Source of the DNA: Anadara kagoshimensis
Lineage: Eukaryota; Mollusca; Bivalvia; Arcoida; Arcidae
Assembly (NCBI GenBank): GCA_021292105.1
Contig: CM037860.1
Coordinates: forward strand, 16,448,698 to 16,512,697
Direction: 5' to 3'
DNA: 64,000 nt
Positions 1 to 64,000 of the stretch are shown one piece after another. The stretch's first letter is position 1, and each line of letters begins with the position of its first letter. A program made the translations under genes and the position numbers. The notes beneath the pieces were generated by a model. The model made no database searches, was not told the DNA's origin, and was given only the letters and a program-made list of their open reading frames with translations.

Positions 1-89
1 CAGGGTTTGTTCACCAAAGATGCCGATTTAGGCATTTGGGTGTGATAGAAGAGATGCGGTTTAGATATCACACTCCATCTCTCGTATCA

Positions 90-115
90 TGTGTGTGTGT
101 GTGTGGTGTGTGTGT
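90..115. repeat. (GT)n microsatellite
   Basis: About 12 GT units with one interruption. Confidence 0.9.
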
Positions 116-1061
116 AAATTATGACACACCAAGCAAACAAGAAGAGACAAAAATGTCCTATTTTGGACAGGCGATGTAATAAATTCTCATTGATGTTGTT
201 TTCTGTCTATTAAATGGCTTAACCAACTCAGTTAGTTATTTTACAATTAATGCTCCATTTAACTTCTTCACTTTATATTGGATTCACTGATGTTCACCAA
301 TGCGATGGGAACACCATTTTAATTTTTGAAAAATGAAAATAAAATTACACATATCTCGTTCTGTCTTCTTTATGTGCCCTAGCCTATATAGATCATTTTA
401 TTTTTCCTCATAAACATATAAATGCGGTTTTTCTTGGTCTTATTTTGACATTGCGTAAGTTCAAAATTTGTCGATAATGAAATTATGCAAATAAAACAAT
501 AACACCAATTGGTATCACAGTTTATAAACCCCCGGCTTTGGATAGGCACTGAGGTATGTCCTAATGTGTATAACATAATCAAACAACATGGCTGACATGG
601 GTAAGATATTTTATCGTGACGTCACAACATATAAGACCGTACCATACACAATACAACAGCGCACTATACATAAGTGTACCACAAATGATATTACATTACA
701 ATGTAGAAGGTCTCAACCATTCCATTACTTTTAAAACCAGTGGCCCGTACTTATTTAAATTTTTATTTCTTTGAATTCATAAGTCGAATAATATATTGCT
801 AATTAAGAGAGCTAGGTACGATAATCATTTCGGAAACAAATCACGTTGCTTACAAATAAAGTGTTGACTCTGGGCTATTGCAAGTCAAGGTTTTTCAAAG
901 ACTTCAGAGGTATTTATGACCATCATCGCAATATTGTTGATATGTTTGATGTCTCCATATCCAAAATAACAATCGATATATAATTCCATCTTTATGATTC
1001 CACGCATAGTAGATGTAGCAAGTTACATGTAGGCAGGCGTATACCTGTTGGAAGTGTCAAC

Positions 1062-1140
1062 TTAATTTTTCAGTTTTCAAAGTTTTTATTTTGCTCATGG
1101 GATTCTGATTTGAACATGGGCTAGTATATTTGTGTTTGAC
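1062..1140 (-). repeat. Dispersed repeat family R1, fragment
   Basis: CAAAGTTTTTATTTTGCTC, GGGATTCTGATTTGAACATG and GGCTAGTATATTTGTGTTT match the inverted family start. Confidence 0.55.
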
Positions 1141-1907
1141 CGAATAAGTAAGCCTGGCCGTTACGCAGGGGTTAACTAGTCAAGACTGTTTGTTGTTTCA
1201 ATAAGGGAAGTGCATACTAGGCTTATTGAGCAATGTAAGGCACACCTTGCATTAAAATCAAGTTTCAAATATGTGTAAATGAACACTTCAGAGCGTTAAT
1301 TTGTTTTCTGTTTGCTAAAAGTAATCAAACCATAACACTTAATACAATTTAATCATTGTCCTAAATTTGGAATATCCAGTGTTCTGTCTCATGTGCTTTT
1401 GTTTCGTGCATATTCGTATGCCTTTATTTCAGAACTGACGAGTCCTCTGTTCCATTCCCGTCCGCGGAACCGTGGCAAGGGCTAAGAAAAGGAAATAGAT
1501 TAAGAGTATGTATGAATTGGCTTTATTACTTGCATGCTGTATTCAGTTGATGGAGAGTGATAAGTCAGATTTTATTTAACTGAAGGTAAGCGGTGAAATT
1601 TACTTTTAGTAAATGAGAGAATAGAGTTTTGCGGTCCACTAATTTCACTTATATAGAGCGGTCAGTTCATCGAGGAAACACCGACCTTTGAAAACAAAAT
1701 GGCAAACTTTATTATACTTTGGTCTGTCCGAGTGGGATTAGAACCCAGGCAATGAGATACAAAACAATCTAAAGGACCTATGCCGCAAGATCAATCATTA
1801 GTTCGTTTCCGCTGAAACCGGAAGAAAACTATAGGTTTTTCTCGGTCTTACTGTTTCTTCCTTCGTCTGTTAAAAACAGTTTTCTGTACTTTTTTTCTTT
1901 ATTTATT

Positions 1908-2120
1908 GATTACATATTATACCAGTTATAATTTTACAGCACTAGACGGTCGTTTTGGAATACAATTCCTCATCGGTAGTGCATAGACCAAAATTATGAA
2001 ACCAAAATTGTTATTAAGATGTTGAGAAGATTACCAATTGACCATGTACCAAATTTGGCTAAGAAAATACTTTGAATGAGGGAGTATACCGTAGTTTTTT
2101 AACCATTTCAAATTTTTACT
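1908..2120 (-). repeat. Hammerhead-bearing interspersed repeat, copy 1
   Basis: This copy runs from a TACATATTATACCAG flank through the ribozyme to a body containing ACCAAAATTATGAAACC and AATACTTTGAATGAGGGAG. The same order occurs near 29.75 kb. Confidence 0.65.
1939..1982 (-). ncRNA. Decayed hammerhead ribozyme motif
   Basis: Same layout as the intronic copy, with perfect stem I (GCACTA/TAGTGC) and stem II, but core changes: CTGATGA is CCGATGA and GAAA is AAAA. It is predicted to be inactive. Confidence 0.7.
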
Positions 2121-2533
2121 TGCAGCAAAATTAAAGATATTGAATTCAAATTCAGTATGTAACTTTATGTAGTTGACCTACAAATAAAGTTTAACTTGGC
2201 AACAATTTCGATCATATTGTCAGCATTATGACCATTTTCACTTTTGTAACAGCTTTTCAGACTGTTTTTTTTATTTGTGAGATGTTGAATCCGTAAAAGC
2301 TGATGGGACGTAAAACAACTTTCAACCAAGCAACCATATGTCAGAGTAGTGGAAAATACCTATGGCTATTGCATAAGTGCCATTTAAGCCATTGCAGCTG
2401 TTGAAGTATCCAAAGATTGCTTTGATTAATCACCTATTCGAAAACAATATTTTGCTTTCATATACATATAACATTATATCAACTTAATATCAGATCATCT
2501 CTACATTCTGTAGTACAAATCCTTATCTGAATG

Positions 2534-2730
2534 TACAGTACAGACCTGTCGAAAATTTAAAACTAAACAACTAACGAAAAGGTCGAGTGACCGAGATATC
2601 GGGAGCTAGTAGCAGTTGAGCTATTGAGCTTCCCAAAACCTGCCAGATATATAGCTAACAAGGGGTCTAGATGAACTGCGGGTTCGGCAGTAATTAGTTA
2701 GTTTAGTGTTAAACTTTCGACTTTCGATAT
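2534..2730. mobile_element. Terminal-inverted-repeat element, copy 1
   Basis: The left end has ACAGTACAGACCTGTCGAAA and a CTAACGAAAAGG segment; the right end has the complementary TTAGTTAGTTTAGTGTTAAA and CTTTCGAC, partly decayed. There is no coding capacity, so it is a MITE-like element. Confidence 0.65.
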
Positions 2731-3358
2731 GTCAGTAATGAATGTCCAGAATGTTGTCAATCGCAATTCACTTTCCCAAGAAATTAAAGTTAAAACATAT
2801 TCGGAAAACGAGCACTTAGTTCGAGCGTATATCATGAGGATATTATAAAGCTTAGACAATAATGTACTGTGTGTCCGTCCAACACAGGGTGGTGGTTTTA
2901 TGTAGAATGAGGCAACACAATATGTACATTGTATGCATTGGGTGCTCGTTACAAGTACATATTATTCAGCGGCAACGTTTTTAGGGGGTTTTATACTAAG
3001 TTAAAATGAGAAAAAATTATGGTAAAACGTCCGTTTTGCGTATGTAAACTTTAACATACATTTTATTTATATCTCGCTAAATAAATTCAATGATATTTTA
3101 CAGCTATCATGTCTAGGCGGATGTCTTCCATGTATGCCTTATGAAGGGTGTGTGTCCACCTTTTACTGCACAATAAAGAGAGAAACTGCAAAAATGTGAT
3201 TGAGGTTTATTAATTCATTAAAGCCTCAACTACTTTGCATTTCAAAGTACCAGGAGATATTAGGGGTTATTTTTCAGGATATCTATGGGTTTGCATCGGC
3301 TATCTATGGGATAGCAGGGAGGAAACCTTATTTAACCAACGATACCACGATACAGGTG

Positions 3359-3389
3359 TCTATAGGATAGCAGACAGATATCCTATAGA
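3359..3389. repeat. 11-bp inverted repeat
   Basis: TCTATAGGATA and TATCCTATAGA pair across a 9-bp loop, next to related GGCTATCTATGGGATAGC segments from 3297. Confidence 0.6.
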
Positions 3390-3701
3390 TAGCTGAGCTT
3401 TATATCCTTGTGTTTGCTTATTTTTGCATACATTTGCGTGCTGTACATTTATGGTGTTAAGTATGGACGATCCGTATTAGAGATTCTTGCGAATTGCTCA
3501 AACAACTAAGATCTTATTTAAATATTGCAGGTAGTCCCATTAGTATGGTGCCTCCGATGGGGAATTACAGGGGTAGCCTATATCAATACAATAGCTAGAC
3601 ATTAGATATTTTAGGATATGTATTATTTAATATGCGCCAACCTTGACTATGGAGTTCCAAAATAGAAGCATTTAGATTTGTCTATTTAAGTATTAGAAAG
3701 A

Positions 3702-4304
3702 TACAGTACAGACCTGTCGAAAGTTAAACAGTGAGTCAACGAAAAGGAATCGAACATCGGCTGCCGAATGGTCGAGACATAGTCAACTTCTGACCGGAAA
3801 CATACCGAGATACCGAGATAAGAGCTGTGGAGATATAGCTAACGAGGGTCCAAGATGAGCTGTCGAGATATAGGTAACGAGGGTCCAAGATGAGCTGTCG
3901 AGATATAGCTAACGAGGGTCCAAGATGAGCTGTCGAGATATAGCTAACGAGGGTCCAAGATGAGCTGTGGAGATATAGGTAACGAGGGTCCAAGATGAGC
4001 TGTCGAGATATAGGTAACGAGGGTCCAAGATGAGCTGTCGAGATATAGCTAACGAGGGTCCAAGATGAGCTGTCGAGATATAGCTAACGAGGGTCCAAGA
4101 TGAGCTGTGGAGATATAGGTAACGAGGGTCCAAGATGAGCTGTCGAGATATAGGTAACGAGGGTCCAAGATGAGCTGTCGAGATATAGCTAACGAGGGTC
4201 CAAGATGAGCTGTCGAGATATAGCTAACGAGGGTCCAAGATGAGCTGCCGATTCGACACTAATTTGTTAGCTTATTGTTAAACTTTCGACAGGTCTGTAC
4301 CGTA
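3702..4304. mobile_element. Terminal-inverted-repeat element expanded by internal 35-bp array
   Basis: The left end (ACAGTACAGACCTGTCGAAA...) and right end (...TTTCGACAGGTCTGTACCGT) are inverted repeats of roughly 45 bp. The interior is almost wholly a 35-bp tandem array. It is the same family as the copies at 2.5 and 38.3 kb. Confidence 0.8.
3824..4250. repeat. 35-bp minisatellite with 140-bp higher-order period
   Basis: About 12 units of GATGAGCTGTCGAGATATAG plus CTAACGAGGGTCCAA. Two variant sites (GTCG/GTGG and AGCT/AGGT) recur every four units, giving a 140-bp period; GTGG variants lie at 3961 and 4101. Confidence 0.92.
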
Positions 4305-4500
4305 TACCCAAAGGTCAGTTAAACGGCGAATGACTGTATGTTGTCTTTTATATAAAACGACAGTTAAGAATAATAACAAGGGTCAATAAATTACACAACG
4401 ACCTTGAACACACACTTAAGTTCGGGTCGTAAACAATGCTCAATCTTTCTATATAGATGCGTAAGTATATTGACATGTGAAGGTTAAATTGACTCAAGTA

Positions 4501-4754
4501 TTGGCAAACAACATTAACCTGTTCGCTTGACCTTTCATTAGTAACATTCATATCGGATGGTCCACTCAATACTAGGACCTAGCTTACCCCTCGGGCACCT
4601 AACTTCAGATTACTATCTTAAACCCTCGACCATTGAGTCCACATACGGATCCGTGTTCCCCATGACGCATACAAAATAATCACTAACTTGAATGCTCTGG
4701 TTCATGATAAATATTAAAATGAAAGGTCAACCACACAGGTCAATGTTGTTTGAC
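4501..4754. mobile_element. Second small inverted-repeat element, copy 1
   Basis: The ends are inverted: GGCAAACAACATTAACCTGT plus CGCTTGACCTTT on the left and AAAGGTCAACCACACAGGTC plus AATGTTGTTTG on the right. It is MITE-like with no coding capacity. Confidence 0.6.
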
Positions 4755-4759
4755 TTTAC

Positions 4760-7172
4760 ATAAAACGACAAAAAACATTGAATGCAGAAAGAAATTTATT
4801 GAGAAAAAATTTACAAAAATCATCCTGTCTCTGACATTTGACAATTGGTTCCAAAATCATTTCAAACATTTATTAAAATTTACATAGTTAAACCTGAAAA
4901 ACAAATCTTCATTCTGAAATAAAAGTTTATTTTTTGGCGAAAAATGTTGAAATATGTATCTTGAAATTTTGCATGCCAAATGTTTGATTTAAATTTTTTA
5001 ATGTGTTCTAATTGCTAAATGTCAAAACAATGGCTATAAAACATATTTAGTTTTCAAGTCGTCGTCAGAATATTACTTGTAAACGATGGAATGACTTTAT
5101 AATATACCTTTTCCCAAGGCCTATCTCTAAATTTAGAGCTTAATTTCCGAAGGGACAATAAACATTAATTTTTTTATTTACTAGTAATTCAACTGTTTCA
5201 AAGTGAATTTTTTAATTCATCTAAAATCCGGTGTTCGAAATTGCCTTTCAATTAAGGCCAATTATGAACACAACAAAGTCACAAAGGTATAGTTTAAAAT
5301 TTTGTTAAAGTGAGGTATATTGTTTTCAAGGATTAGTTTGAATCTTTTTATACGTTGTATGTGAGTGACTTGTGAGTTTATGTGATTTGTATATGTAGAC
5401 ACCGTGATGTGATTTGACACATGTGTTATGTGTCATACCGAAGATCGATTTTGTAATGAATTTACTTTACTAATTCGGACGATATGACTGGCTGTAATGA
5501 ACAACCGCTTTTTTGTAACATGCAATTGTTCTAAATGGTTAAGGGAAGTAAAATATCAGAAGAGAGATTTTGAGAGTTAGTTTAATATTCTTAATTTGTG
5601 ATAAGCAATTTGCATAATTGGTTGATGGGTGTATAATTTCTGAAGATAGATTTTGGGAGTTGAATATCCTTACAATATGTGCGAAAAAATGTTGAATGAT
5701 GCCATGGACTTAAACGCCATCCGAAAATTATGTCATAATGAAGCTTAAATTACAACATCGTTCACTACACTTGGTTGTAAAACAAGTCTGATGGAACTGT
5801 TTCTTTAAGTTTTCCAGTATTAATTCTAGTTACCTACGTGCCTTGAACATTCCATAGTTACTAGATGAACAAATCCGTTATTGTTCTGATCAACAAGAAA
5901 CATTTTTTGTCAACATCTAAAACCAGTGTATAGATAAAACGAATGGCAAGCTTTGAAAGGGGATATAAGTGTTTGTCGATTATGGGGCTTTAGAAGGGGA
6001 TATAAGCCTTGTCGATGATGGGGGCTTTAGAAAAGGAATTTACGCCTTGTCGATGATGGGAGTTTAGGAAGGGATATACGCCTTGTCGATGACGGGAACT
6101 TTAGAAAGGGGTATAAGGCTTTGTCGATGACGGGGGCTTTAGAAGGGGATATACGCCTTGTCGATGATGGGGGCTTTAGAAGGGGGTATACGCCTTGTCG
6201 ATGATGGGGGCTTTAGAAGGGGATATACGCCTTGTCGATGATGGGAGCTTTAGAAGGAGGTATAAGGCTTTACCGATGATTGGAGTTTTGGAATGGCGTA
6301 TGCCTATGCAGTGAGCTTTGAAATTGGAGATGATGGGAACAATGGTAAAAAATTTGCGAAAAAGAAGATATTTTCCCCATAGAGATAATATCACAAAGGA
6401 TCATCATTAGTGTTAATGGACACCATAGTCAGTAAATGTAATTGATAAACAACACTGTACATAAAACGTCAACTTACAGCAGAGGTAAGTTTTGTCAAAA
6501 TGGTGAAACATACAATAAGCTGTGTTACAAGTGTAGTGAAATGTCTTAACATATGTTAATCTATTTTGTGTCTAAATTCATATACAAGACATATCAAGAA
6601 TTGGGCATATTTTATTTTAGTTCTATATAAATTTTTGCACTTCTTACATTGACATAATTGGTCTGAATATCTAGTTGGTGTTTACGTGTATATGCTTGTC
6701 TCTTTTGTGATTTCTATATATATTACAATCAAAGCCACAATATAAACAGTTTGTCAACAAAGGGATTTAAAATTTATAACACTTGTCAGAGACAGGCTTC
6801 AATAAGTTTACTAAGCTGTTATATGTATTATTGTACAACATTTTACATAAACACATACTTGTTTTACAATTGTTTCAGTTTTAATATGTTCAATTTATTT
6901 ACTTTTAATTTTCATAACAAAATTTTAGAATATTACTGTAAGTATGATCGGGAAATTTCCGTATAGATTCGCAAGATTAAACCTTCGAATTTAACATTCG
7001 CAATTTTTTTAATTTAACATTATTGACTAATATTTGCATTGATGCATTCTATGACGCAAAAATAAAGAACGCAAATATTAAAATGAAATGTCGTCACTCG
7101 CAAACATTAATTGATGCGAAATTTCCCGATTTACGCTAAACAAATTTCACCACTGTTACACAGTCATATCGT
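4760..7172. other. No gene seen
   Basis: AT-rich sequence with the 37-bp minisatellite; no motif-bearing open frame on either strand. Its right end may include the 3' end of the TSP1 transcript. Confidence 0.6.
5951..6293. repeat. 37-bp minisatellite, about 9 copies
   Basis: The unit is GGGGATATACGCCTTGTCGA followed by TGATGGGGGCTTTAGAA, with 36-38 bp variants. The outer copies are more degraded than the central ones. Confidence 0.9.
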
Positions 7173-7178
7173 TTTATT
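7173..7178 (-). terminator. Poly(A) signal AATAAA
   Basis: AATAAA reads on the minus strand 188 bp past the stop of the distal terminal exon. It is the first canonical hexamer I see after that stop and would end the longest transcript. The AT-rich setting makes chance hexamers common. Confidence 0.4.
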
Positions 7179-7365
7179 TTAATCATGTACAGTAGAATAA
7201 TAAATTATATGTGGCCACAATAGTTACGTGACATGTAGATTAAACCCTGAAATAGAAAGTAGCATAAAGGCATAGATACACAGTCATGCAAGATCTAACT
7301 ACTTAAGCTTAGGCCGTGAACAAGACTATTGATACAAACATTTAAACAATGCTTGCTACTTATAG

Positions 7366-7466
7366 TTACGGAACAATCCCGTTGATCAAGAACGAATCCC
7401 AACATTCAACGAGACCCACTGTTATCATCCCGCCCTCTGTCACGTTTCCGTCATTATCATTACCAC
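7366..7466 (-). CDS. Exon 35C: alternative terminal exon, distal
   Basis: A TTCAG acceptor in phase 1 is followed by 33 residues ending ITVGLVECWDSFLINGIVP and a TAA. VGLVECW corresponds to IRPLECYG of exon 35A. This version has a longer linker rich in Asn, Asp and Gly and a hydrophobic tail too short for a membrane span. A canonical poly(A) signal lies 188 bp downstream. Confidence 0.65.
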
Positions 7467-7674
7467 CTGAATGAAAAATAATACAACATTCAATATTTAT
7501 ATAAATATTAGAAAAATAACATGCAAATATTCGACCAATACAATTTACCATCACCACGAACATGCGCAATCCAAAAAGTTAAATTTGAAAATTGGTAAAT
7601 TTTCTGTGTACCATTTTACATAAAACATGCATTGATCAGCGCTTCAATGGGGGCAGTATTGCCGCGCCTGCGCA

Positions 7675-7748
7675 TTATTTTGCATCAGCATTGCCATGAC
7701 AGAAAAGCCGTCCTACCGTCCCTGCTCCCTGTTCCTCTGGTTCATTAC
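7675..7748 (-). CDS. Exon 35B: alternative terminal exon
   Basis: A CTACAG acceptor in phase 1 is followed by 24 residues ending VGRLFCHGNADAK and a TAA. The pattern hydrophobic-x-x-L-x-C-x-G matches that of exon 35A, so it could complete the domain with a different C-terminus. It is supported by splice site, phase, position and motif only. Confidence 0.6.
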
Positions 7749-8398
7749 CTGTAGACAAGAAAATTATAAAAAATTATATTTACATGCGATATTGTATGCT
7801 ATAGGTCACCAACTTGAAATGTCCATGAGCCGAAGTTTGAATTTTTAAATTGTTCATTATTTGAACAAGTGCAAATGGCAGTTTGCAAAAATTCAAAACA
7901 CGGCAGATGACGATCATTTGCAAGAAGGTAGTTATATGGTTATATATAAATAGAGAGAGAAAAACGGTATAAGTAAGCGCAAAAGGGGAACTAACTCTAA
8001 TAAAATAAACCGCTACAAATAAACTTTTAAGGTAAAAGCATAAATTCGCAGCAAAAGGAAAGAAGCAAGAAAACGCACGCAGGGAATAAGTTAATCTAAT
8101 GATTATTATGATGGAAAGAAGAAACAACTAGCTAAGGGAAGGGTTTTAAAATGCAGAAAACATTCATGCAAAAATTTAGATTATCCGTTTTGAAATTTTT
8201 AAATATTTTGAGTTGATTAGGTATGGTGGGGTTACATATGCTCCATCTCTTTTGAAGCAGTGATGAAAGGTGATATTGAAGTGCTGTACAAACACAGAGA
8301 GAGATGGGGCATGTATAAGCCACACTACACCAGTTTCCAATGAATCCATTTGTCTTTATATTTTTATAAAGTTTGTAAATTGAAATGTTGGGATCTCC

Positions 8399-8463
8399 TT
8401 ATTTCACCAGACCATAACACTCCAGTGGCCGTATCTCCCTATAAGAATCTTCGTCCACGCCAC
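8399..8463 (-). CDS. Exon 35A: proximal terminal exon with stop
   Basis: From a TTAAG acceptor in phase 1 this exon encodes 21 residues ending [11 protein letters not shown] and a TAA stop. The PLECYG ending closely matches the last strand and cysteine of contactin-associated fibrinogen-like domains, so this is the best canonical ending. It lies 3.9 kb from exon 34 across a minisatellite-bearing intron. I found no clear AATAAA between its stop and the next candidate terminal exon. Confidence 0.82.
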
Positions 8464-11084
8464 CTTAATAAAGAATAACAACAATATTAATAGTCTGAAA
8501 AATATAAAAATAATAAATGATTTTGAACCTTTGTACATTTCATTTTGATCTTAAATACAAAGTGCTGTATCTGGAAACATGTCTGTTTTGCGATCACAAT
8601 TTAAACAGAAATTTTCAGTAAAGCCTAAAAGCAACTATGATTATAGCATCTGTTTTATATGTTTTTATTTGCGCTTGCTTGCCATTCAACTTAACTCGGG
8701 CAAGGTTAGGGGATCTGATTACATACTATGCGGTGCATGGTTCTCAGTTTTGAATTGATTTCATGTATGTACCTGGTCTCCGTTTTAAATTGATTTCATG
8801 TATGTACCTGATCTCAGTTTTGAATTGATTTCATGTATGTACCTGGTCTCAGTTTTAAATTGATTTCATGTATGTACCTGGTCTCAGTTTTGAATTGATT
8901 TCATGTATGTACCAGGTCTCCGTTTTAAATTGATTTCATGTATGTACCTGGTCTCAGTTTTGAATTGATTTCATGTATGTACCTGGTCTCAGTTTTGAAT
9001 TGATTTCATGTATGTACCTGATCTCAGTTTTGAATTGATTTCATGTATGTACCTGGTCTCAGTTTTAAATTGATTTCATGTATGTACCTGGTCTCAGTTT
9101 TGAATTGATTTCATGTATGTACCAGGTCTCCGTTTTAAATTGATTTCATGTATGTACCTGGTCTCAGTTTTGAATTGATTTCATGTATGTACCTGGTCTC
9201 AGTTTTGAATTGATTTCATGTATGTACCTGGTCTCAGTTTTGAATTGATTTCATGTATGTACCTGGTCTCCGTTTTAAATTGATTTCATGTATGTACCAG
9301 GTCTCAGTTTTGAATTGATTTCATGTATGTACCAGGTCTCCGTTTTAAATTGATTTCATGTATGTACCTGGTCTCCGTTTTGAATTGATTTCATGTATGT
9401 TCCTGGTCTCAGTTTTGAATTGATTTCATGTATGTACCTGGTCTCAGTTTTAAATTGATTCCATGTATGTACCTGGTCTCAGTTTTGAATTGATTTCATG
9501 TATGTACCTGGTCTCCGTTTTGAATTGATTTCATGTATGTACCTGGTCTCAGTTTTGAATTGATTTCATGTATGTACCTGGTCTCCGTTTTGAATTGATT
9601 TCATGTATGTACCTGGTCTCCGTTTTGAATTGATTTCATGTATGTACCTGGTCTCAGTTTTGAATTAATTTCATCTATGTACCTGGACTATATCAAGCAT
9701 ATTTTTAGAATCATCTTGTTTCATTGTTTAGTTCACTTTAGAAGTATAACATCTTTTTATTGTTATGTTGCAAACATTCAGATGCATATTCAAAAGATGA
9801 ATAAATTTATTGCTTTCTGCCAATATTCACTTATGAAGCCAAAACCCTGATGATTCGTCAGGCTTTATTGAGTTCATTCAAACCTGTCTATAAAGGACAC
9901 CCACGGGAACCTATAAAGTGGCCTTTATGGGTAGGTTGCTATTATATATATAGGTTCAAATAACCTGAATCAAGAGCGATTGGGATAAATTTTACTTGCC
10001 TGATTATGATAATTAAAATGCCCTAAAACCCTGTGAGGAAATAATACATATAAAGGCTTCGTTTTTATCTAAATCTCTAACTTAAATCAAAATTGTGAAA
10101 TGCAATGCAGCATTAAATTTGATTTATTTCAGTATGCTTAGTGAGAAAAAAATCTCAAGAATGTCTTTTGAAATAGGTATCTATCAATAAAATTCAAAAT
10201 TATGATTTATAAATTGTAACTCTGAAATGTAAAAAATTATTAACTAGTACATATGTATTAAACATTAAGCTGCTATAAGCAACCACCAAAGCGCCATTGG
10301 AAAATTGTAAATAGCATATTTGTACAAGCTTCTCCCGCCTTTCCATTGGCTTCATCATACTGAGATGTTGAGAAAAGCTTCAGCACATGATATGTTCCAT
10401 TACAATACTGCTTCATTTGCTTTTGTATATGCCTAGGGGCATAAAGTAGTTTACTTAAGAAATGATATTCTGATCATGATATTTCAAGGGGCAACGCAAA
10501 ATAATGTGGCGCGTGCCAAATACAAAATGAAGGGCAAGGCCACGCTATCTTGCATTACCCCTTAAAATACCATGAGTAGAAATGTCATTTCTTATATTTA
10601 CATTTTTTTCTTTTATTAAATATTTTGTACCCATATTTGTTTCATCCTCTTGGCACAATTCTACCTGCTCATAGGGTTTTTGCCATGCAAATCGGCGTAT
10701 CTCACATGACCACGTGACCCCCGGGGACATGGCGTCATCTTGCGGGAAAATTGATACGCATCAAGGGCCATGGCCCCAATTGTCTTTCACGGGAATTGCA
10801 ATACAATTGCTTCTGCATGTTTCGTCGAAGGGAGATACAGTCATATTGTAAATATCATTGTATGCAGTTGTGTCCAATTGTCCTTTGAGATCATTCCATA
10901 CTTGCTTACTAAACGAGCATCAAAATTATCAGTTTTTAATTCATGTAAACTTTTTCTAGTCAATCAATCTATCATCTTATTTAAAGATTTTAAAATATGA
11001 CACAGACTCGTAAAATATTTGATCAGTGAGATGTTCAATTGAATTTGAGAATCGGTTGACCCACACCGATATTAACAGCTTTAA

Positions 11085-11116
<32 letters not shown>

Positions 11117-14100
11117 GACACATCAAATGCTATATTCATCAACAAAAAGAAGCTTATATCATAATAAGCAGACTTAAATATACCTGTATGTGAATCTGAA
11201 AGAATTGCATATTATAGCAGTTAACCTTTATCCATGACAACATATATAACGATTTTAAACTGAAGTAAGTACATGTATATTGTAGATGAAACACATGTAA
11301 TTTGTTAATGTGATCTAATGATCGAACAGAAAAGCTTGCTTGGTTGGTTGGTTGAACGTTTTTGTTTTTGATATTCGAGTTTTATTTCAAGTTTTTACAA
11401 AACTTCATTGCAGTATTGCGCATTAATGGTGACCTTTCGAGTTCTAGTATATTTGCCTGCAATGTTGCAGAAAAACATCCCATACCGCTAAGTTCATTAT
11501 ACTTTCATTGAACACTTTCTTACTTGCGAGTGGCTAGAGTGAAACCACGAACAAGAAAGAAGAAACGAAGTAATTAAGAAAATTTACACACATAAGTGTC
11601 TCATTATAAAACTCACGACTACTGAATGAACACTAAATCTAAAAAATGTATGTCCAATGGTTCGGTCAAAGTACTTTTGGTACGCCCAAATCAGCCTCCT
11701 GTTGTTAGTCAGTAGTCCAAAACGTACAATATTTAACTAATTCAAACACACAATAACAAAACAACCCGCTATAAATGTACTATCAACACGTATATTTTAT
11801 TCCGATATGTCAGACACGTTCAACCGGATTGAATATTAACTGCTTATCGGTGGGTTTTTTTTCAAAATAAATCTTCTAATTTAGAAAAATTACATTGGAA
11901 TACCATGTACTTTACGATATCCACAGATAAAAAGACCACGCTTCATAAAAACACAGCCTCAGAAATTTAAAACGCGCGATACACACATGTTTAGTAACTT
12001 TGAATAGACACAAAACAAAATATGCTCAGTGATGTGTTTCTAATGTATTGGTGTCACTTTGGTCCTTTTTTAACCGGAAGTTCCATAAGTAACGCATATT
12101 CGATTTTTTTTAAATTATCCTTATTTTGCCAGAGGATTCCTCATTATAAAACAAAATGGGTGCGCCATCATTTTTTAAATATTTAGCTAGCTAAACAGGA
12201 GGTGCTTACCCTTCCGGAGCACCCGGCCTCACTTCCCTGGTGGAAATTCACGGGTCTATTCTAAAGTTTTTAGTTTGCTTCTGGATTGTGATTCGGACAT
12301 GGATTAGTATGTTTGTTTTTTATTACAAATTACACAATTTAAAACCTACCAGTATCACCGGCAAAGAACCCTATGATTGGCAAGTCACTCTTCTCAGTAA
12401 CATAACCGCTATCTTCTCTCCATTCAGCATCATTTATATCACAGTTACAATATTTAGTAGGGTCGGCACAGGAACTATCCATTCCGCATGCGCATTTATA
12501 ACTTCCGGGAGCTGCTCCAGGGAAATAATCTGCCGGTATGTATTGATCAATTCTCTTTAATGGATTTGCACCTTTACGTCCCACCCAAAATGTAGTCCAT
12601 ATGGAATTGTCTCTTGGATTATGTATAACAGCGCCTTTACATTCCCACTTCAGAAACTGTCTACAGCTTCCTGATGCATCAACAAGCGCCTCCGTGGCCC
12701 ATCGTGAGATGTTATATGTTATCACCATTTTATATTCACCTCTTCCTTCAAATCCAAGAACACGTTCACGTTCCTCCTTATTGTGTCCTAAATAAAAATT
12801 TCAGTTAAAACAACTATAGGCAAACGCAAAAGTTATCTTTAAACATCGTCGACAATGCGAACATAGATGACTCAAAAAGTCCACATGTGTAGTCATTAGA
12901 CATACTGTATCGGTGATGCATGTCGAGAACATTTACATATTGTAATGATCCGTTTTGATGAATCAAAACGATAAAATTTATACAATATTAAAAAGATCCA
13001 TCTAGTCGATGAATGACTTTTTGCAATGCATATAAATGTATTCAGAAGTCATTCGTAATGCAGGATCGTAAGCGACCCTATTATCGGAATTTTCAATAAA
13101 ACATTTTTTTCAAACTGGTAGAACAAACTGCCAGAACCCATTTCTATTTTTGCCTAATACAGTGCACTATAATCTAAGATTCTCTTGGAGAAGGAACAGT
13201 CACTACCCACTTCCAAGTCTTGGGGCAAATTCAACAGAAAGTGCACGATTAGCTTTGAACTTGACCTTGCCGATTACTTTATTAAGCTTACACGTTTGAT
13301 GTTACTGAAGATACATACCGACAATTGTAACTCCGATTCCATTCTGGGCCTCCATATCACAATAGACCATCAATTTGTCATTCCTTTGCTCTGGGTCTAT
13401 CTCGGCAGGTCCGCTGTCAATCATACCAAGATTCTTCAGATCTGTGCAATGTTTTGCTGCAATAGACAATGCAAATTATTTAGATTTCTATTGGAATATA
13501 ATATAGCTATCGCAACAGTTTACATATTATATGGTGTCAAAAAAAGAATGTACGTCAACATTAGCTTTCCCTGCAGGAATAGTATTTTACATACTATACA
13601 AGTTTTAATTTTACAGCATTAGACGGCCGTTTCGGAATACAATTCCTCATCAGTAGTGCTTAAACCAAAATTATGCAACATTTGATGTATGCTAAAAAGT
13701 AGTCACTGCAAAGTCTATTTGTACTATTTGTACTATCATTATTACAGTATTCAATACGATTTATTATAAATACAATGTGGTATACGAATGAAATTATGTT
13801 TCTGATTAATAATTAAAAAATAAAATTTGTCAAAAGATGATATTGCTTACAAAACCGTTTGATCGAATGGTGTAATATATATTTGTGTTTGAGTTGTTTC
13901 CCCTTCAACAGTACCTGATGTGCAGTGAAAATTTACAATTCAGGGGAGGCAATTTATTTCATTTAAGATTCCTCATTAAATGTTGTTTTGTAGATATGTA
14001 CCTGAAATAATGTGTGGCATCTCCAATATCAATATATTTTAATAATTGTTGAATTGAATAAATGTGTTGAAATCCCATAGCTTTACTCACGGTAAGAATC

Positions 14101-14971
14101 GCAGCTAAACGTATGACAATCAACATACTGAGTTTGGTTTCCAAGACAAGGGGCAGTCAAATCACCATATGACGTCATATTACATTCGTGTGACCTTGAC
14201 CTTTTTCCGCCGCCGCAACTCTGGGAACATCGACTCCAGGACGTCCAGTCAAGCCATTCTCCGGGAACTATAAAAATAAAAACAAGTCATCAACAATGCC
14301 TTTCAATAACAAACAAAGCAACACAAAAGTTGTTATCCAAAAAACACCAAATGTGATCAAGTTGTAAGGCAAATTCAAGGTTTATTATGTAATGTTAACC
14401 TAAAGGTAGTTAATACAGAAAACAAACGAATATTGACAAATTTAATGGTTGACCAAAACAAATATTTAGCGATTTAAATTTATTTTCGAGCTAGCATTGT
14501 TACGTTTTATTTGCGTGTGCATCAAAATGTAACGCATACCTTAACTATATTTGATCTTTTGTGCCAACAAGATTGTGACAGACGTTTACAAGTGGCCGTT
14601 TGGCTGAAACTTATGCTGCTTACTTTCCCCTACGTGTTTGCTCTGTAACCCATGTTCGATGTTATATGTGTAAGTTCGAAATCCATTTTGAAAATTCACT
14701 TGTACCCGGCTTTTGGTTTTGAATTAATGATAGCTTAGTAAAAATTATGCATGATTATATCTAATATAAGTATATAATGACGCTGATATTTTATATGTAA
14801 GCAACAAGGTACAATGCACTACGAAGTTTGCATTATACGCAATTTGTATAAATGAAAGAATAGGTGCAATTGTTTACACGATATATTCTAAAGCTATACA
14901 ACAATTAAAGCAGACAAACTAGTTTATATAGGTACAATATCAATATAAAAATGTATTTTTTAATAAACGAC

Positions 14972-15038
<67 letters not shown>

Positions 15039-18000
15039 GATTCTGATTGTTTATATTTATGGTAATAACTCATCATAGAGAACATAGCGAAATAAATTTA
15101 TTTTGCCTTGCCTTCGACGAATAATTTTGTATTCAAATTTAAAATAACAAATATTATAAAACTTTATCTGATTGAATGGGGTTTTACGTAAGTCCAAGTC
15201 AATTATATTTCAATAATATCGAGACGTCACCAGCTATAAGTAAGGTGGCAGAATATTTTACCTATGCAGTGCGCTCAGAGCAATGTAAGGTTGGGTTCTG
15301 TAACGTGTCAAGCCTGCCGTGAAACGGGGCATCAGTTTTAAAGGTCCCTTTCGAAAGACCCGTGACTTTTGTTCTAAATGTTCCGTTTTGGCGAAAGAAT
15401 TATCACTACCTAATGTCAAGTCTTGGTCATACCCCGGCCGTATCTCTTATACGAAGCGTTTCTTTCAACTAAGCTACCATAGTGGTAAAATTTGCATGGG
15501 CCAAAGTTTAAAAAGTGTTTAATAATTGAACTACAAGAGCAAAAATGTGATTTCTTGACGACAAGAGTACACTAGTATTTAAAGGTAAACTACAAAATAC
15601 CAATTTTCATTGTCCTAAAATGTTTGGCCTTATACTCACTTGGACACGGATCAGTACCACATATCAATACTTCGGTACTATTGCCGTCGCATTCTTTGCC
15701 ATTGTGGTAAGGTCCATCGCAGATACGGGATCGATTTGTGTAACCGCCTCCACAGGTGACGGAACAACCACTCCATGCTGACCAATCTTTCCATACGCCG
15801 TCAACTGTGGCATAAAACATACATATTTTAAAATCAAAAGAGGTATGTACAACATTTTAATGGTTTCAGACTACGATGACTCTTCATTAATATAAACAAA
15901 ATTCTTAATAATGTTTGTATTATTCAACTGGCACTTTATTTGCATTTTAATAAGCCACACTATACGCAATTTAAATAGGCATCAATCAAGAATTACTCAT
16001 AAGCAATATCATTACATTTCCCTTTGTTCTTTTAGAAGAGAAAAGTTGTTTTTTTTTAATTTCTAATTTTCTGCATCACCTAGGATCTTCTTAACCGAGT
16101 GTAATAATATTAAGCATAATAGTTTCAAAAAAAATTTCTTTAAATAACATTTTACTTCTATCTGTAAAAAATGATTCGAAGAAAGCATTCTCATGAAAAC
16201 CTTAATACATATTAATTAATTACTTTATCTCTATTTTCTGCATATCACATTCATAAATAAATCTGTATCGGTTATTTATCCGTTTTTTGGTTATTGTAGT
16301 GACGGTTATCTTGGGTTTCTGGATAGCCATGTCCAAATCACAATTTTAATATGCATTAGCAAAGTATGTACTATTGAGTGTATCGGTTTCAGAATAGCTT
16401 TCTGAAGAAAAGTTTAATAATATACATCATTTGCCTATAAAAATTGATCAACAAAATATTTTTCAGAAATAACCGATATACATGTTATGTGTGACTCTTT
16501 ATTAGTCTTTTCTATTTATAGTAACCGCGCGGCCATCTTGGGTGCCGTACATCATTTTAATTTACAAAGGACCTTCTTTACAAAATTGGGTTCTATTCGG
16601 CCTTAATGTTTAAACTTTACGGAATCACGCAAAATCGGATTCAAGTTTCGCCATGCCATAAGTTCGAATGACTATAGAAAGTTGAGCTAAAATGAAAATT
16701 GCAACAACCGTCACCACATACTGCACATCAACATCTACCAATAGTGAATGATTTTGTATGTGAATTACGTGTTCACGTGTCAGTTTAACCTGTAATGTTG
16801 TAGTTTTCTAATCACTATCAGTTTTAAGTATACATGCTTTTTAAAATGTTATTTAACGATATTGATTATCATGTTTGTGACAAAATAGTAACTTTTCGCA
16901 TTGGTTGTTTCCATCAGACATACGAGTGATGTGGCTATCACCAACCAATGTGGTAGCTTTAAACATGCAATGTTTGCTTTACACCTAGACGCTATTAAAT
17001 AACCACCACCGACAAAATTCCCATATTTTCTGATTTTCTGATGCAAATACCATTTATGTTCCACATACCAAAACCTGACCATCACCAACTAGTCACCTAT
17101 TTTGTATACCTGGACAGGATTGACTATTACAACGTTTCTGTCCTTGTTCAGACCCCTTACACTCTTCTCCATTATAGTAAGGGCCGTCGCATGATCTATT
17201 TCTAAGCTGAATTCCACCTCCACAGGTCACAGAACACTCTCCCCAAGAACCCCAAGACATCCAAACTCCGTCAACTTGGATATCAAGATTCAGACATATT
17301 AATATATGCAACCACATTTTTATTTTGTTTTAAATTGTATTTGAAATAGATTCAACAATAAATGGTCAAAGATCGTTGTTTTTGTAATTTATAAATTCTT
17401 TAAACAAACGAAATATAAATAAATGTACAACAATTTCATCCTTAATTTCAAGGCTTTTACTCTATGTTACTCATTTAAAAAAACTGCTTTAACAATCTTA
17501 TTGATTAATATAATAAGCTGCGTCACACATAAACAGTACTATCTTTACGTTATGGTTATATAAAGCTCAAGTTAAATTTCAGAACACTGCAAGCGATAAT
17601 TATTCTGGGATTATCAATAGAGTAAGATTTACTTCCTTTCTTTTTTCAATATATATTCTTAACATTTTTACATTTTACATAAATTAATTTTAAAATCATA
17701 CACCATATAAATCGCCATATGTGTGCAAAAAGCCATCACCAAATTCATAATCATGACAACCTTCAGTACCGTGCGAATGCACTAACAGCCATTCTACCCG
17801 AATGTTCCGACACCTTAACTTATAGACGCAATAACACGATAATAACACATACATATAAACTAATAACTAAATATACAGTTAGTCTATCACCATTTTTTGA
17901 AAAAAAATAAGTCCCCTCACCACAGTCTCCAGAAATATATTTATTGTCATTTAAACCATCACCCTGGTGATAAAAAAATTGTCTCCATAGATACTGAAGT

Positions 18001-21000
18001 CATTATCCTAGTGAAAAGATTCACATCTGTAAATTCAAACCATCAACAAGTGATACAATTATCTCCAGAAAAAAATCAAAAATTATCCATCACCCCAGTG
18101 ATAAGTCTTGTATTGTTTTGAGCCTACCTGGGCAATTAAAAGTGTTACATGATTTAGTTCCATTATTTGATCCAGCACACGGATTACCTCCATTGAACGG
18201 TCCCACACAGCTACGAGACCTGAACTGAGATCCTCCCCCACAAGACACAGAACATTCACCCCACGTTGACCATTCGTTCCAAATTCCATCAACTAATACA
18301 TGTTCCAAAATTAATATTTTACATAGTATAAACAAGTAAAGCTTTATGTATTTGAAAATCAATCAGTCTGTTATTGTCTATAAAATAGACTATTTTACGA
18401 CCATGTTTATCTACTGTTTGTATGTTTTTAGAATATGACATATTTGCAAGTTAGTAAAGGATAGTGATGATTGAAATGATTAAAGATTAAATTAAGTTAG
18501 GTAAGTGATTTATCTTCGGATCCTTTCTATAAACTTGTAAATAGTTTTCAAACGCTTTTTAATTTTAAAGAACAATAGGCGGTTAGAATGGCACACATGT
18601 CCTAAATATGATCTTTCGGTTTAACTCCATTATTTTACTTCTAAAAACTAAAGTCAAATTAATGACACGCCAAATAATGTGACTGGAAAGTAACTACGTT
18701 GTGTAATGCTTGCCGCCGTGTGGTAGCTAGTCACGAAAATGTAAGGCATGTCAAAAGTAATGGTTATATTAGTTACAAACTGTTAGATACTCCATGTCAA
18801 TTATTCAACAGCTAAAGCAATGCATGGAAGTGACATGGTTCTTTTTATATTGGCTTTGTGGTCAATTGCTACAAATAAAACATTTCATTCGGTAGCGTAC
18901 GGGTAGACCATATATAGATATTACACTTTTGTATTGCACATCATCAAAGTAGACTGATAAAACAAACATATTACCTGGACATGGATTCTCATTACAAGTT
19001 CGGTTATCATTGAAGTTGCCATCACATTCAGCGCCACCATGGAAAGGACCAATACATGATCGGTTTCGCCACTGTATTCCTCCGCCACAGCTGACGTCAC
19101 AGTCATACCAATCTGACCAATCAGTGAACTTGCCATCCACTATAATGAATTCATCAGTTATAACAAAGTGTAACAAAACTCATTTAAATACTAATGATTT
19201 ATGAAAAATTACCATGCATTTCCTTTTTTTGCAAGTGAGCAATATCTCAGTAATGAAAATTTTTATTGAATGTTATTCGTGATGAATGTTTATAGCAATG
19301 ATAAAAAATCTAAAGATCCGTCAAAATATTTGTTGAATATAAACTGTCTGTATTAAAATACGTTGAAATATAAATAATCTATGTTAAAAAATAAATCGCT
19401 GATGTTGTAATATAAATTGAAATATAAAATGCTATACAAAAATAGTAAGAATAGACTTATAATGTTATGTTATTAAAATGATAAAATCGCTATGGCATTT
19501 AGAAACTGCAAGACACTTAAGAATAAAATATGCACTTCAATTCAAAGGTATGTTTCTTCTGTAACTAAAATCAGCTTATATTTATATTATAGTCACTAAA
19601 GCAAACATTAAGTGCAACGACAAAAATATATATAAATAGAATATTGTATATTGATGATATCTGTATTAAACATGTTTAAAAAAATCACGGTTATAGTGAC
19701 AGTGAGATCTATGCTAGTCTACCTTTCTAATTGTGAAAGCGAGGCATGTGCAGGGGGTCATATAATCATATTTTATATCCTTCAAACATCAACATATCAA
19801 TATTAATTTCAAAATACATCAAAAATGGTTTCCTGAAAAAAGAAAAGATTTAGTTTCTGTCTCTGACCCGGACAGGGATGTGTATTGCACATCCTATCAT
19901 CTTCATCACTTCCAGAGCAGTTCTTTCCACCATGGAATGGTCCTATACAGCTCCGGTGCCTGAGTTGTGTTCCACCGGCACAACTTACACTACACGATTC
20001 CCATTCCTTCCATTCGTTCCATACACCATCAACTGAAGAAAATATTCAAGTTTATTTAATTGAAATTTCAAAAATTAAAAATGACATAGTTTTACATTTT
20101 TTAATTGAACTTGTATTATACAGTTAATTCCGTTTAAATTTTGTCTGAAATGTACATATTTTCATTGCACTTTCAATCATTTTAAAACAAAATGATACCA
20201 AAAAATGGATTGCTCAAAATATTCAACATTCCCAAACAATGTTCAGCACACAATTAATGTTTTCATTGTAATAGTCGTATCATAATGTAAAGAGTAGATA
20301 TAAAATATAAATGTGACTTTTCCTACGCTCGTAAATGACATCATTTCATTATACCTAGATAGTAAATACTTACTTGGACAGGGATGTTCATTACATGACT
20401 TATGGTCTGCATTATCATCAGAGCAATTGGCGCCACCATAGTATGGTCCATCACACTCTCTGTATCGCCAGTGTATTCCGCCGCCACATGTAACGTTACA
20501 ATGTCCCCAATCAGACCATGTTGCCCATACTCCGTCAACTTAAATATTAAGATTTATGACTTGTTTAAAACAATCCCTTGAAACAATCAAATGTCTTGAA
20601 GTGAAAACAGAATTGAAAGAACGGTCCAAAAGATTTTTATAAAAAGACATAATTTCAGTTTGAACATTAATTGTTATGGGATTTCAACTGAAAAGCTAAG
20701 CTTGCCAAGCGAGAATTCTGTTTAAATCAGCTAAAAGGTTTAATTTATACATTATTTGAATATGAAACATAATGATTTTAAGAAGTGTGTACTGTGATCA
20801 ACAAAATCTAATTAGAACTCCAATGACCAAAATAGATGAAATTAAGCTAAGGAAATACTTTGCATGAGGAATTATACCTTAGTTTTTGAGTATTTTTAAG
20901 AGTTTAAGTGTCAGCAAACTAGACATTAGTATATTTTGACAATACAAAACAATATGTTGACTATCATTATGCCGTTGATGACAAGGTATTTATTTTATAT

Positions 21001-24000
21001 TACCTGGACAATGGTGTATGTTACAATCTTGGAAGTTTCAAAGTCACCCGTGCAGTTGGCTCCTCCGTAGAAAGGTCCTACACAACTTCTATTTCGCCAT
21101 TGAATACCACCACCACAGGTTACATTACACTCAAACCACCCGACCACTCGGTGAATATGCCATCAACTGTAAAACATACGACACATTCAGAGGCTTGGAA
21201 CATAATGGAAGTTTTACTAAATTTTTGTTCTGATAGGGAATTTTCCGTTTACATCTCACAAGTTTCTGCATGTTTATAAATGGTTTGTAATAAACAGAGG
21301 TTTAGAAGGCAGATTTTAACGCGGTAGTTTTTAAGTTTATGAGGTGCATAAATGTGTCAACCTTATTAAACATTTGCTGATGGTTTGTAGCTAAAGTCGG
21401 AGACAGAATGTACAGAAGTTTTTAAATGTCACAAATTTCCAATTTACATTGTTGTGACCAATTGATCTTACGACAATCATCTAATTTTTCTACGATGACT
21501 GTATGTTCAGGCCAGCAAAATTAAGCATGGATTGAGAGGGATCATCTTGTAACTAAATACTTCTATTCTCCAACTTTTGCTTTTATAAAATTTAAATTTA
21601 CATCAACTATATAATAGTTTTGCGATTTAAAAATATAGAATGATTACCGTTTTGATCTGTGAAATGAACGATATGGTTTTCCCTGCGAAGTGGAAAATAC
21701 AAAGACGTTATATAAATTCATATTCAAGCGCGCATTACGCTTAATTTGCGCCTTCGCAGCAAGATAACGCGCATTTTGTTACGACGCTGTGTATTGTATC
21801 ATGTTTGTTATGTTGGTATTGTATTAAACGTGACTGCCTAATTATATGCATCCATTGAATAGTTTCTGTTTAAGATCATATTTGAAAAATTAAAAAATCG
21901 GACGTGTTACGAATATAAAATTTCTACTCAAAATTTTTGACCGACAAAGCATAATTTGAACCAACAAAAATAAATTTATTTAATAGATAAATAAGTGTTA
22001 AATAATTATTTTAAATGTACTTATTTTGATAACCCTTTATATTTATTAAATAATTCACCTATTTTAAATGATCGGCGCAAATGCGATTTAAACTACAAAC
22101 TGATGCAGTACATATTTTACTGAACAAAATCGTAATGCATTATGGCATACAAATAGCTGATTGAATAAAACGCGTTGTATTTCGATTAAAAACCAATTTA
22201 ATATTTTAATAATCTAGCAGAGATAAAATACAATGCGCCATGATGAAATACTTCATAATAATAATTGAATTAATTCAAATTTCAATTGTTTAAGTGTTCA
22301 ATTCAACCGACTATGTAAAATGCTCTGTAAAGTTACTAATTTTATTGCTTTTCTGGCTTGCAATTGTTTTAAATCATAAGTTTGATGAAGCTTTATGTCT
22401 TTTTTTCAACAGATCAAGTTTCAATACTTCAGTTATTTTGGTTTCACGTAGTGAATGTACAAAAAAGATATAGGTCATAACGAAAAACTGTATGCTTTAA
22501 TCACTTTTAACTTCTTGATGAAATAAATCTTTAAAAATAATTTGTTTCCTAAACTACACAATACCTGGACATGGATGTGTATTGCAATCTTGCGTTTCTT
22601 GATCAACGCCACTGCAATTCTGCCCGCCATAAAATGGCCCATAACAAGTCCTATTTCGAGACTGTTCGCCACCACCGCATGTAACGCTACACGTTTCCCA
22701 ACTGCTCCATTCTTCCCACACGCCGTCAACTAAAATACATCCACATACATCATGATAATATTCAAGTGTTTAATTGTTATTTCAACAATAAATGCTTCAT
22801 TCAGTGTCTCCTGTACGAGAAGATAACATAACGCTATAATATACAAGTTATATTAATATTTTATCTTTTTCTGTCATATTTCATGTACTAAATGTTACAT
22901 CATTTTGATATATTTACAAACACGATGAAAACTACAACCACATGTACATGGAATCAGAAAAATTGCGATTCTCTCCCAAACACCTTCGTAAATACTTACA
23001 TAGGTTTGCCTCAACGTAATTGTTTAATATTTATTGATATCAAATGCATAACAGCAAATAAATAACTATTTTACGGTATTTTAATAGAGTAATGCGAAAA
23101 ATATATATTATTATAGTGTCATTATCTAACTTTACTATTTACCAAAATGCAAATTAAGTTCAAATAAAAAATCAGAGAAAAAAAAGATTTCTTACTTGGA
23201 CATTCGTGATCATTACATCCTCGATAACTATATGTGTCTCCTTCACACGGAGATCCACCATGAACGGGCCGACACAAAAGCGCGATCGTTCTTGCATTCC
23301 ACCACCACAGGTAACATTACACTCTTCCCATTGTGTCCAGGGCAACCATTCCCCGTCCACTGAAATTTATAATAATATGTTAGTTAAGTAGTTCGACTAT
23401 ATTCTTTATTTGCACTGATTTTCATCATAATTAATAAGAAAGTATGTACTAAGGTTACTACAGTGTATACTTTTGTTATATTTTGTTTCAACAGAAATAA
23501 AATTCTACTTTTAGCAAACGTTATGTAAAATGTACAGATATAATATGTTAAGGGTAATAAAGATTATTAGATCAATGAAAACTCATTGAAACTTTGATCA
23601 TTAAAATTACAATGAACATGGTTAAAATAACACAAGACAATTTTATATAAATACACTGCTGTCCGTTGAAACGGTTATTTCTCCTGAAATGAATACAAAA
23701 AATAATTTAAATGTACATCAGAAACAAAAACAACAAACATCATTTGAAAATATAGTGTCAACCTCTGTCATCAAATGCCCATCCGAAGTCGAGTTTTGTA
23801 ATATGTGGTCCCGATATGTGTTGGTCTTTTCTTGTCTTCTTTTTCTGTGTTATTCACTTGTATCTTGTCATGTTATTAGTTACGTCAGCCAAGTACATGT
23901 TCTCAATTGCAAATTCAATCGACATGCTGGTAATGTATCTGTTTGTTATTAATTCGCAAAATTTTCGATGAAATTAATTATTGTAATGCATGTATTGTCG

Positions 24001-27000
24001 ATTTTACCACTATCCATTTTAAGACATTCGTCTCTCAACAGCTGCTCACAAAAACAAATTATATGCTCGTTTCCCGATCCAAAACAATGATTAGCCGGTT
24101 TTTGAAACAACAACTCTTTTTAAACATCATGGAGAAAATTTACATAGAAGAATGAACACACACAGTCCAAAAATAAAACACTAAATTATTATCTACGTTA
24201 CCTGGACAAAATTGTGTGTTACATTCCCGAGTCTCTGAACTTGGTCCGGTGCAGTTTTGGCCACCAAAAGCTGTACCAATACAATCACGATAACGTGATT
24301 GGAGGCCTCCAGCACAAGTGACATTACATTCTTCCCATTGTGACCATTCTTCCCACATGCCATCAACTAAAGATTAAAAAATTCAGTAACTACGAGTTCA
24401 CTTAAAATATGCCACTTATTGTCAAGCTTGAATAAGAAAAGTCTATGTGCATTCAATAATAAATAGCTTTTATACACGTAAAACATGGTTAAAACATATA
24501 AAACAGTTTATTTGTAATACATAATAGAAAAAAAATAACCCTCAAACAGCAAATTCGGTAAATTATGATTTCCCACCAGAAGACTTTTTTGTGATTAACA
24601 CTTATGTTCAAAGTCATAACTCGAAGTAAAAATGAAAAACCAACTCAGGTAAATGATATGTGTGCCTATTGTCAATGTAAATGATTTTCTCTCAGTTTTG
24701 GAAAATGCCTGGATTGACGGACAGAAGGATGGAAATTAGAATTTAATATCACCCTCCTTCCTTGAAAGGCGGGGATGATAAGTACCCAATGATTGTTCAC
24801 CAATACACCAATCATTTAACGCTGTAGGCAGGTTTAGTCAATAAGAGTGAAAGTAGATAGTACAATTTTAAATTGAGCAGTTTGAAATATTACTAAGGTA
24901 GAATTTTCACTTTTTAAACAATAACACCACTTACTTGGGCATTCATGGGTATTGCAGTCCTCTATCTCTGAAAATGCACCGCTACAGTTAGCACCGCCAA
25001 AAAATGGACCCGAACATTCTCTGGTTCTTTCACGTATACCTCCGCCACATGTAGTATTACACTGTCCCCAAGATGTCCATTGTTGGAATATACCGTCAAC
25101 TGAAATAAAAACGTTTAATTTACAATTATCCCCCTGTAAAATAATGAACATTTGAGCATGTCCTAAGAAATTGTTCCTAAGCGGAAGTACTTCTTATTTT
25201 GGAAAAAAAGAGTGAAACAAATATGGTGTCTCGGTTATAATACTATCCACTGATATAAACATTGCTCAAAATAATGTAGATGAAAAGTAAAAGTAGTACG
25301 GATTCGATTTGAAACAAAGAAAATTGAATGAACCAATCCAAAACTACAAGGGGGACTACTTCCAACAAAATGTTATGTATGGAATTTATTTAAAATTACA
25401 ATTTCAATTAATCATAAATAACTACTTTAAAAACGTGCAGTTTGCACTCACTTGGACATTCCCTTATATGACAGTCATCACGGTCTTCCCAGTCTCCGGT
25501 ACAGTTAGCTCCATTGTAGTGAGGTCCGTCACAAGTCCTATTCCTCCATCGTTCGCCATTTCCACATGTTACGGAACATTCGCCCCATGTAGACCAGGAC
25601 AAAAATACACCGTCCACTGAAATGACAGGGAACATATTTATGAGACAAACTAATCTGTAACTAAGCTTGAAGTAATTATATTAATAAAGCTCCCATATAC
25701 CTCATGTAGGAACAACCATGTCTACATCATAGAGAGTTATAATAATCCGAACAGTTTTCAAGTAAAATTATAATTGTTTCTCTGGCATGAAAAGACCTAA
25801 ATATCGTTATGATAATATCAAATAACTGCAGATTGTAATACTAAACCTGTTTTAATAGACGTACGGTTCACTTATGAACTTTCAATGCAAAAGAGTACGC
25901 CCTCTCATGGTTATCAACTACACGCTTCTTCCCTCATAAGACAAAATGTAAGCAGCACATATAGAGGCTTACCTGGGCAATGATTGGTGTTACAGTCGTC
26001 AAAATCTTCAGACTCCCCTGTACAATTCTTCCCTCCATGCTCTGCTAATGTGCAGTTTCGATATCTAGACATAATACCTCCGCCACAAGTTGCGTTACAA
26101 CTTGACCAAGTTGACCAAAGATCCCATTCACCGTCAACTAAAATTGTTAAGTTACTAAATAATTATTCATTATAGATAATTAAATAATGCTATATAGAAA
26201 AAAGGTAAGCCATACATAGATAAAATGATGATATATATTGTTGATATTGTCTGTTTCAGAGAAGGATGCTATATATGTATTGTTTTAATCCCAAAAGGTT
26301 CTATGATATTGAACTTTATAGTGGCAATGTTGTTTTTTTTTTAATTTTAAACTCTTGTTCCTTTATATTTTTTAAAAAATCTGTCAATGAAAGTTTTTTG
26401 TTGTTTTTTTTTAAAAAATACGTATTTTATTTATGTATAAAAATATACCTGGACAAGGATTTGTTCCACAATCCGTTTGTTCTTCCATAGGGTCGGTACA
26501 ATTCGCTCCTCCATAAAATGGACCAATACATGATCTATTTCTGAAAGTGATTCCGCCACCACATGTAACTGGACATTCCGCCCATGTTGACCATGTATCG
26601 TGTACACCGTCAACTACAAAAAAGAGAACATAACATTAATAGTGTGAACATTTTAATTTTTAATTTTTATGATTTCTTACACTGATATTTTGTATCTATA
26701 AAACATATATCATGTTATTTACATAGGGTCCTCGGTGGCCGAGTGGTTTAAAGTGTGTGCTTACGGATCATAAAGTATCTCAGCGCCTAGCTTCGAACCC
26801 TATCAGGAGAGGTTCTATTAAAAAGTTTTTAAGGTGACTTGCCGAAAGTAATTTTTTTCTGGGCACTCATTTCATGAGTGATCTAAGTGAAAGAATCTTG
26901 ACAGAGGCGTAAAACCTTATGACTCCACTGTCAACTCCATGCTCTTAACTATTAATTAATATAATGAAACGTCTAGGCTGTTTCAGTTCATTGCAATTAC

Positions 27001-30000
27001 ACAAAGTTTTTTTTTAATTTCTTAACTATATTTCAACATACAGCCCACAGGCACGCAAATCAGCCGCAGAATGGCACACTATCATTGCAGCTATGATAGA
27101 AATTAAAGCAACTGTTTACATACCCGGGCATTTCCTTGGCATACACGATGTTGCTTCGCTGGATGATCCAAAGCATTCTTCGCCTCCGTCGTATGGTCCA
27201 TCACATTCTCGTTTCCGATAACGTGTACCGGACCCGCAACTCACATCACATGATGACCATGTTTGCCATGTTAGCCATTCTCCGTCAACTAAAGAAAAAG
27301 ATTTGCTTTGCAACTACAGAAATATACCTTGCTAAGCACATGACGAACAATGCGTGAATTGACTTAAGCGACTAATAAGCAGAAAAGCACATATATATAC
27401 AAAATACAAATATTCAAATAATATAATATTTTATCATGTTAGCATGTATGTATGCGTGCCCTGGGTCACATTTATTTGAGAATCTATAGTACTATAGTCA
27501 AAACCTGTGCAATAACACCAGTGTTACAAGGTTTACCACTTTATAATCATTTGTCCCAATGCGTTTGTCTTTTTATCCCTTGTCAACTTTTTATTACTTA
27601 CGAGTATATTGTTTTTGTGTTCTTGGTTGCAGTGGCTAATGAAAAGTACATGATTTGCAACATCAAATATCCTCCATCTTTTTCATATTTCTTTCTCTTA
27701 TTTTGTAAACTTAGCGAAATTATGTTTTTTTGTGTACATAACATGATATACTTAAAGCAAAGATCAGTTAAACTTGCAAACAAAGCAATCACTAGCGCTA
27801 AGTATTATCTATACTTTTCATACATGTCTCACTATTTTAATAAATCACCGCCGTATGTGTATAAGATATAAAGATTATTCTAAATATATATGATATATTT
27901 ACACAGACACAATGTGCATATAAAGATATAAATAAACCATCATTATTTTATAAATAAAAAATTAAAAAGAATGAATGTAATGATATAAGAATGATTTAAG
28001 CATGAAACAAAAACCAAATCCCCTTTTTCAAACACCTTCGTATTTTGATTATGGCTATTTAATTTTTAAAAGATGCGCTTTTTTGTTACTAATTCGGCAT
28101 GATTAATAACCTTATAAAACACTATGAGAGAGCAACTATCAATGTTACAATTTCGATTCAATACGGCCCAATTGTGACTTTTCAAGATTTCAACTTTGAC
28201 TTGAAACTTATTCCTGAAATAATTCTTTACTAAATGTACATTCATTTTGATGCTGTTTTGCCCTTGACAAAACAATGTGTTGTACATTTGCAGCAACGAC
28301 ATGACTTAAACAATCTGTATTTAAATAGATGTGCAGTGTTTTGTTTTTTTATTTTATTTTTTATTTTATTTTTGGCGTTTTTTGTGATATCGGTATATTA
28401 TGTCATCAATATGCCTATTTTACCCGAGACTAAAAACTATACCTGTACTGAATAGTGTCCACATTACATGTGTATTATTTGTTCTCACAAAAGGATATTT
28501 GGCTTTAAATGGTAAATGAAAAGAGTATCATATATGTGTTTTCACAAACAGCAGCAGTTGCAAGACTATGGGCAATTTCTAGCTTTCTTTACTGTATGAT
28601 CGAACTTACATATACATGTATAGAAAAAAATTAGTTAAAATTGCATTTCAAATTTTTTGATGCAAAATACCATAAAAATATCCATTTTCTGGCTTAATCC
28701 CATATGGCTACTTTTTTGGAATTATCAATGCTAATTGCCTGTGGAAAACACAATCACTATTATGATAAATAAAGTGATATAACATTTTTGCGGTGATGAT
28801 AACATGAAACTACTATAATGATATAAAATAAATCAAGTTTCCATTCATTCTCCACAACCTTACCAGGACAGCTAGATGGGTTACAATGTTTCGACTCTTC
28901 GTTTACTCCTTCACATGGCTTTCCTTCATAGAAAGGTCCAGTACATGTCCTATTGCGCCAGGTGAGTCCTCTTCCACACGAGCGTGAACACTGAGACCAT
29001 TCTGCCCATTCCTCCCATATTCCATCGACTAAAAATATGATTAAAATCCGATAAAGATGTCTTCAGATCAACACTATACGATTCCTCATATCATTTATTA
29101 TTTTATCATCTGTCTACTTCTGTGGTATTTTTAATAAATAAGATATATTTTTCTTTTGTTTGGGTTTGTGTTAAAAAAGAGACGTTTCCCCCAACTTTTC
29201 CCTGTTTTAATTGGATTGAAATTTTCATAATAAATCTATTTGTTTTTCTTACCTGGACAGTAAAAGGAATTGCAAAGTACAGTCTCGTTCACAGCTCCGT
29301 CACACTCTTCGCCCCCAAAGAAAGGCCCATTACATGTACGATTTCTTGTCTTGGTGCCATTACCACATGTCATAGTACAGTCGGTCCAATCGCTCCATTC
29401 TACCCATATGCCATTTACTATAAAACAGATGTACATACATAGCAATTACTTTTCGCTTCGTTTCATGGAGATAATAAAAATGTTTCCACTTGTTGATCAT
29501 TTTTTTTATTTATCAAAAATGTAAATTAAAGAAGACGATTATAACAAAGTTCAGCATTTATGTCAATTTTTATAGCATAAATCATAGACAACATCTATTT
29601 TTATTTTGCTTCGAGTAAACACTCTATGGTTTAAATAGTACTATTTGGAAAATTAACCCAGTTAAATTGTATGTGATAAAAATGTGATGACTATTATTTT
29701 TATGGAACCTGTTTAATTTTGCAGCACTAGGCAGTCATTTAGGAATTACATATTATACCAGTTTTAATTTTACAGCACTAGACGGCCGCTTCGGAATACA
29801 ATTCCTTATCAGTAGTGTTTGGACCAAAATTATGAAACCAAAATTATTTTGAAGATGTTGAAAAGCTACCCAAAGGACCAAAATATATTTTATCAAATTA
29901 AATTAAAGAAATACTTTGCATGAGGGAGTATACCTTAGTTTTTGAGAAATTTCAAATTTTAACTTTTAAGAATAAGATTCTTCGACCAAAATTATAGAAA

Positions 30001-33000
30001 TCTACAGAAAAATAGGACCAAAATTTATTTTACCCAATCCTCCTGACAAAGTATTTGAACGATATAGCATACCTTGTTTTTTAGCAATTTTAAAATTTAA
30101 AAATGTGAATCTAACAACACTATGTAATATCCCCTGGGTTAACGATTTTTTATTTGGGATTCTTATTCACCTGCAGAAATAATAGCCCAGTTGATAAAAT
30201 TGTTATGACTAATTTTAAAAAACCTTGTTTCAAAAAAATTCTATGACTTACTTGGGCACTCATGGGTGTTGCATGTTTTAGAATCAAGGTCATCTCCAGT
30301 ACAGTTAGCACCGCCATACTTGGGTTCTTCGCACGTACGGGTTCTCCACATCATACCTCCGCCACAACTAACATTGCATGTTGTCCAGTTAGACCACGCC
30401 TCCCAGTAACCATCAACTAAACAAGTACAAGGATGGGGGGAGTGCAAACACACAAAGCAACTACAAAGGCACACAAATATGATGGACCGTCGAAATGTGT
30501 TTTTCTCAAAGTTTTAAATTAATCCAAAAATACAATAAATGTCATTTTCGTAACACATCGACAGTCCTTTCAATGCTAATTGCTATACCACTCGGTGCAA
30601 AGGTCAGAGGCTTATACTGTTAATTGAGATAGACCAGAGAAAAATATTCAAGTTTTATGTCTATAAATCCAAACGAATTAACTAATCAAGTTCATCATGT
30701 GCATTTCTTTTGAAATTACTCCTCAATACTTTGCCATGAATGAATTATTAAGAAGAACCATTATTAGACTACATGATGAAGGCCAATCTAAAACAATGTG
30801 GATGGTCAAAGTATTCATAACGTGACGCGTTACTTTGCTCCGTTATTACCTCATTAAACAGTTACAAAATAAAGCAAAGCATCAAATGATACGTTGATCA
30901 GATATTTACTGAAACTTTAAGTAACAGGATTTGATAATTTAAATAACACTATTAGTTAGTTTCACAGTGCATGATTTCCTAAACTACAGTTACTTCCGAT
31001 ATATCATAAAATAAAAAATAAAAATATAAAATCACTGCAAATACACACTATCTAATCTATATAATATATCTACAATGCATTAAGATATATATTCTACATT
31101 CAAAGAAGAGAATAGCGCTGTAATTGTACCCTTGATTGAATATGAGTAAGCAGTGTATAAATATTTCTACAGAAAAGATTTTATTATACAAGTCCGTCCA
31201 GAACGTTTGGCTGCTTCTAACTTTCTTTTTCGGTTAACTAGCTCTCCTTATTTCGGTCACTCTGCAGCCGATCCTACAAGCCTTTTCATACGTTCAGTAT
31301 TAACTTTCGAAAGTTTTGTTCTAGATGTTTTTAGTTTTTTTTAATCTTAAAATCTTTTTTCCCGTTACATCAATATGTGATGAATGCCCAATTACAATAT
31401 GATTACAATAGTTTTTTAAAGATTATCCCTGATGTTTTGAAATCGTTTGACGCTAATTTCTAAGATATTTTTACAGACCTGCATTTTATTTATCAAACCT
31501 GTGCAACAGTTCTGTATATTAGTGTTCACAACCAAATGTACATTTTAATGCTATCTCTTCATATTGAAATAAGCCGTACACATTGTGTATATATTCTGTT
31601 TTATACCTGGACAGAAGTGAGTGTTACAGTCTCTTATCTCGTCCCAGGCTCCTGAACAGTTCTGTCCACCATAATACGGACCATCACATGATCTGTTTCT
31701 GTTCTGTGTACCATTACCACAGGTCAGCGAACACTCTGTCCAGTTTGACCAATCGGACCACACACCATCGACTACATAATAAAACGTCAAGCTTAAGTTA
31801 TAGGTACGTGCAATCACAAACAAACATATTCCAGGCCATGTTCATACCATAATCCAAAAAGCAATGTAAAAACTGGAAAATCTAAAAAACACGTAAACTT
31901 CCACCATATCAGTGTGCTTCGGGTGCTACGTAAGGGAAAGCATCTCCTGTTTAGTTATCTACATCAACCACGTGTGAAATTTAAATCGGGACCCCAAGGC
32001 ATTATCCTATAGCTGATACCATGCAATGTCTTGAAATTCCCAAACTATAAAATATACATGCAGTAGCAGAAACCAAGATTGTATGAATTCAATTACATTG
32101 CACTAAAGTACCAAATATAAAGGTATGAAATATCACATTATTACATACGCAATCCAATGGTTTAGCCATGCACTAAGTTAATTATTACGTATCAAGAAAT
32201 TTTAGCTGAGCAAATGACTATGGATAGTGAAAATTTAACATACTTGGACAAAAGTGCATGTTGCAGTCACGTGACTCTATGGCAGATCCGTTACATTCTA
32301 ATCCTCCAAAATAAGGTCCTTCACACACCCTGTATCTACTTTGTCCTCCTCCTCCACATGTGACGTTACACTCATCCCATTTAGACCAAGGCTCCCATTT
32401 ACCGTCAACTACAAGTATTCATTGTTTATACAATGTAAATATAAAGTGACAAATTTGAAAAAATGCATTAAACTTTTGTTTATTATTATCTAAGTTTACA
32501 TCTTATGATTTATCGAACACAATTCCTGGTTTTTTACTTTATCATGTTCCTTAAAGATTTGCACATTTTACTCTATTTTACCCAACTAGTGCAAGTTCGT
32601 AAATTTTAATGGATTCCTATGTCAGTGTCTTCCTACTGTATAATACAATTACAAAGCCAACTTTTCATAAATTGTAATTAGAATTGACTTGACAATTACA
32701 AACTCATATTATACAATTATAATTTTACGAAAATATGAATCAAAAACAAACATACTAATCCATGTCCGAATCAAAATTCAGAAGCAAGTAAAAACTTTGG
32801 AACTGACAAGTTAGGTTAGATACGTGAACTTCCACCAGGAAAGTGATGCCGGGTGCTCCGGAAGGGTAAGCACCACCTGTTTAGTTAGCTACACCCGCCA
32901 CGTGTGTAATCAAAATTGTGTGAAAGGAACATGGAACTATGAAACGTCGAATATATCCAGGACAATCCTGGACACAGAGACATCAAACTTGTATTAAATA

Positions 33001-36000
33001 TAGTTGTGAAGGAAACTTAATTATTGATTTGCTTTAAAGCATTTGTGCAATAAATAAATTATTTTATTGTGTTTTATTGCTTATAAATATTGTTGAAATT
33101 ACCAGGACATGATTCTGTTGTACATATTTCTATCTCGGTCCAATCACCGGTACAGTTTATACCGCCAAAGAAGGGACCACTGCATCCTCGATCTCGTGAT
33201 CGCGTGCCATTAGCGCATGTGACAGAACAATCTGTCCATTGGCTCCAATCTTTCCAAACTCCGTCCACTAAATTGAATTAAGGTCGTTATCATGTCTATG
33301 AGATTTGAGTTAAACATTTTCACTAGATACAGTGCAATCAGTGAATAATAATAATTTAATAAGAGAGAGCGCTATCACTAAAAAAATAACTGATATTTTA
33401 TATGAGACTATTTTCTAGAATTTTGATCTTCAAATTCTCTGCGACTGATGAATGTAAAAATTAACTCAAACTCAATAGCATGAGCACGTCTAAAACAGCA
33501 ACGATTTTAACTAAGAAATACAAAAATATAATAATAAACATGCTTAATTAAAGACCAACATAGTATATATAAACATTTATGAATATATCTGTGCTTGTAT
33601 GAATATATTTAAGCCAACATTAAACGTGATCAAATTTTGCATATACTAATAAAGTAAACCCTCATGAAAATTAATACCAAATAGGGATTCATCAGCGTAC
33701 CATGTGATAACGCTTGTGTGGGCCAATATTTTTCATCGGATGTTGAAGCACATCAAGGAACGTTCTACGTAAAAATATAATTCCGAAGATTTGCAACGTA
33801 AACGTTTAATGAAACTTTCAACACAAACGTGAAGGTATTGCTCACGTGGTACGATGACGAACCCCATGAAAATATATGTGCATACATTGGTAAGTTTAAA
33901 ACCCATTAGCGTTACCAATATCCATCCTTGATACTTAAATATATTTATATATTTTACTATTTTAAGAGGCACATGAATCTGGACTGATACAGCAATAATT
34001 TTAAGTTGGTGATTTTATAAGCAATGCTATATAAAGCGCTAGTGATAGAGAAAATATTTGTATCTGTTCATTAACTGACAATTTCTTCATTGCAATCACT
34101 TACTTTAATTGACAAACAATTCAAAAATATTCTGGATATATAACCGAATTTTGATCTTGGCGCAGATACATACAACATGATCTGAAAAGTTGGATACCAA
34201 AAATAATGCAATGTAATTTTTTCAATGAAACAGTACTAGATCGACTGAGCTTGTATAGGCAAACGACACCAACCTGTCCGCTTGACCTTTAATTTCAATA
34301 TTGATGATGGACGTATAAGGGTCACATGTATTATTTCGTCTACACCATGGCAACCCTGTAATGTCTATGTATCAACTGACAAACCTAACACTACCCATGT
34401 ATTGGGTGGATCATCGTATATGAATATTTTAATAAAAGGTCAATCAGACAGGTCAATGTTGTTTGCCTATATAACGCTTTCTATGTATATTTGTTACATA
34501 CAATGCGTTCAATGACGAAGCCTTTATTTTTGTCATACAGATACAAACAAACTGGTATATATATATAATTTACCAAAGCATTACGATATATATTATATAT
34601 GGTATGATATAAACAGGGTTACGTAAGCATCTATAATAGAAATATGAAAAATGAAAGTAAAAAAAATATAAAACAACATACCTGCACAACTGTGTGGGTT
34701 ACATCCTTTTGTCTCTATTGAGTCGCCTTGACATTCTTCACCGCCATGTTTGGGAAGGTTGCATTCACGTGTTCGATTCCGTACACCTCCACCACAGGAA
34801 ACATTACATTCTCCCCATTCTGTCCATAGTTTCCATGTTCCATCCACTATGAAAAAGTGATAAACATTGTAAATGAGATAGTTGTTTTTTTTATTTAGAT
34901 GCATGCAAATCTTTAGTCGTAAATATGTATCGCATAAATATATAAAGGTTAATGTCATACTACATGCATTTTTGTATGCGTTGAATTTATTCAATGTATT
35001 AAAGTAGTAAATTATGTAACATTACATTTTTCAATTTCAAATTTACATTTGAGAATTCTACAGAAATTATTGTAGAATAAAGAATACACATGAAAGTACA
35101 TTTCTTAATTTCTTTCTTTTCCGGTGTACATTGGTGGTCTACAATGAGAGTCAGTGTGTTTGCGATAATGAAGCATACTTAATTTCCCTAGAAAATTCAA
35201 TAAAATTTAATAATGGTTGTTATTTTTCACTCACTTGAGCCTAGTCATAACCGAAATGTTGTATGCACGTCCGCGATTGTCATTATTATTTCTTTCTGTA
35301 GAAAGGTAAATGTTTGTTCTATAAAGACATGGCGAAAATGGCGATGATTTCTCTGGAAGTGATGTACTTGGTGACGTTTTACGTAATATACGCAACAGGA
35401 TCCGCTATTTGCTGTTAAACCCCAAAGGCTAACGGTTTACTTAGTGCAGAAATATCCTTCGCTAATCACGGATGAACATACAGATTTCCTGTCACGACTA
35501 GGCACAAGTAAGTAAAAAAATTTAATCTTAATTCGATCAAGTGTATTTGATTTTCTATTTAAATAAAGAGTAATTCACTGTCACATACACTGTGTGAAAC
35601 ACACCGTATCTAGGAACTGTTTTCAGACATAATAGGAAAACCAGTAAAATACTCTTTATTTGAACTGTTTCCGATTTTCAAAAGAGGAGCATAAGCATCA
35701 CATATATATTTACATTTTTTGTGACGTTTAAACAAATATACATGATTTACTGGTGCTTAAACATAATTGCAGTCAAAATGATAGGTTTGTTTACCGAGTA
35801 AGCGTGAAAATTGAAATGCAAGCTTGCATTGTTACAACCAAAACTTGATTAAAATCATATTAAAATAATCGCAGCTTTCTTATCTAACTTTGATTTTAAC
35901 ATCATAGTTCGCTTTTAAATAGCTCCATATATGCAATTGTATTTCTAAGCATACACTTATTTAAAGCCGTCATTAAAAGTACAACATTTGCCTATGCGCA

Positions 36001-39000
36001 AGTATTTTTCCTGTAGTTTGGTCCATAGTGTCTCTTTTGTTTACCACACATTGCTTGGGTACAATCAATAAGCAACGCCGATGGTTTATACGGGACGTTA
36101 TCAATGCGCCAAAATATATTGTATTCTCTCTGCGTTCTTAAATGTGTAACAAACGCTACATTTTTTTCTGAAAGCTAAGATAACACTTTAAGCCAACCTG
36201 TCATAAAATAAATAGAACCCAGTTGCGTTGCATGCTCTTCTTAAAAAGATACTGTAAATCTATAATATAACTAAAATTATTAAAATCTGAAAAACCATAA
36301 TCACGCATCTACAGTATGTATTTTTGCTTTAATTAAAGGCGCACTATAGCATGCGCTCCTCTCCTAGATTTATCAAACAGTAACGCTTACTATACTGAAA
36401 CATGAAGCAATCGATGCGCCAGTGGGCATTTCGTTTTTTTATATTAAAAGTAAAGGTATGGAAAAGGTTTTTGTCAAAAGAAGCGTCAACAAGCATGCGT
36501 TTGTAATCTTCAAGGCAGAAGCATGGCGGCGAGTCTCTCAAATGAGGATTAACAAGCACCCTGCAGTAATCTTTAAAGCATAAATTGTCAGTCGGGGCGC
36601 GAAAAAGCATGCTGCATTAAGCAACCAAAACATACCGATCCATGCTCACATCATAATCCCAAAAAACAAAAACTTTGAAAACTGGCAAATTAGGTAAAAC
36701 GGCAGAAGCATGAGAGATATTGTCAAAGGGGACTGCATATACCGACAAGCAATCCGTATTAGTTAAGCTTGAAGACAAAAGCCAAGCAGAGAATGCCGAC
36801 AAAACTTACACCAACAAGCATTCCACATAACATTGAAATCAATTAAAATGGTTGTAGAAGCATCGTCTTTTTTACGAAACTGCAAAACTCTGGATAGATT
36901 TTCATTACCTGGACAAGAGAACGTGTTACAACTTTGAATGTCTGTATTGTTTCCTACACAATCAGCACCCTTGTAAAATGGTCCATGACAATCTCGCTTT
37001 CTTATCTGTGTTCCGTAGCCACATGTAACAGTACACTTCGACCAATCGGCCCAATCTTTCCAAACGCCATCCACTAAAACAGGAAAATAGGAACATCGTT
37101 TAAATGACATGTAATCAAACACAAATTTAGTTATCCATGTTGAAATGTTATAACTAATATTTATCCAAGATTGGAGTTGTATTCAGTCCTTTTAAAGCGT
37201 GTTTATTTTGATTTGCTATCTTACTTTCCTCTTTGTTGTATTGTTTCTTCTTGAAGCAATGGCAAATGTTTAGCGTGTGTTATTAAACTGTCAACTTATT
37301 CTTTATTAAATTCTATTTTCGTTATAATGAGTAACTTTATGACAAATTAGTGGAGACAAAACTAACACAATATATCTGCCCTTGCCTATTAAAGCTTTGG
37401 TGTTTAGATGTTGATTTCTTTCGTTTAACCAATACTAGTTCTTAAGTTTGCAAAACGTTAAGCCATTTGTTCACCGACACAATTACTGAAACTTTATACT
37501 TAAAAACAACCCATTGCATTCTAATTTGGTCTATTGTTGCTTTTGCTCTGCTATGAACATGCTTTTATAAAAGTTTATAATAAGTTAATCTTATACTTGC
37601 AATTAATAATATTTTTGAAAAATAATTACCTGGACAAATCTTTGGGAAACATTCGATGACTTCTCTATTGGCACCTTCGCAGTTTTTACCTCCGTAAAAT
37701 GGACCGGTACAGATGCGAGTTCTATACTGCGTACCATTAGCACAACTCACTGAACAATCTGACCACTTCGACCATGTTGCCCATACGCCATCAACTGTTA
37801 CCAAGGAAACAATGGAATGATGGGAAAATCGCTATATAAAATCTTATTATCAAATCAGTCCACATAAGCAAGAAATTTTGCATTAATATTAAATAGCAAT
37901 GCGCATTCGCAATATTCATTAGTATACAAGTTCCAGCTGACTGATATATTACGCTATATTTATATAATAAAAACAAAATACGTGGTATACTTTAAAACTA
38001 AGAAACTATGTAAAAATGTGCGTTACTTTATCTAGTTTATCAATTGAGCAGACATTTATATTATTTTTGAGTATGTGTGTACATACTGATTATGTCAAAC
38101 TTACTAAAGCCAACAAAACAGCCATATGAGGTTTACCAGCGTACCATGTCATACATATCCCGTGATGTTTGTGCCAACATTTTATTTTCATTGGACATGA
38201 AATCGCATAATTTGACCTCTTCTCAGAAAATGCGATGTAAAAATTTGCATAACCAATAGAAACAATACAATGCAGTCCTGCCTAAAGTTTATCACTAAGC
38301 TAACGAACAGGTGTCGATTCATGGCCGTCGATAGCTATATCTCGACAACTTTTCGGAACCTGCTATCTATATCTCCCGGGCAGTTTTCGTCCAATAGCTA
38401 TCTTTAACTTTGGCACTCGATAGTTGACCTTTGACCTGTTTTCGTTAGCTCACTGTTACACTTTCGACAGGCCTGTGCTGTAGTTCGACAAAATGATATT
38501 GGGATTCACGTGGTACGTTGGTAAACCCCAATCAATATGATACAACTTACTTGGACACATTGGCAAGCTACAGTGCTTATACTCAGTATTTTTTCCCGGA
38601 CACGGTGTTCCTCCATGGTTGGCAGGTGGGTGATTACAATCACGGGTTCGAGTACGAGTACCATTTTCACAAGTCACAGAACAATCGCTCCATGACGTCC
38701 ACAGGCTCCATGCACCTTTAACTAAATATACAAGTCAAAGAAAATCATCTATATTGAATCTTCAATCAAATCATGATCGGGATTGTGATTAAGATTTTAT
38801 TTCAAACAAAATGTCGTTTTCACAGAATCTATATTCAATTATTCACTATATGTAAAACTCTGTTTTCCAAATAAATATTTTGAATGTTCCAATAGTAATC
38901 AACATAAAACAATAGCATTCCATTATTAACTTTACATTCATTTAAGCTTAAAATTCTCACAGCAACAAGTGTTTTGTTTTACTTAAACGTGTTCCATCGA

Positions 39001-41663
39001 GGATTACGCTTTCTCTATCTCATGCAAAATATGATAAATTAATAGGGTTTTTTTTTCAAACAAATGTACAGAATAAAATAATAACAGATCCCTCTCCTAT
39101 TTTTAGAGTTCAGATAGATCACATTTTTGCAATTTATGTGTGTAATAATATCCTTTTTTGGTATTCTGTTTAATTTTAGCATTTACTGTTGGGGTTTGAT
39201 CTAGGACCATGATACATATTATTATTGATACAGACCTTTACATTGTACCCCGGCTTTTGTAGAGCAGTTTGTTATAGTGCGGGCACATTGGTGTATAGAG
39301 GTGGTGTCATTGTTGGGTGGACAATCCAGTTTCACTGTTACTACAATCTCAACTGGAGCCTTAGTTCCCGCAAACTCGGAGGTTAACGATGAGTTTGTAC
39401 CATTTCTGTCGCTATATGTCCCATCAGTGGAGTTCATGTCATACCTCGTGTCATAACTACCATCATAGGACAATGTGTCATAACCTCTACCAGTCACATT
39501 TGTGTCATATCTTCCATCGGTTACAGCTAAAACACGCATAGTAAAAGATAGGTTTAAAGGTTACGTTGATACATTACACGTTTCCTCAAATAGTAGCGCG
39601 TTATGTTAGCAAACCGAAAAGAAAGACCATGATTTAAGTACTTTGTCAGAAAGAATACCATTTCAGGGATTGACATTTTAAAGCTAGGAGCTAACCCTTC
39701 CGAAACACCTGGCCTCACTTCCCTGTTGTAGGAAATTCAAGTGATTAACTAAACATCTCCTTTGTTCTACAGTAATTATAATTCCCTTGAAGCATGATAT
39801 CAGAGATGTCCGTTGACTTGTAGACGTGATAGTTTTACCTAATTATATCAAAGAAAAATGGCTTTTCGTAAAGAAATATAATTTATACAGAAAATCAAAC
39901 ATTGTTTTCTTTTCCATCCAATAAAACAGACAAAGAAAGAATTATAGTAAAATAGCACATTTCTATTTTTAAAACACGAAATGCTTTTGTTCTGAATTGC
40001 ATGATCACCCAAAATCAATGTCAATAAAATTAAATAATCACTCATAGTAAAGTTACCAGTAGTTATTTACCTTGATTTGCTGCTAGGAATCCAGTCTGTT
40101 TACAAACTATGTCAGCCATTGACATGGACCATGTGTCACCGCAGACTTGTAGCCATTGCTTATCAGCCGAGTTGTATATTTCTACCAGACCTTCTCCATA
40201 CGATGGCCCATCTGTCAACCTTACCATTCCTTCACAGAAATATACATTGATGAAATTGGCACAAAGTATTTCTATATCCTGATGTTATTATTTTTCAAAC
40301 TACATATATATTGGATTAAGTAGATACCAAAGTCCTCCTAAAATATACTCGACTTAATTTACGGTAGAAACAATCGCATTAAGTAAAATTACAAATCTCT
40401 TCTATGTATATTTGGACTTTACTTGTGTCAGAAATAGCATTTGTTTTCAAATTGCCCTTGCAAAATTAATATAGGTGTTAATCGTACAGTCGATTTTGAC
40501 TACCACCGGTCTTTATCTTCCATTGCATTTGCCTCAAAATAATAATACCAATATGGCATGAACGTTAAAAATAATTTAACTTTACTGGCCGAATGGCCAA
40601 CTTACGGATCACAGCATCTCCTAATTTCGATTTGAATCCAACTTGAGCAGATCCTAGAGTGATAAAGTTTGTCAGTTCGCTTGCCGAAGTTAGATGGTTT
40701 TCTACGGGCACTCCGGTTTCCTCTGTCATTTCTGGTTTTCTACGGGCACCCAGTCCTGGTTTTCTACGGGCACCCCGGTTTCTTTCGACATTCCTGGTTT
40801 TCTACGGGCACCCCGGTTTCCTCCGTTATTCCAAAATTGACCGCCTCTATGTAAATGAATTCATCTTGACTTCGGGGTTAAACACCAGTACACCATTCCA
40901 CCCACTTTACTGACATTATGTCTTTTTTAATAATTGCTTTCAAATATACGGTTAAAATTTGTTCGTCAATATTTATCGACGAAAAGAAATAAAAGCGGTA
41001 TAAAACAAAATCATTTAAAAAATAAGATGCTAGGCCGGAATGTGTATCCGGAATGTGTATGTGTACCTCTACATGATATCCCTTCACATACAGCGGAGTC
41101 ATTACTTGGACCTTTACAATATCTGTCCACCCCAGCAACTCCGCCGTTACTACAGTTTCTATGACGAACTTTGTATCCACGACCACACGTGGTATAAGTA
41201 GAACATTCGCCCCATTCACTCCATTCATCCCAACCTAATGGAACAAAAAATACGAAATAAGTAACAAAACAATACCCAAAAACAGTTTTAAAAGGGATCT
41301 GAACATTTAAAAGGGGACAGAAGGAAAAATAACCAACAAATAATCAACAGAAGGGTGTCAAATAGGAGTCACTGCTTAGACCATTAGGATCCAATTATAA
41401 AATATATTCTGATTTTTAAATTGTACCGGTCCCATGTGCTGATTAATTTTGAATTTTTACAAAATACAGTTTTATTACATAAAAAATCAATAATTAGCAC
41501 ATGGCGCTTAATAATTAAGTTTTTTCATTTGTCAATTTAAAAAATTTCTTTGGGGAGGGTGTTTAATTTTATTTCACTTTTTTATTATTATTATAAAAAC
41601 CAACTCATAGAGCTTTTGCTACATTTGCCAAAAAATGAAATTTGACTTTTTAATTTAGACTCA

Positions 41664-41725
<62 letters not shown>

Positions 41726-44700
41726 TTCTTTATTTGAAAAAAAATGCGTGTATAAATACATTTATAACTGACTCATTTTTCGCTTAAAACAACTGAATAT
41801 CAAAATTTTAAAAACGAATTACTTACTTGGGCATTTCTTAAACACACAAGCCCTATATTCAACATCTCTGCCGTAACATTCTGTAGAAGGACGGGTTTGG
41901 CCGTTACTGGACTCCACACAGTTTCGGACACGTTTCTGGTAGGCATAGCCACAAGATGCTGAACAAGTACCCCAGTTCTCCCATGCTGCCCATTCCAGCG
42001 CTTCCTCTGGTTTTAAAAAAAAATCAAAGATATCATAATTTATGTATTACTTTGCTTAAAACAGGTCATAAGTATTTTTAAAATCTTCATTTTAAAAGAA
42101 GCTTTTTTTGTATATCATATAATGAATATGTTATTATAATCATGATCATTTAACATGCAAAGGTAAACACATTGTCAGTGCTTGAAGATTATAGTAAGGT
42201 CGTTGCCCAGAATTTAAACAAAGATTCTTAAATCTATATATATTTATCAATGGTGTTTTTGTTAAAGCTTGTTTAACATTTGGCAAAATATCCCGGCCAA
42301 AATCCGCAGTTTCTTTCTCTTATATTCCATTTTATCATACCCCGCAAACTAAGTTTTGGGTCTGCATAAAGGAATCTCGGAAAACCTGAGTATACGTTTT
42401 TCACCTTTTTTTAGATTATACATATATTTCGAAGTATTAAAGATGGAAACTGTTTGTGGAAACAACCAGGAACCACAATCCTGTATGTACATAATAAAGG
42501 TCACATGATAAAGAAGGAACAATGATTCTTTTTGAACAATTATAGTTTAATGATAACTTTTCCTCAAAAAACTTATCAAAATAATCCAAGAATAAATGAG
42601 TTCATTCACGCCACTATTTCAATTAAAAAGATACGTAAGCTACCCATACCTTTCTTATGACAATTCTGACCTGCCCATGTCTCCCTTTTTTATTTTTTTT
42701 TAATCAAAGAATAAATGAGTTCATTAATGTTGCTGTTCTTTTAAAAAATACAAGCAACCAATACCTTTCTTGTGACAATTCTGGCCTGTCCATGTCTCCG
42801 GACAAAGACATATATATGTGCGATGGCCTTTTGTAGTTTTGGTGTCCAGGCATCGTCCATTGTTCTGACATGGAAAGCTACCACACGGTCCGACTGCTTC
42901 CTGTTAAACAAATATGTCACTGTTTGAAGATTTAGTCAGATTTCCTGAATAAGAATTTACTTATACCGACTGGATAGTTTGCAGTATGTATATTTTGTGG
43001 CATTTTAAAACGTGTATATGTACATTTGTATATCAAAAACATGTCAAAATTACATTCCCAAAGCAAAGTAAAAACTATGAAACTGACAAATTAGGTTAAA
43101 TATGTGAACCTCAACCAGAGAAGTGAGACCGCGTGACCCGGAAGGATAAGCACTTCCTGTTTAGATAGCTACATCCGCCTTGATTTTAATTTAATGTATT
43201 TCCTATTAGCCTCGCGTAGTGTAAACGATATTACTAATGCAAATGTCATATCTGATCAACTAAATAGAAAAGTCTCTTTCACAAACCAATCAAGCAAAAA
43301 TAACAATTGAATATTTAAAAATTTCTGAAATTAATTTATTTTAAATTAAATCTTATACGCTCCGGTTCAAAATGGAATACAATTACAGTTTAAAAACGCT
43401 GTTGAAAAGCAAGATCATCATTATCATCATCATCATCATCATCATTTATCAAAGTTTGATACCTCAAGTATCTTTTGTTCATAAATGCAACATTTTACGC
43501 TTTTTTTTTATTAGAAACGATTGATATTGTGTCTGTTGGTCTTGTGTAATTTTTTACTGTCTACCCTCTTTTGTTAGATGAATAGCCAACTGCTTATGAC
43601 GGTCGAAGAAAAACAATGACAAAATCTCAAGTCAAATAATGTTTGTTGTAAACTTGAATAATTAGTTACTAGTATATTAACTAGAAATTAAAAAGTATCG
43701 TACATATTGTAATGACTTTAGTAGTTTATGTTGTATTATTGTTTGCAGACCTTACATTAAGCAATATTTTATAAGAGAAGGATAGATCAGTCGGGAATAA
43801 GTGTGTCTATGTCTTAGTCCATGAACGATTTCAGTATAATATAAAATTCCAAAAAGAATTGTAAACAAAACATAATCCGCGAAGGAAGCAGGGAGGTGTA
43901 ACAGCAAAGGCGTATTTATAAATACTTATATATAAAAATAGGATAGAAAATAATAATATTAAATAATATTTTCATTATTTGACGTGACAAAAAAAAGATT
44001 ACATAATTACCGGCACTAGACGAATATCTCCAATCAAGCCTGAGATGGTTCTTCTAGCTTTGGTCCTTATATTTTATTTTATTTAAGTGTCACATATAAA
44101 AAATATATATGTGACACTTAAATAAAATAAAATTAGTATTATTATTTTGCTTGAATTTCTCAATTAGTCATTTGAACCGCCATAGACCATATTAATTTTA
44201 TTGTTATAACTATTATAAACTAAAATGAAATACTGTACACTGTATTCAGTACTGTCGTATTTTAATAGGAACTATACTTTTTAAAAAGTTTTCTATTTTC
44301 CTTTTACAGAATTGAAAATATGACAAAAAATACTTGTGAATGATATATTCAGCGCTTTCATATTTGAAGTTTTAAACAAAATATACTAGTTTTTTAAAGG
44401 GCGATATGTTTATTAGCAATATAATTGGAAGTGAAACTAAAATTACAAAGTTGCTTACCGCATCTATTGAAAATGCCTCCTTAGCGTGGTAGCTAATGTT
44501 TAATCCACTGTCATCATAGAGTAAATCCTGTGGATAATCTTCATTTGTGGCGTCATTCAATTCACAAATTTTACCTTTTGCTCCAAAATTAAAACTCTGA
44601 CAGTTTCTATTCCTGTAACATTCCATAGCACATTGCGTAATCTGAAACTTAGTTTCAAATTTTTGTAAAACATGGTTCCTTAATTTTGAATTAGGAATTG

Positions 44701-44821
44701 TAAAATTAACATTTCGAGAAAATTGAAATACTTCCGGTTTTACAAAATTGAAAATTGTTAGCAGGATAATTAGGTTTAAACTCATGGCGTGAAATGACAG
44801 GTGCTCGCCTGTCCACGACAT
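8399..44821 (-). CDS. Large secreted modular protein: PAN, EGF, TSP1 x2, SRCR, TSP1 x26, fibrinogen-like C-terminus
   Basis: This is the whole gene model, with 35 coding exons listed separately. It was assembled from minus-strand acceptors and donors whose reading phases all agree: the PAN exon ends in phase 0 and every later junction is phase 1. With three missing bases restored (see the two frameshifted exons) the product is 2081 residues: PAN 1-121, EGF 122-166, TSP1 167-282, SRCR 283-432, TSP1 433-1868, fibrinogen-like 1869-2081. It has a signal peptide and no transmembrane segment in any terminal exon, so it is probably secreted to matrix, mucus or hemolymph. TSP1 repeats usually bind glycans or matrix proteins, while SRCR and fibrinogen-like domains are often recognition modules; the actual ligand is unknown. 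Introns are mostly 0.3-2 kb. I cannot exclude additional non-coding 5' exons. The single-gene reading rests on unbroken phase continuity, not on transcript data. Confidence 0.85.
8739..9686. repeat. 35-bp minisatellite, about 27 copies
   Basis: The unit is TCTCAGTTTTGAATTGATTT followed by CATGTATGTACCTGG, with A/C and G/A variants. A six-unit block (210 bp) beginning at the rare GATCTCAG variant near 8810 is repeated near 9020. It sits in the intron before the terminal exons. Confidence 0.95.
9687..12181. other. Intron 34-35 without recognisable exon
   Basis: I looked for further TSP1, fibrinogen-like or terminal exons here and found none. It has an ATT microsatellite and a GC-richer patch around 10.5-10.8 kb without coding signature. 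Confidence 0.55.
11085..11117. repeat. (ATT)n microsatellite
   Basis: About 11 trinucleotide units in the last intron of the TSP1 gene. Confidence 0.9.
12182..12325 (-). repeat. Dispersed repeat family R1, copy
   Basis: On the minus strand it reads AACATACTAATCCATGTCCG... GTGAATTTCCACCAGGGAAG, GGCCGGGTGCTCCGGAAGGG, TAAGCACCTCCTGTTTAGCT. It ends right beside the donor of exon 34. Confidence 0.8.
12350..12787 (-). CDS. Exon 34: fibrinogen-like domain, contactin-associated type, part 2
   Basis: This 438-bp phase 1-1 exon encodes [40 protein letters not shown] and a DTG end. Closely spaced cysteine pairs CACG and CNCD plus WVGR and DTG are typical of the fibrinogen-like region of neurexin IV/contactin-associated proteins and related invertebrate secreted proteins, not of true fibrinogens. 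The domain still lacks its last strand and cysteine, supplied by a terminal exon. Confidence 0.9.
13319..13456 (-). CDS. Exon 33: fibrinogen-like C-terminal domain, part 1
   Basis: This 138-bp phase 1-1 exon follows a TTGCAG acceptor. It encodes [14 protein letters not shown], then IDPE and MVYCDME, the N-terminal signature of fibrinogen-like domains (a cysteine, then IDP, then VYCDM). The predicted intron on its 5' side contains the best-preserved hammerhead motif in the window. Confidence 0.9.
13582..13700 (-). repeat. Hammerhead-bearing interspersed repeat, copy 2, short body
   Basis: The flank and ribozyme are present, but the body diverges shortly after ACCAAAATTATG, so only the ribozyme end is kept. 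Confidence 0.65.
13616..13659 (-). ncRNA. Hammerhead ribozyme motif, catalytic core intact
   Basis: On the minus strand a 6-nt stem I arm is followed by the core CTGATGA, stem II GGAAT/ATTCC with loop TGT, then GAAA, a very short self-complementary stem III (ACGGCCGT), the cleavage triplet GTC, and the 3' stem I arm. Stem I has one mismatch (GCACTA against TAATGC). This is a type I hammerhead with minimal stem III, the layout known from small retrozyme repeats of animals including bivalves. Predicted cleavage is between 13622 and 13621. It lies on the transcribed strand of the TSP1 gene, in the intron between exons 32 and 33. Confidence 0.8.
14091..14267 (-). CDS. Exon 32: TSP1 repeat 28, last and longer
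   Basis: This 177-bp phase 1-1 exon starts [14 protein letters not shown], then SQSCGGG. The GPF-x-GG segment is replaced by [12 protein letters not shown] and it ends CHTFSC plus three residues leading into the next domain. Its divergence fits a boundary repeat not homogenised with the inner array. Confidence 0.9.
14973..15034. repeat. (AT)n microsatellite
   Basis: About 31 AT dinucleotides in the exon 31-32 intron. Confidence 0.95.
15240..15490 (-). repeat. Possible SINE-like remnant
   Basis: A GC-richer island with GGTAGCTTAGTTGAAAG on the minus strand (A-box-like) and a TCACTACCTAATGTCAAGTC segment that recurs in altered form near 13.2 kb. Assignment is tentative. Confidence 0.3.
15640..15804 (-). 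CDS. Exon 31: TSP1 repeat 27
   Basis: This is a 165-bp phase 1-1 exon. It encodes [17 protein letters not shown] and [11 protein letters not shown], ending CGTDPCP. Confidence 0.94.
17110..17274 (-). CDS. Exon 30: TSP1 repeat 26
   Basis: This is a 165-bp phase 1-1 exon. It encodes [17 protein letters not shown] and [11 protein letters not shown], ending CNSQSCPG. Confidence 0.94.
18128..18292 (-). CDS. Exon 29: TSP1 repeat 25
   Basis: This is a 165-bp phase 1-1 exon. It encodes [17 protein letters not shown] and [11 protein letters not shown], with an NGT sequon, ending CNTFNCPG. Confidence 0.94.
18975..19139 (-). CDS. Exon 28: TSP1 repeat 24
   Basis: This is a 165-bp phase 1-1 exon. It encodes [18 protein letters not shown], with Phe in the first tryptophan position, then [11 protein letters not shown], ending CNENPCPG. 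Confidence 0.94.
19868..20032 (-). CDS. Exon 27: TSP1 repeat 23
   Basis: This is a 165-bp phase 1-1 exon. It encodes [18 protein letters not shown] and [11 protein letters not shown], ending CNTHPCPG. Its donor is GTCAGA, weaker than the GTAAGT-like donors of most other exons. Confidence 0.92.
20374..20538 (-). CDS. Exon 26: TSP1 repeat 22
   Basis: This is a 165-bp phase 1-1 exon. It encodes [17 protein letters not shown] and [11 protein letters not shown], ending CNEHPCP. Confidence 0.93.
20820..20915 (-). repeat. Body fragment of the hammerhead repeat
   Basis: GACCAAAATAGATGAAATT, AATACTTTGCATGAGG and ATACCTTAGTTTTTGAG match the repeat body near 29.9 kb; the ribozyme end is absent. Confidence 0.5.
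21004..21166 (-). pseudogene. Exon 25: TSP1 repeat 21, two 1-bp frameshifts
   Basis: This exon is 163 bp instead of 165. The first break lies at 21138-21141, in a GG run between the tryptophan codons; the second lies between 21027 and 21028, before the fifth cysteine. Segments between the breaks read normally ([24 protein letters not shown]) and the end reads as a Cys and a terminal HHCPG in the third frame. Read as written in its normal phase it meets a TAA within about 16 codons. Splice sites are intact, and skipping it preserves frame. Confidence 0.85.
22565..22729 (-). CDS. Exon 24: TSP1 repeat 20
   Basis: This is a 165-bp phase 1-1 exon, intact although it lies between the two damaged repeats. 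It encodes [17 protein letters not shown] and [11 protein letters not shown], ending CNTHPCPG. Confidence 0.94.
23196..23359 (-). pseudogene. Exon 23: TSP1 repeat 19, 1-bp frameshift
   Basis: Splice sites and the first half are normal: [17 protein letters not shown] up to GPF. The exon is 164 bp instead of 165. One base is missing between 23261 and 23262; past that point the next frame carries the expected GGSPCEG, a Cys and the terminal CNDHECP. As written, reading through it shifts every later exon. It could be an assembly error, a skipped exon (its neighbours join in frame without it) or a decaying exon. Confidence 0.85.
24202..24366 (-). CDS. Exon 22: TSP1 repeat 18
   Basis: This is a 165-bp phase 1-1 exon. 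It encodes [17 protein letters not shown] and [11 protein letters not shown], ending CNTQFCPG. Confidence 0.94.
24935..25099 (-). CDS. Exon 21: TSP1 repeat 17
   Basis: This is a 165-bp phase 1-1 exon. It encodes [18 protein letters not shown], again Phe for the first tryptophan, then [11 protein letters not shown], ending CNTHECP. Repeats 16 and 17 are adjacent and share this substitution. Confidence 0.94.
25452..25616 (-). CDS. Exon 20: TSP1 repeat 16
   Basis: This is a 165-bp phase 1-1 exon. It encodes [18 protein letters not shown], with Phe replacing the first tryptophan, then [11 protein letters not shown], ending CHIRECP. Confidence 0.94.
25973..26137 (-). CDS. Exon 19: TSP1 repeat 15
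   Basis: This is a 165-bp phase 1-1 exon. It encodes [17 protein letters not shown], has [11 protein letters not shown] in place of GPF-x-GG, and ends CNTNHCPG. Confidence 0.93.
26449..26613 (-). CDS. Exon 18: TSP1 repeat 14
   Basis: This is a 165-bp phase 1-1 exon. It encodes [18 protein letters not shown], so the first tryptophan of the W-x-x-W-x-x-W run is replaced by His. It continues [12 protein letters not shown] and ends CGTNPCPG. Confidence 0.93.
26726..26960 (+). repeat. tRNA-derived SINE-like element
   Basis: TGGCCGAGTGG (26736) matches a Pol III A box and CTTCGAACCC (26791) a B box at tRNA-like spacing, but the intervening arms do not fold as a tRNA. An unrelated tail follows. 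It lies in the exon 17-18 intron, on the opposite strand to the gene. Confidence 0.6.
27124..27288 (-). CDS. Exon 17: TSP1 repeat 13
   Basis: This is a 165-bp phase 1-1 exon. It encodes [18 protein letters not shown] and [11 protein letters not shown], ending CMPRKCPG. Confidence 0.94.
27289..28863. other. Intron 16-17, 1.6 kb, no exon found
   Basis: AT-rich sequence including short open frames on both strands without domain features; no TSP1 border motifs. Confidence 0.55.
28864..29028 (-). CDS. Exon 16: TSP1 repeat 12
   Basis: This is a 165-bp phase 1-1 exon. It encodes [17 protein letters not shown] and [11 protein letters not shown], ending CNPSSCPG. It was identified by motif and splice sites. 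Confidence 0.93.
29253..29417 (-). CDS. Exon 15: TSP1 repeat 11
   Basis: This is a 165-bp phase 1-1 exon. It begins VNGIW instead of VDGxW, then [15 protein letters not shown] and [11 protein letters not shown], ending CNSFYCPG. It lies only 224 bp from the next exon, the shortest intron in the gene. Confidence 0.94.
29700..30110 (-). repeat. Hammerhead-bearing interspersed repeat, tandem copy
   Basis: A partial ribozyme unit, a full unit and two successive imperfect body segments (each with GACCAAAAT and a recognisable TATACCTTAG or CATACCTTG stretch) occur head to tail. Confidence 0.6.
29775..29818 (-). ncRNA. Decayed hammerhead ribozyme motif
   Basis: Stem II and the GTC triplet are kept, but the core reads CTGATAA and GAAG, and stem I starts with A for G. 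It is probably inactive. A truncated 3' half of a second unit starts 51 bp before it at 29724, so units were arranged head to tail. It lies in the intron between exons 14 and 15. Confidence 0.7.
30252..30416 (-). CDS. Exon 14: TSP1 repeat 10
   Basis: This is a 165-bp phase 1-1 exon. It encodes [19 protein letters not shown] and has [12 protein letters not shown] in place of GPF-x-GG, ending CNTHECP. Confidence 0.94.
31607..31771 (-). CDS. Exon 13: TSP1 repeat 9
   Basis: This is a 165-bp phase 1-1 exon. It encodes [18 protein letters not shown] and [11 protein letters not shown], with several N-glycosylation sequons, ending CNTHFCPG. Confidence 0.94.
31848..31990 (+). repeat. Dispersed repeat family R1, degraded copy
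   Basis: ATAATCCAAAAAGCAATGTA, AAACTTCCACCAT, GGGTGCTACGTAAGGGAAAG and TCTCCTGTTTAGTTATCTAC match with many substitutions. Confidence 0.65.
32244..32408 (-). CDS. Exon 12: TSP1 repeat 8
   Basis: This is a 165-bp phase 1-1 exon. It encodes [29 protein letters not shown] and ends CNMHFCP. No long uninterrupted open frame surrounds it, so it was found by motif and splice sites. Confidence 0.93.
32746..32992 (+). repeat. Dispersed repeat family R1, near full copy
   Basis: This copy spans from ACATACTAATCCATGTCCGA through GTGCTCCGGAAGGGTAAGCA to a tail with AAAGGAACATGGAACTATG and a CCAGGACAATCCTGGACA palindrome. It lies in the intron between exons 11 and 12. Confidence 0.82.
33103..33267 (-). 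CDS. Exon 11: TSP1 repeat 7
   Basis: This is a 165-bp phase 1-1 exon. It encodes [18 protein letters not shown] and [11 protein letters not shown], ending CTTESCPG. Confidence 0.94.
34252..34473. mobile_element. Second small inverted-repeat element, copy 2
   Basis: The ends (TATAGGCAAACGACACCAAC on the left, CAATGTTGTTTGCCTATA on the right) match each other inverted and match the element at 4.5 kb. It lies in the intron between exons 10 and 11. Confidence 0.65.
34682..34846 (-). CDS. Exon 10: TSP1 repeat 6
   Basis: This is a 165-bp phase 1-1 exon. It encodes [17 protein letters not shown] and RNRTREC, with LPKHGGEEC in place of GPF-x-GG. NVS and NRT are sequons. A 2-kb intron precedes it in the transcript. 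Confidence 0.94.
34847..36908. other. Intron 9-10, 2 kb, no exon found
   Basis: No CCATCAACT/ACCTGGACA exon-border pattern of the TSP1 array occurs here. It contains only an R1 fragment and unique AT-rich sequence. Confidence 0.55.
36629..36700 (+). repeat. Dispersed repeat family R1, fragment
   Basis: ACATACCGATCCATGCTCAC, CATAATCCCAAAAAAC and AAACTGGCAAATTAGGTAAA match the family start. Confidence 0.55.
36909..37073 (-). CDS. Exon 9: TSP1 repeat 5
   Basis: This is a 165-bp phase 1-1 exon. It encodes [30 protein letters not shown] and an NNT glycosylation sequon, ending CNTFSCPG. Confidence 0.94.
37630..37794 (-). CDS. Exon 8: TSP1 repeat 4
   Basis: This is a 165-bp phase 1-1 exon. It encodes [23 protein letters not shown] and [11 protein letters not shown], with six cysteines and the two-tryptophan C-mannosylation motif W-x-x-W. 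Confidence 0.94.
38273..38481. mobile_element. Terminal-inverted-repeat element, copy 3
   Basis: The right end carries GTTAGCTCACTGTTACAC, then TTTCGACAGGCCTGTGCTGT, and the left end its degraded complement. The interior has single, unexpanded relatives of the ATAGCTATATCTCG unit. It lies in the intron between exons 7 and 8. Confidence 0.65.
38551..38721 (-). CDS. Exon 7: TSP1 repeat 3
   Basis: This 171-bp phase 1-1 exon encodes [18 protein letters not shown] and ends CSLPMCP. It has NHPPANHGG where later repeats have GPF-x-GG, making it two residues longer than the standard unit. Confidence 0.92.
39236..39526 (-). CDS. Exon 6: SRCR domain, insert and C-terminal half
   Basis: This 291-bp phase 1-1 exon completes the SRCR domain: VTVKLDCPP, then [10 protein letters not shown], then AGVQCKG. 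With exon 5 this gives six cysteines, matching group A SRCR domains. Between the halves lies a roughly 65-residue hydrophilic insert rich in Gly, Tyr, Asp, Ser and Thr with recurring G-x-YDT units, far longer than the short loop normally present. The donor is GTCTGT, a weak site. Confidence 0.87.
39680..39740 (-). repeat. Dispersed repeat family R1, fragment
   Basis: CTAACCCTTCCGAAACACCT, GGCCTCACTTCCCTG match the inverted core. It lies in the exon 5-6 intron. Confidence 0.6.
40071..40229 (-). CDS. Exon 5: SRCR domain, N-terminal half
   Basis: This 159-bp phase 1-1 exon encodes [19 protein letters not shown], then WLQVCGDTW and IVCKQTGF, the opening signature of a scavenger receptor cysteine-rich domain. 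The acceptor was chosen at AG|GAATGG because only it keeps the phase; a second AG ten bases further in would not. Confidence 0.9.
40690..40828. repeat. Tandem repeat of TTTTCTACGGGCACCCCGG
   Basis: Four imperfect units (about 24-38 bp) share TTTTCTACGGGCACC followed by CGGTTTCC-like and ATTCCTGG-like blocks. It lies in the intron between exons 4 and 5. Confidence 0.85.
41067..41234 (-). CDS. Exon 4: TSP1 repeat 2, divergent
   Basis: This 168-bp phase 1-1 exon begins [10 protein letters not shown]. The first two core cysteines are separated by five residues (C-STYTT-C) instead of the three seen in the later repeats. A possible N-glycosylation site (NCS) follows. It ends at a GTACAC donor. Confidence 0.85.
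41665..41727. repeat. (TA)n microsatellite
   Basis: About 28-30 TA dinucleotides in the exon 3-4 intron. Confidence 0.95.
41827..42006 (-). CDS. Exon 3: TSP1 repeat 1, divergent
   Basis: This 180-bp phase 1-1 exon is the most divergent TSP1 repeat. It keeps the tryptophan pair ([10 protein letters not shown]) and CSASCG but lacks the GPF-x-GG segment shared by later repeats. Acceptors at AG|AGGAAG or two bases further are possible; phase with the EGF exon requires the first. Confidence 0.88.
42594..42687 (-). pseudogene. Partial duplicate of the EGF exon and its flank
   Basis: This stretch repeats 42710-42802 at about 117 bp distance: AATAAATGAGTTCATT, then CATACCTTTCTTATGACAAT, TCTGACCTGCCCATGTCTCC. 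It holds only the last 10 or so codons of the EGF exon plus its donor and breaks off in a T run, so it cannot encode the domain. Confidence 0.75.
42765..42900 (-). CDS. Exon 2: EGF-like domain
   Basis: The exon starts in phase 0 after an AACAG acceptor and ends in phase 1 (donor GTATTG). It encodes [12 protein letters not shown], then [14 protein letters not shown], which is the six-cysteine EGF-like pattern with the usual C-x-C-x-G-x-x-C ending. No calcium-binding signature is evident. Part of this exon and its flank is duplicated in the next intron. Confidence 0.9.
43032..43181 (+). repeat. Dispersed repeat family R1, partial copy
   Basis: AAAGCAAAGTAAAAACTATG, AAACTGACAAATTAGGTTAA and CACTTCCTGTTTAGATAGCT match the family; the tail is missing. 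It lies in the exon 1-2 intron. Confidence 0.75.
43421..43445. repeat. (ATC)n microsatellite
   Basis: About eight ATC units in intron 1 of the TSP1 gene. Confidence 0.9.
44071..44133. repeat. Perfect 28-bp inverted repeat, 7-bp spacer
   Basis: ATTTTATTTTATTTAAGTGT plus CACATATA at 44071-44098 is exactly complementary to 44106-44133. Transcribed in either direction it would form a long hairpin. It lies in intron 1 of the TSP1 gene. Confidence 0.9.
44459..44821 (-). CDS. Exon 1: signal peptide and PAN/apple domain
   Basis: The exon holds 121 codons and ends in phase 0 at a GTAAGC donor. An in-frame TAA lies two codons upstream of the first ATG, so this is the first coding exon. Two starts are possible: Met1 at 44821 and Met13 at 44785. 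Met13 directly precedes a hydrophobic stretch ([13 protein letters not shown]) and would give the more classical signal peptide. The rest has the PAN/apple cysteine pattern: C-x3-C, then C-x-SFNFG, then C-x-L. PAN domains mediate protein or carbohydrate binding in secreted proteins. Confidence 0.88.
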
Positions 44822-45263
44822 TTTTTACTGGAAGTCTTCAATGTTTTTTATTGTTATTTCTGTTTGTTGACAGATCAGAGCTGGAGATATCGAACATATT
44901 CAATGCAGCATTATAATTAAACTGAATAATTAATGATATTCTGTGTTAATTAGGAAATCAAATTACACCTGACATTAATAATTGTTGGAAAACTCCGACA
45001 TCTATAGGATGGTGGGTAACTTAATTTTCGTGACCAAGTACTCCTATGAGGTAAGTCATGAATATTTAACTTCTCGAGTCTCCTCAGACTTGTAAAACTA
45101 GCGTGTTCTAGACGTAATCACGTGGAATCATGCATACTAAATAAAAAACAAATGATTTTGTGTATTCCTGAGAGAAATGTCGGATCATTAATAAATAAAC
45201 AAACAAAATCCCAGTATGATGATAAGACCTATATAACCAGGTTACAGTAAGGTTAAAGTGACG

Positions 45264-45543
45264 AAATAATCTTTTATGATGGTATCGTTGGTATCTAATT
45301 TAGTTCCAATATAATATGTTTTTATGATTTTAACTACAACAACAATTTTTTCACGAATAATCTTTTTATTATGATATCACTGGTTTCTAATTTAGTTCCA
45401 GAATAAAATAGATTTTTTTATGATTTTGTAGACTACAAAAACAAATTTATTATACGAATAACGTCATTTTATTGTGATATCATTGATCTTTAATTTAGTT
45501 CCATCGTTTTATGATTTTTTCCTATAAAAACAATTTTTACGAA
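45264..45543. repeat. Three imperfect tandem copies of a ~95-bp unit
   Basis: Units start near 45264, 45357 and 45457. Each runs from CGAATAAtc/CGAATAAcg through TTTAGTTCCA and TTTTATGATTTT to a T-rich ACG end. Copies differ by substitutions and small indels. Confidence 0.75.
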
Positions 45544-45652
45544 TAGCATTACATAAAGTATCTGTTTAAGGGAGCCGGCTAATATCGGAAACCATTTTGC
45601 AATCGTCTCTATTCGGTGAGTGCCTGTCCAAAGTAGGAATATTATATAGTCT

Positions 45653-45654
<2 letters not shown>

Positions 45655-45690
<36 letters not shown>
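45655..45690. repeat. (GT)n microsatellite
   Basis: About 18 GT dinucleotides in the divergent intergenic region. Confidence 0.95.
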
Positions 45691-45693
<3 letters not shown>

Positions 45694-46120
45694 TTCGATG
45701 TATTGTATATTGTAATTGACAAGTGTGTGTTATTCAGCTGTAAATGTAAAACAAAGTGAATATGGCATTAAAAAATTAAAATTCTAATCGATGACATGGT
45801 TATGGTCAATCAGACCAAATGTTGTATATTCAGTTGTGGGATAAACACGACGAATTAAACAATGGACACCAGTTTGTCTTGTAAATACTCGTTTTACGGC
45901 CATTGCTAATGAAAACGTTTAATAATATTTAAATACATGTTAAAACATCTAAAGGGTTTCAAAAGACTCTCGAGCCACATGCGTTTTCTCGGCGTTCATC
46001 CAGACGAAGGTCTTAAGAGAAATGTACTTCGTGAAGCTCAGATAACCTTTCCTATCTCCCACCTGTAAAGGTCAAGGTCAGACAGTCTTGCCTTATCATA
46101 AACCTTTTAATGTTTTTGAC

Positions 46121-46175
46121 ATGGAACTGAAGAGCACGACAATGCTATACCTAACCATTTCGATTTTATTATGTG
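46121..46175 (+). CDS. Lipase exon 1: start and signal peptide
   Basis: ATG at 46121 opens MELKSTTMLYLTISILLCG, a signal peptide, and the exon ends in phase 1 at GTAAGA. An ATG 11 bases upstream reaches a stop within seven codons. Met8 is a possible alternative start. Confidence 0.85.
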
Positions 46176-49100
46176 GTAAGAACAGTCCTTCTTAAAAATG
46201 TCCTATCCGAAATCACACCGATTCGATGTATTTTATTTCCGCAATTTTAAATGACTTTTCCGCAAAAAGTAATTTCTTTAAATTATGAAAATTATTTTCC
46301 TCAATTTTCTGTTTTCATTTCCATAACTACCTGTTGATAACCCTGCAATGTGCCAGTTAATGAACCCCTTCTATTGACTAGATTGGGTTCTGTTGCCCTT
46401 GCTCACCAGGGGGAAGTGGAAGTGGGATTTCACATAGCTGCGTCCGTGAACTAGATCTTCTTTTTGCAACAAACGGAACTTTATGTATACCAGTCCAGTT
46501 TCAAACAGAATTTTCTTGTTACTCTCCGAAAACTTTAGTTCCATGTTTTAAATGTTTAACGTTTCAAACAGTGTAGTTATGAGTAAATGGTTTATTCTTA
46601 TGAGCGGACCCTTGTGAGTAGATTTAACCTTTGACATATACTCTTACTTAATACTTACATGTATCCTTAACAAGGGTAAGGCTTTCTTTTGTACCTCCAC
46701 CCATTAAATTCTATGCAAAAAACAAAATTACAGAAATGTTCAAAAGGATTTGATTCCATCATTTTCAGACTTTTTCATTTAAAATTTTAGTAGAGGGTAG
46801 AAATGAAAGTTCTTCAAAATAAAACACAAACATACTAATTCCTCATCCGAATCATAATCCATAAGCAAAGTAAAAACTTTGGAACTGACACGTCAGATTA
46901 GACACGTGAACTTCCACCAGGGAAGTGAGGCCGGGTGCTCCGGAAGGGTAAGCACCTCCTGTTTAGCTAGCTACACCCGCCGCGCGTGTAATCAAAATTC
47001 TTTGCAAGGAACGTGGAACTATGGGACGTCAAACATACCCAGGGCAATCCTGGTAACAGATAAGGAAATGAAAAAAATCAGGCGAAAATGATGGCATTGC
47101 TTTGTGAAAAATAGCGGAAATGCAATGCGCACCATCATGTTATGTGTTCTACTTATTACAGAATTAAGAAATTACAAAAAGTTAAAACACTGAAAGTTTA
47201 ATGTTTCCGCTGTTTCTGCTTTCCTGGTTTAAAAATACTTAAATGAATTTATTGTTGCAGGGTTTATTGGCCTATCATACGGAAATGCAAACATAACCGT
47301 CTCGACATTGAAACCAACAACAACAGTTAACCCAAAAGTAAATAAAACTCGTTGTTATCCTTATGTCGGCTGCTTTGGTAATGCACCACCATTTACAAAC
47401 TCCGAGTTAGATCTGCCATTGTCTCCGGAACAAGTCGGGACCCAGATGTTCCTGTACACACGTCTCAATGCCAATAGAAGTCAAGGAGACGAACTCATCT
47501 ATAAAGATATGAACACAATAACCAGATCACACTACGATGCAAAACGCCCAACAAAGTTTATAATTCACGGATTTACCAACACTATCGAGTCAAAATGGCT
47601 GTACGAAATGAAGGACGAACTATTGAAACAAGTAAGCACAGCACTATGTCGTCTGCTGATATTGCTACAACACACGGCATTTAGCGAAAAAAACTACTGA
47701 AATATATGGCATAGTATTTAACAAAAAAATAATAACTCCATTTTATTGGTTGATCGAATCATTGTCTAGCTACATGTCATTTTCTTATGTTGAAGGTAAT
47801 AGGAATCTGTGCTGTACCACGTGATGTGATCAATATGTCATATTTGTGAGGGGAAACGAAATAGCGTCTTTTTATTGAAACTGATATGATTCCACGCCCA
47901 ATGGAAATATTGTTTTTGCACAGACGGGAGTGCAGTGAATTCCCTTTACAATTGGTTTAATTTAAGAAAAACAAACGATGCGTGCAATCAAATAACAAAC
48001 AATGATTTAATTGCAAATGTTCATCTAGTCGATCATTAACAAATGTTACAAATACATTAAGACATCGACTTGTTTCCAGTTGTTCAAAGCTCGGCTAGGC
48101 TAATCAGTTGGTTAGTGAAAAATCTTTTGCATGCGATTTGTTCTATCAAAAAGACTCAATTTAAATCAAAATTATATGTCTATAATAAGTTTAATAACAT
48201 TTTAAATTTTCACTAACCATTTGAACAACCAGGCCCTAGTTGGTGTGTATGGATTTCAAATTAGTACAATATTTACTGCTACCGAATACAGCAATACTTA
48301 CTAGGTATGACGAAGTAAAACTTAATGTTTTAATTCTCCTTAATGTAACCTGAACAATTTGATAGAAAGCTAGCAGTCTTACAAATAGAAAATTTTCAAA
48401 GGAGTTATCTGATTTCCATCCAGATGGTGTAGGCTTTCGTTTAAGGCATTGTTTATGTTTGATAAAGATTTTTACACGAACTACAAACAAATGGTTTGAT
48501 TGGATAATATCTTAGAACACTTAAGTCATATTTTTTTCTAACAAAGGCAGACCTAAACGTTATCATAGTTAGCTGGGGTCCTGGTGCGGCTTTTCCTAAC
48601 TATGACCAGGCAGTGGCTAATACCCGTATGGTTGGTACCCAGGTCCGATTGGTTATAGACCTGATGATACATGCTGGATGTAAACTCAGTGACGTGCACG
48701 TAATAGGACATAGTCTAGGAGCACACACTGCTGGATATGCAGGGTACCTCCTACATGGACAAATTGGCAGAATAACTGGTAACTGAATTTCTGCAAATTT
48801 TAAATTTTAAAATTACTACTCGACAGAATGTTTTAGTATACAAGTCGTTTGAACTTGCAAAACTGAACTAGAGTTTTTATCAATTTATTAACCAAATTAA
48901 GATTTTGTTATTATTAAGTCAAAATTAAGTTTAGAAAACTACTAAAGACAATTCAAACAAATTAAACATCACAAAATTTGCCGTATTTCTTGTGTGGTTG
49001 CAATTTTGGTAGACGTAATGATTACGGCTGGCAATACCCAAATTCTAGTGGGGCCAATAAGTAACATTGCACTTCATTATATTGTTGGTTGATGTCTAAT

Positions 49101-52100
49101 TCTGTTATAATTACTATTCACTAGTCAAACTAGTATTTGACTAGTAATCTACTTTATCTGAACGGTCCAAAACATTTTCAAGTAGCATCTAGTATCAACA
49201 CATTCCTTGACTCCGTATACAGATCTGTTCCATTCTATTTCAAAGGTATTTGCCGTTTGTAGTTTAACTATACCACAAAAGACAAATTTTTTGCTATTAT
49301 AGGTTTCTTTTTTATCTTGCATACTGATCTGGAATCTATTTAAGGTCTTGATGCGGCAGAACCTGACTTTGAACAACATCCAATCCAAACGCGCCTTGAT
49401 AAAACGGATGCTGTATTTGTTGACGCTATACACACCAATGGTGCTTCAATATTGACAGGAGGCGCGGGACTAATGGAAATTTCCGGTCACGTTGACTTCT
49501 ATGTAAATGGCGGGAAAACGCAACCAGGATGTCCAAATCAATTTTCAGGAACCATTTCCAATATATTTCATTTTAATTTTGGAGGCAAGTAAACCAACGA
49601 TTTTAGTCAGTATTCATTTATATATGTGGATTTGAATGAAATTCTGGTTGTAAAAATTTTGTAATTTAAAAGATTCCTGTCAGTAATATTAAAAATAATA
49701 AACAAACATACAAGTCTATGTTCAAATTATAATCCAAAACAGTTTTGTAAATTAAAAAAAAATAAACACGTAACTTCCACCATGGAAGTGAGAACGGGTG
49801 GCCAGGAAGAGTGAGCACCTTTTGTCTAGCTAGCTACACCCGTATGCGTGAAATCAAAATTGAGAATGAAAGGAACATGGAACTACGGGGCGTCAAATGT
49901 ATCCCTGGTTATTTTGGATAGAGACATCATACTTATCAACAATGTTTTGATGCAGCCATAAAACTAAGTCAACAATGTATTTGCAAGTGGCTTGCTTCGT
50001 TGTATAAAATTCCTGTAATGGGAACAATCTCTGCCATAGCGTTTTAACTGTGAAACGAAAACACCATAAGTAGGAGAAGCAGGGCTGTTGATTCCGTCAT
50101 AGAAAAGAAAAATTGACAATAGAAAATTTGAAGTCAGGTTTGTCATTAGTGGGGACCATAATTGGGATACAAGTCTAAGTATGAAGCGGAATTTTGTAGT
50201 GTCTTCTATTTCAAGCTTATTGGGATTGATCACATTCACATACTCTCAAAATTTAGAATTTTAACTAGTAAAATTAAATATTAGAGATATTGATACAACA
50301 ATACAAGCCATTGCCAGTTGTGTTTATTGGGTCTGATCTACATTTTAGGTGTTGGTGATGCGGTTGCTTGTAGCCATAACAGAGCCGTGAAGTATTTCAC
50401 AGAGTCGATTAACTCACCGTGTCCATTTACGTCATATAAATGTAAAGATTACGTAAGCAATATGAAATATTTTATGTGGCGTGAATTCAACCAAATGCTT
50501 TCTTGAAACGAAAATTCTTTTCGAACAGTTTTAATCCTATCTGTTCGGAATTTCGGATATTATGAAGAGGTTTTAGATGAGAATTTGGCTCTATTCTTCT
50601 TTGCAAATCAATCAATATGAGGGCATAGACTATATCGTAAACATACGTCTGGATATACATACAGAATTTTTTGTTTTGACGATGTCCAACTGTCCTGCTG
50701 TCTGTCATTGAATTTGGAGTTTCTAAAACTTGCCATGAATGTTGTTCAGTTTCAGAGGATATGCAGAGCTCTGTCCATATAGGATGAGATCATTGATCAA
50801 GTCATAGCACGCAAACAACTAAAATTTGGGGTTTCTGATACATTAGGACGTGCCCTCTAACAGTATAAGGATTTTATTTTTTAACTAAACTGTTACGATT
50901 ATTTGACATAGCAATGCATAGAGTTCTGGGTCAAATGTCAAGGTAGCATTCCAAATGCCTTTGAATTCTTTGGTATTATATATTTCTGTTAAATGCGGTA
51001 AATATTTCAGGATACATTTCAAGCTGGCAAATGTCTTGATTGTGGTAGAGGTGGAGAGAAGTGTACACAGATGGGCTATTTCGCTGACCAGAGTGACATC
51101 AGAGGGAAAGTATATCTCAACACAAGGTCCAGTACTCCGTTCTGTGGTAATTAATTATAACACCCGTTATCTGTTTGCTTTCTGTCAGGTGACTGTGTGT
51201 GCTTCTTTTGGTTACAGTTACCTTTTACACAAGAATACTGCCAAAATTATGAACAATAACAGTTTTTACTTGATCATCATGATTTATTTTAATGAATATG
51301 TACCCTTGTTAAATTCAGATCATTGCTTTGTTTTTATAAAGCAGTTCATGCGATCTCATAATGAATGTCTTCGATAGCTTTTACTTGCTTTAGAGCTCAT
51401 TACTGGACATCAAATGCAAAAACTAAGTCAAAGGCTCCTGGCTTTACGATGATTTTCTAAGTTCAACGTCTACATGTAGTCTGTCGGCCAATGTACAGAC
51501 CGGCGAGCTTTACCAAGTCCCCGTCATCAACACACTTTGGTACTTCGCCGGATATTGTAGATATTGTTATTTCTTTGTCATCTGTTTACTTTTATTTTTG
51601 TTTTAATCAGGCTTCAATTATGGAATCAATTTCACTGCATCAGGCGTTAAAACAGAGGGTAAAATTGATGTAAAATTAATCGGAGATTTTGGTGAAACAG
51701 ACTGGTTCTCTTTATCAAGGTAAGAGAAGAAGGATATCAATATCATTTACTACAAACAATGTGCAGTGCAGCATTATAAACCATTAAAAAGGTTGATTTG
51801 CAAAATCGCCTCTAGTTAGTACTGTAAGGTTAGCAACAAAATAGTCTGTGGTATTGACAACGTCATCTTTGTAGGACACAAACAGACAAGTTCTAGATTC
51901 CCCACTATAGAGAGACAACTAGAAAAGGGAAAAGCAGCGTTACAAACAGGGTTCGAATTCAAGGCCTTCACAATAATAGCATTATACTCTACTGGCTGAG
52001 CTACCCGGCCTCCTATAGCCCTGTCCGCCAGATTTCTCTCTTTTTTCGATGCAACTACATACTGTAGGTATACCCTATACCTTGAATCGAATACCAGATT

Positions 52101-54509
52101 CAACCCTTGTACCGACCAACATGTAAGTGGGTCACTTCCAAAGGTCGGACAAGCTTCCAAATATAAAAGGAAAGCGAAAAGGCAACGACCAAACTGACTG
52201 GAACCCGGTTTTTTCTAATACTAGAGTAATGCTCACCTTCTGAGCTACCCAGACAGACAACTTTAGCCTAGTCCATCACAGAGGAAACTTGAAACTATTA
52301 ATAGATTGGAAGCATTTTAAATTTTGATTGTTGAGCTGAATATGTTGTGTATGTCATTATTGTATGCTGTGTAACATATACATGTACATAAATTCAGTAC
52401 ATTGAGATAAAATTTAGGATGTTTTGTCTGCATATATTCTTTTAAGCCAAAGACCTTTCATGTTCAAAGGTTTTTTTTATTTATTTACCACAGTGACTTC
52501 GAAAAAATACAACCAAAACAAAAATATACGAAAGTATTTGCATCTAAAGTAGAGGTTGGTCAAGTAAAAAGTGCACAGGTCAAATATCAAGCAAAACCTG
52601 GCTTTATTTGGGGTTACTGGGGAGAGGTTGTATGGGAAGCAGAATCATTAGAAGTATTTTCTGGTGAAATTGGACAAAGGTAAGTTAGGGTGATTTTGTA
52701 AGAAAATATTTGAAAAATATGCAGTAATTCAAATCGAATTATTTACACTACTGGTATACTGGTTATAATCAATATTGGGCTGTTCAACTGGCTATACATT
52801 GAAGCGAGACCAATGTTTCTGCAGAACTAAACGGTATTTCTTTTTTTTTTTTTTTTTTATACTGAAATTCCACAATTTTAAAAGGAGTACAGTAAGCTTC
52901 TCCATTCACAATTTTTAATATATATTTTTTTCTCATTGAAATGAAACAGTTAAGATTCTTTCACATGTCGTAGCGGTCATTTCTGGGATAATTGGAGGAA
53001 ACAAGGGTTACCAAAAATCAACCGGCCCTGGGTACCCATAATCAGAAAACGGTGCTAGGGAGATACTAGTATATTAAGGTCATAAAACTACTTATCGACA
53101 GACCATAGACGGTTTTTTTGATAAATTACATCACTAAATTAAATATTCATGTAGCGGTATAAAAATAACATCTAGGGTTATATCATGATATTGTACCCTG
53201 TGTTAAGGTTCAATATCCGCCACTCCCATCAGTATCGATTTCTCACATTGCAGTAAAAAGAAATCGTTTAATGATTAGATATCAATAATTTTTCCGTGTG
53301 CACGAAATTAGAATATCACATTTTCTGTCGTCACCCTTTTCATGATACATGCCGATCCACGGTCCCCCATCATCTATAAAAAGGACCGTTGACGTCAGAA
53401 ATATATCGGTCAAAAGATTACCTAGCTTGCCATTTGCGTTAATATTAGAAATAGTTTTTTAAAGTTCTCTCAATTATTGTACCCTGGTGACTACAGCTTT
53501 TCTATTTGACATGCGTTTTTCATCTATGTGAAAATTTTGACTTTGACCATAACCTTAACTTACCGTTGGTTTCGGAACATGTTCACAATTCAGCATCATA
53601 GTATATGCTACTAGTAGTTTGATCGTTTGACCTTGACCTTATATAATTGTCGTACTGACACTAGTAGTTTTTTGGTAACTTTTCCATCACTCAATTTTGA
53701 TCAGCTAAACAGAAATTGCTTACCCTTCCAGAGCACCCGGTCTCGCTTCCCCCGTGGAAGTTCACGTGTTTAACTTAAATTTTCAGTTTCAAAATTTTTA
53801 CTTTGCTACTGGATTGCGATTCGGACATAGATCAATATGTTTGTTTTGATCTTCTGATATTGATACTGTCACATTTTCTTCCCTGGTAATTCAGTTTTCT
53901 GATACTAGTAGGCATTTGTCAATCAAACGGGTATATTGATACTAGTGCACATCGCTGAAATCTATATAATTATAACAATTACATGAGCCTACATTACTAG
54001 TTGTTGCTTTGTTGAAGTGCTGGCATTCAGCAACCAGGGCCCAGTTGTTCGAAGCTTGGTTAGTTAAATCAGGGATTAGCAGAAAATTGAAACATAAATA
54101 AAATCAAAATTTTATTATTGAACTGATATTTTTAATTACAATGTGCTGTAAATAGTTTGATGGAATTTTTATTCATTTTTGATGTCTCTGCATTGAGTTC
54201 ACATACGGTATCTGAAATTATGCAAAATTCAAGGTTTGACTTATCAAAAGATTAAACTAATCATGTTTCAAACAAATGACCCCCACCCTACCTGAAGCAT
54301 CATATTAATATTGGTGGTTAGGCCTCTCCAATGTTATGATTTGTGTTCTTGGTTGAATTAGTTTTCACCACAACTAATTTCTTTATTTAAATACTTCCAA
54401 TATTATATTATACTTTAGGTGGTTCTTTTGTTTGAGAAGACAGCAAATCAAAACCGAGCAAGTGTTGACGTTAAAAAGAACCGACGTTGATGAACAATCG
54501 TGTCACTAG
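46121..54509 (+). CDS. Secreted pancreatic-type triacylglycerol lipase, 507 residues
   Basis: Nine exons with consistent phases join into 508 codons including the stop. The protein has a signal peptide (about 1-20), an alpha/beta-hydrolase domain starting near residue 47 (CYPYVGCF) and a C-terminal PLAT domain (about 381-507). The triad is Ser198 in GHSLGAH, Asp222 in GLDAAEP and His309 in ACSH; spacings of 24 and 111 residues equal those of human pancreatic lipase (152, 176, 263). The IIHGF strand precedes the oxyanion region, and the cysteine-bounded lid has 24 residues, about the classical 23. It should hydrolyse ester bonds of dietary or stored glycerolipids outside the cell. Whether it is a lipase, phospholipase or galactolipase cannot be told. 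It is divergently oriented to the TSP1 gene. Confidence 0.93.
46824..47060 (+). repeat. Dispersed repeat family R1, near full copy
   Basis: Same order of blocks as at 32.7 kb, with GAAGTGAGGCCGGGTGCTCC and a CCAGGGCAATCCTGG tail. It lies in lipase intron 1. Confidence 0.82.
47261..47631 (+). CDS. Lipase exon 2: N-terminal hydrolase core
   Basis: The exon starts after TTGCAG in phase 1 and ends in phase 0 at GTAAGC. It encodes a Thr-rich spacer, then CYPYVGCFGNAPPF, FLYTR and KFIIHGFTN, the conserved opening of pancreatic-type lipases. Confidence 0.94.
48547..48778 (+). CDS. Lipase exon 3: nucleophile elbow
   Basis: Phase 0 in, phase 1 out. It encodes VIIVSWGPGA and HVIGHSLGAHTAGYAG with nucleophile Ser198. 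The acceptor is AG|GCAGACC; the AG three bases on would put a stop in frame. Confidence 0.95.
49345..49584 (+). CDS. Lipase exon 4: catalytic Asp and lid start; GC donor
   Basis: It encodes GLDAAEPDFE with Asp222, DAVFVDAIHTNG, GHVDFYVNGG and the first lid cysteine. Reading frame with exon 5 requires the donor GGAG|GCAAGT, a consensus GC-AG site. Using the nearby GT at 49589 would give a stop within four codons of exon 5. Confidence 0.93.
49696..49928 (+). repeat. Dispersed repeat family R1, near full copy
   Basis: CTTCCACCATGGAAGTGAGA, GTCTAGCTAGCTACACCCG and AAAGGAACATGGAACTACGG mark it. It lies in lipase intron 4. Confidence 0.78.
50349..50452 (+). CDS. Lipase exon 5: catalytic His
   Basis: Phase 1 in, phase 0 out at GTAAGC. 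It encodes GDAVACSHNRAVKYF with His309 and the second lid cysteine, then CPFTSYKCKDY. Confidence 0.94.
51011..51146 (+). CDS. Lipase exon 6: end of hydrolase domain
   Basis: Phase 0 in, phase 1 out. It encodes GKCLDCGRGGEKCTQMGYF and TRSSTPFCG, matching the conserved end of the catalytic domain. Confidence 0.94.
51611..51719 (+). CDS. Lipase exon 7: PLAT domain start
   Basis: Phase 1 in, phase 2 out at GTAAGA. It encodes the first PLAT strands, with the motifs GFNYGINFTASG, KIDVKLIGDFG and WFSLS. Confidence 0.9.
51810..52260 (-). repeat. tRNA-derived SINE-like elements, composite
   Basis: On the minus strand two A-box-like segments occur, GGGTAGCTCAGAAGG near 52.24 kb and GGGTAGCTCAGCCAGTAGAG near 52.0 kb. 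The second is followed at tRNA spacing by GAATTCGAACCC. The arrangement looks like two related elements in tandem within lipase intron 7. Confidence 0.55.
52494..52679 (+). CDS. Lipase exon 8: PLAT domain middle
   Basis: Phase 2 in and out. It encodes KVFASKVEVGQVKSAQVKY and an aromatic-rich stretch with GYWGEVVWEAESLEVF, the PLAT core. Confidence 0.9.
53703..53851 (-). repeat. Dispersed repeat family R1, copy
   Basis: On the plus strand it reads GCTTACCCTTCCAGAGCACC, GGTCTCGCTTCC and GATTGCGATTCGGACAT, the inverse of the family. It lies in lipase intron 8. Confidence 0.75.
54419..54509 (+). CDS. Lipase exon 9: PLAT end and stop
   Basis: Phase 2 in. It encodes WFFCLRR, QVLTLKRTD and a final CysHis before TAG, matching the usual end of pancreatic-type lipases. 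Confidence 0.9.
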
Positions 54510-54799
54510 GTCATAATAGATTTTGTTGTAAATGCATTATGGATAAACTAAAGTGATAAAACACAGAATATTTTAATACATTTGTTGTTATTTATTTCCA
54601 TGAATGGTAGTATTTGGGTCAACCCTTTTATTTTCGTATTCAGACAAGGGCAACAGTAATTGGGAAGATATGGAAATCTCAGAGTAGGTAACTCTTGACA
54701 ATTGCAATTAAAACTAGAAAAAACTGTGAGCCACAAGATCACAAAAATACCCCCCCCCCCCCGCTCCCAAAAATCCATCGGATCAAATTTTTAAATAAG

Positions 54800-54976
54800 A
54801 GGTGCTGATCTACATTATATCACAATGATTGTGTGAAAGTTTCATGAAAATCCATTGAAGGGTTTAGGAGGAGTTGCGGATAAGAGATAGGTACCCTAAG
54901 GTGAAACGGAAGGACGGACACACAGACACCCCTATCACTATATACCCCCTACTTTTTAAGAAGGGGATATAATAAA
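54800..54976 (+). repeat. Mollusc-type interspersed repeat
   Basis: GAAAGTTTCATGAAAATCCA, GGGTTTAGGAGGAGTTGCGG, then a purine-rich GGACGGACACACAGACACCC and a TATACCCCCTACTTTTT end. I recall this kind of sequence as common in bivalve genomes; that is memory, not a search. A fragment of a similar end lies near 24.72-24.78 kb. Confidence 0.55.
54971..54976 (+). terminator. Possible poly(A) signal of lipase gene
   Basis: AATAAA lies 462 bp past the lipase stop, at the end of an interspersed repeat. It is the first canonical hexamer I see downstream, but this is weak evidence. Confidence 0.25.
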
Positions 54977-55207
54977 TTGATCGACAAAGACAAGATATTC
55001 ACACTAGGAGGTGTCCATAAAATCTGATGACTGCACAAGATGGGTTTTTCACAAGGCGAATGTGGGACCTAGTGAAATGTTTATTGAATATGGACTATGA
55101 AGTTCGACTTATTTGAAAGGCCAAAGGTACTCCAAAATAGCATGCAACATTAATTAATATAATAGTTAATAATTAAATAGATGCAAGTCCACATTCTAGT
55201 TCATTTA

Positions 55208-55408
55208 AGATCAAACACATTAATTTCGTTCCATGTTCAATCACTATCCAAAAAGCAAAGCTAAAAACTTTGAAAACTGACATATTAAGTTAAAGTTAAC
55301 AAGTGAACTTCCACGGGGAGGTTATGCTCCAAAAAGACATAAACTGACAAATTAAGTTAAAGTTAACAAGTGAACTTCCACGGGGAGGTTATGCTCCAAA
55401 AAGACATA
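55208..55408 (+). repeat. Dispersed repeat family R1, copy with 67-bp internal duplication
   Basis: The start matches the family. A 67-bp block with AACAAGTGAACTTCCACGGG and GAGGTTATGCTCC occurs twice head to tail, almost without change. Confidence 0.75.
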
Positions 55409-55666
55409 GTCATAGAAAACCAAACTGATTTAGAAGGTCAAATTAAAAGTTTCATGTGCTCAAAACAAGAGTCTAGCATTCAACAATGTGACAGGGACAT
55501 ATACCAATAGACCACTTACTGTACAGTAAGTGCATAATGTTATAATTGGGTATCTGTTTGTTAGCACTACATAATTTGCTAATGCTAGCTCCAAGGCATA
55601 TAAATATAGCAATTCAACTACGACAAAAGTGCTAAGGATATAAAACTATGCCACATTTAAAATAAA

Positions 55667-55740
55667 TTGTTAGTTTTCAAAGATTTTCCTTTGCTTTGGT
55701 ATCGTGATTCGGCCATGGATTACTATGTTTCTTTTTGATT
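55667..55740 (-). repeat. Dispersed repeat family R1, fragment
   Basis: TTTTCAAAGATTTTCCTTTG, ATCGTGATTCGGCCATGGAT and TACTATGTTTCTTTTTGAT match the inverted family start. Confidence 0.55.
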
Positions 55741-56128
55741 ATCAAACTCTGCAAATTCTTATATTTTTATAATAAATTAAAAGAATGAAAGGTATAAATG
55801 TGTAGTCTATAGTAAGACTGGCTTAGAAAAGCTTATTTTTCTCTGGTGTAACAAATGCAACAAGATATTATAACCATACGCACAATTTTTATTGAGCAAA
55901 ATAGAGCATATAAAACAGATCATTGAATTCAAACAAAAATTATACAACATGTATATTTTATTAACACAAAATACACTGTTTATTATGAGATTAAACCCAC
56001 ATACATGTAGAATATAGGAACACATATTTATAGCTTCAATTATACCTTGTCAACAATTCACATGGACACCAACTTCTTCTCAGAAGCCTTCTCACTTCGG
56101 CAACAGGGCTGTTTCCAGTAACGTTCTT

Positions 56129-56200
56129 GTTACCATAGTAACAAACCATTCACCTGCTGTATTACTATGGCAACAGGGTTGTTCTTGTTGTCATAGCAAC
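56129..56200. promoter_or_regulatory. Cluster of three X-box (RFX)-like palindromes
   Basis: GTTACCATAGTAAC (56129), ATTACTATGGCAAC (56161) and GTTGTCATAGCAAC (56187) match the RFX-binding X-box shape, two GTNRCC-type half sites with a 2-bp spacer. The first is a perfect palindrome. They sit within a roughly 60-bp imperfect tandem duplication. No adjacent gene is identified. Confidence 0.5.
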
Positions 56201-58673
56201 CAACCATTTTGCAGATGTAATAACCTGCTCTATTGTATTACTGTTAATGACAATTTGATGTGAAGTCTGAAAATACTGAAGCTGTTACTAGTATAATGAA
56301 ACATCAAGTGTTTGAATTTAAAATGCATTTGTGATCAGCAAGAATTTAAATACATAACAGATAGATTGGAATGAATTTGTTTTTTAAATACATTGATAAA
56401 TTAAAAATGTAACATCATCATTACTAAAAACCTAATTTTTATGTATTGCCCCCAATATTGTTTAAACAAAAGGTAAATCAACTCAAATAGCATGGTAAAA
56501 ATAATTACTTAAAATGTTCATTACCTCTAAACTTGAACTCGTGTAAATCTATGGTTCCCAAACTCTCAAAAATCATTATAGGCATGATTAGAATTTATGT
56601 TAAATGACAGGATAAACATAAAGATCCCATCCTTTGTTCTCCAACATCAAATAGAGTAAAAAAAATCATATTCAAGAGTTATGTATGAGTTACAGTGCCT
56701 TTACTATTGCTTTTGGTAACAATACTACAAATGTTAAAAAGGCTGTGTTAATACTTAAAACACAAAATCTTAATCTTAATGCTGATAATTTATAAAGACG
56801 ATATTAGTGGTTTCAACACACTATAATTATATTGAATAATAATTTCAAAAATGTACAAAACAGATATTTGGAGATATAACAAATTCTATGTACAAACTCA
56901 GAAATTTTACCCTTTGGCCTTGCTCTTTCTGACCTTGTGTGGCTGTGGTCACCACCCTTCTATTTGTACATGTAAATATAAAATGAAATCAATTTAAAGA
57001 ACAAACTTAAACAAGCAATAAAAACTAAAATAAAATATTAAATGCAATAGATGAACAAAATATAGGCACAACAAAGGTGAAGATTATATATATATGTAAA
57101 GTTGCAGAAGCATTAGATACATGTCGTGTCAAATTCATAAAATGCACCGAAATTAAAATGAATTCATATCATAATCATATACATGTATTTAATTATTTAT
57201 ACAAAATATACCAAGATGAAACATTTCATTCAACAGTGTATATATGCATTGTATAAATGATGTGGTGAAAAAAAACACATTGTAATTCTGAATTGATTGG
57301 AATAAACAAAAGTCACAACCCTTCTTGAATAAAAATATTCATGGTCATTTATTGTTATTGAATTATTCATAAAAAATGGCTGATAATTATTTCATTATTT
57401 AATGGAAATGTATAAAAAAGAACCATAAGAGGTTATTAGAAATTATGACAGATTGCTTACGTTGTATTATACTGGTCAAAATATTTTACATATTATTGTG
57501 ATACATACAGAACTTTACACCATATAAGTGATACTCACCAAACTTTACATAGCTTACAATAATTGTCTGGGGGAAGTGACTAGTGACAAACAATATTACA
57601 ATTATTTTGATAATATACCTCTATAATGTTTATTGTATAAAGCTAAAATACATTTATATATTATTATTCATTATAATATTCAAATACATTTGGCAGTAGA
57701 ATGGCCATGTGATATGTACCGTATCCATAATACTTGTGTGGAATGATATGGAGTCACATGGTACAATATTTTCATGTAAAGATGATGTTATTTTAGGACA
57801 ATGTGATGTACATGTCTCCCATAACAAATATTAAGGATACCATGTCCTAGTTCACAATATTTCCTTAACTAAGATTGTAAACCAAGGTTAATTTATAAAT
57901 GTTCAGGGGAAAAATGAATATAAATCTTGAATAAGCAACTGTAATATACATTGTTCCTAAGCAACATGAAGACCATTAATGTGCAAAATTTAAAAAAAAA
58001 TTACATAAAAAACCACAATGATCATAAAAACACATAGTGGTTCCATACTGCCTTTCTTTAATGCTTTTATTATCTAATTAGCCAATGATCTAGCATAAAA
58101 AAGGAATGCATATATTTACTCCGATTTCTCACTTAAGTTTTTGTAAAATTTATCATTATAGTAAAACTCATTCATTATTAACCCTGTATATTTAAGAATT
58201 AACTTTGCCTAAATTCAAATTAAACCCATGTGCAAATCCTGTCCAAGCAGATCAAAGTATAAGAAATTTTAAGTTCACTTGCCAAGGGGCAGTGTTTTTT
58301 TTTCTTTAAACATCACTGATCACCTCAATATAAGCAAAAGCATTTTGACTGATTACTTCACTCCTGTTCCTATTTTATGACAGTTTCAATGTAAATTTAA
58401 CTTTAGTGTCTGCTTGAGGTCAGTTCAGGATTTAACATTTTAATTTTATTTTTTTCATCATTCTCTATGACTCTTTAGGATTTGAAATTTTTATTATTTT
58501 ATCATTTTACAGGGATTATATCAATAATGTCTTCCATGATACTACATATAACAGGTTATATGATTTGTATTCCTCAAAACAATTTTTGATAGCTTGACAA
58601 AAGAATCAAACTGCTCTTAAAAAGTCAGATTGGCCAAATCCACCATTTTGTGAATGAATTTTAATGCAAACTG

Positions 58674-58748
58674 TTTCAAAGTTATGTTATTATGTTTCAA
58701 AGTTATGTTATTAAGTTATGTTATTATGTTTCAAAGTTATGTTATTAT
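58674..58748. repeat. Short tandem repeat GTTTCAAAGTTATGTTATTAT
   Basis: Three near-identical units, plus a shortened one, of roughly 22 bp occur head to tail. Confidence 0.8.
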
Positions 58749-60212
58749 ATAGAAGAGGTATGAACTCAATGAAATGCACAAAATGTTACAACACCCTGAG
58801 AATAACATTAATTAACAAATTGTACAGTTTAATTAATATTAAATTCGGTTATTCTACAATCAATCCACCCCATTATCTAATTTTGATATTAACCTAAACC
58901 AAATCAATTATGTATTTCATGTCTCTTCAATTCTTTTAACTTTACTAAAAAAATAATTTACTAAAATAAGCTTATTAGACTAGAGATTCAGAGGACTTAT
59001 ATAAACTGAGGCCCTCATTTCAAATCATTGTACCATTGAAACTTAAAAAGGATTTCTTGCCAGGTCAAGGTCAAGTTTTGTTTTGGTCATGATTTCATAT
59101 ACAATACTACTTCCCATGTAAAAAATGGTAACCTTGTTCATGCTAATTGTAGGATTATTGTATAACACTCATTTTAAAGGTAAGAGACAAAAGTATGTTA
59201 CAATATCTAAAGGTCATAAGTCAGATTTCAAGGTCAAACTCCCAGACTTTGGCAAACACAAAAGCAACAAAATAAGAACCAAATGCTGGACAAATCTTGA
59301 ACTTCAACAGCAATGTAATATTTTACTATAGAATGTATAGATAATCAGCAGTTGTATAATAAATGATGAAATGACAAATTCATGTTATTAACTGAAAATG
59401 GACCCATACGAAAATCATTTAATTAAATCTGAACAAACTTCTATACCCCTATCGATAGGATTTTAGAGACTTTTATAAAAGGCAAAACAGTACCATACAG
59501 CAGGTTATTTTTGTAACAGTCTAAAATTTGGCAATTTTGCATAAAATGTCAGATAAAAATTTTAATAATTTTTTTCTTTCTTTTTTGGCAAATAAAAAAT
59601 ATAGAATTCTACTATATGTACTTATTTTTTGCAATCCATCTAGGTATATAATGTATATATAGTATACCTGTAGAAGTTATTCATGGTCAATATTTTAAAT
59701 TAATTAGAGACTCTTGAAACCAACTTGTTCACAATGAGAGGTACTCTGAAAACTGCTCAGTCAGTTACAGTAAAGTGAGCACCAACAGAAATACAGATTA
59801 AAGGTAGCATCAACAATTTTGACCAGGACGTTATTACGATTTTTTTATTTTATTTTTTTTTTGAGATGTTAGTATGACTGCCAAAATATCTACCCTACAA
59901 ATATATTCCATGAGACAGTAATTGTCTTTCCATCAAAGAAAAAAGAAGAGAAAAAAAAAAAAAAACAAAAACAAAACAAGAAGTGATTAACAATCAACAA
60001 AAGTAACAATGAAGTGTAAAATTTGTATTTATCAAACTTATCATACAAAGACATTATTATTTGCTCCCGTTGAATAATTAACAAAATATTGTATACAAGT
60101 AAAACAAATAGCAATGTTACATACAAAACACAAAAATAATCAATAAAACATTGTAAAAATTTGGCTAGTTTAATGCTTTCAATGAAGGTTTTTACTTCTA
60201 TTGAAGAGTGAA

Positions 60213-60241
<29 letters not shown>
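60213..60241. repeat. Poly(T) tract
   Basis: About 28 consecutive T. It could be the A tail of a minus-oriented retroelement, but no element body is recognisable. Confidence 0.85.
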
Positions 60242-60246
<5 letters not shown>

Positions 60247-61740
60247 TGCTGGCTTTTTGACTAATAAACTCAGTTTGGATGTGACAAAGTGTTCAGTTTT
60301 ATTTTTAAAATGGGTGAAATGAAGTGATTTTTGCACTTCACAAAATTTTCTGTAAACATGCAAAGCTGGCATAGCTGCAGTCCAAAATAGTAGGTATTCA
60401 AGAATATTGACTTATAAGCTAAAATTATTGTATGGTTCGATAATATTTTTATTTTGTCTAGCAGTAACAATTTTTTTATTCTGTAAAGCTATAAGATAAA
60501 AATAATGAAATATCACATAGTATGCTGGCAAACCTAATTGATTATGAGATATTCATTACTGTGATGCTATTCTATAAAGTAGTTTTATGAGAAAGAAAAA
60601 ACTTTTGATTTCAAAAAGATATATTTTTTTCTTTTCAACTGAAGGTTGGGTTGCACTGTAAATATCCAATGCCATTGGTCATATTCATCTGGTAATTTTC
60701 TGTTGAACAAGAAGTTCTTCCATTAATTGTATTTTCCCCACCTTTATTTTTGGCTGATCACATCACCTACAACAACTTTTTAATTGTTATTTGACTGGTA
60801 AAATGTTCTTGACGTGGCGTTCATGAAGTACAATTTTAAGGAGGGACATTCAGTTGAGCACTTTACCAATGGAATGAGAAATGTAAAATTGCTTTCTGTC
60901 AAAAATAAAGACGAAAATTATCTGTAATTGGAAGAGCTACCAGTTGAACTGGCCATTGATAAATGTACTACATTATGAATAGTTTCCACTGCATTACTAG
61001 ATTCATAAATTTATATTTTCTGCAGAAAAAAATGCTGTCTACTTGTTCTCTGTACATACTTTCTATCACTACCACCACCACCACTGCCTCTCCAAGTATT
61101 GAAACAAAATGTCTCATAAACAACAAACATTTAAAAATATAATACAAGTATCATGTCTGGTTTCTAGAGTAACCATTAATCCATGTAAATTTGACTCCAT
61201 TTTTCACTTTTTTCAACACACACATCATCACCATACAACTCTTATCATACACATATACACTAATACTTTGTATAAACTTGAGATTATAGACACATTAAAC
61301 AACTGAAACAAAAATAGATGACAATACAATTGTCAATATTGATAAATGTACAAAAGTTGTATGCACAGCACATACCAATGTGGCAGTTTAATTCACAATG
61401 ACTGCAATAAACCTTCAGAACATAATTCCATACACTGCCATCCATATATCATTATACGCATTTAAAACTGGTCATATCATTACAGACTGAAAATATTCAT
61501 AAAATCATATTGTTGAAAACATTCTGTTCAAGCTGAGAGTTTTTCAGCTAAAAAAGTGTTTTTATCTTGAACAATATATTTTACCCAAATTTTTATATTT
61601 TCCTTAAAAATTAAAAACATCTTTTTGACATACAATGAAATGATTTAGTTAATCTATCACTTTCAAATTCCCCAAAAAACTTCAACATATCAGAGAATGA
61701 AGTCTGTCATGGTAATTATGATACAAACTTATGGCAAGTA

Positions 61741-63086
61741 CCGTATATTTCCGTAGATACGTCGCAACTTTTTCACTAAATTTTAATATTTTAAAATCCA
61801 ATGCGACTTAACTAGCCGACATTAAAATATTTTGATAATCTGTCTCGAATTTTCAAGGCATTTTAGAAGATCGACAAACCGGAAGTTACGGTAATTTTCT
61901 AGTTGAAAGTAAATTTTGCTCTTTATTATATTTTTGTATAATATATTATTATTATATGTGATATTTTTTTATTATTAAATTTGACCAATAAAGTTTTTGA
62001 AATAAACAAATAATTGATTAATTAAGGTAAGTATGAGTCTCACTGTCAAGTTGTCACGTGTAACGTGCCGTCGGCAAAGAAGTAAATACCTGGTCACCTG
62101 TAATTAACTTTAAATAATCAAGTCTTCCCGGTAACACCTCGCGTGTATCTTGTTTGTTTAATGATTGAAGCCATTCCCGTTAACTTATCCTTTGATATAA
62201 TTGTCCATGTTTACCGGTACCTATGTTTATATATATTGAAGAAGAAAGCGCCGCCATTACAAACACTAATTATATATTCCTATGTCAGAGGTCATACGAC
62301 AGTTTCGTATCTGTCGGTTTTAAGTAAAAAGTGTCAGAATTCGACAATCGCTGATCGGATATTAAAAAAAAATTATTAAAATTTAATTTGCAATTCTAAC
62401 CATATGTTTAGATTTTAAACGCAACAAAAATTGAATACAAATTATTCTTTCACAAAAGTTCAAACAACCGGGAGGTCGTCCTAGTAATTGACCAATACTC
62501 TCGAATGGAAAACCACATGTCATTCTGAACAATATAAAATGGCGATATTTATCCCCCGGTAAGCAATAGATCGTCAACTTTAACATAATATCGACAGTCC
62601 AGTATTGTAAAATCTGAAACATGAGTCTAATAATGCTATAAGCGACCCCCTTGTTTTAACAAATTATGCAATACATATCGCAACCTTTGCGCATGATCAA
62701 ACTTTGACTTCCTTTGTCGGTGACAACAACATGTGAATTAACCGATCTCATGATCAGGAGCCAAAAAGTACATGTTATATTCAGGCAATCTTCATCGTTT
62801 GTATCCATACATGTAAAAAATAATATCTATATACTTGTTTAATTTACACAAGCTATTCAAACAATATTTATTAAGAAGAAAAATAATAAATAACACCGGT
62901 AAAAGCTTTTGTTTCTTTATTCATGGAATTGAAAATTAATGGTTCTTGCCGAGCAAATCTTTAATGTTCTCTGGCAATTTTTTGGCTGCGACGTATGTAG
63001 ACGACCTTTAGAAAATACTGGGCTTGCTGGCCTGGGGTGGGGGTGCGACGTATCTACTGGGGCGACGTATATACGGAAATATACGG
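61741..63086. mobile_element. 1.35-kb DNA transposon with TA target duplication
   Basis: The ends are inverted with 24 of 25 bases matching: CCGTATATTTCCGTAGATAC plus GTCGC on the left and its complement at 63062-63086. TA flanks both ends. Further GCGACGTAT copies lie just inside the right end (62989, 63047). No transposase-like frame is present, so it is non-autonomous. TA duplication suggests a Tc1/mariner-like mechanism, but I cannot name the family. Confidence 0.75.
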
Positions 63087-63155
63087 TATCTTATAACTTT
63101 ATGTATTGTAAGCAAAGACTGTTGAGACAAGTTTACACGAGAATTTGGTCGTGTT

Positions 63156-63232
63156 CTTGAATCCATTTCACTAGTATGTTCTTGGATCCATTTCACTAGT
63201 ATGTTCTGGGATCCATTTCACTACTAGTATAT
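63156..63232. repeat. 28-bp tandem repeat, three copies
   Basis: ATCCATTTCACTAGTATGTT with CTTGG or CTGGG recurs three times just outside the 1.35-kb transposon. Confidence 0.85.
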
Positions 63233-64000
63233 ATATGTATGTTGTATCATTGTATTTTTTGTGAATAAAATATCATTTAAACTAAATATAAATTTGTAGC
63301 TTTTTTCTTTTTTTTTCTGATGGCAACGTATACCATAAGGTGGTAGTTTCATTCAAATATACTGAATAAAAAACAAAACCCTCTGAATTTAATTCTATAT
63401 ATCTTGATTAGGTTTTGAAATGTATAAAATAAGGTTTATCTTAAAATTCTTAAAGGGAGGGAAAAACACTTTCAAGTCATATAAGCACTTTAAAAGAGCA
63501 CTGTCAAATTATGTTTCACATGCAAAAACATTCCAAAATATCAGACTAAACCAGATGTATCATACTGAAGGGAAAGGAATATTTAATTGAACAATATTCA
63601 CCAAGAAATGGAGTGAAAAAAATACTGTCAAATTTTCATGGTTTAGTAATCTCAAACCTTTTTGTGAGGTGTAATATTTGCATACTATAAGATCCAGAAT
63701 ATATTATTTTACGTTTGGTACACATCTTCAGAAAAAATATTTGGCAGTGAAATAAATGAATATAGTATGTCACGATTATAACTACATCTACAGTATTAAC
63801 CTTTTAATATCTAGGATTAAGGAATAAAACTGTTTGCATCTTCTGCCTTTAGTTGTTAGTCTTTAAGTTTAGGTCCAATATCAAAGCTAAAACATATCAA
63901 TCCGCAGGTCCACTATCTGGTGTAAGCAATGTAGGGTACGAGTATGTAATGATACGACTAAGCTCAGGAACATCACCAAAATCTTAACAAAGACTAACTT
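63233..64000. other. No gene seen
   Basis: AT-rich sequence with no motif-bearing open frame on either strand. Confidence 0.5.

Follow-up and report, generated by a model that had tools for sequence, protein, structure and literature searches.

An intronic hammerhead motif and its host gene

The question raised by this locus is whether a hammerhead ribozyme motif, lying in an intron of a gene of the bivalve Anadara kagoshimensis, acts in the expression of that gene or is a passenger left there by a mobile element. The window, that is, the whole stretch of DNA analysed, comprises 64,000 nucleotides of contig CM037860.1, and the coordinates given below without a locus name refer to it. Three features define the locus:

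13457..14090, minus strand: putative intron of a TSP1/fibrinogen-like gene holding the copy, proposed from splice signals, in-frame joining and the TSP1 and Fibrinogen_C exons
13616..13659, minus strand: type I hammerhead ribozyme motif, with an intact core and an A.C mismatch in stem I, matched by Rfam Hammerhead_1 and by the family model R1
13621..13622, minus strand: cleavage site predicted from the position of GTC in the motif, where the C at 13622 would precede the cut and a 5'-OH is expected at 13621

On the minus strand, the putative intron has a GTGAGT donor at 14090 and an acceptor (...TTGCAG) before 13456. The TSP1 exon was joined in frame to the following exon across this intron (14090-13457), and that exon, together with the next open stretch, matched Fibrinogen_C with 25.3 bits (cut-off 22). 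The intronic, sense placement of the motif before a fibrinogen-like exon, as described in the initial annotation, appears to hold on this gene model.

Sequence inspection and a pattern search located the core pieces on the minus strand at 13653-13647 (CTGATGA), 13633-13630 (GAAA) and 13623-13622 (TC). Stem II (GGAAT/TGT/ATTCC, 13646-13634) has five base pairs and a 3-nt loop; stem III (CGGCCG, 13629-13624) is minimal and palindromic, GGCC closing its two base pairs; and a single A.C mismatch is present in stem I (AGCACTA/TAATGCT). These parts and their coordinates are those reported in the initial annotation, and the cut predicted from the motif sequence, between 13622 and 13621, agrees with the position given there. 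The stretch 13616-13659 (minus) has the CUGANGA...GAAA...UH core, the three stems and the opening at stem I of a type I hammerhead.

A cmscan of positions 13560-13720 placed Rfam Hammerhead_1 exactly at 13616-13659 on the minus strand (23.6 bits, E 7.8e-4). The initial annotation had made its reading depend on a covariance-model hit above threshold: the position was recovered to the nucleotide, but the score stayed below the gathering score of 34, and with the generic model the reading formally failed. No Rfam match at the gathering score was obtained over the whole window, and the bare core pattern occurred in it once, not beyond chance (1.44 expected). A family covariance model (R1), built from 51 other copies of the repeat described below and leaving out the window copy, scored this copy 96.1 bits (E 5.6e-25) over 13602-13670. 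This score, together with at least 64 matches elsewhere in the genome, removes a chance occurrence of the motif, and its assignment to the type I hammerheads of the retrozyme kind proved right.

A 339-nt repeat family

A search of the organism's own genome with the surrounding 421 bp returned at least 64 further places, nearly all of them matching over about 93 bp around the motif and most with identities of 92-96% (best 40 of the 2477 candidates scored); several sat in rows at 339-bp spacing. Positions 13587-13679 are a 93-bp piece of a 339-nt repeat. Genome-wide, the core pattern was present at 9,378 places (4718 + 4660), compared with 432 (315 + 117) for the reversed pattern. On contig C1, from which 67 of the first 68 core-pattern places listed were sampled, 64 of the 67 belonged to the repeat, the others being loci L056, L058 and L064. 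The copies compared came mostly from this contig or from the best own-genome matches, and represent a selected, not a random, sample of the genome.

Arrays of the repeat contained from 2 to at least 12 units and were homogeneous, with mean unit identities of 98.8-99.8% within three arrays and a mean of 96.1% between arrays (range 92.8-99.7%, 117 pairs). The family thus has the tandem units, about 170-400 nt long and each bearing one type I hammerhead, that define retrozymes, the window copy itself being a 93-bp fragment, and the GC content of the unit from locus L030 (33.9%) is within the low-GC range (<50%) of these elements. In the predicted circular fold, the unit RNA was not unusually self-paired (-59.0 kcal/mol versus -60.2 +/- 4.4 for shuffles; 62 of 100 shuffles were at least as low). 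Judged on its sequence, the repeat fits the published animal non-LTR retrozymes, and no pair resembling LTRs was noticed beside the dispersed copies. Two variants were also observed: a row of retrozyme pieces at L048:1233-1792 with an apparently shorter unit of about 240 nt and an inner deletion, and a sublineage with a shortened stem II (CTGATGAGGAATTGCCGAAA; four exact places), represented by L008 and by places on contigs C9 and C17.

The copy in the intron is one of five pieces of the family in the window, identified by comparison with the L030 unit (blastn, local alignment):

13587..13679, minus strand: 5'-truncated retrozyme copy of 93 bp, running from unit position ~282 across the next cleavage site to ~36 nt beyond it, also recovered by the own-genome DNA search
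13587..13590, minus strand: 3' end of this insertion (...TATGTAA), coinciding with the 3' end common to the family and placed by anchored extension (locus L009) 35 nt beyond the cleavage site
29744..29972, minus strand: second retrozyme copy, sharing this 3' end, core damaged (CTGATAA, GAAG), R1 score 90.7 bits at 29761-29829
1909..2133, minus strand: third retrozyme copy, also sharing it, core damaged (CCGATGA, AAAA), R1 score 84.1 bits at 1925-1993
20822..20944, minus strand: retrozyme relic, unit positions 117-248, without the ribozyme
30014..30100, minus strand: retrozyme relic, unit positions 159-247, without the ribozyme

All five pieces (1909-30100) lie on the minus strand, which is that of the TSP1 gene, a number too small to be set against chance.

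A shared 3' end and scattered 5' ends

Each copy was extended in both directions from the cleavage site against a reference unit (anchored extension). The C1 set comprised 51 insertions, after removal from the 64 of four segmental duplicates and of nine places that matched for more than 60 nt onward (chiefly inner array members). A shared 3' end was evident, as 33 of the 51 insertions stopped 35-43 nt downstream of the cut (median 38), and among the 21 best conserved ones 18 did so. The remaining 18 of the 51, mostly older copies whose ends may have been blurred by decay, ended at 8-34 or 48-49 nt. As an exception, the match at L078 ran on for 325 nt, and at L082 it reached the edge of the stretch examined. 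The 5' ends, on the other hand, were scattered from 50 to 1660 nt upstream of the cleavage site, and in none of the 51 did this distance come as close as 3 nt to a multiple of 339; three of the 51 insertions crossed the upstream cleavage site. The arrays at L016, L019, L028, L030 and L063 shared the 3' end position with the single copies.

Exact words taken from successive parts of the unit, in order towards the 3' end, occurred genome-wide 642 times (unit positions ~73-100), 2,558 times (~182-209) and 4,236 times (~8-35), with no occurrences of each control; this gradient is partly due to mutation, because the words are different sequences and one of them contains a CpG. A 33-mer crossing the shared 3' end was found at 844 exact places (control 0). 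Of the first 43 exact tail words on C1, inspected by eye, about half had no intact ribozyme pattern alongside, and these may represent copies of very small length, first units that were truncated, or a different element whose tail is identical.

Flanking duplications of at least 6 bp (6-8 bp) were detected in 10 of 47 copies, when 2.3 were expected from 2162 cross pairs; a looser first test gave a weaker excess (5/53 copies versus 1.3 expected). None was found for the window copy, nor for most of the 47, and where present they exceed 4 bp, as is the case in retrozymes. The 3' flank opened T-rich, the first bases being T in 36/47 and 38/47 copies, which may reflect the target or the template. 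Neither poly(A) nor a 3' microsatellite was seen by eye among the 62 junctions listed. The limited open-access literature searched yielded no earlier report of a shared internal 3' end with scattered 5' ends in retrozymes, a signature that is apparently unreported, and none of a hammerhead satellite in bivalves. Ends of this pattern are countable in every genome, and they indicate a defined start site.

Ribozyme fold and the host gene

The stem I mismatch of the window copy is also present in L012 and in one unit each of L016 and L017, and therefore marks a sublineage and not private decay. Through it the hammerhead fold loses about 6 kcal/mol, its energy being 0.2 kcal/mol in the window copy versus -6.0 in perfect copies. 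The minimum predicted fold of the window copy was not the hammerhead and was no better than those of shuffled sequences (z 0.00); the hammerhead fold lay 10.5 kcal/mol above this minimum, with a median of 10.6 for the 51 copies, so that little can be concluded in either direction from the nearest-neighbour model. Across these 51 copies, the ribozyme stems showed no covariation (paired cells 93.4% versus 93.3% when shuffled; score 0.052 versus 0.050), as is expected of copies of one young family that decay freely, for which the test has little power. The suggestion of the initial annotation that the copy is perhaps inert is reasonable from its sequence, and the palindromic ACGGCCGU makes a dependence of cleavage on dimers possible. 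The invertebrate type of hammerhead is described in PMC7229834 as having a two-base-pair stem III with a tetraloop, and invertebrate retrozymes as cleaving as monomers.

Could the motif cut the pre-mRNA of its host gene and shift the choice of isoforms? An intact core in sense orientation, within an intron and before a fibrinogen-like exon, would favour such a role, as would the fact that this is the sole intact core among the three ribozyme-bearing copies in the window; conserved intronic hammerheads of amniotes are cited in PMC7229834. The copy is nevertheless one of thousands in the genome; it is truncated on the 5' side, its insertion end is ordinary, and its fold is weakened by the stem I mismatch and is no better than that of shuffles. 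The self-cleavage with an effect on the gene that was put forward in the initial annotation found no support, and a function in the host gene is highly improbable. Most likely, the retrozyme copy is a passenger in the host intron and, as far as the gene is concerned, an ordinary finding.

Proposed mechanism of spread

The intronic motif is very probably the 3'-terminal fragment of a non-coding, ~339-nt non-LTR retrozyme, which spread by reverse transcription from a fixed internal start with 5' truncation. According to this model, tandem copies would be transcribed and their hammerheads would cut the transcript into unit-length RNAs, which would then be closed to circles; unit-length RNA circles from retrozymes are known in other animals (PMC7229834). 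A reverse transcriptase would begin at a fixed internal position some 38 nt beyond the cut, probably at a nicked AT-rich target, and would copy backwards round the circle, stopping at random. Short runs would yield 5'-truncated fragments, the window copy among them, and long runs tandem arrays. Since the ribozyme adjoins this start, it is retained in nearly every copy of more than about 80 nt.

One shared 3' end combined with random 5' ends is the trace left by a reverse transcriptase that begins at a single place and stops early. In addition, the copies cross the cleavage site without a stop, so the template was joined there, either as a circle or as an uncut multimer. Homogeneous arrays with a common 3' end fit several turns round one circle, and uncut linear multimers could equally have served as template. 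Published work leaves open the route by which retrozymes re-enter the genome and the enzyme that carries them (PMC7229834, PMC7761336); in the model of PMC7229834, circles are copied by a primed reverse transcriptase, with primer and enzyme left open.

Two other explanations of the repeat were weighed against this mechanism. One takes the arrays for ordinary satellite DNA, spread by recombination, and the dispersed pieces for satellite that broke off. The arrays themselves, with 2 to at least 12 units that are alike within each array, speak for this origin; breakage, however, would scatter both ends, whereas pieces and arrays have one 3' end in common and random 5' ends, and the short flanking duplications exceed chance, all of which makes this origin very unlikely. 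The other, insertion by a LINE of a linear transcript whose own 3' end lies 38 nt beyond the ribozyme, is somewhat less improbable but still unlikely. A fixed 3' end with 5' truncation is also characteristic of LINEs, and the insertions resemble theirs in both respects; yet in the arrays the unit continues past that point, 844 exact words cross the end, and the 62 junctions listed had, by eye, no poly(A) or 3' microsatellite. Reverse transcription from a fixed internal start remains the preferred reading.

Comparison with known systems

The repeat resembles the metazoan non-LTR retrozymes of Cervera and de la Pena (2020; PMC7229834) in its single type I hammerhead per unit, in its unit length (339 nt versus the reported ~170-400 nt), in its low GC content, in the coexistence of tandem arrays and scattered copies, in duplications of more than 4 bp where present, and in its copy number, which is in the thousands, as in the mussel (~5000). 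In contrast, the shared internal 3' end with 5' truncation found here is not described in the text consulted of that account, whose main text lacks the word 'truncated', the published elements are documented by circle and cleavage data and the present repeat by its sequence, and their circular RNA is reported as highly self-paired, a property that our unit does not share to an unusual degree. The repeat is also similar to the hammerhead satellite repeats of the newt and axolotl (PMC7229834), tandem repeats of 330-353 bp with a type I hammerhead and a short palindromic helix III, but its helix III has two base pairs with a tetraloop, as in the invertebrate type of the same source.

With the Penelope-like elements that carry minimal hammerheads (PMC11167929, PMC3846280) it has in common the tandem arrangement, the AT-rich targets and the short duplications, which are of 8-10 bp in those elements. 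The enzyme of a Penelope-like element starts reverse transcription inside its RNA, past the ribozyme (PMC11167929). In the Anolis element the start is 111-118 bp into the ORF and the cut at 26, that is, about 85-92 nt past the cut and not 38. Also unlike these elements, the retrozyme repeat codes for none of the proteins looked for, and head-to-head pairs, typical there, are rare in it. The window copy (93 bp) and the unit (339 nt) are both too short for a Penelope-like ORF with reverse transcriptase and GIY-YIG.

Penelope-type enzymes as candidate helpers

A Penelope-type enzyme might carry out target-primed reverse transcription in a rolling-circle manner, from the fixed start about 38 nt past the junction of the circular RNA. 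We hold this proposal only tentatively, as somewhat less probable than its opposite; if it were true, the insertion ends would record circular templates and the length of each run. The genome contained 83 GIY-YIG places. In one family of four loci (L101, L102, L107 and L104) a minimal hammerhead lies behind the GIY-YIG frame, with the full motif in the first three and one core change in L104, and the sequence stops 38 nt beyond the cut, at an AT tract; the distance is the same in the retrozyme. A stretch of this family was present at 53 exact places in the genome. We call such loci Penelope-like on the basis of endonuclease, ribozyme and arrangement. A second GIY-YIG family (L103, L105), which stops about 98 nt past the cut, speaks against a helper of this type.

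The likeness between Penelope-type and retrozyme tails was not beyond chance (74 and 447 of 1000 shuffles), and the retrozyme unit and the GIY-YIG loci had only short similar stretches at chance level. Nine GIY-YIG loci gave no Rfam match at E up to 1 and none with the family model R1, whose matches fell in L060. Twelve head-to-head pairs were counted among the 53 places of the GIY-YIG/hammerhead family, nine of them within 1 kb (e.g. C14:27124089-27124252), whereas the 100 retrozyme places listed included four within 4 kb and one within 1 kb. With evidence both ways, Penelope-like helpers for the retrozyme are possible.

Two further candidates were rejected. The longest GIY-YIG frame (L099) has its domain well inside the frame, and the 4.6 kb examined there contained no hammerhead-like motif. 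A second hammerhead-like family (CTGATGAGATATCACCGAAA, 8/21 places), considered as a possible Penelope ribozyme, turned out to be a satellite in which, by eye, nothing matched the cleavage site. The CTGATGAGATATCACCGAAA loci consist of 177-178-bp satellite arrays in both arms of large inverted repeats, with the hammerhead-like string in a few units:

L059:1383-3105 and 6337-8055: 177-178-bp satellite arrays
L060:1686-3936 and 5248-6790: 177-178-bp satellite arrays
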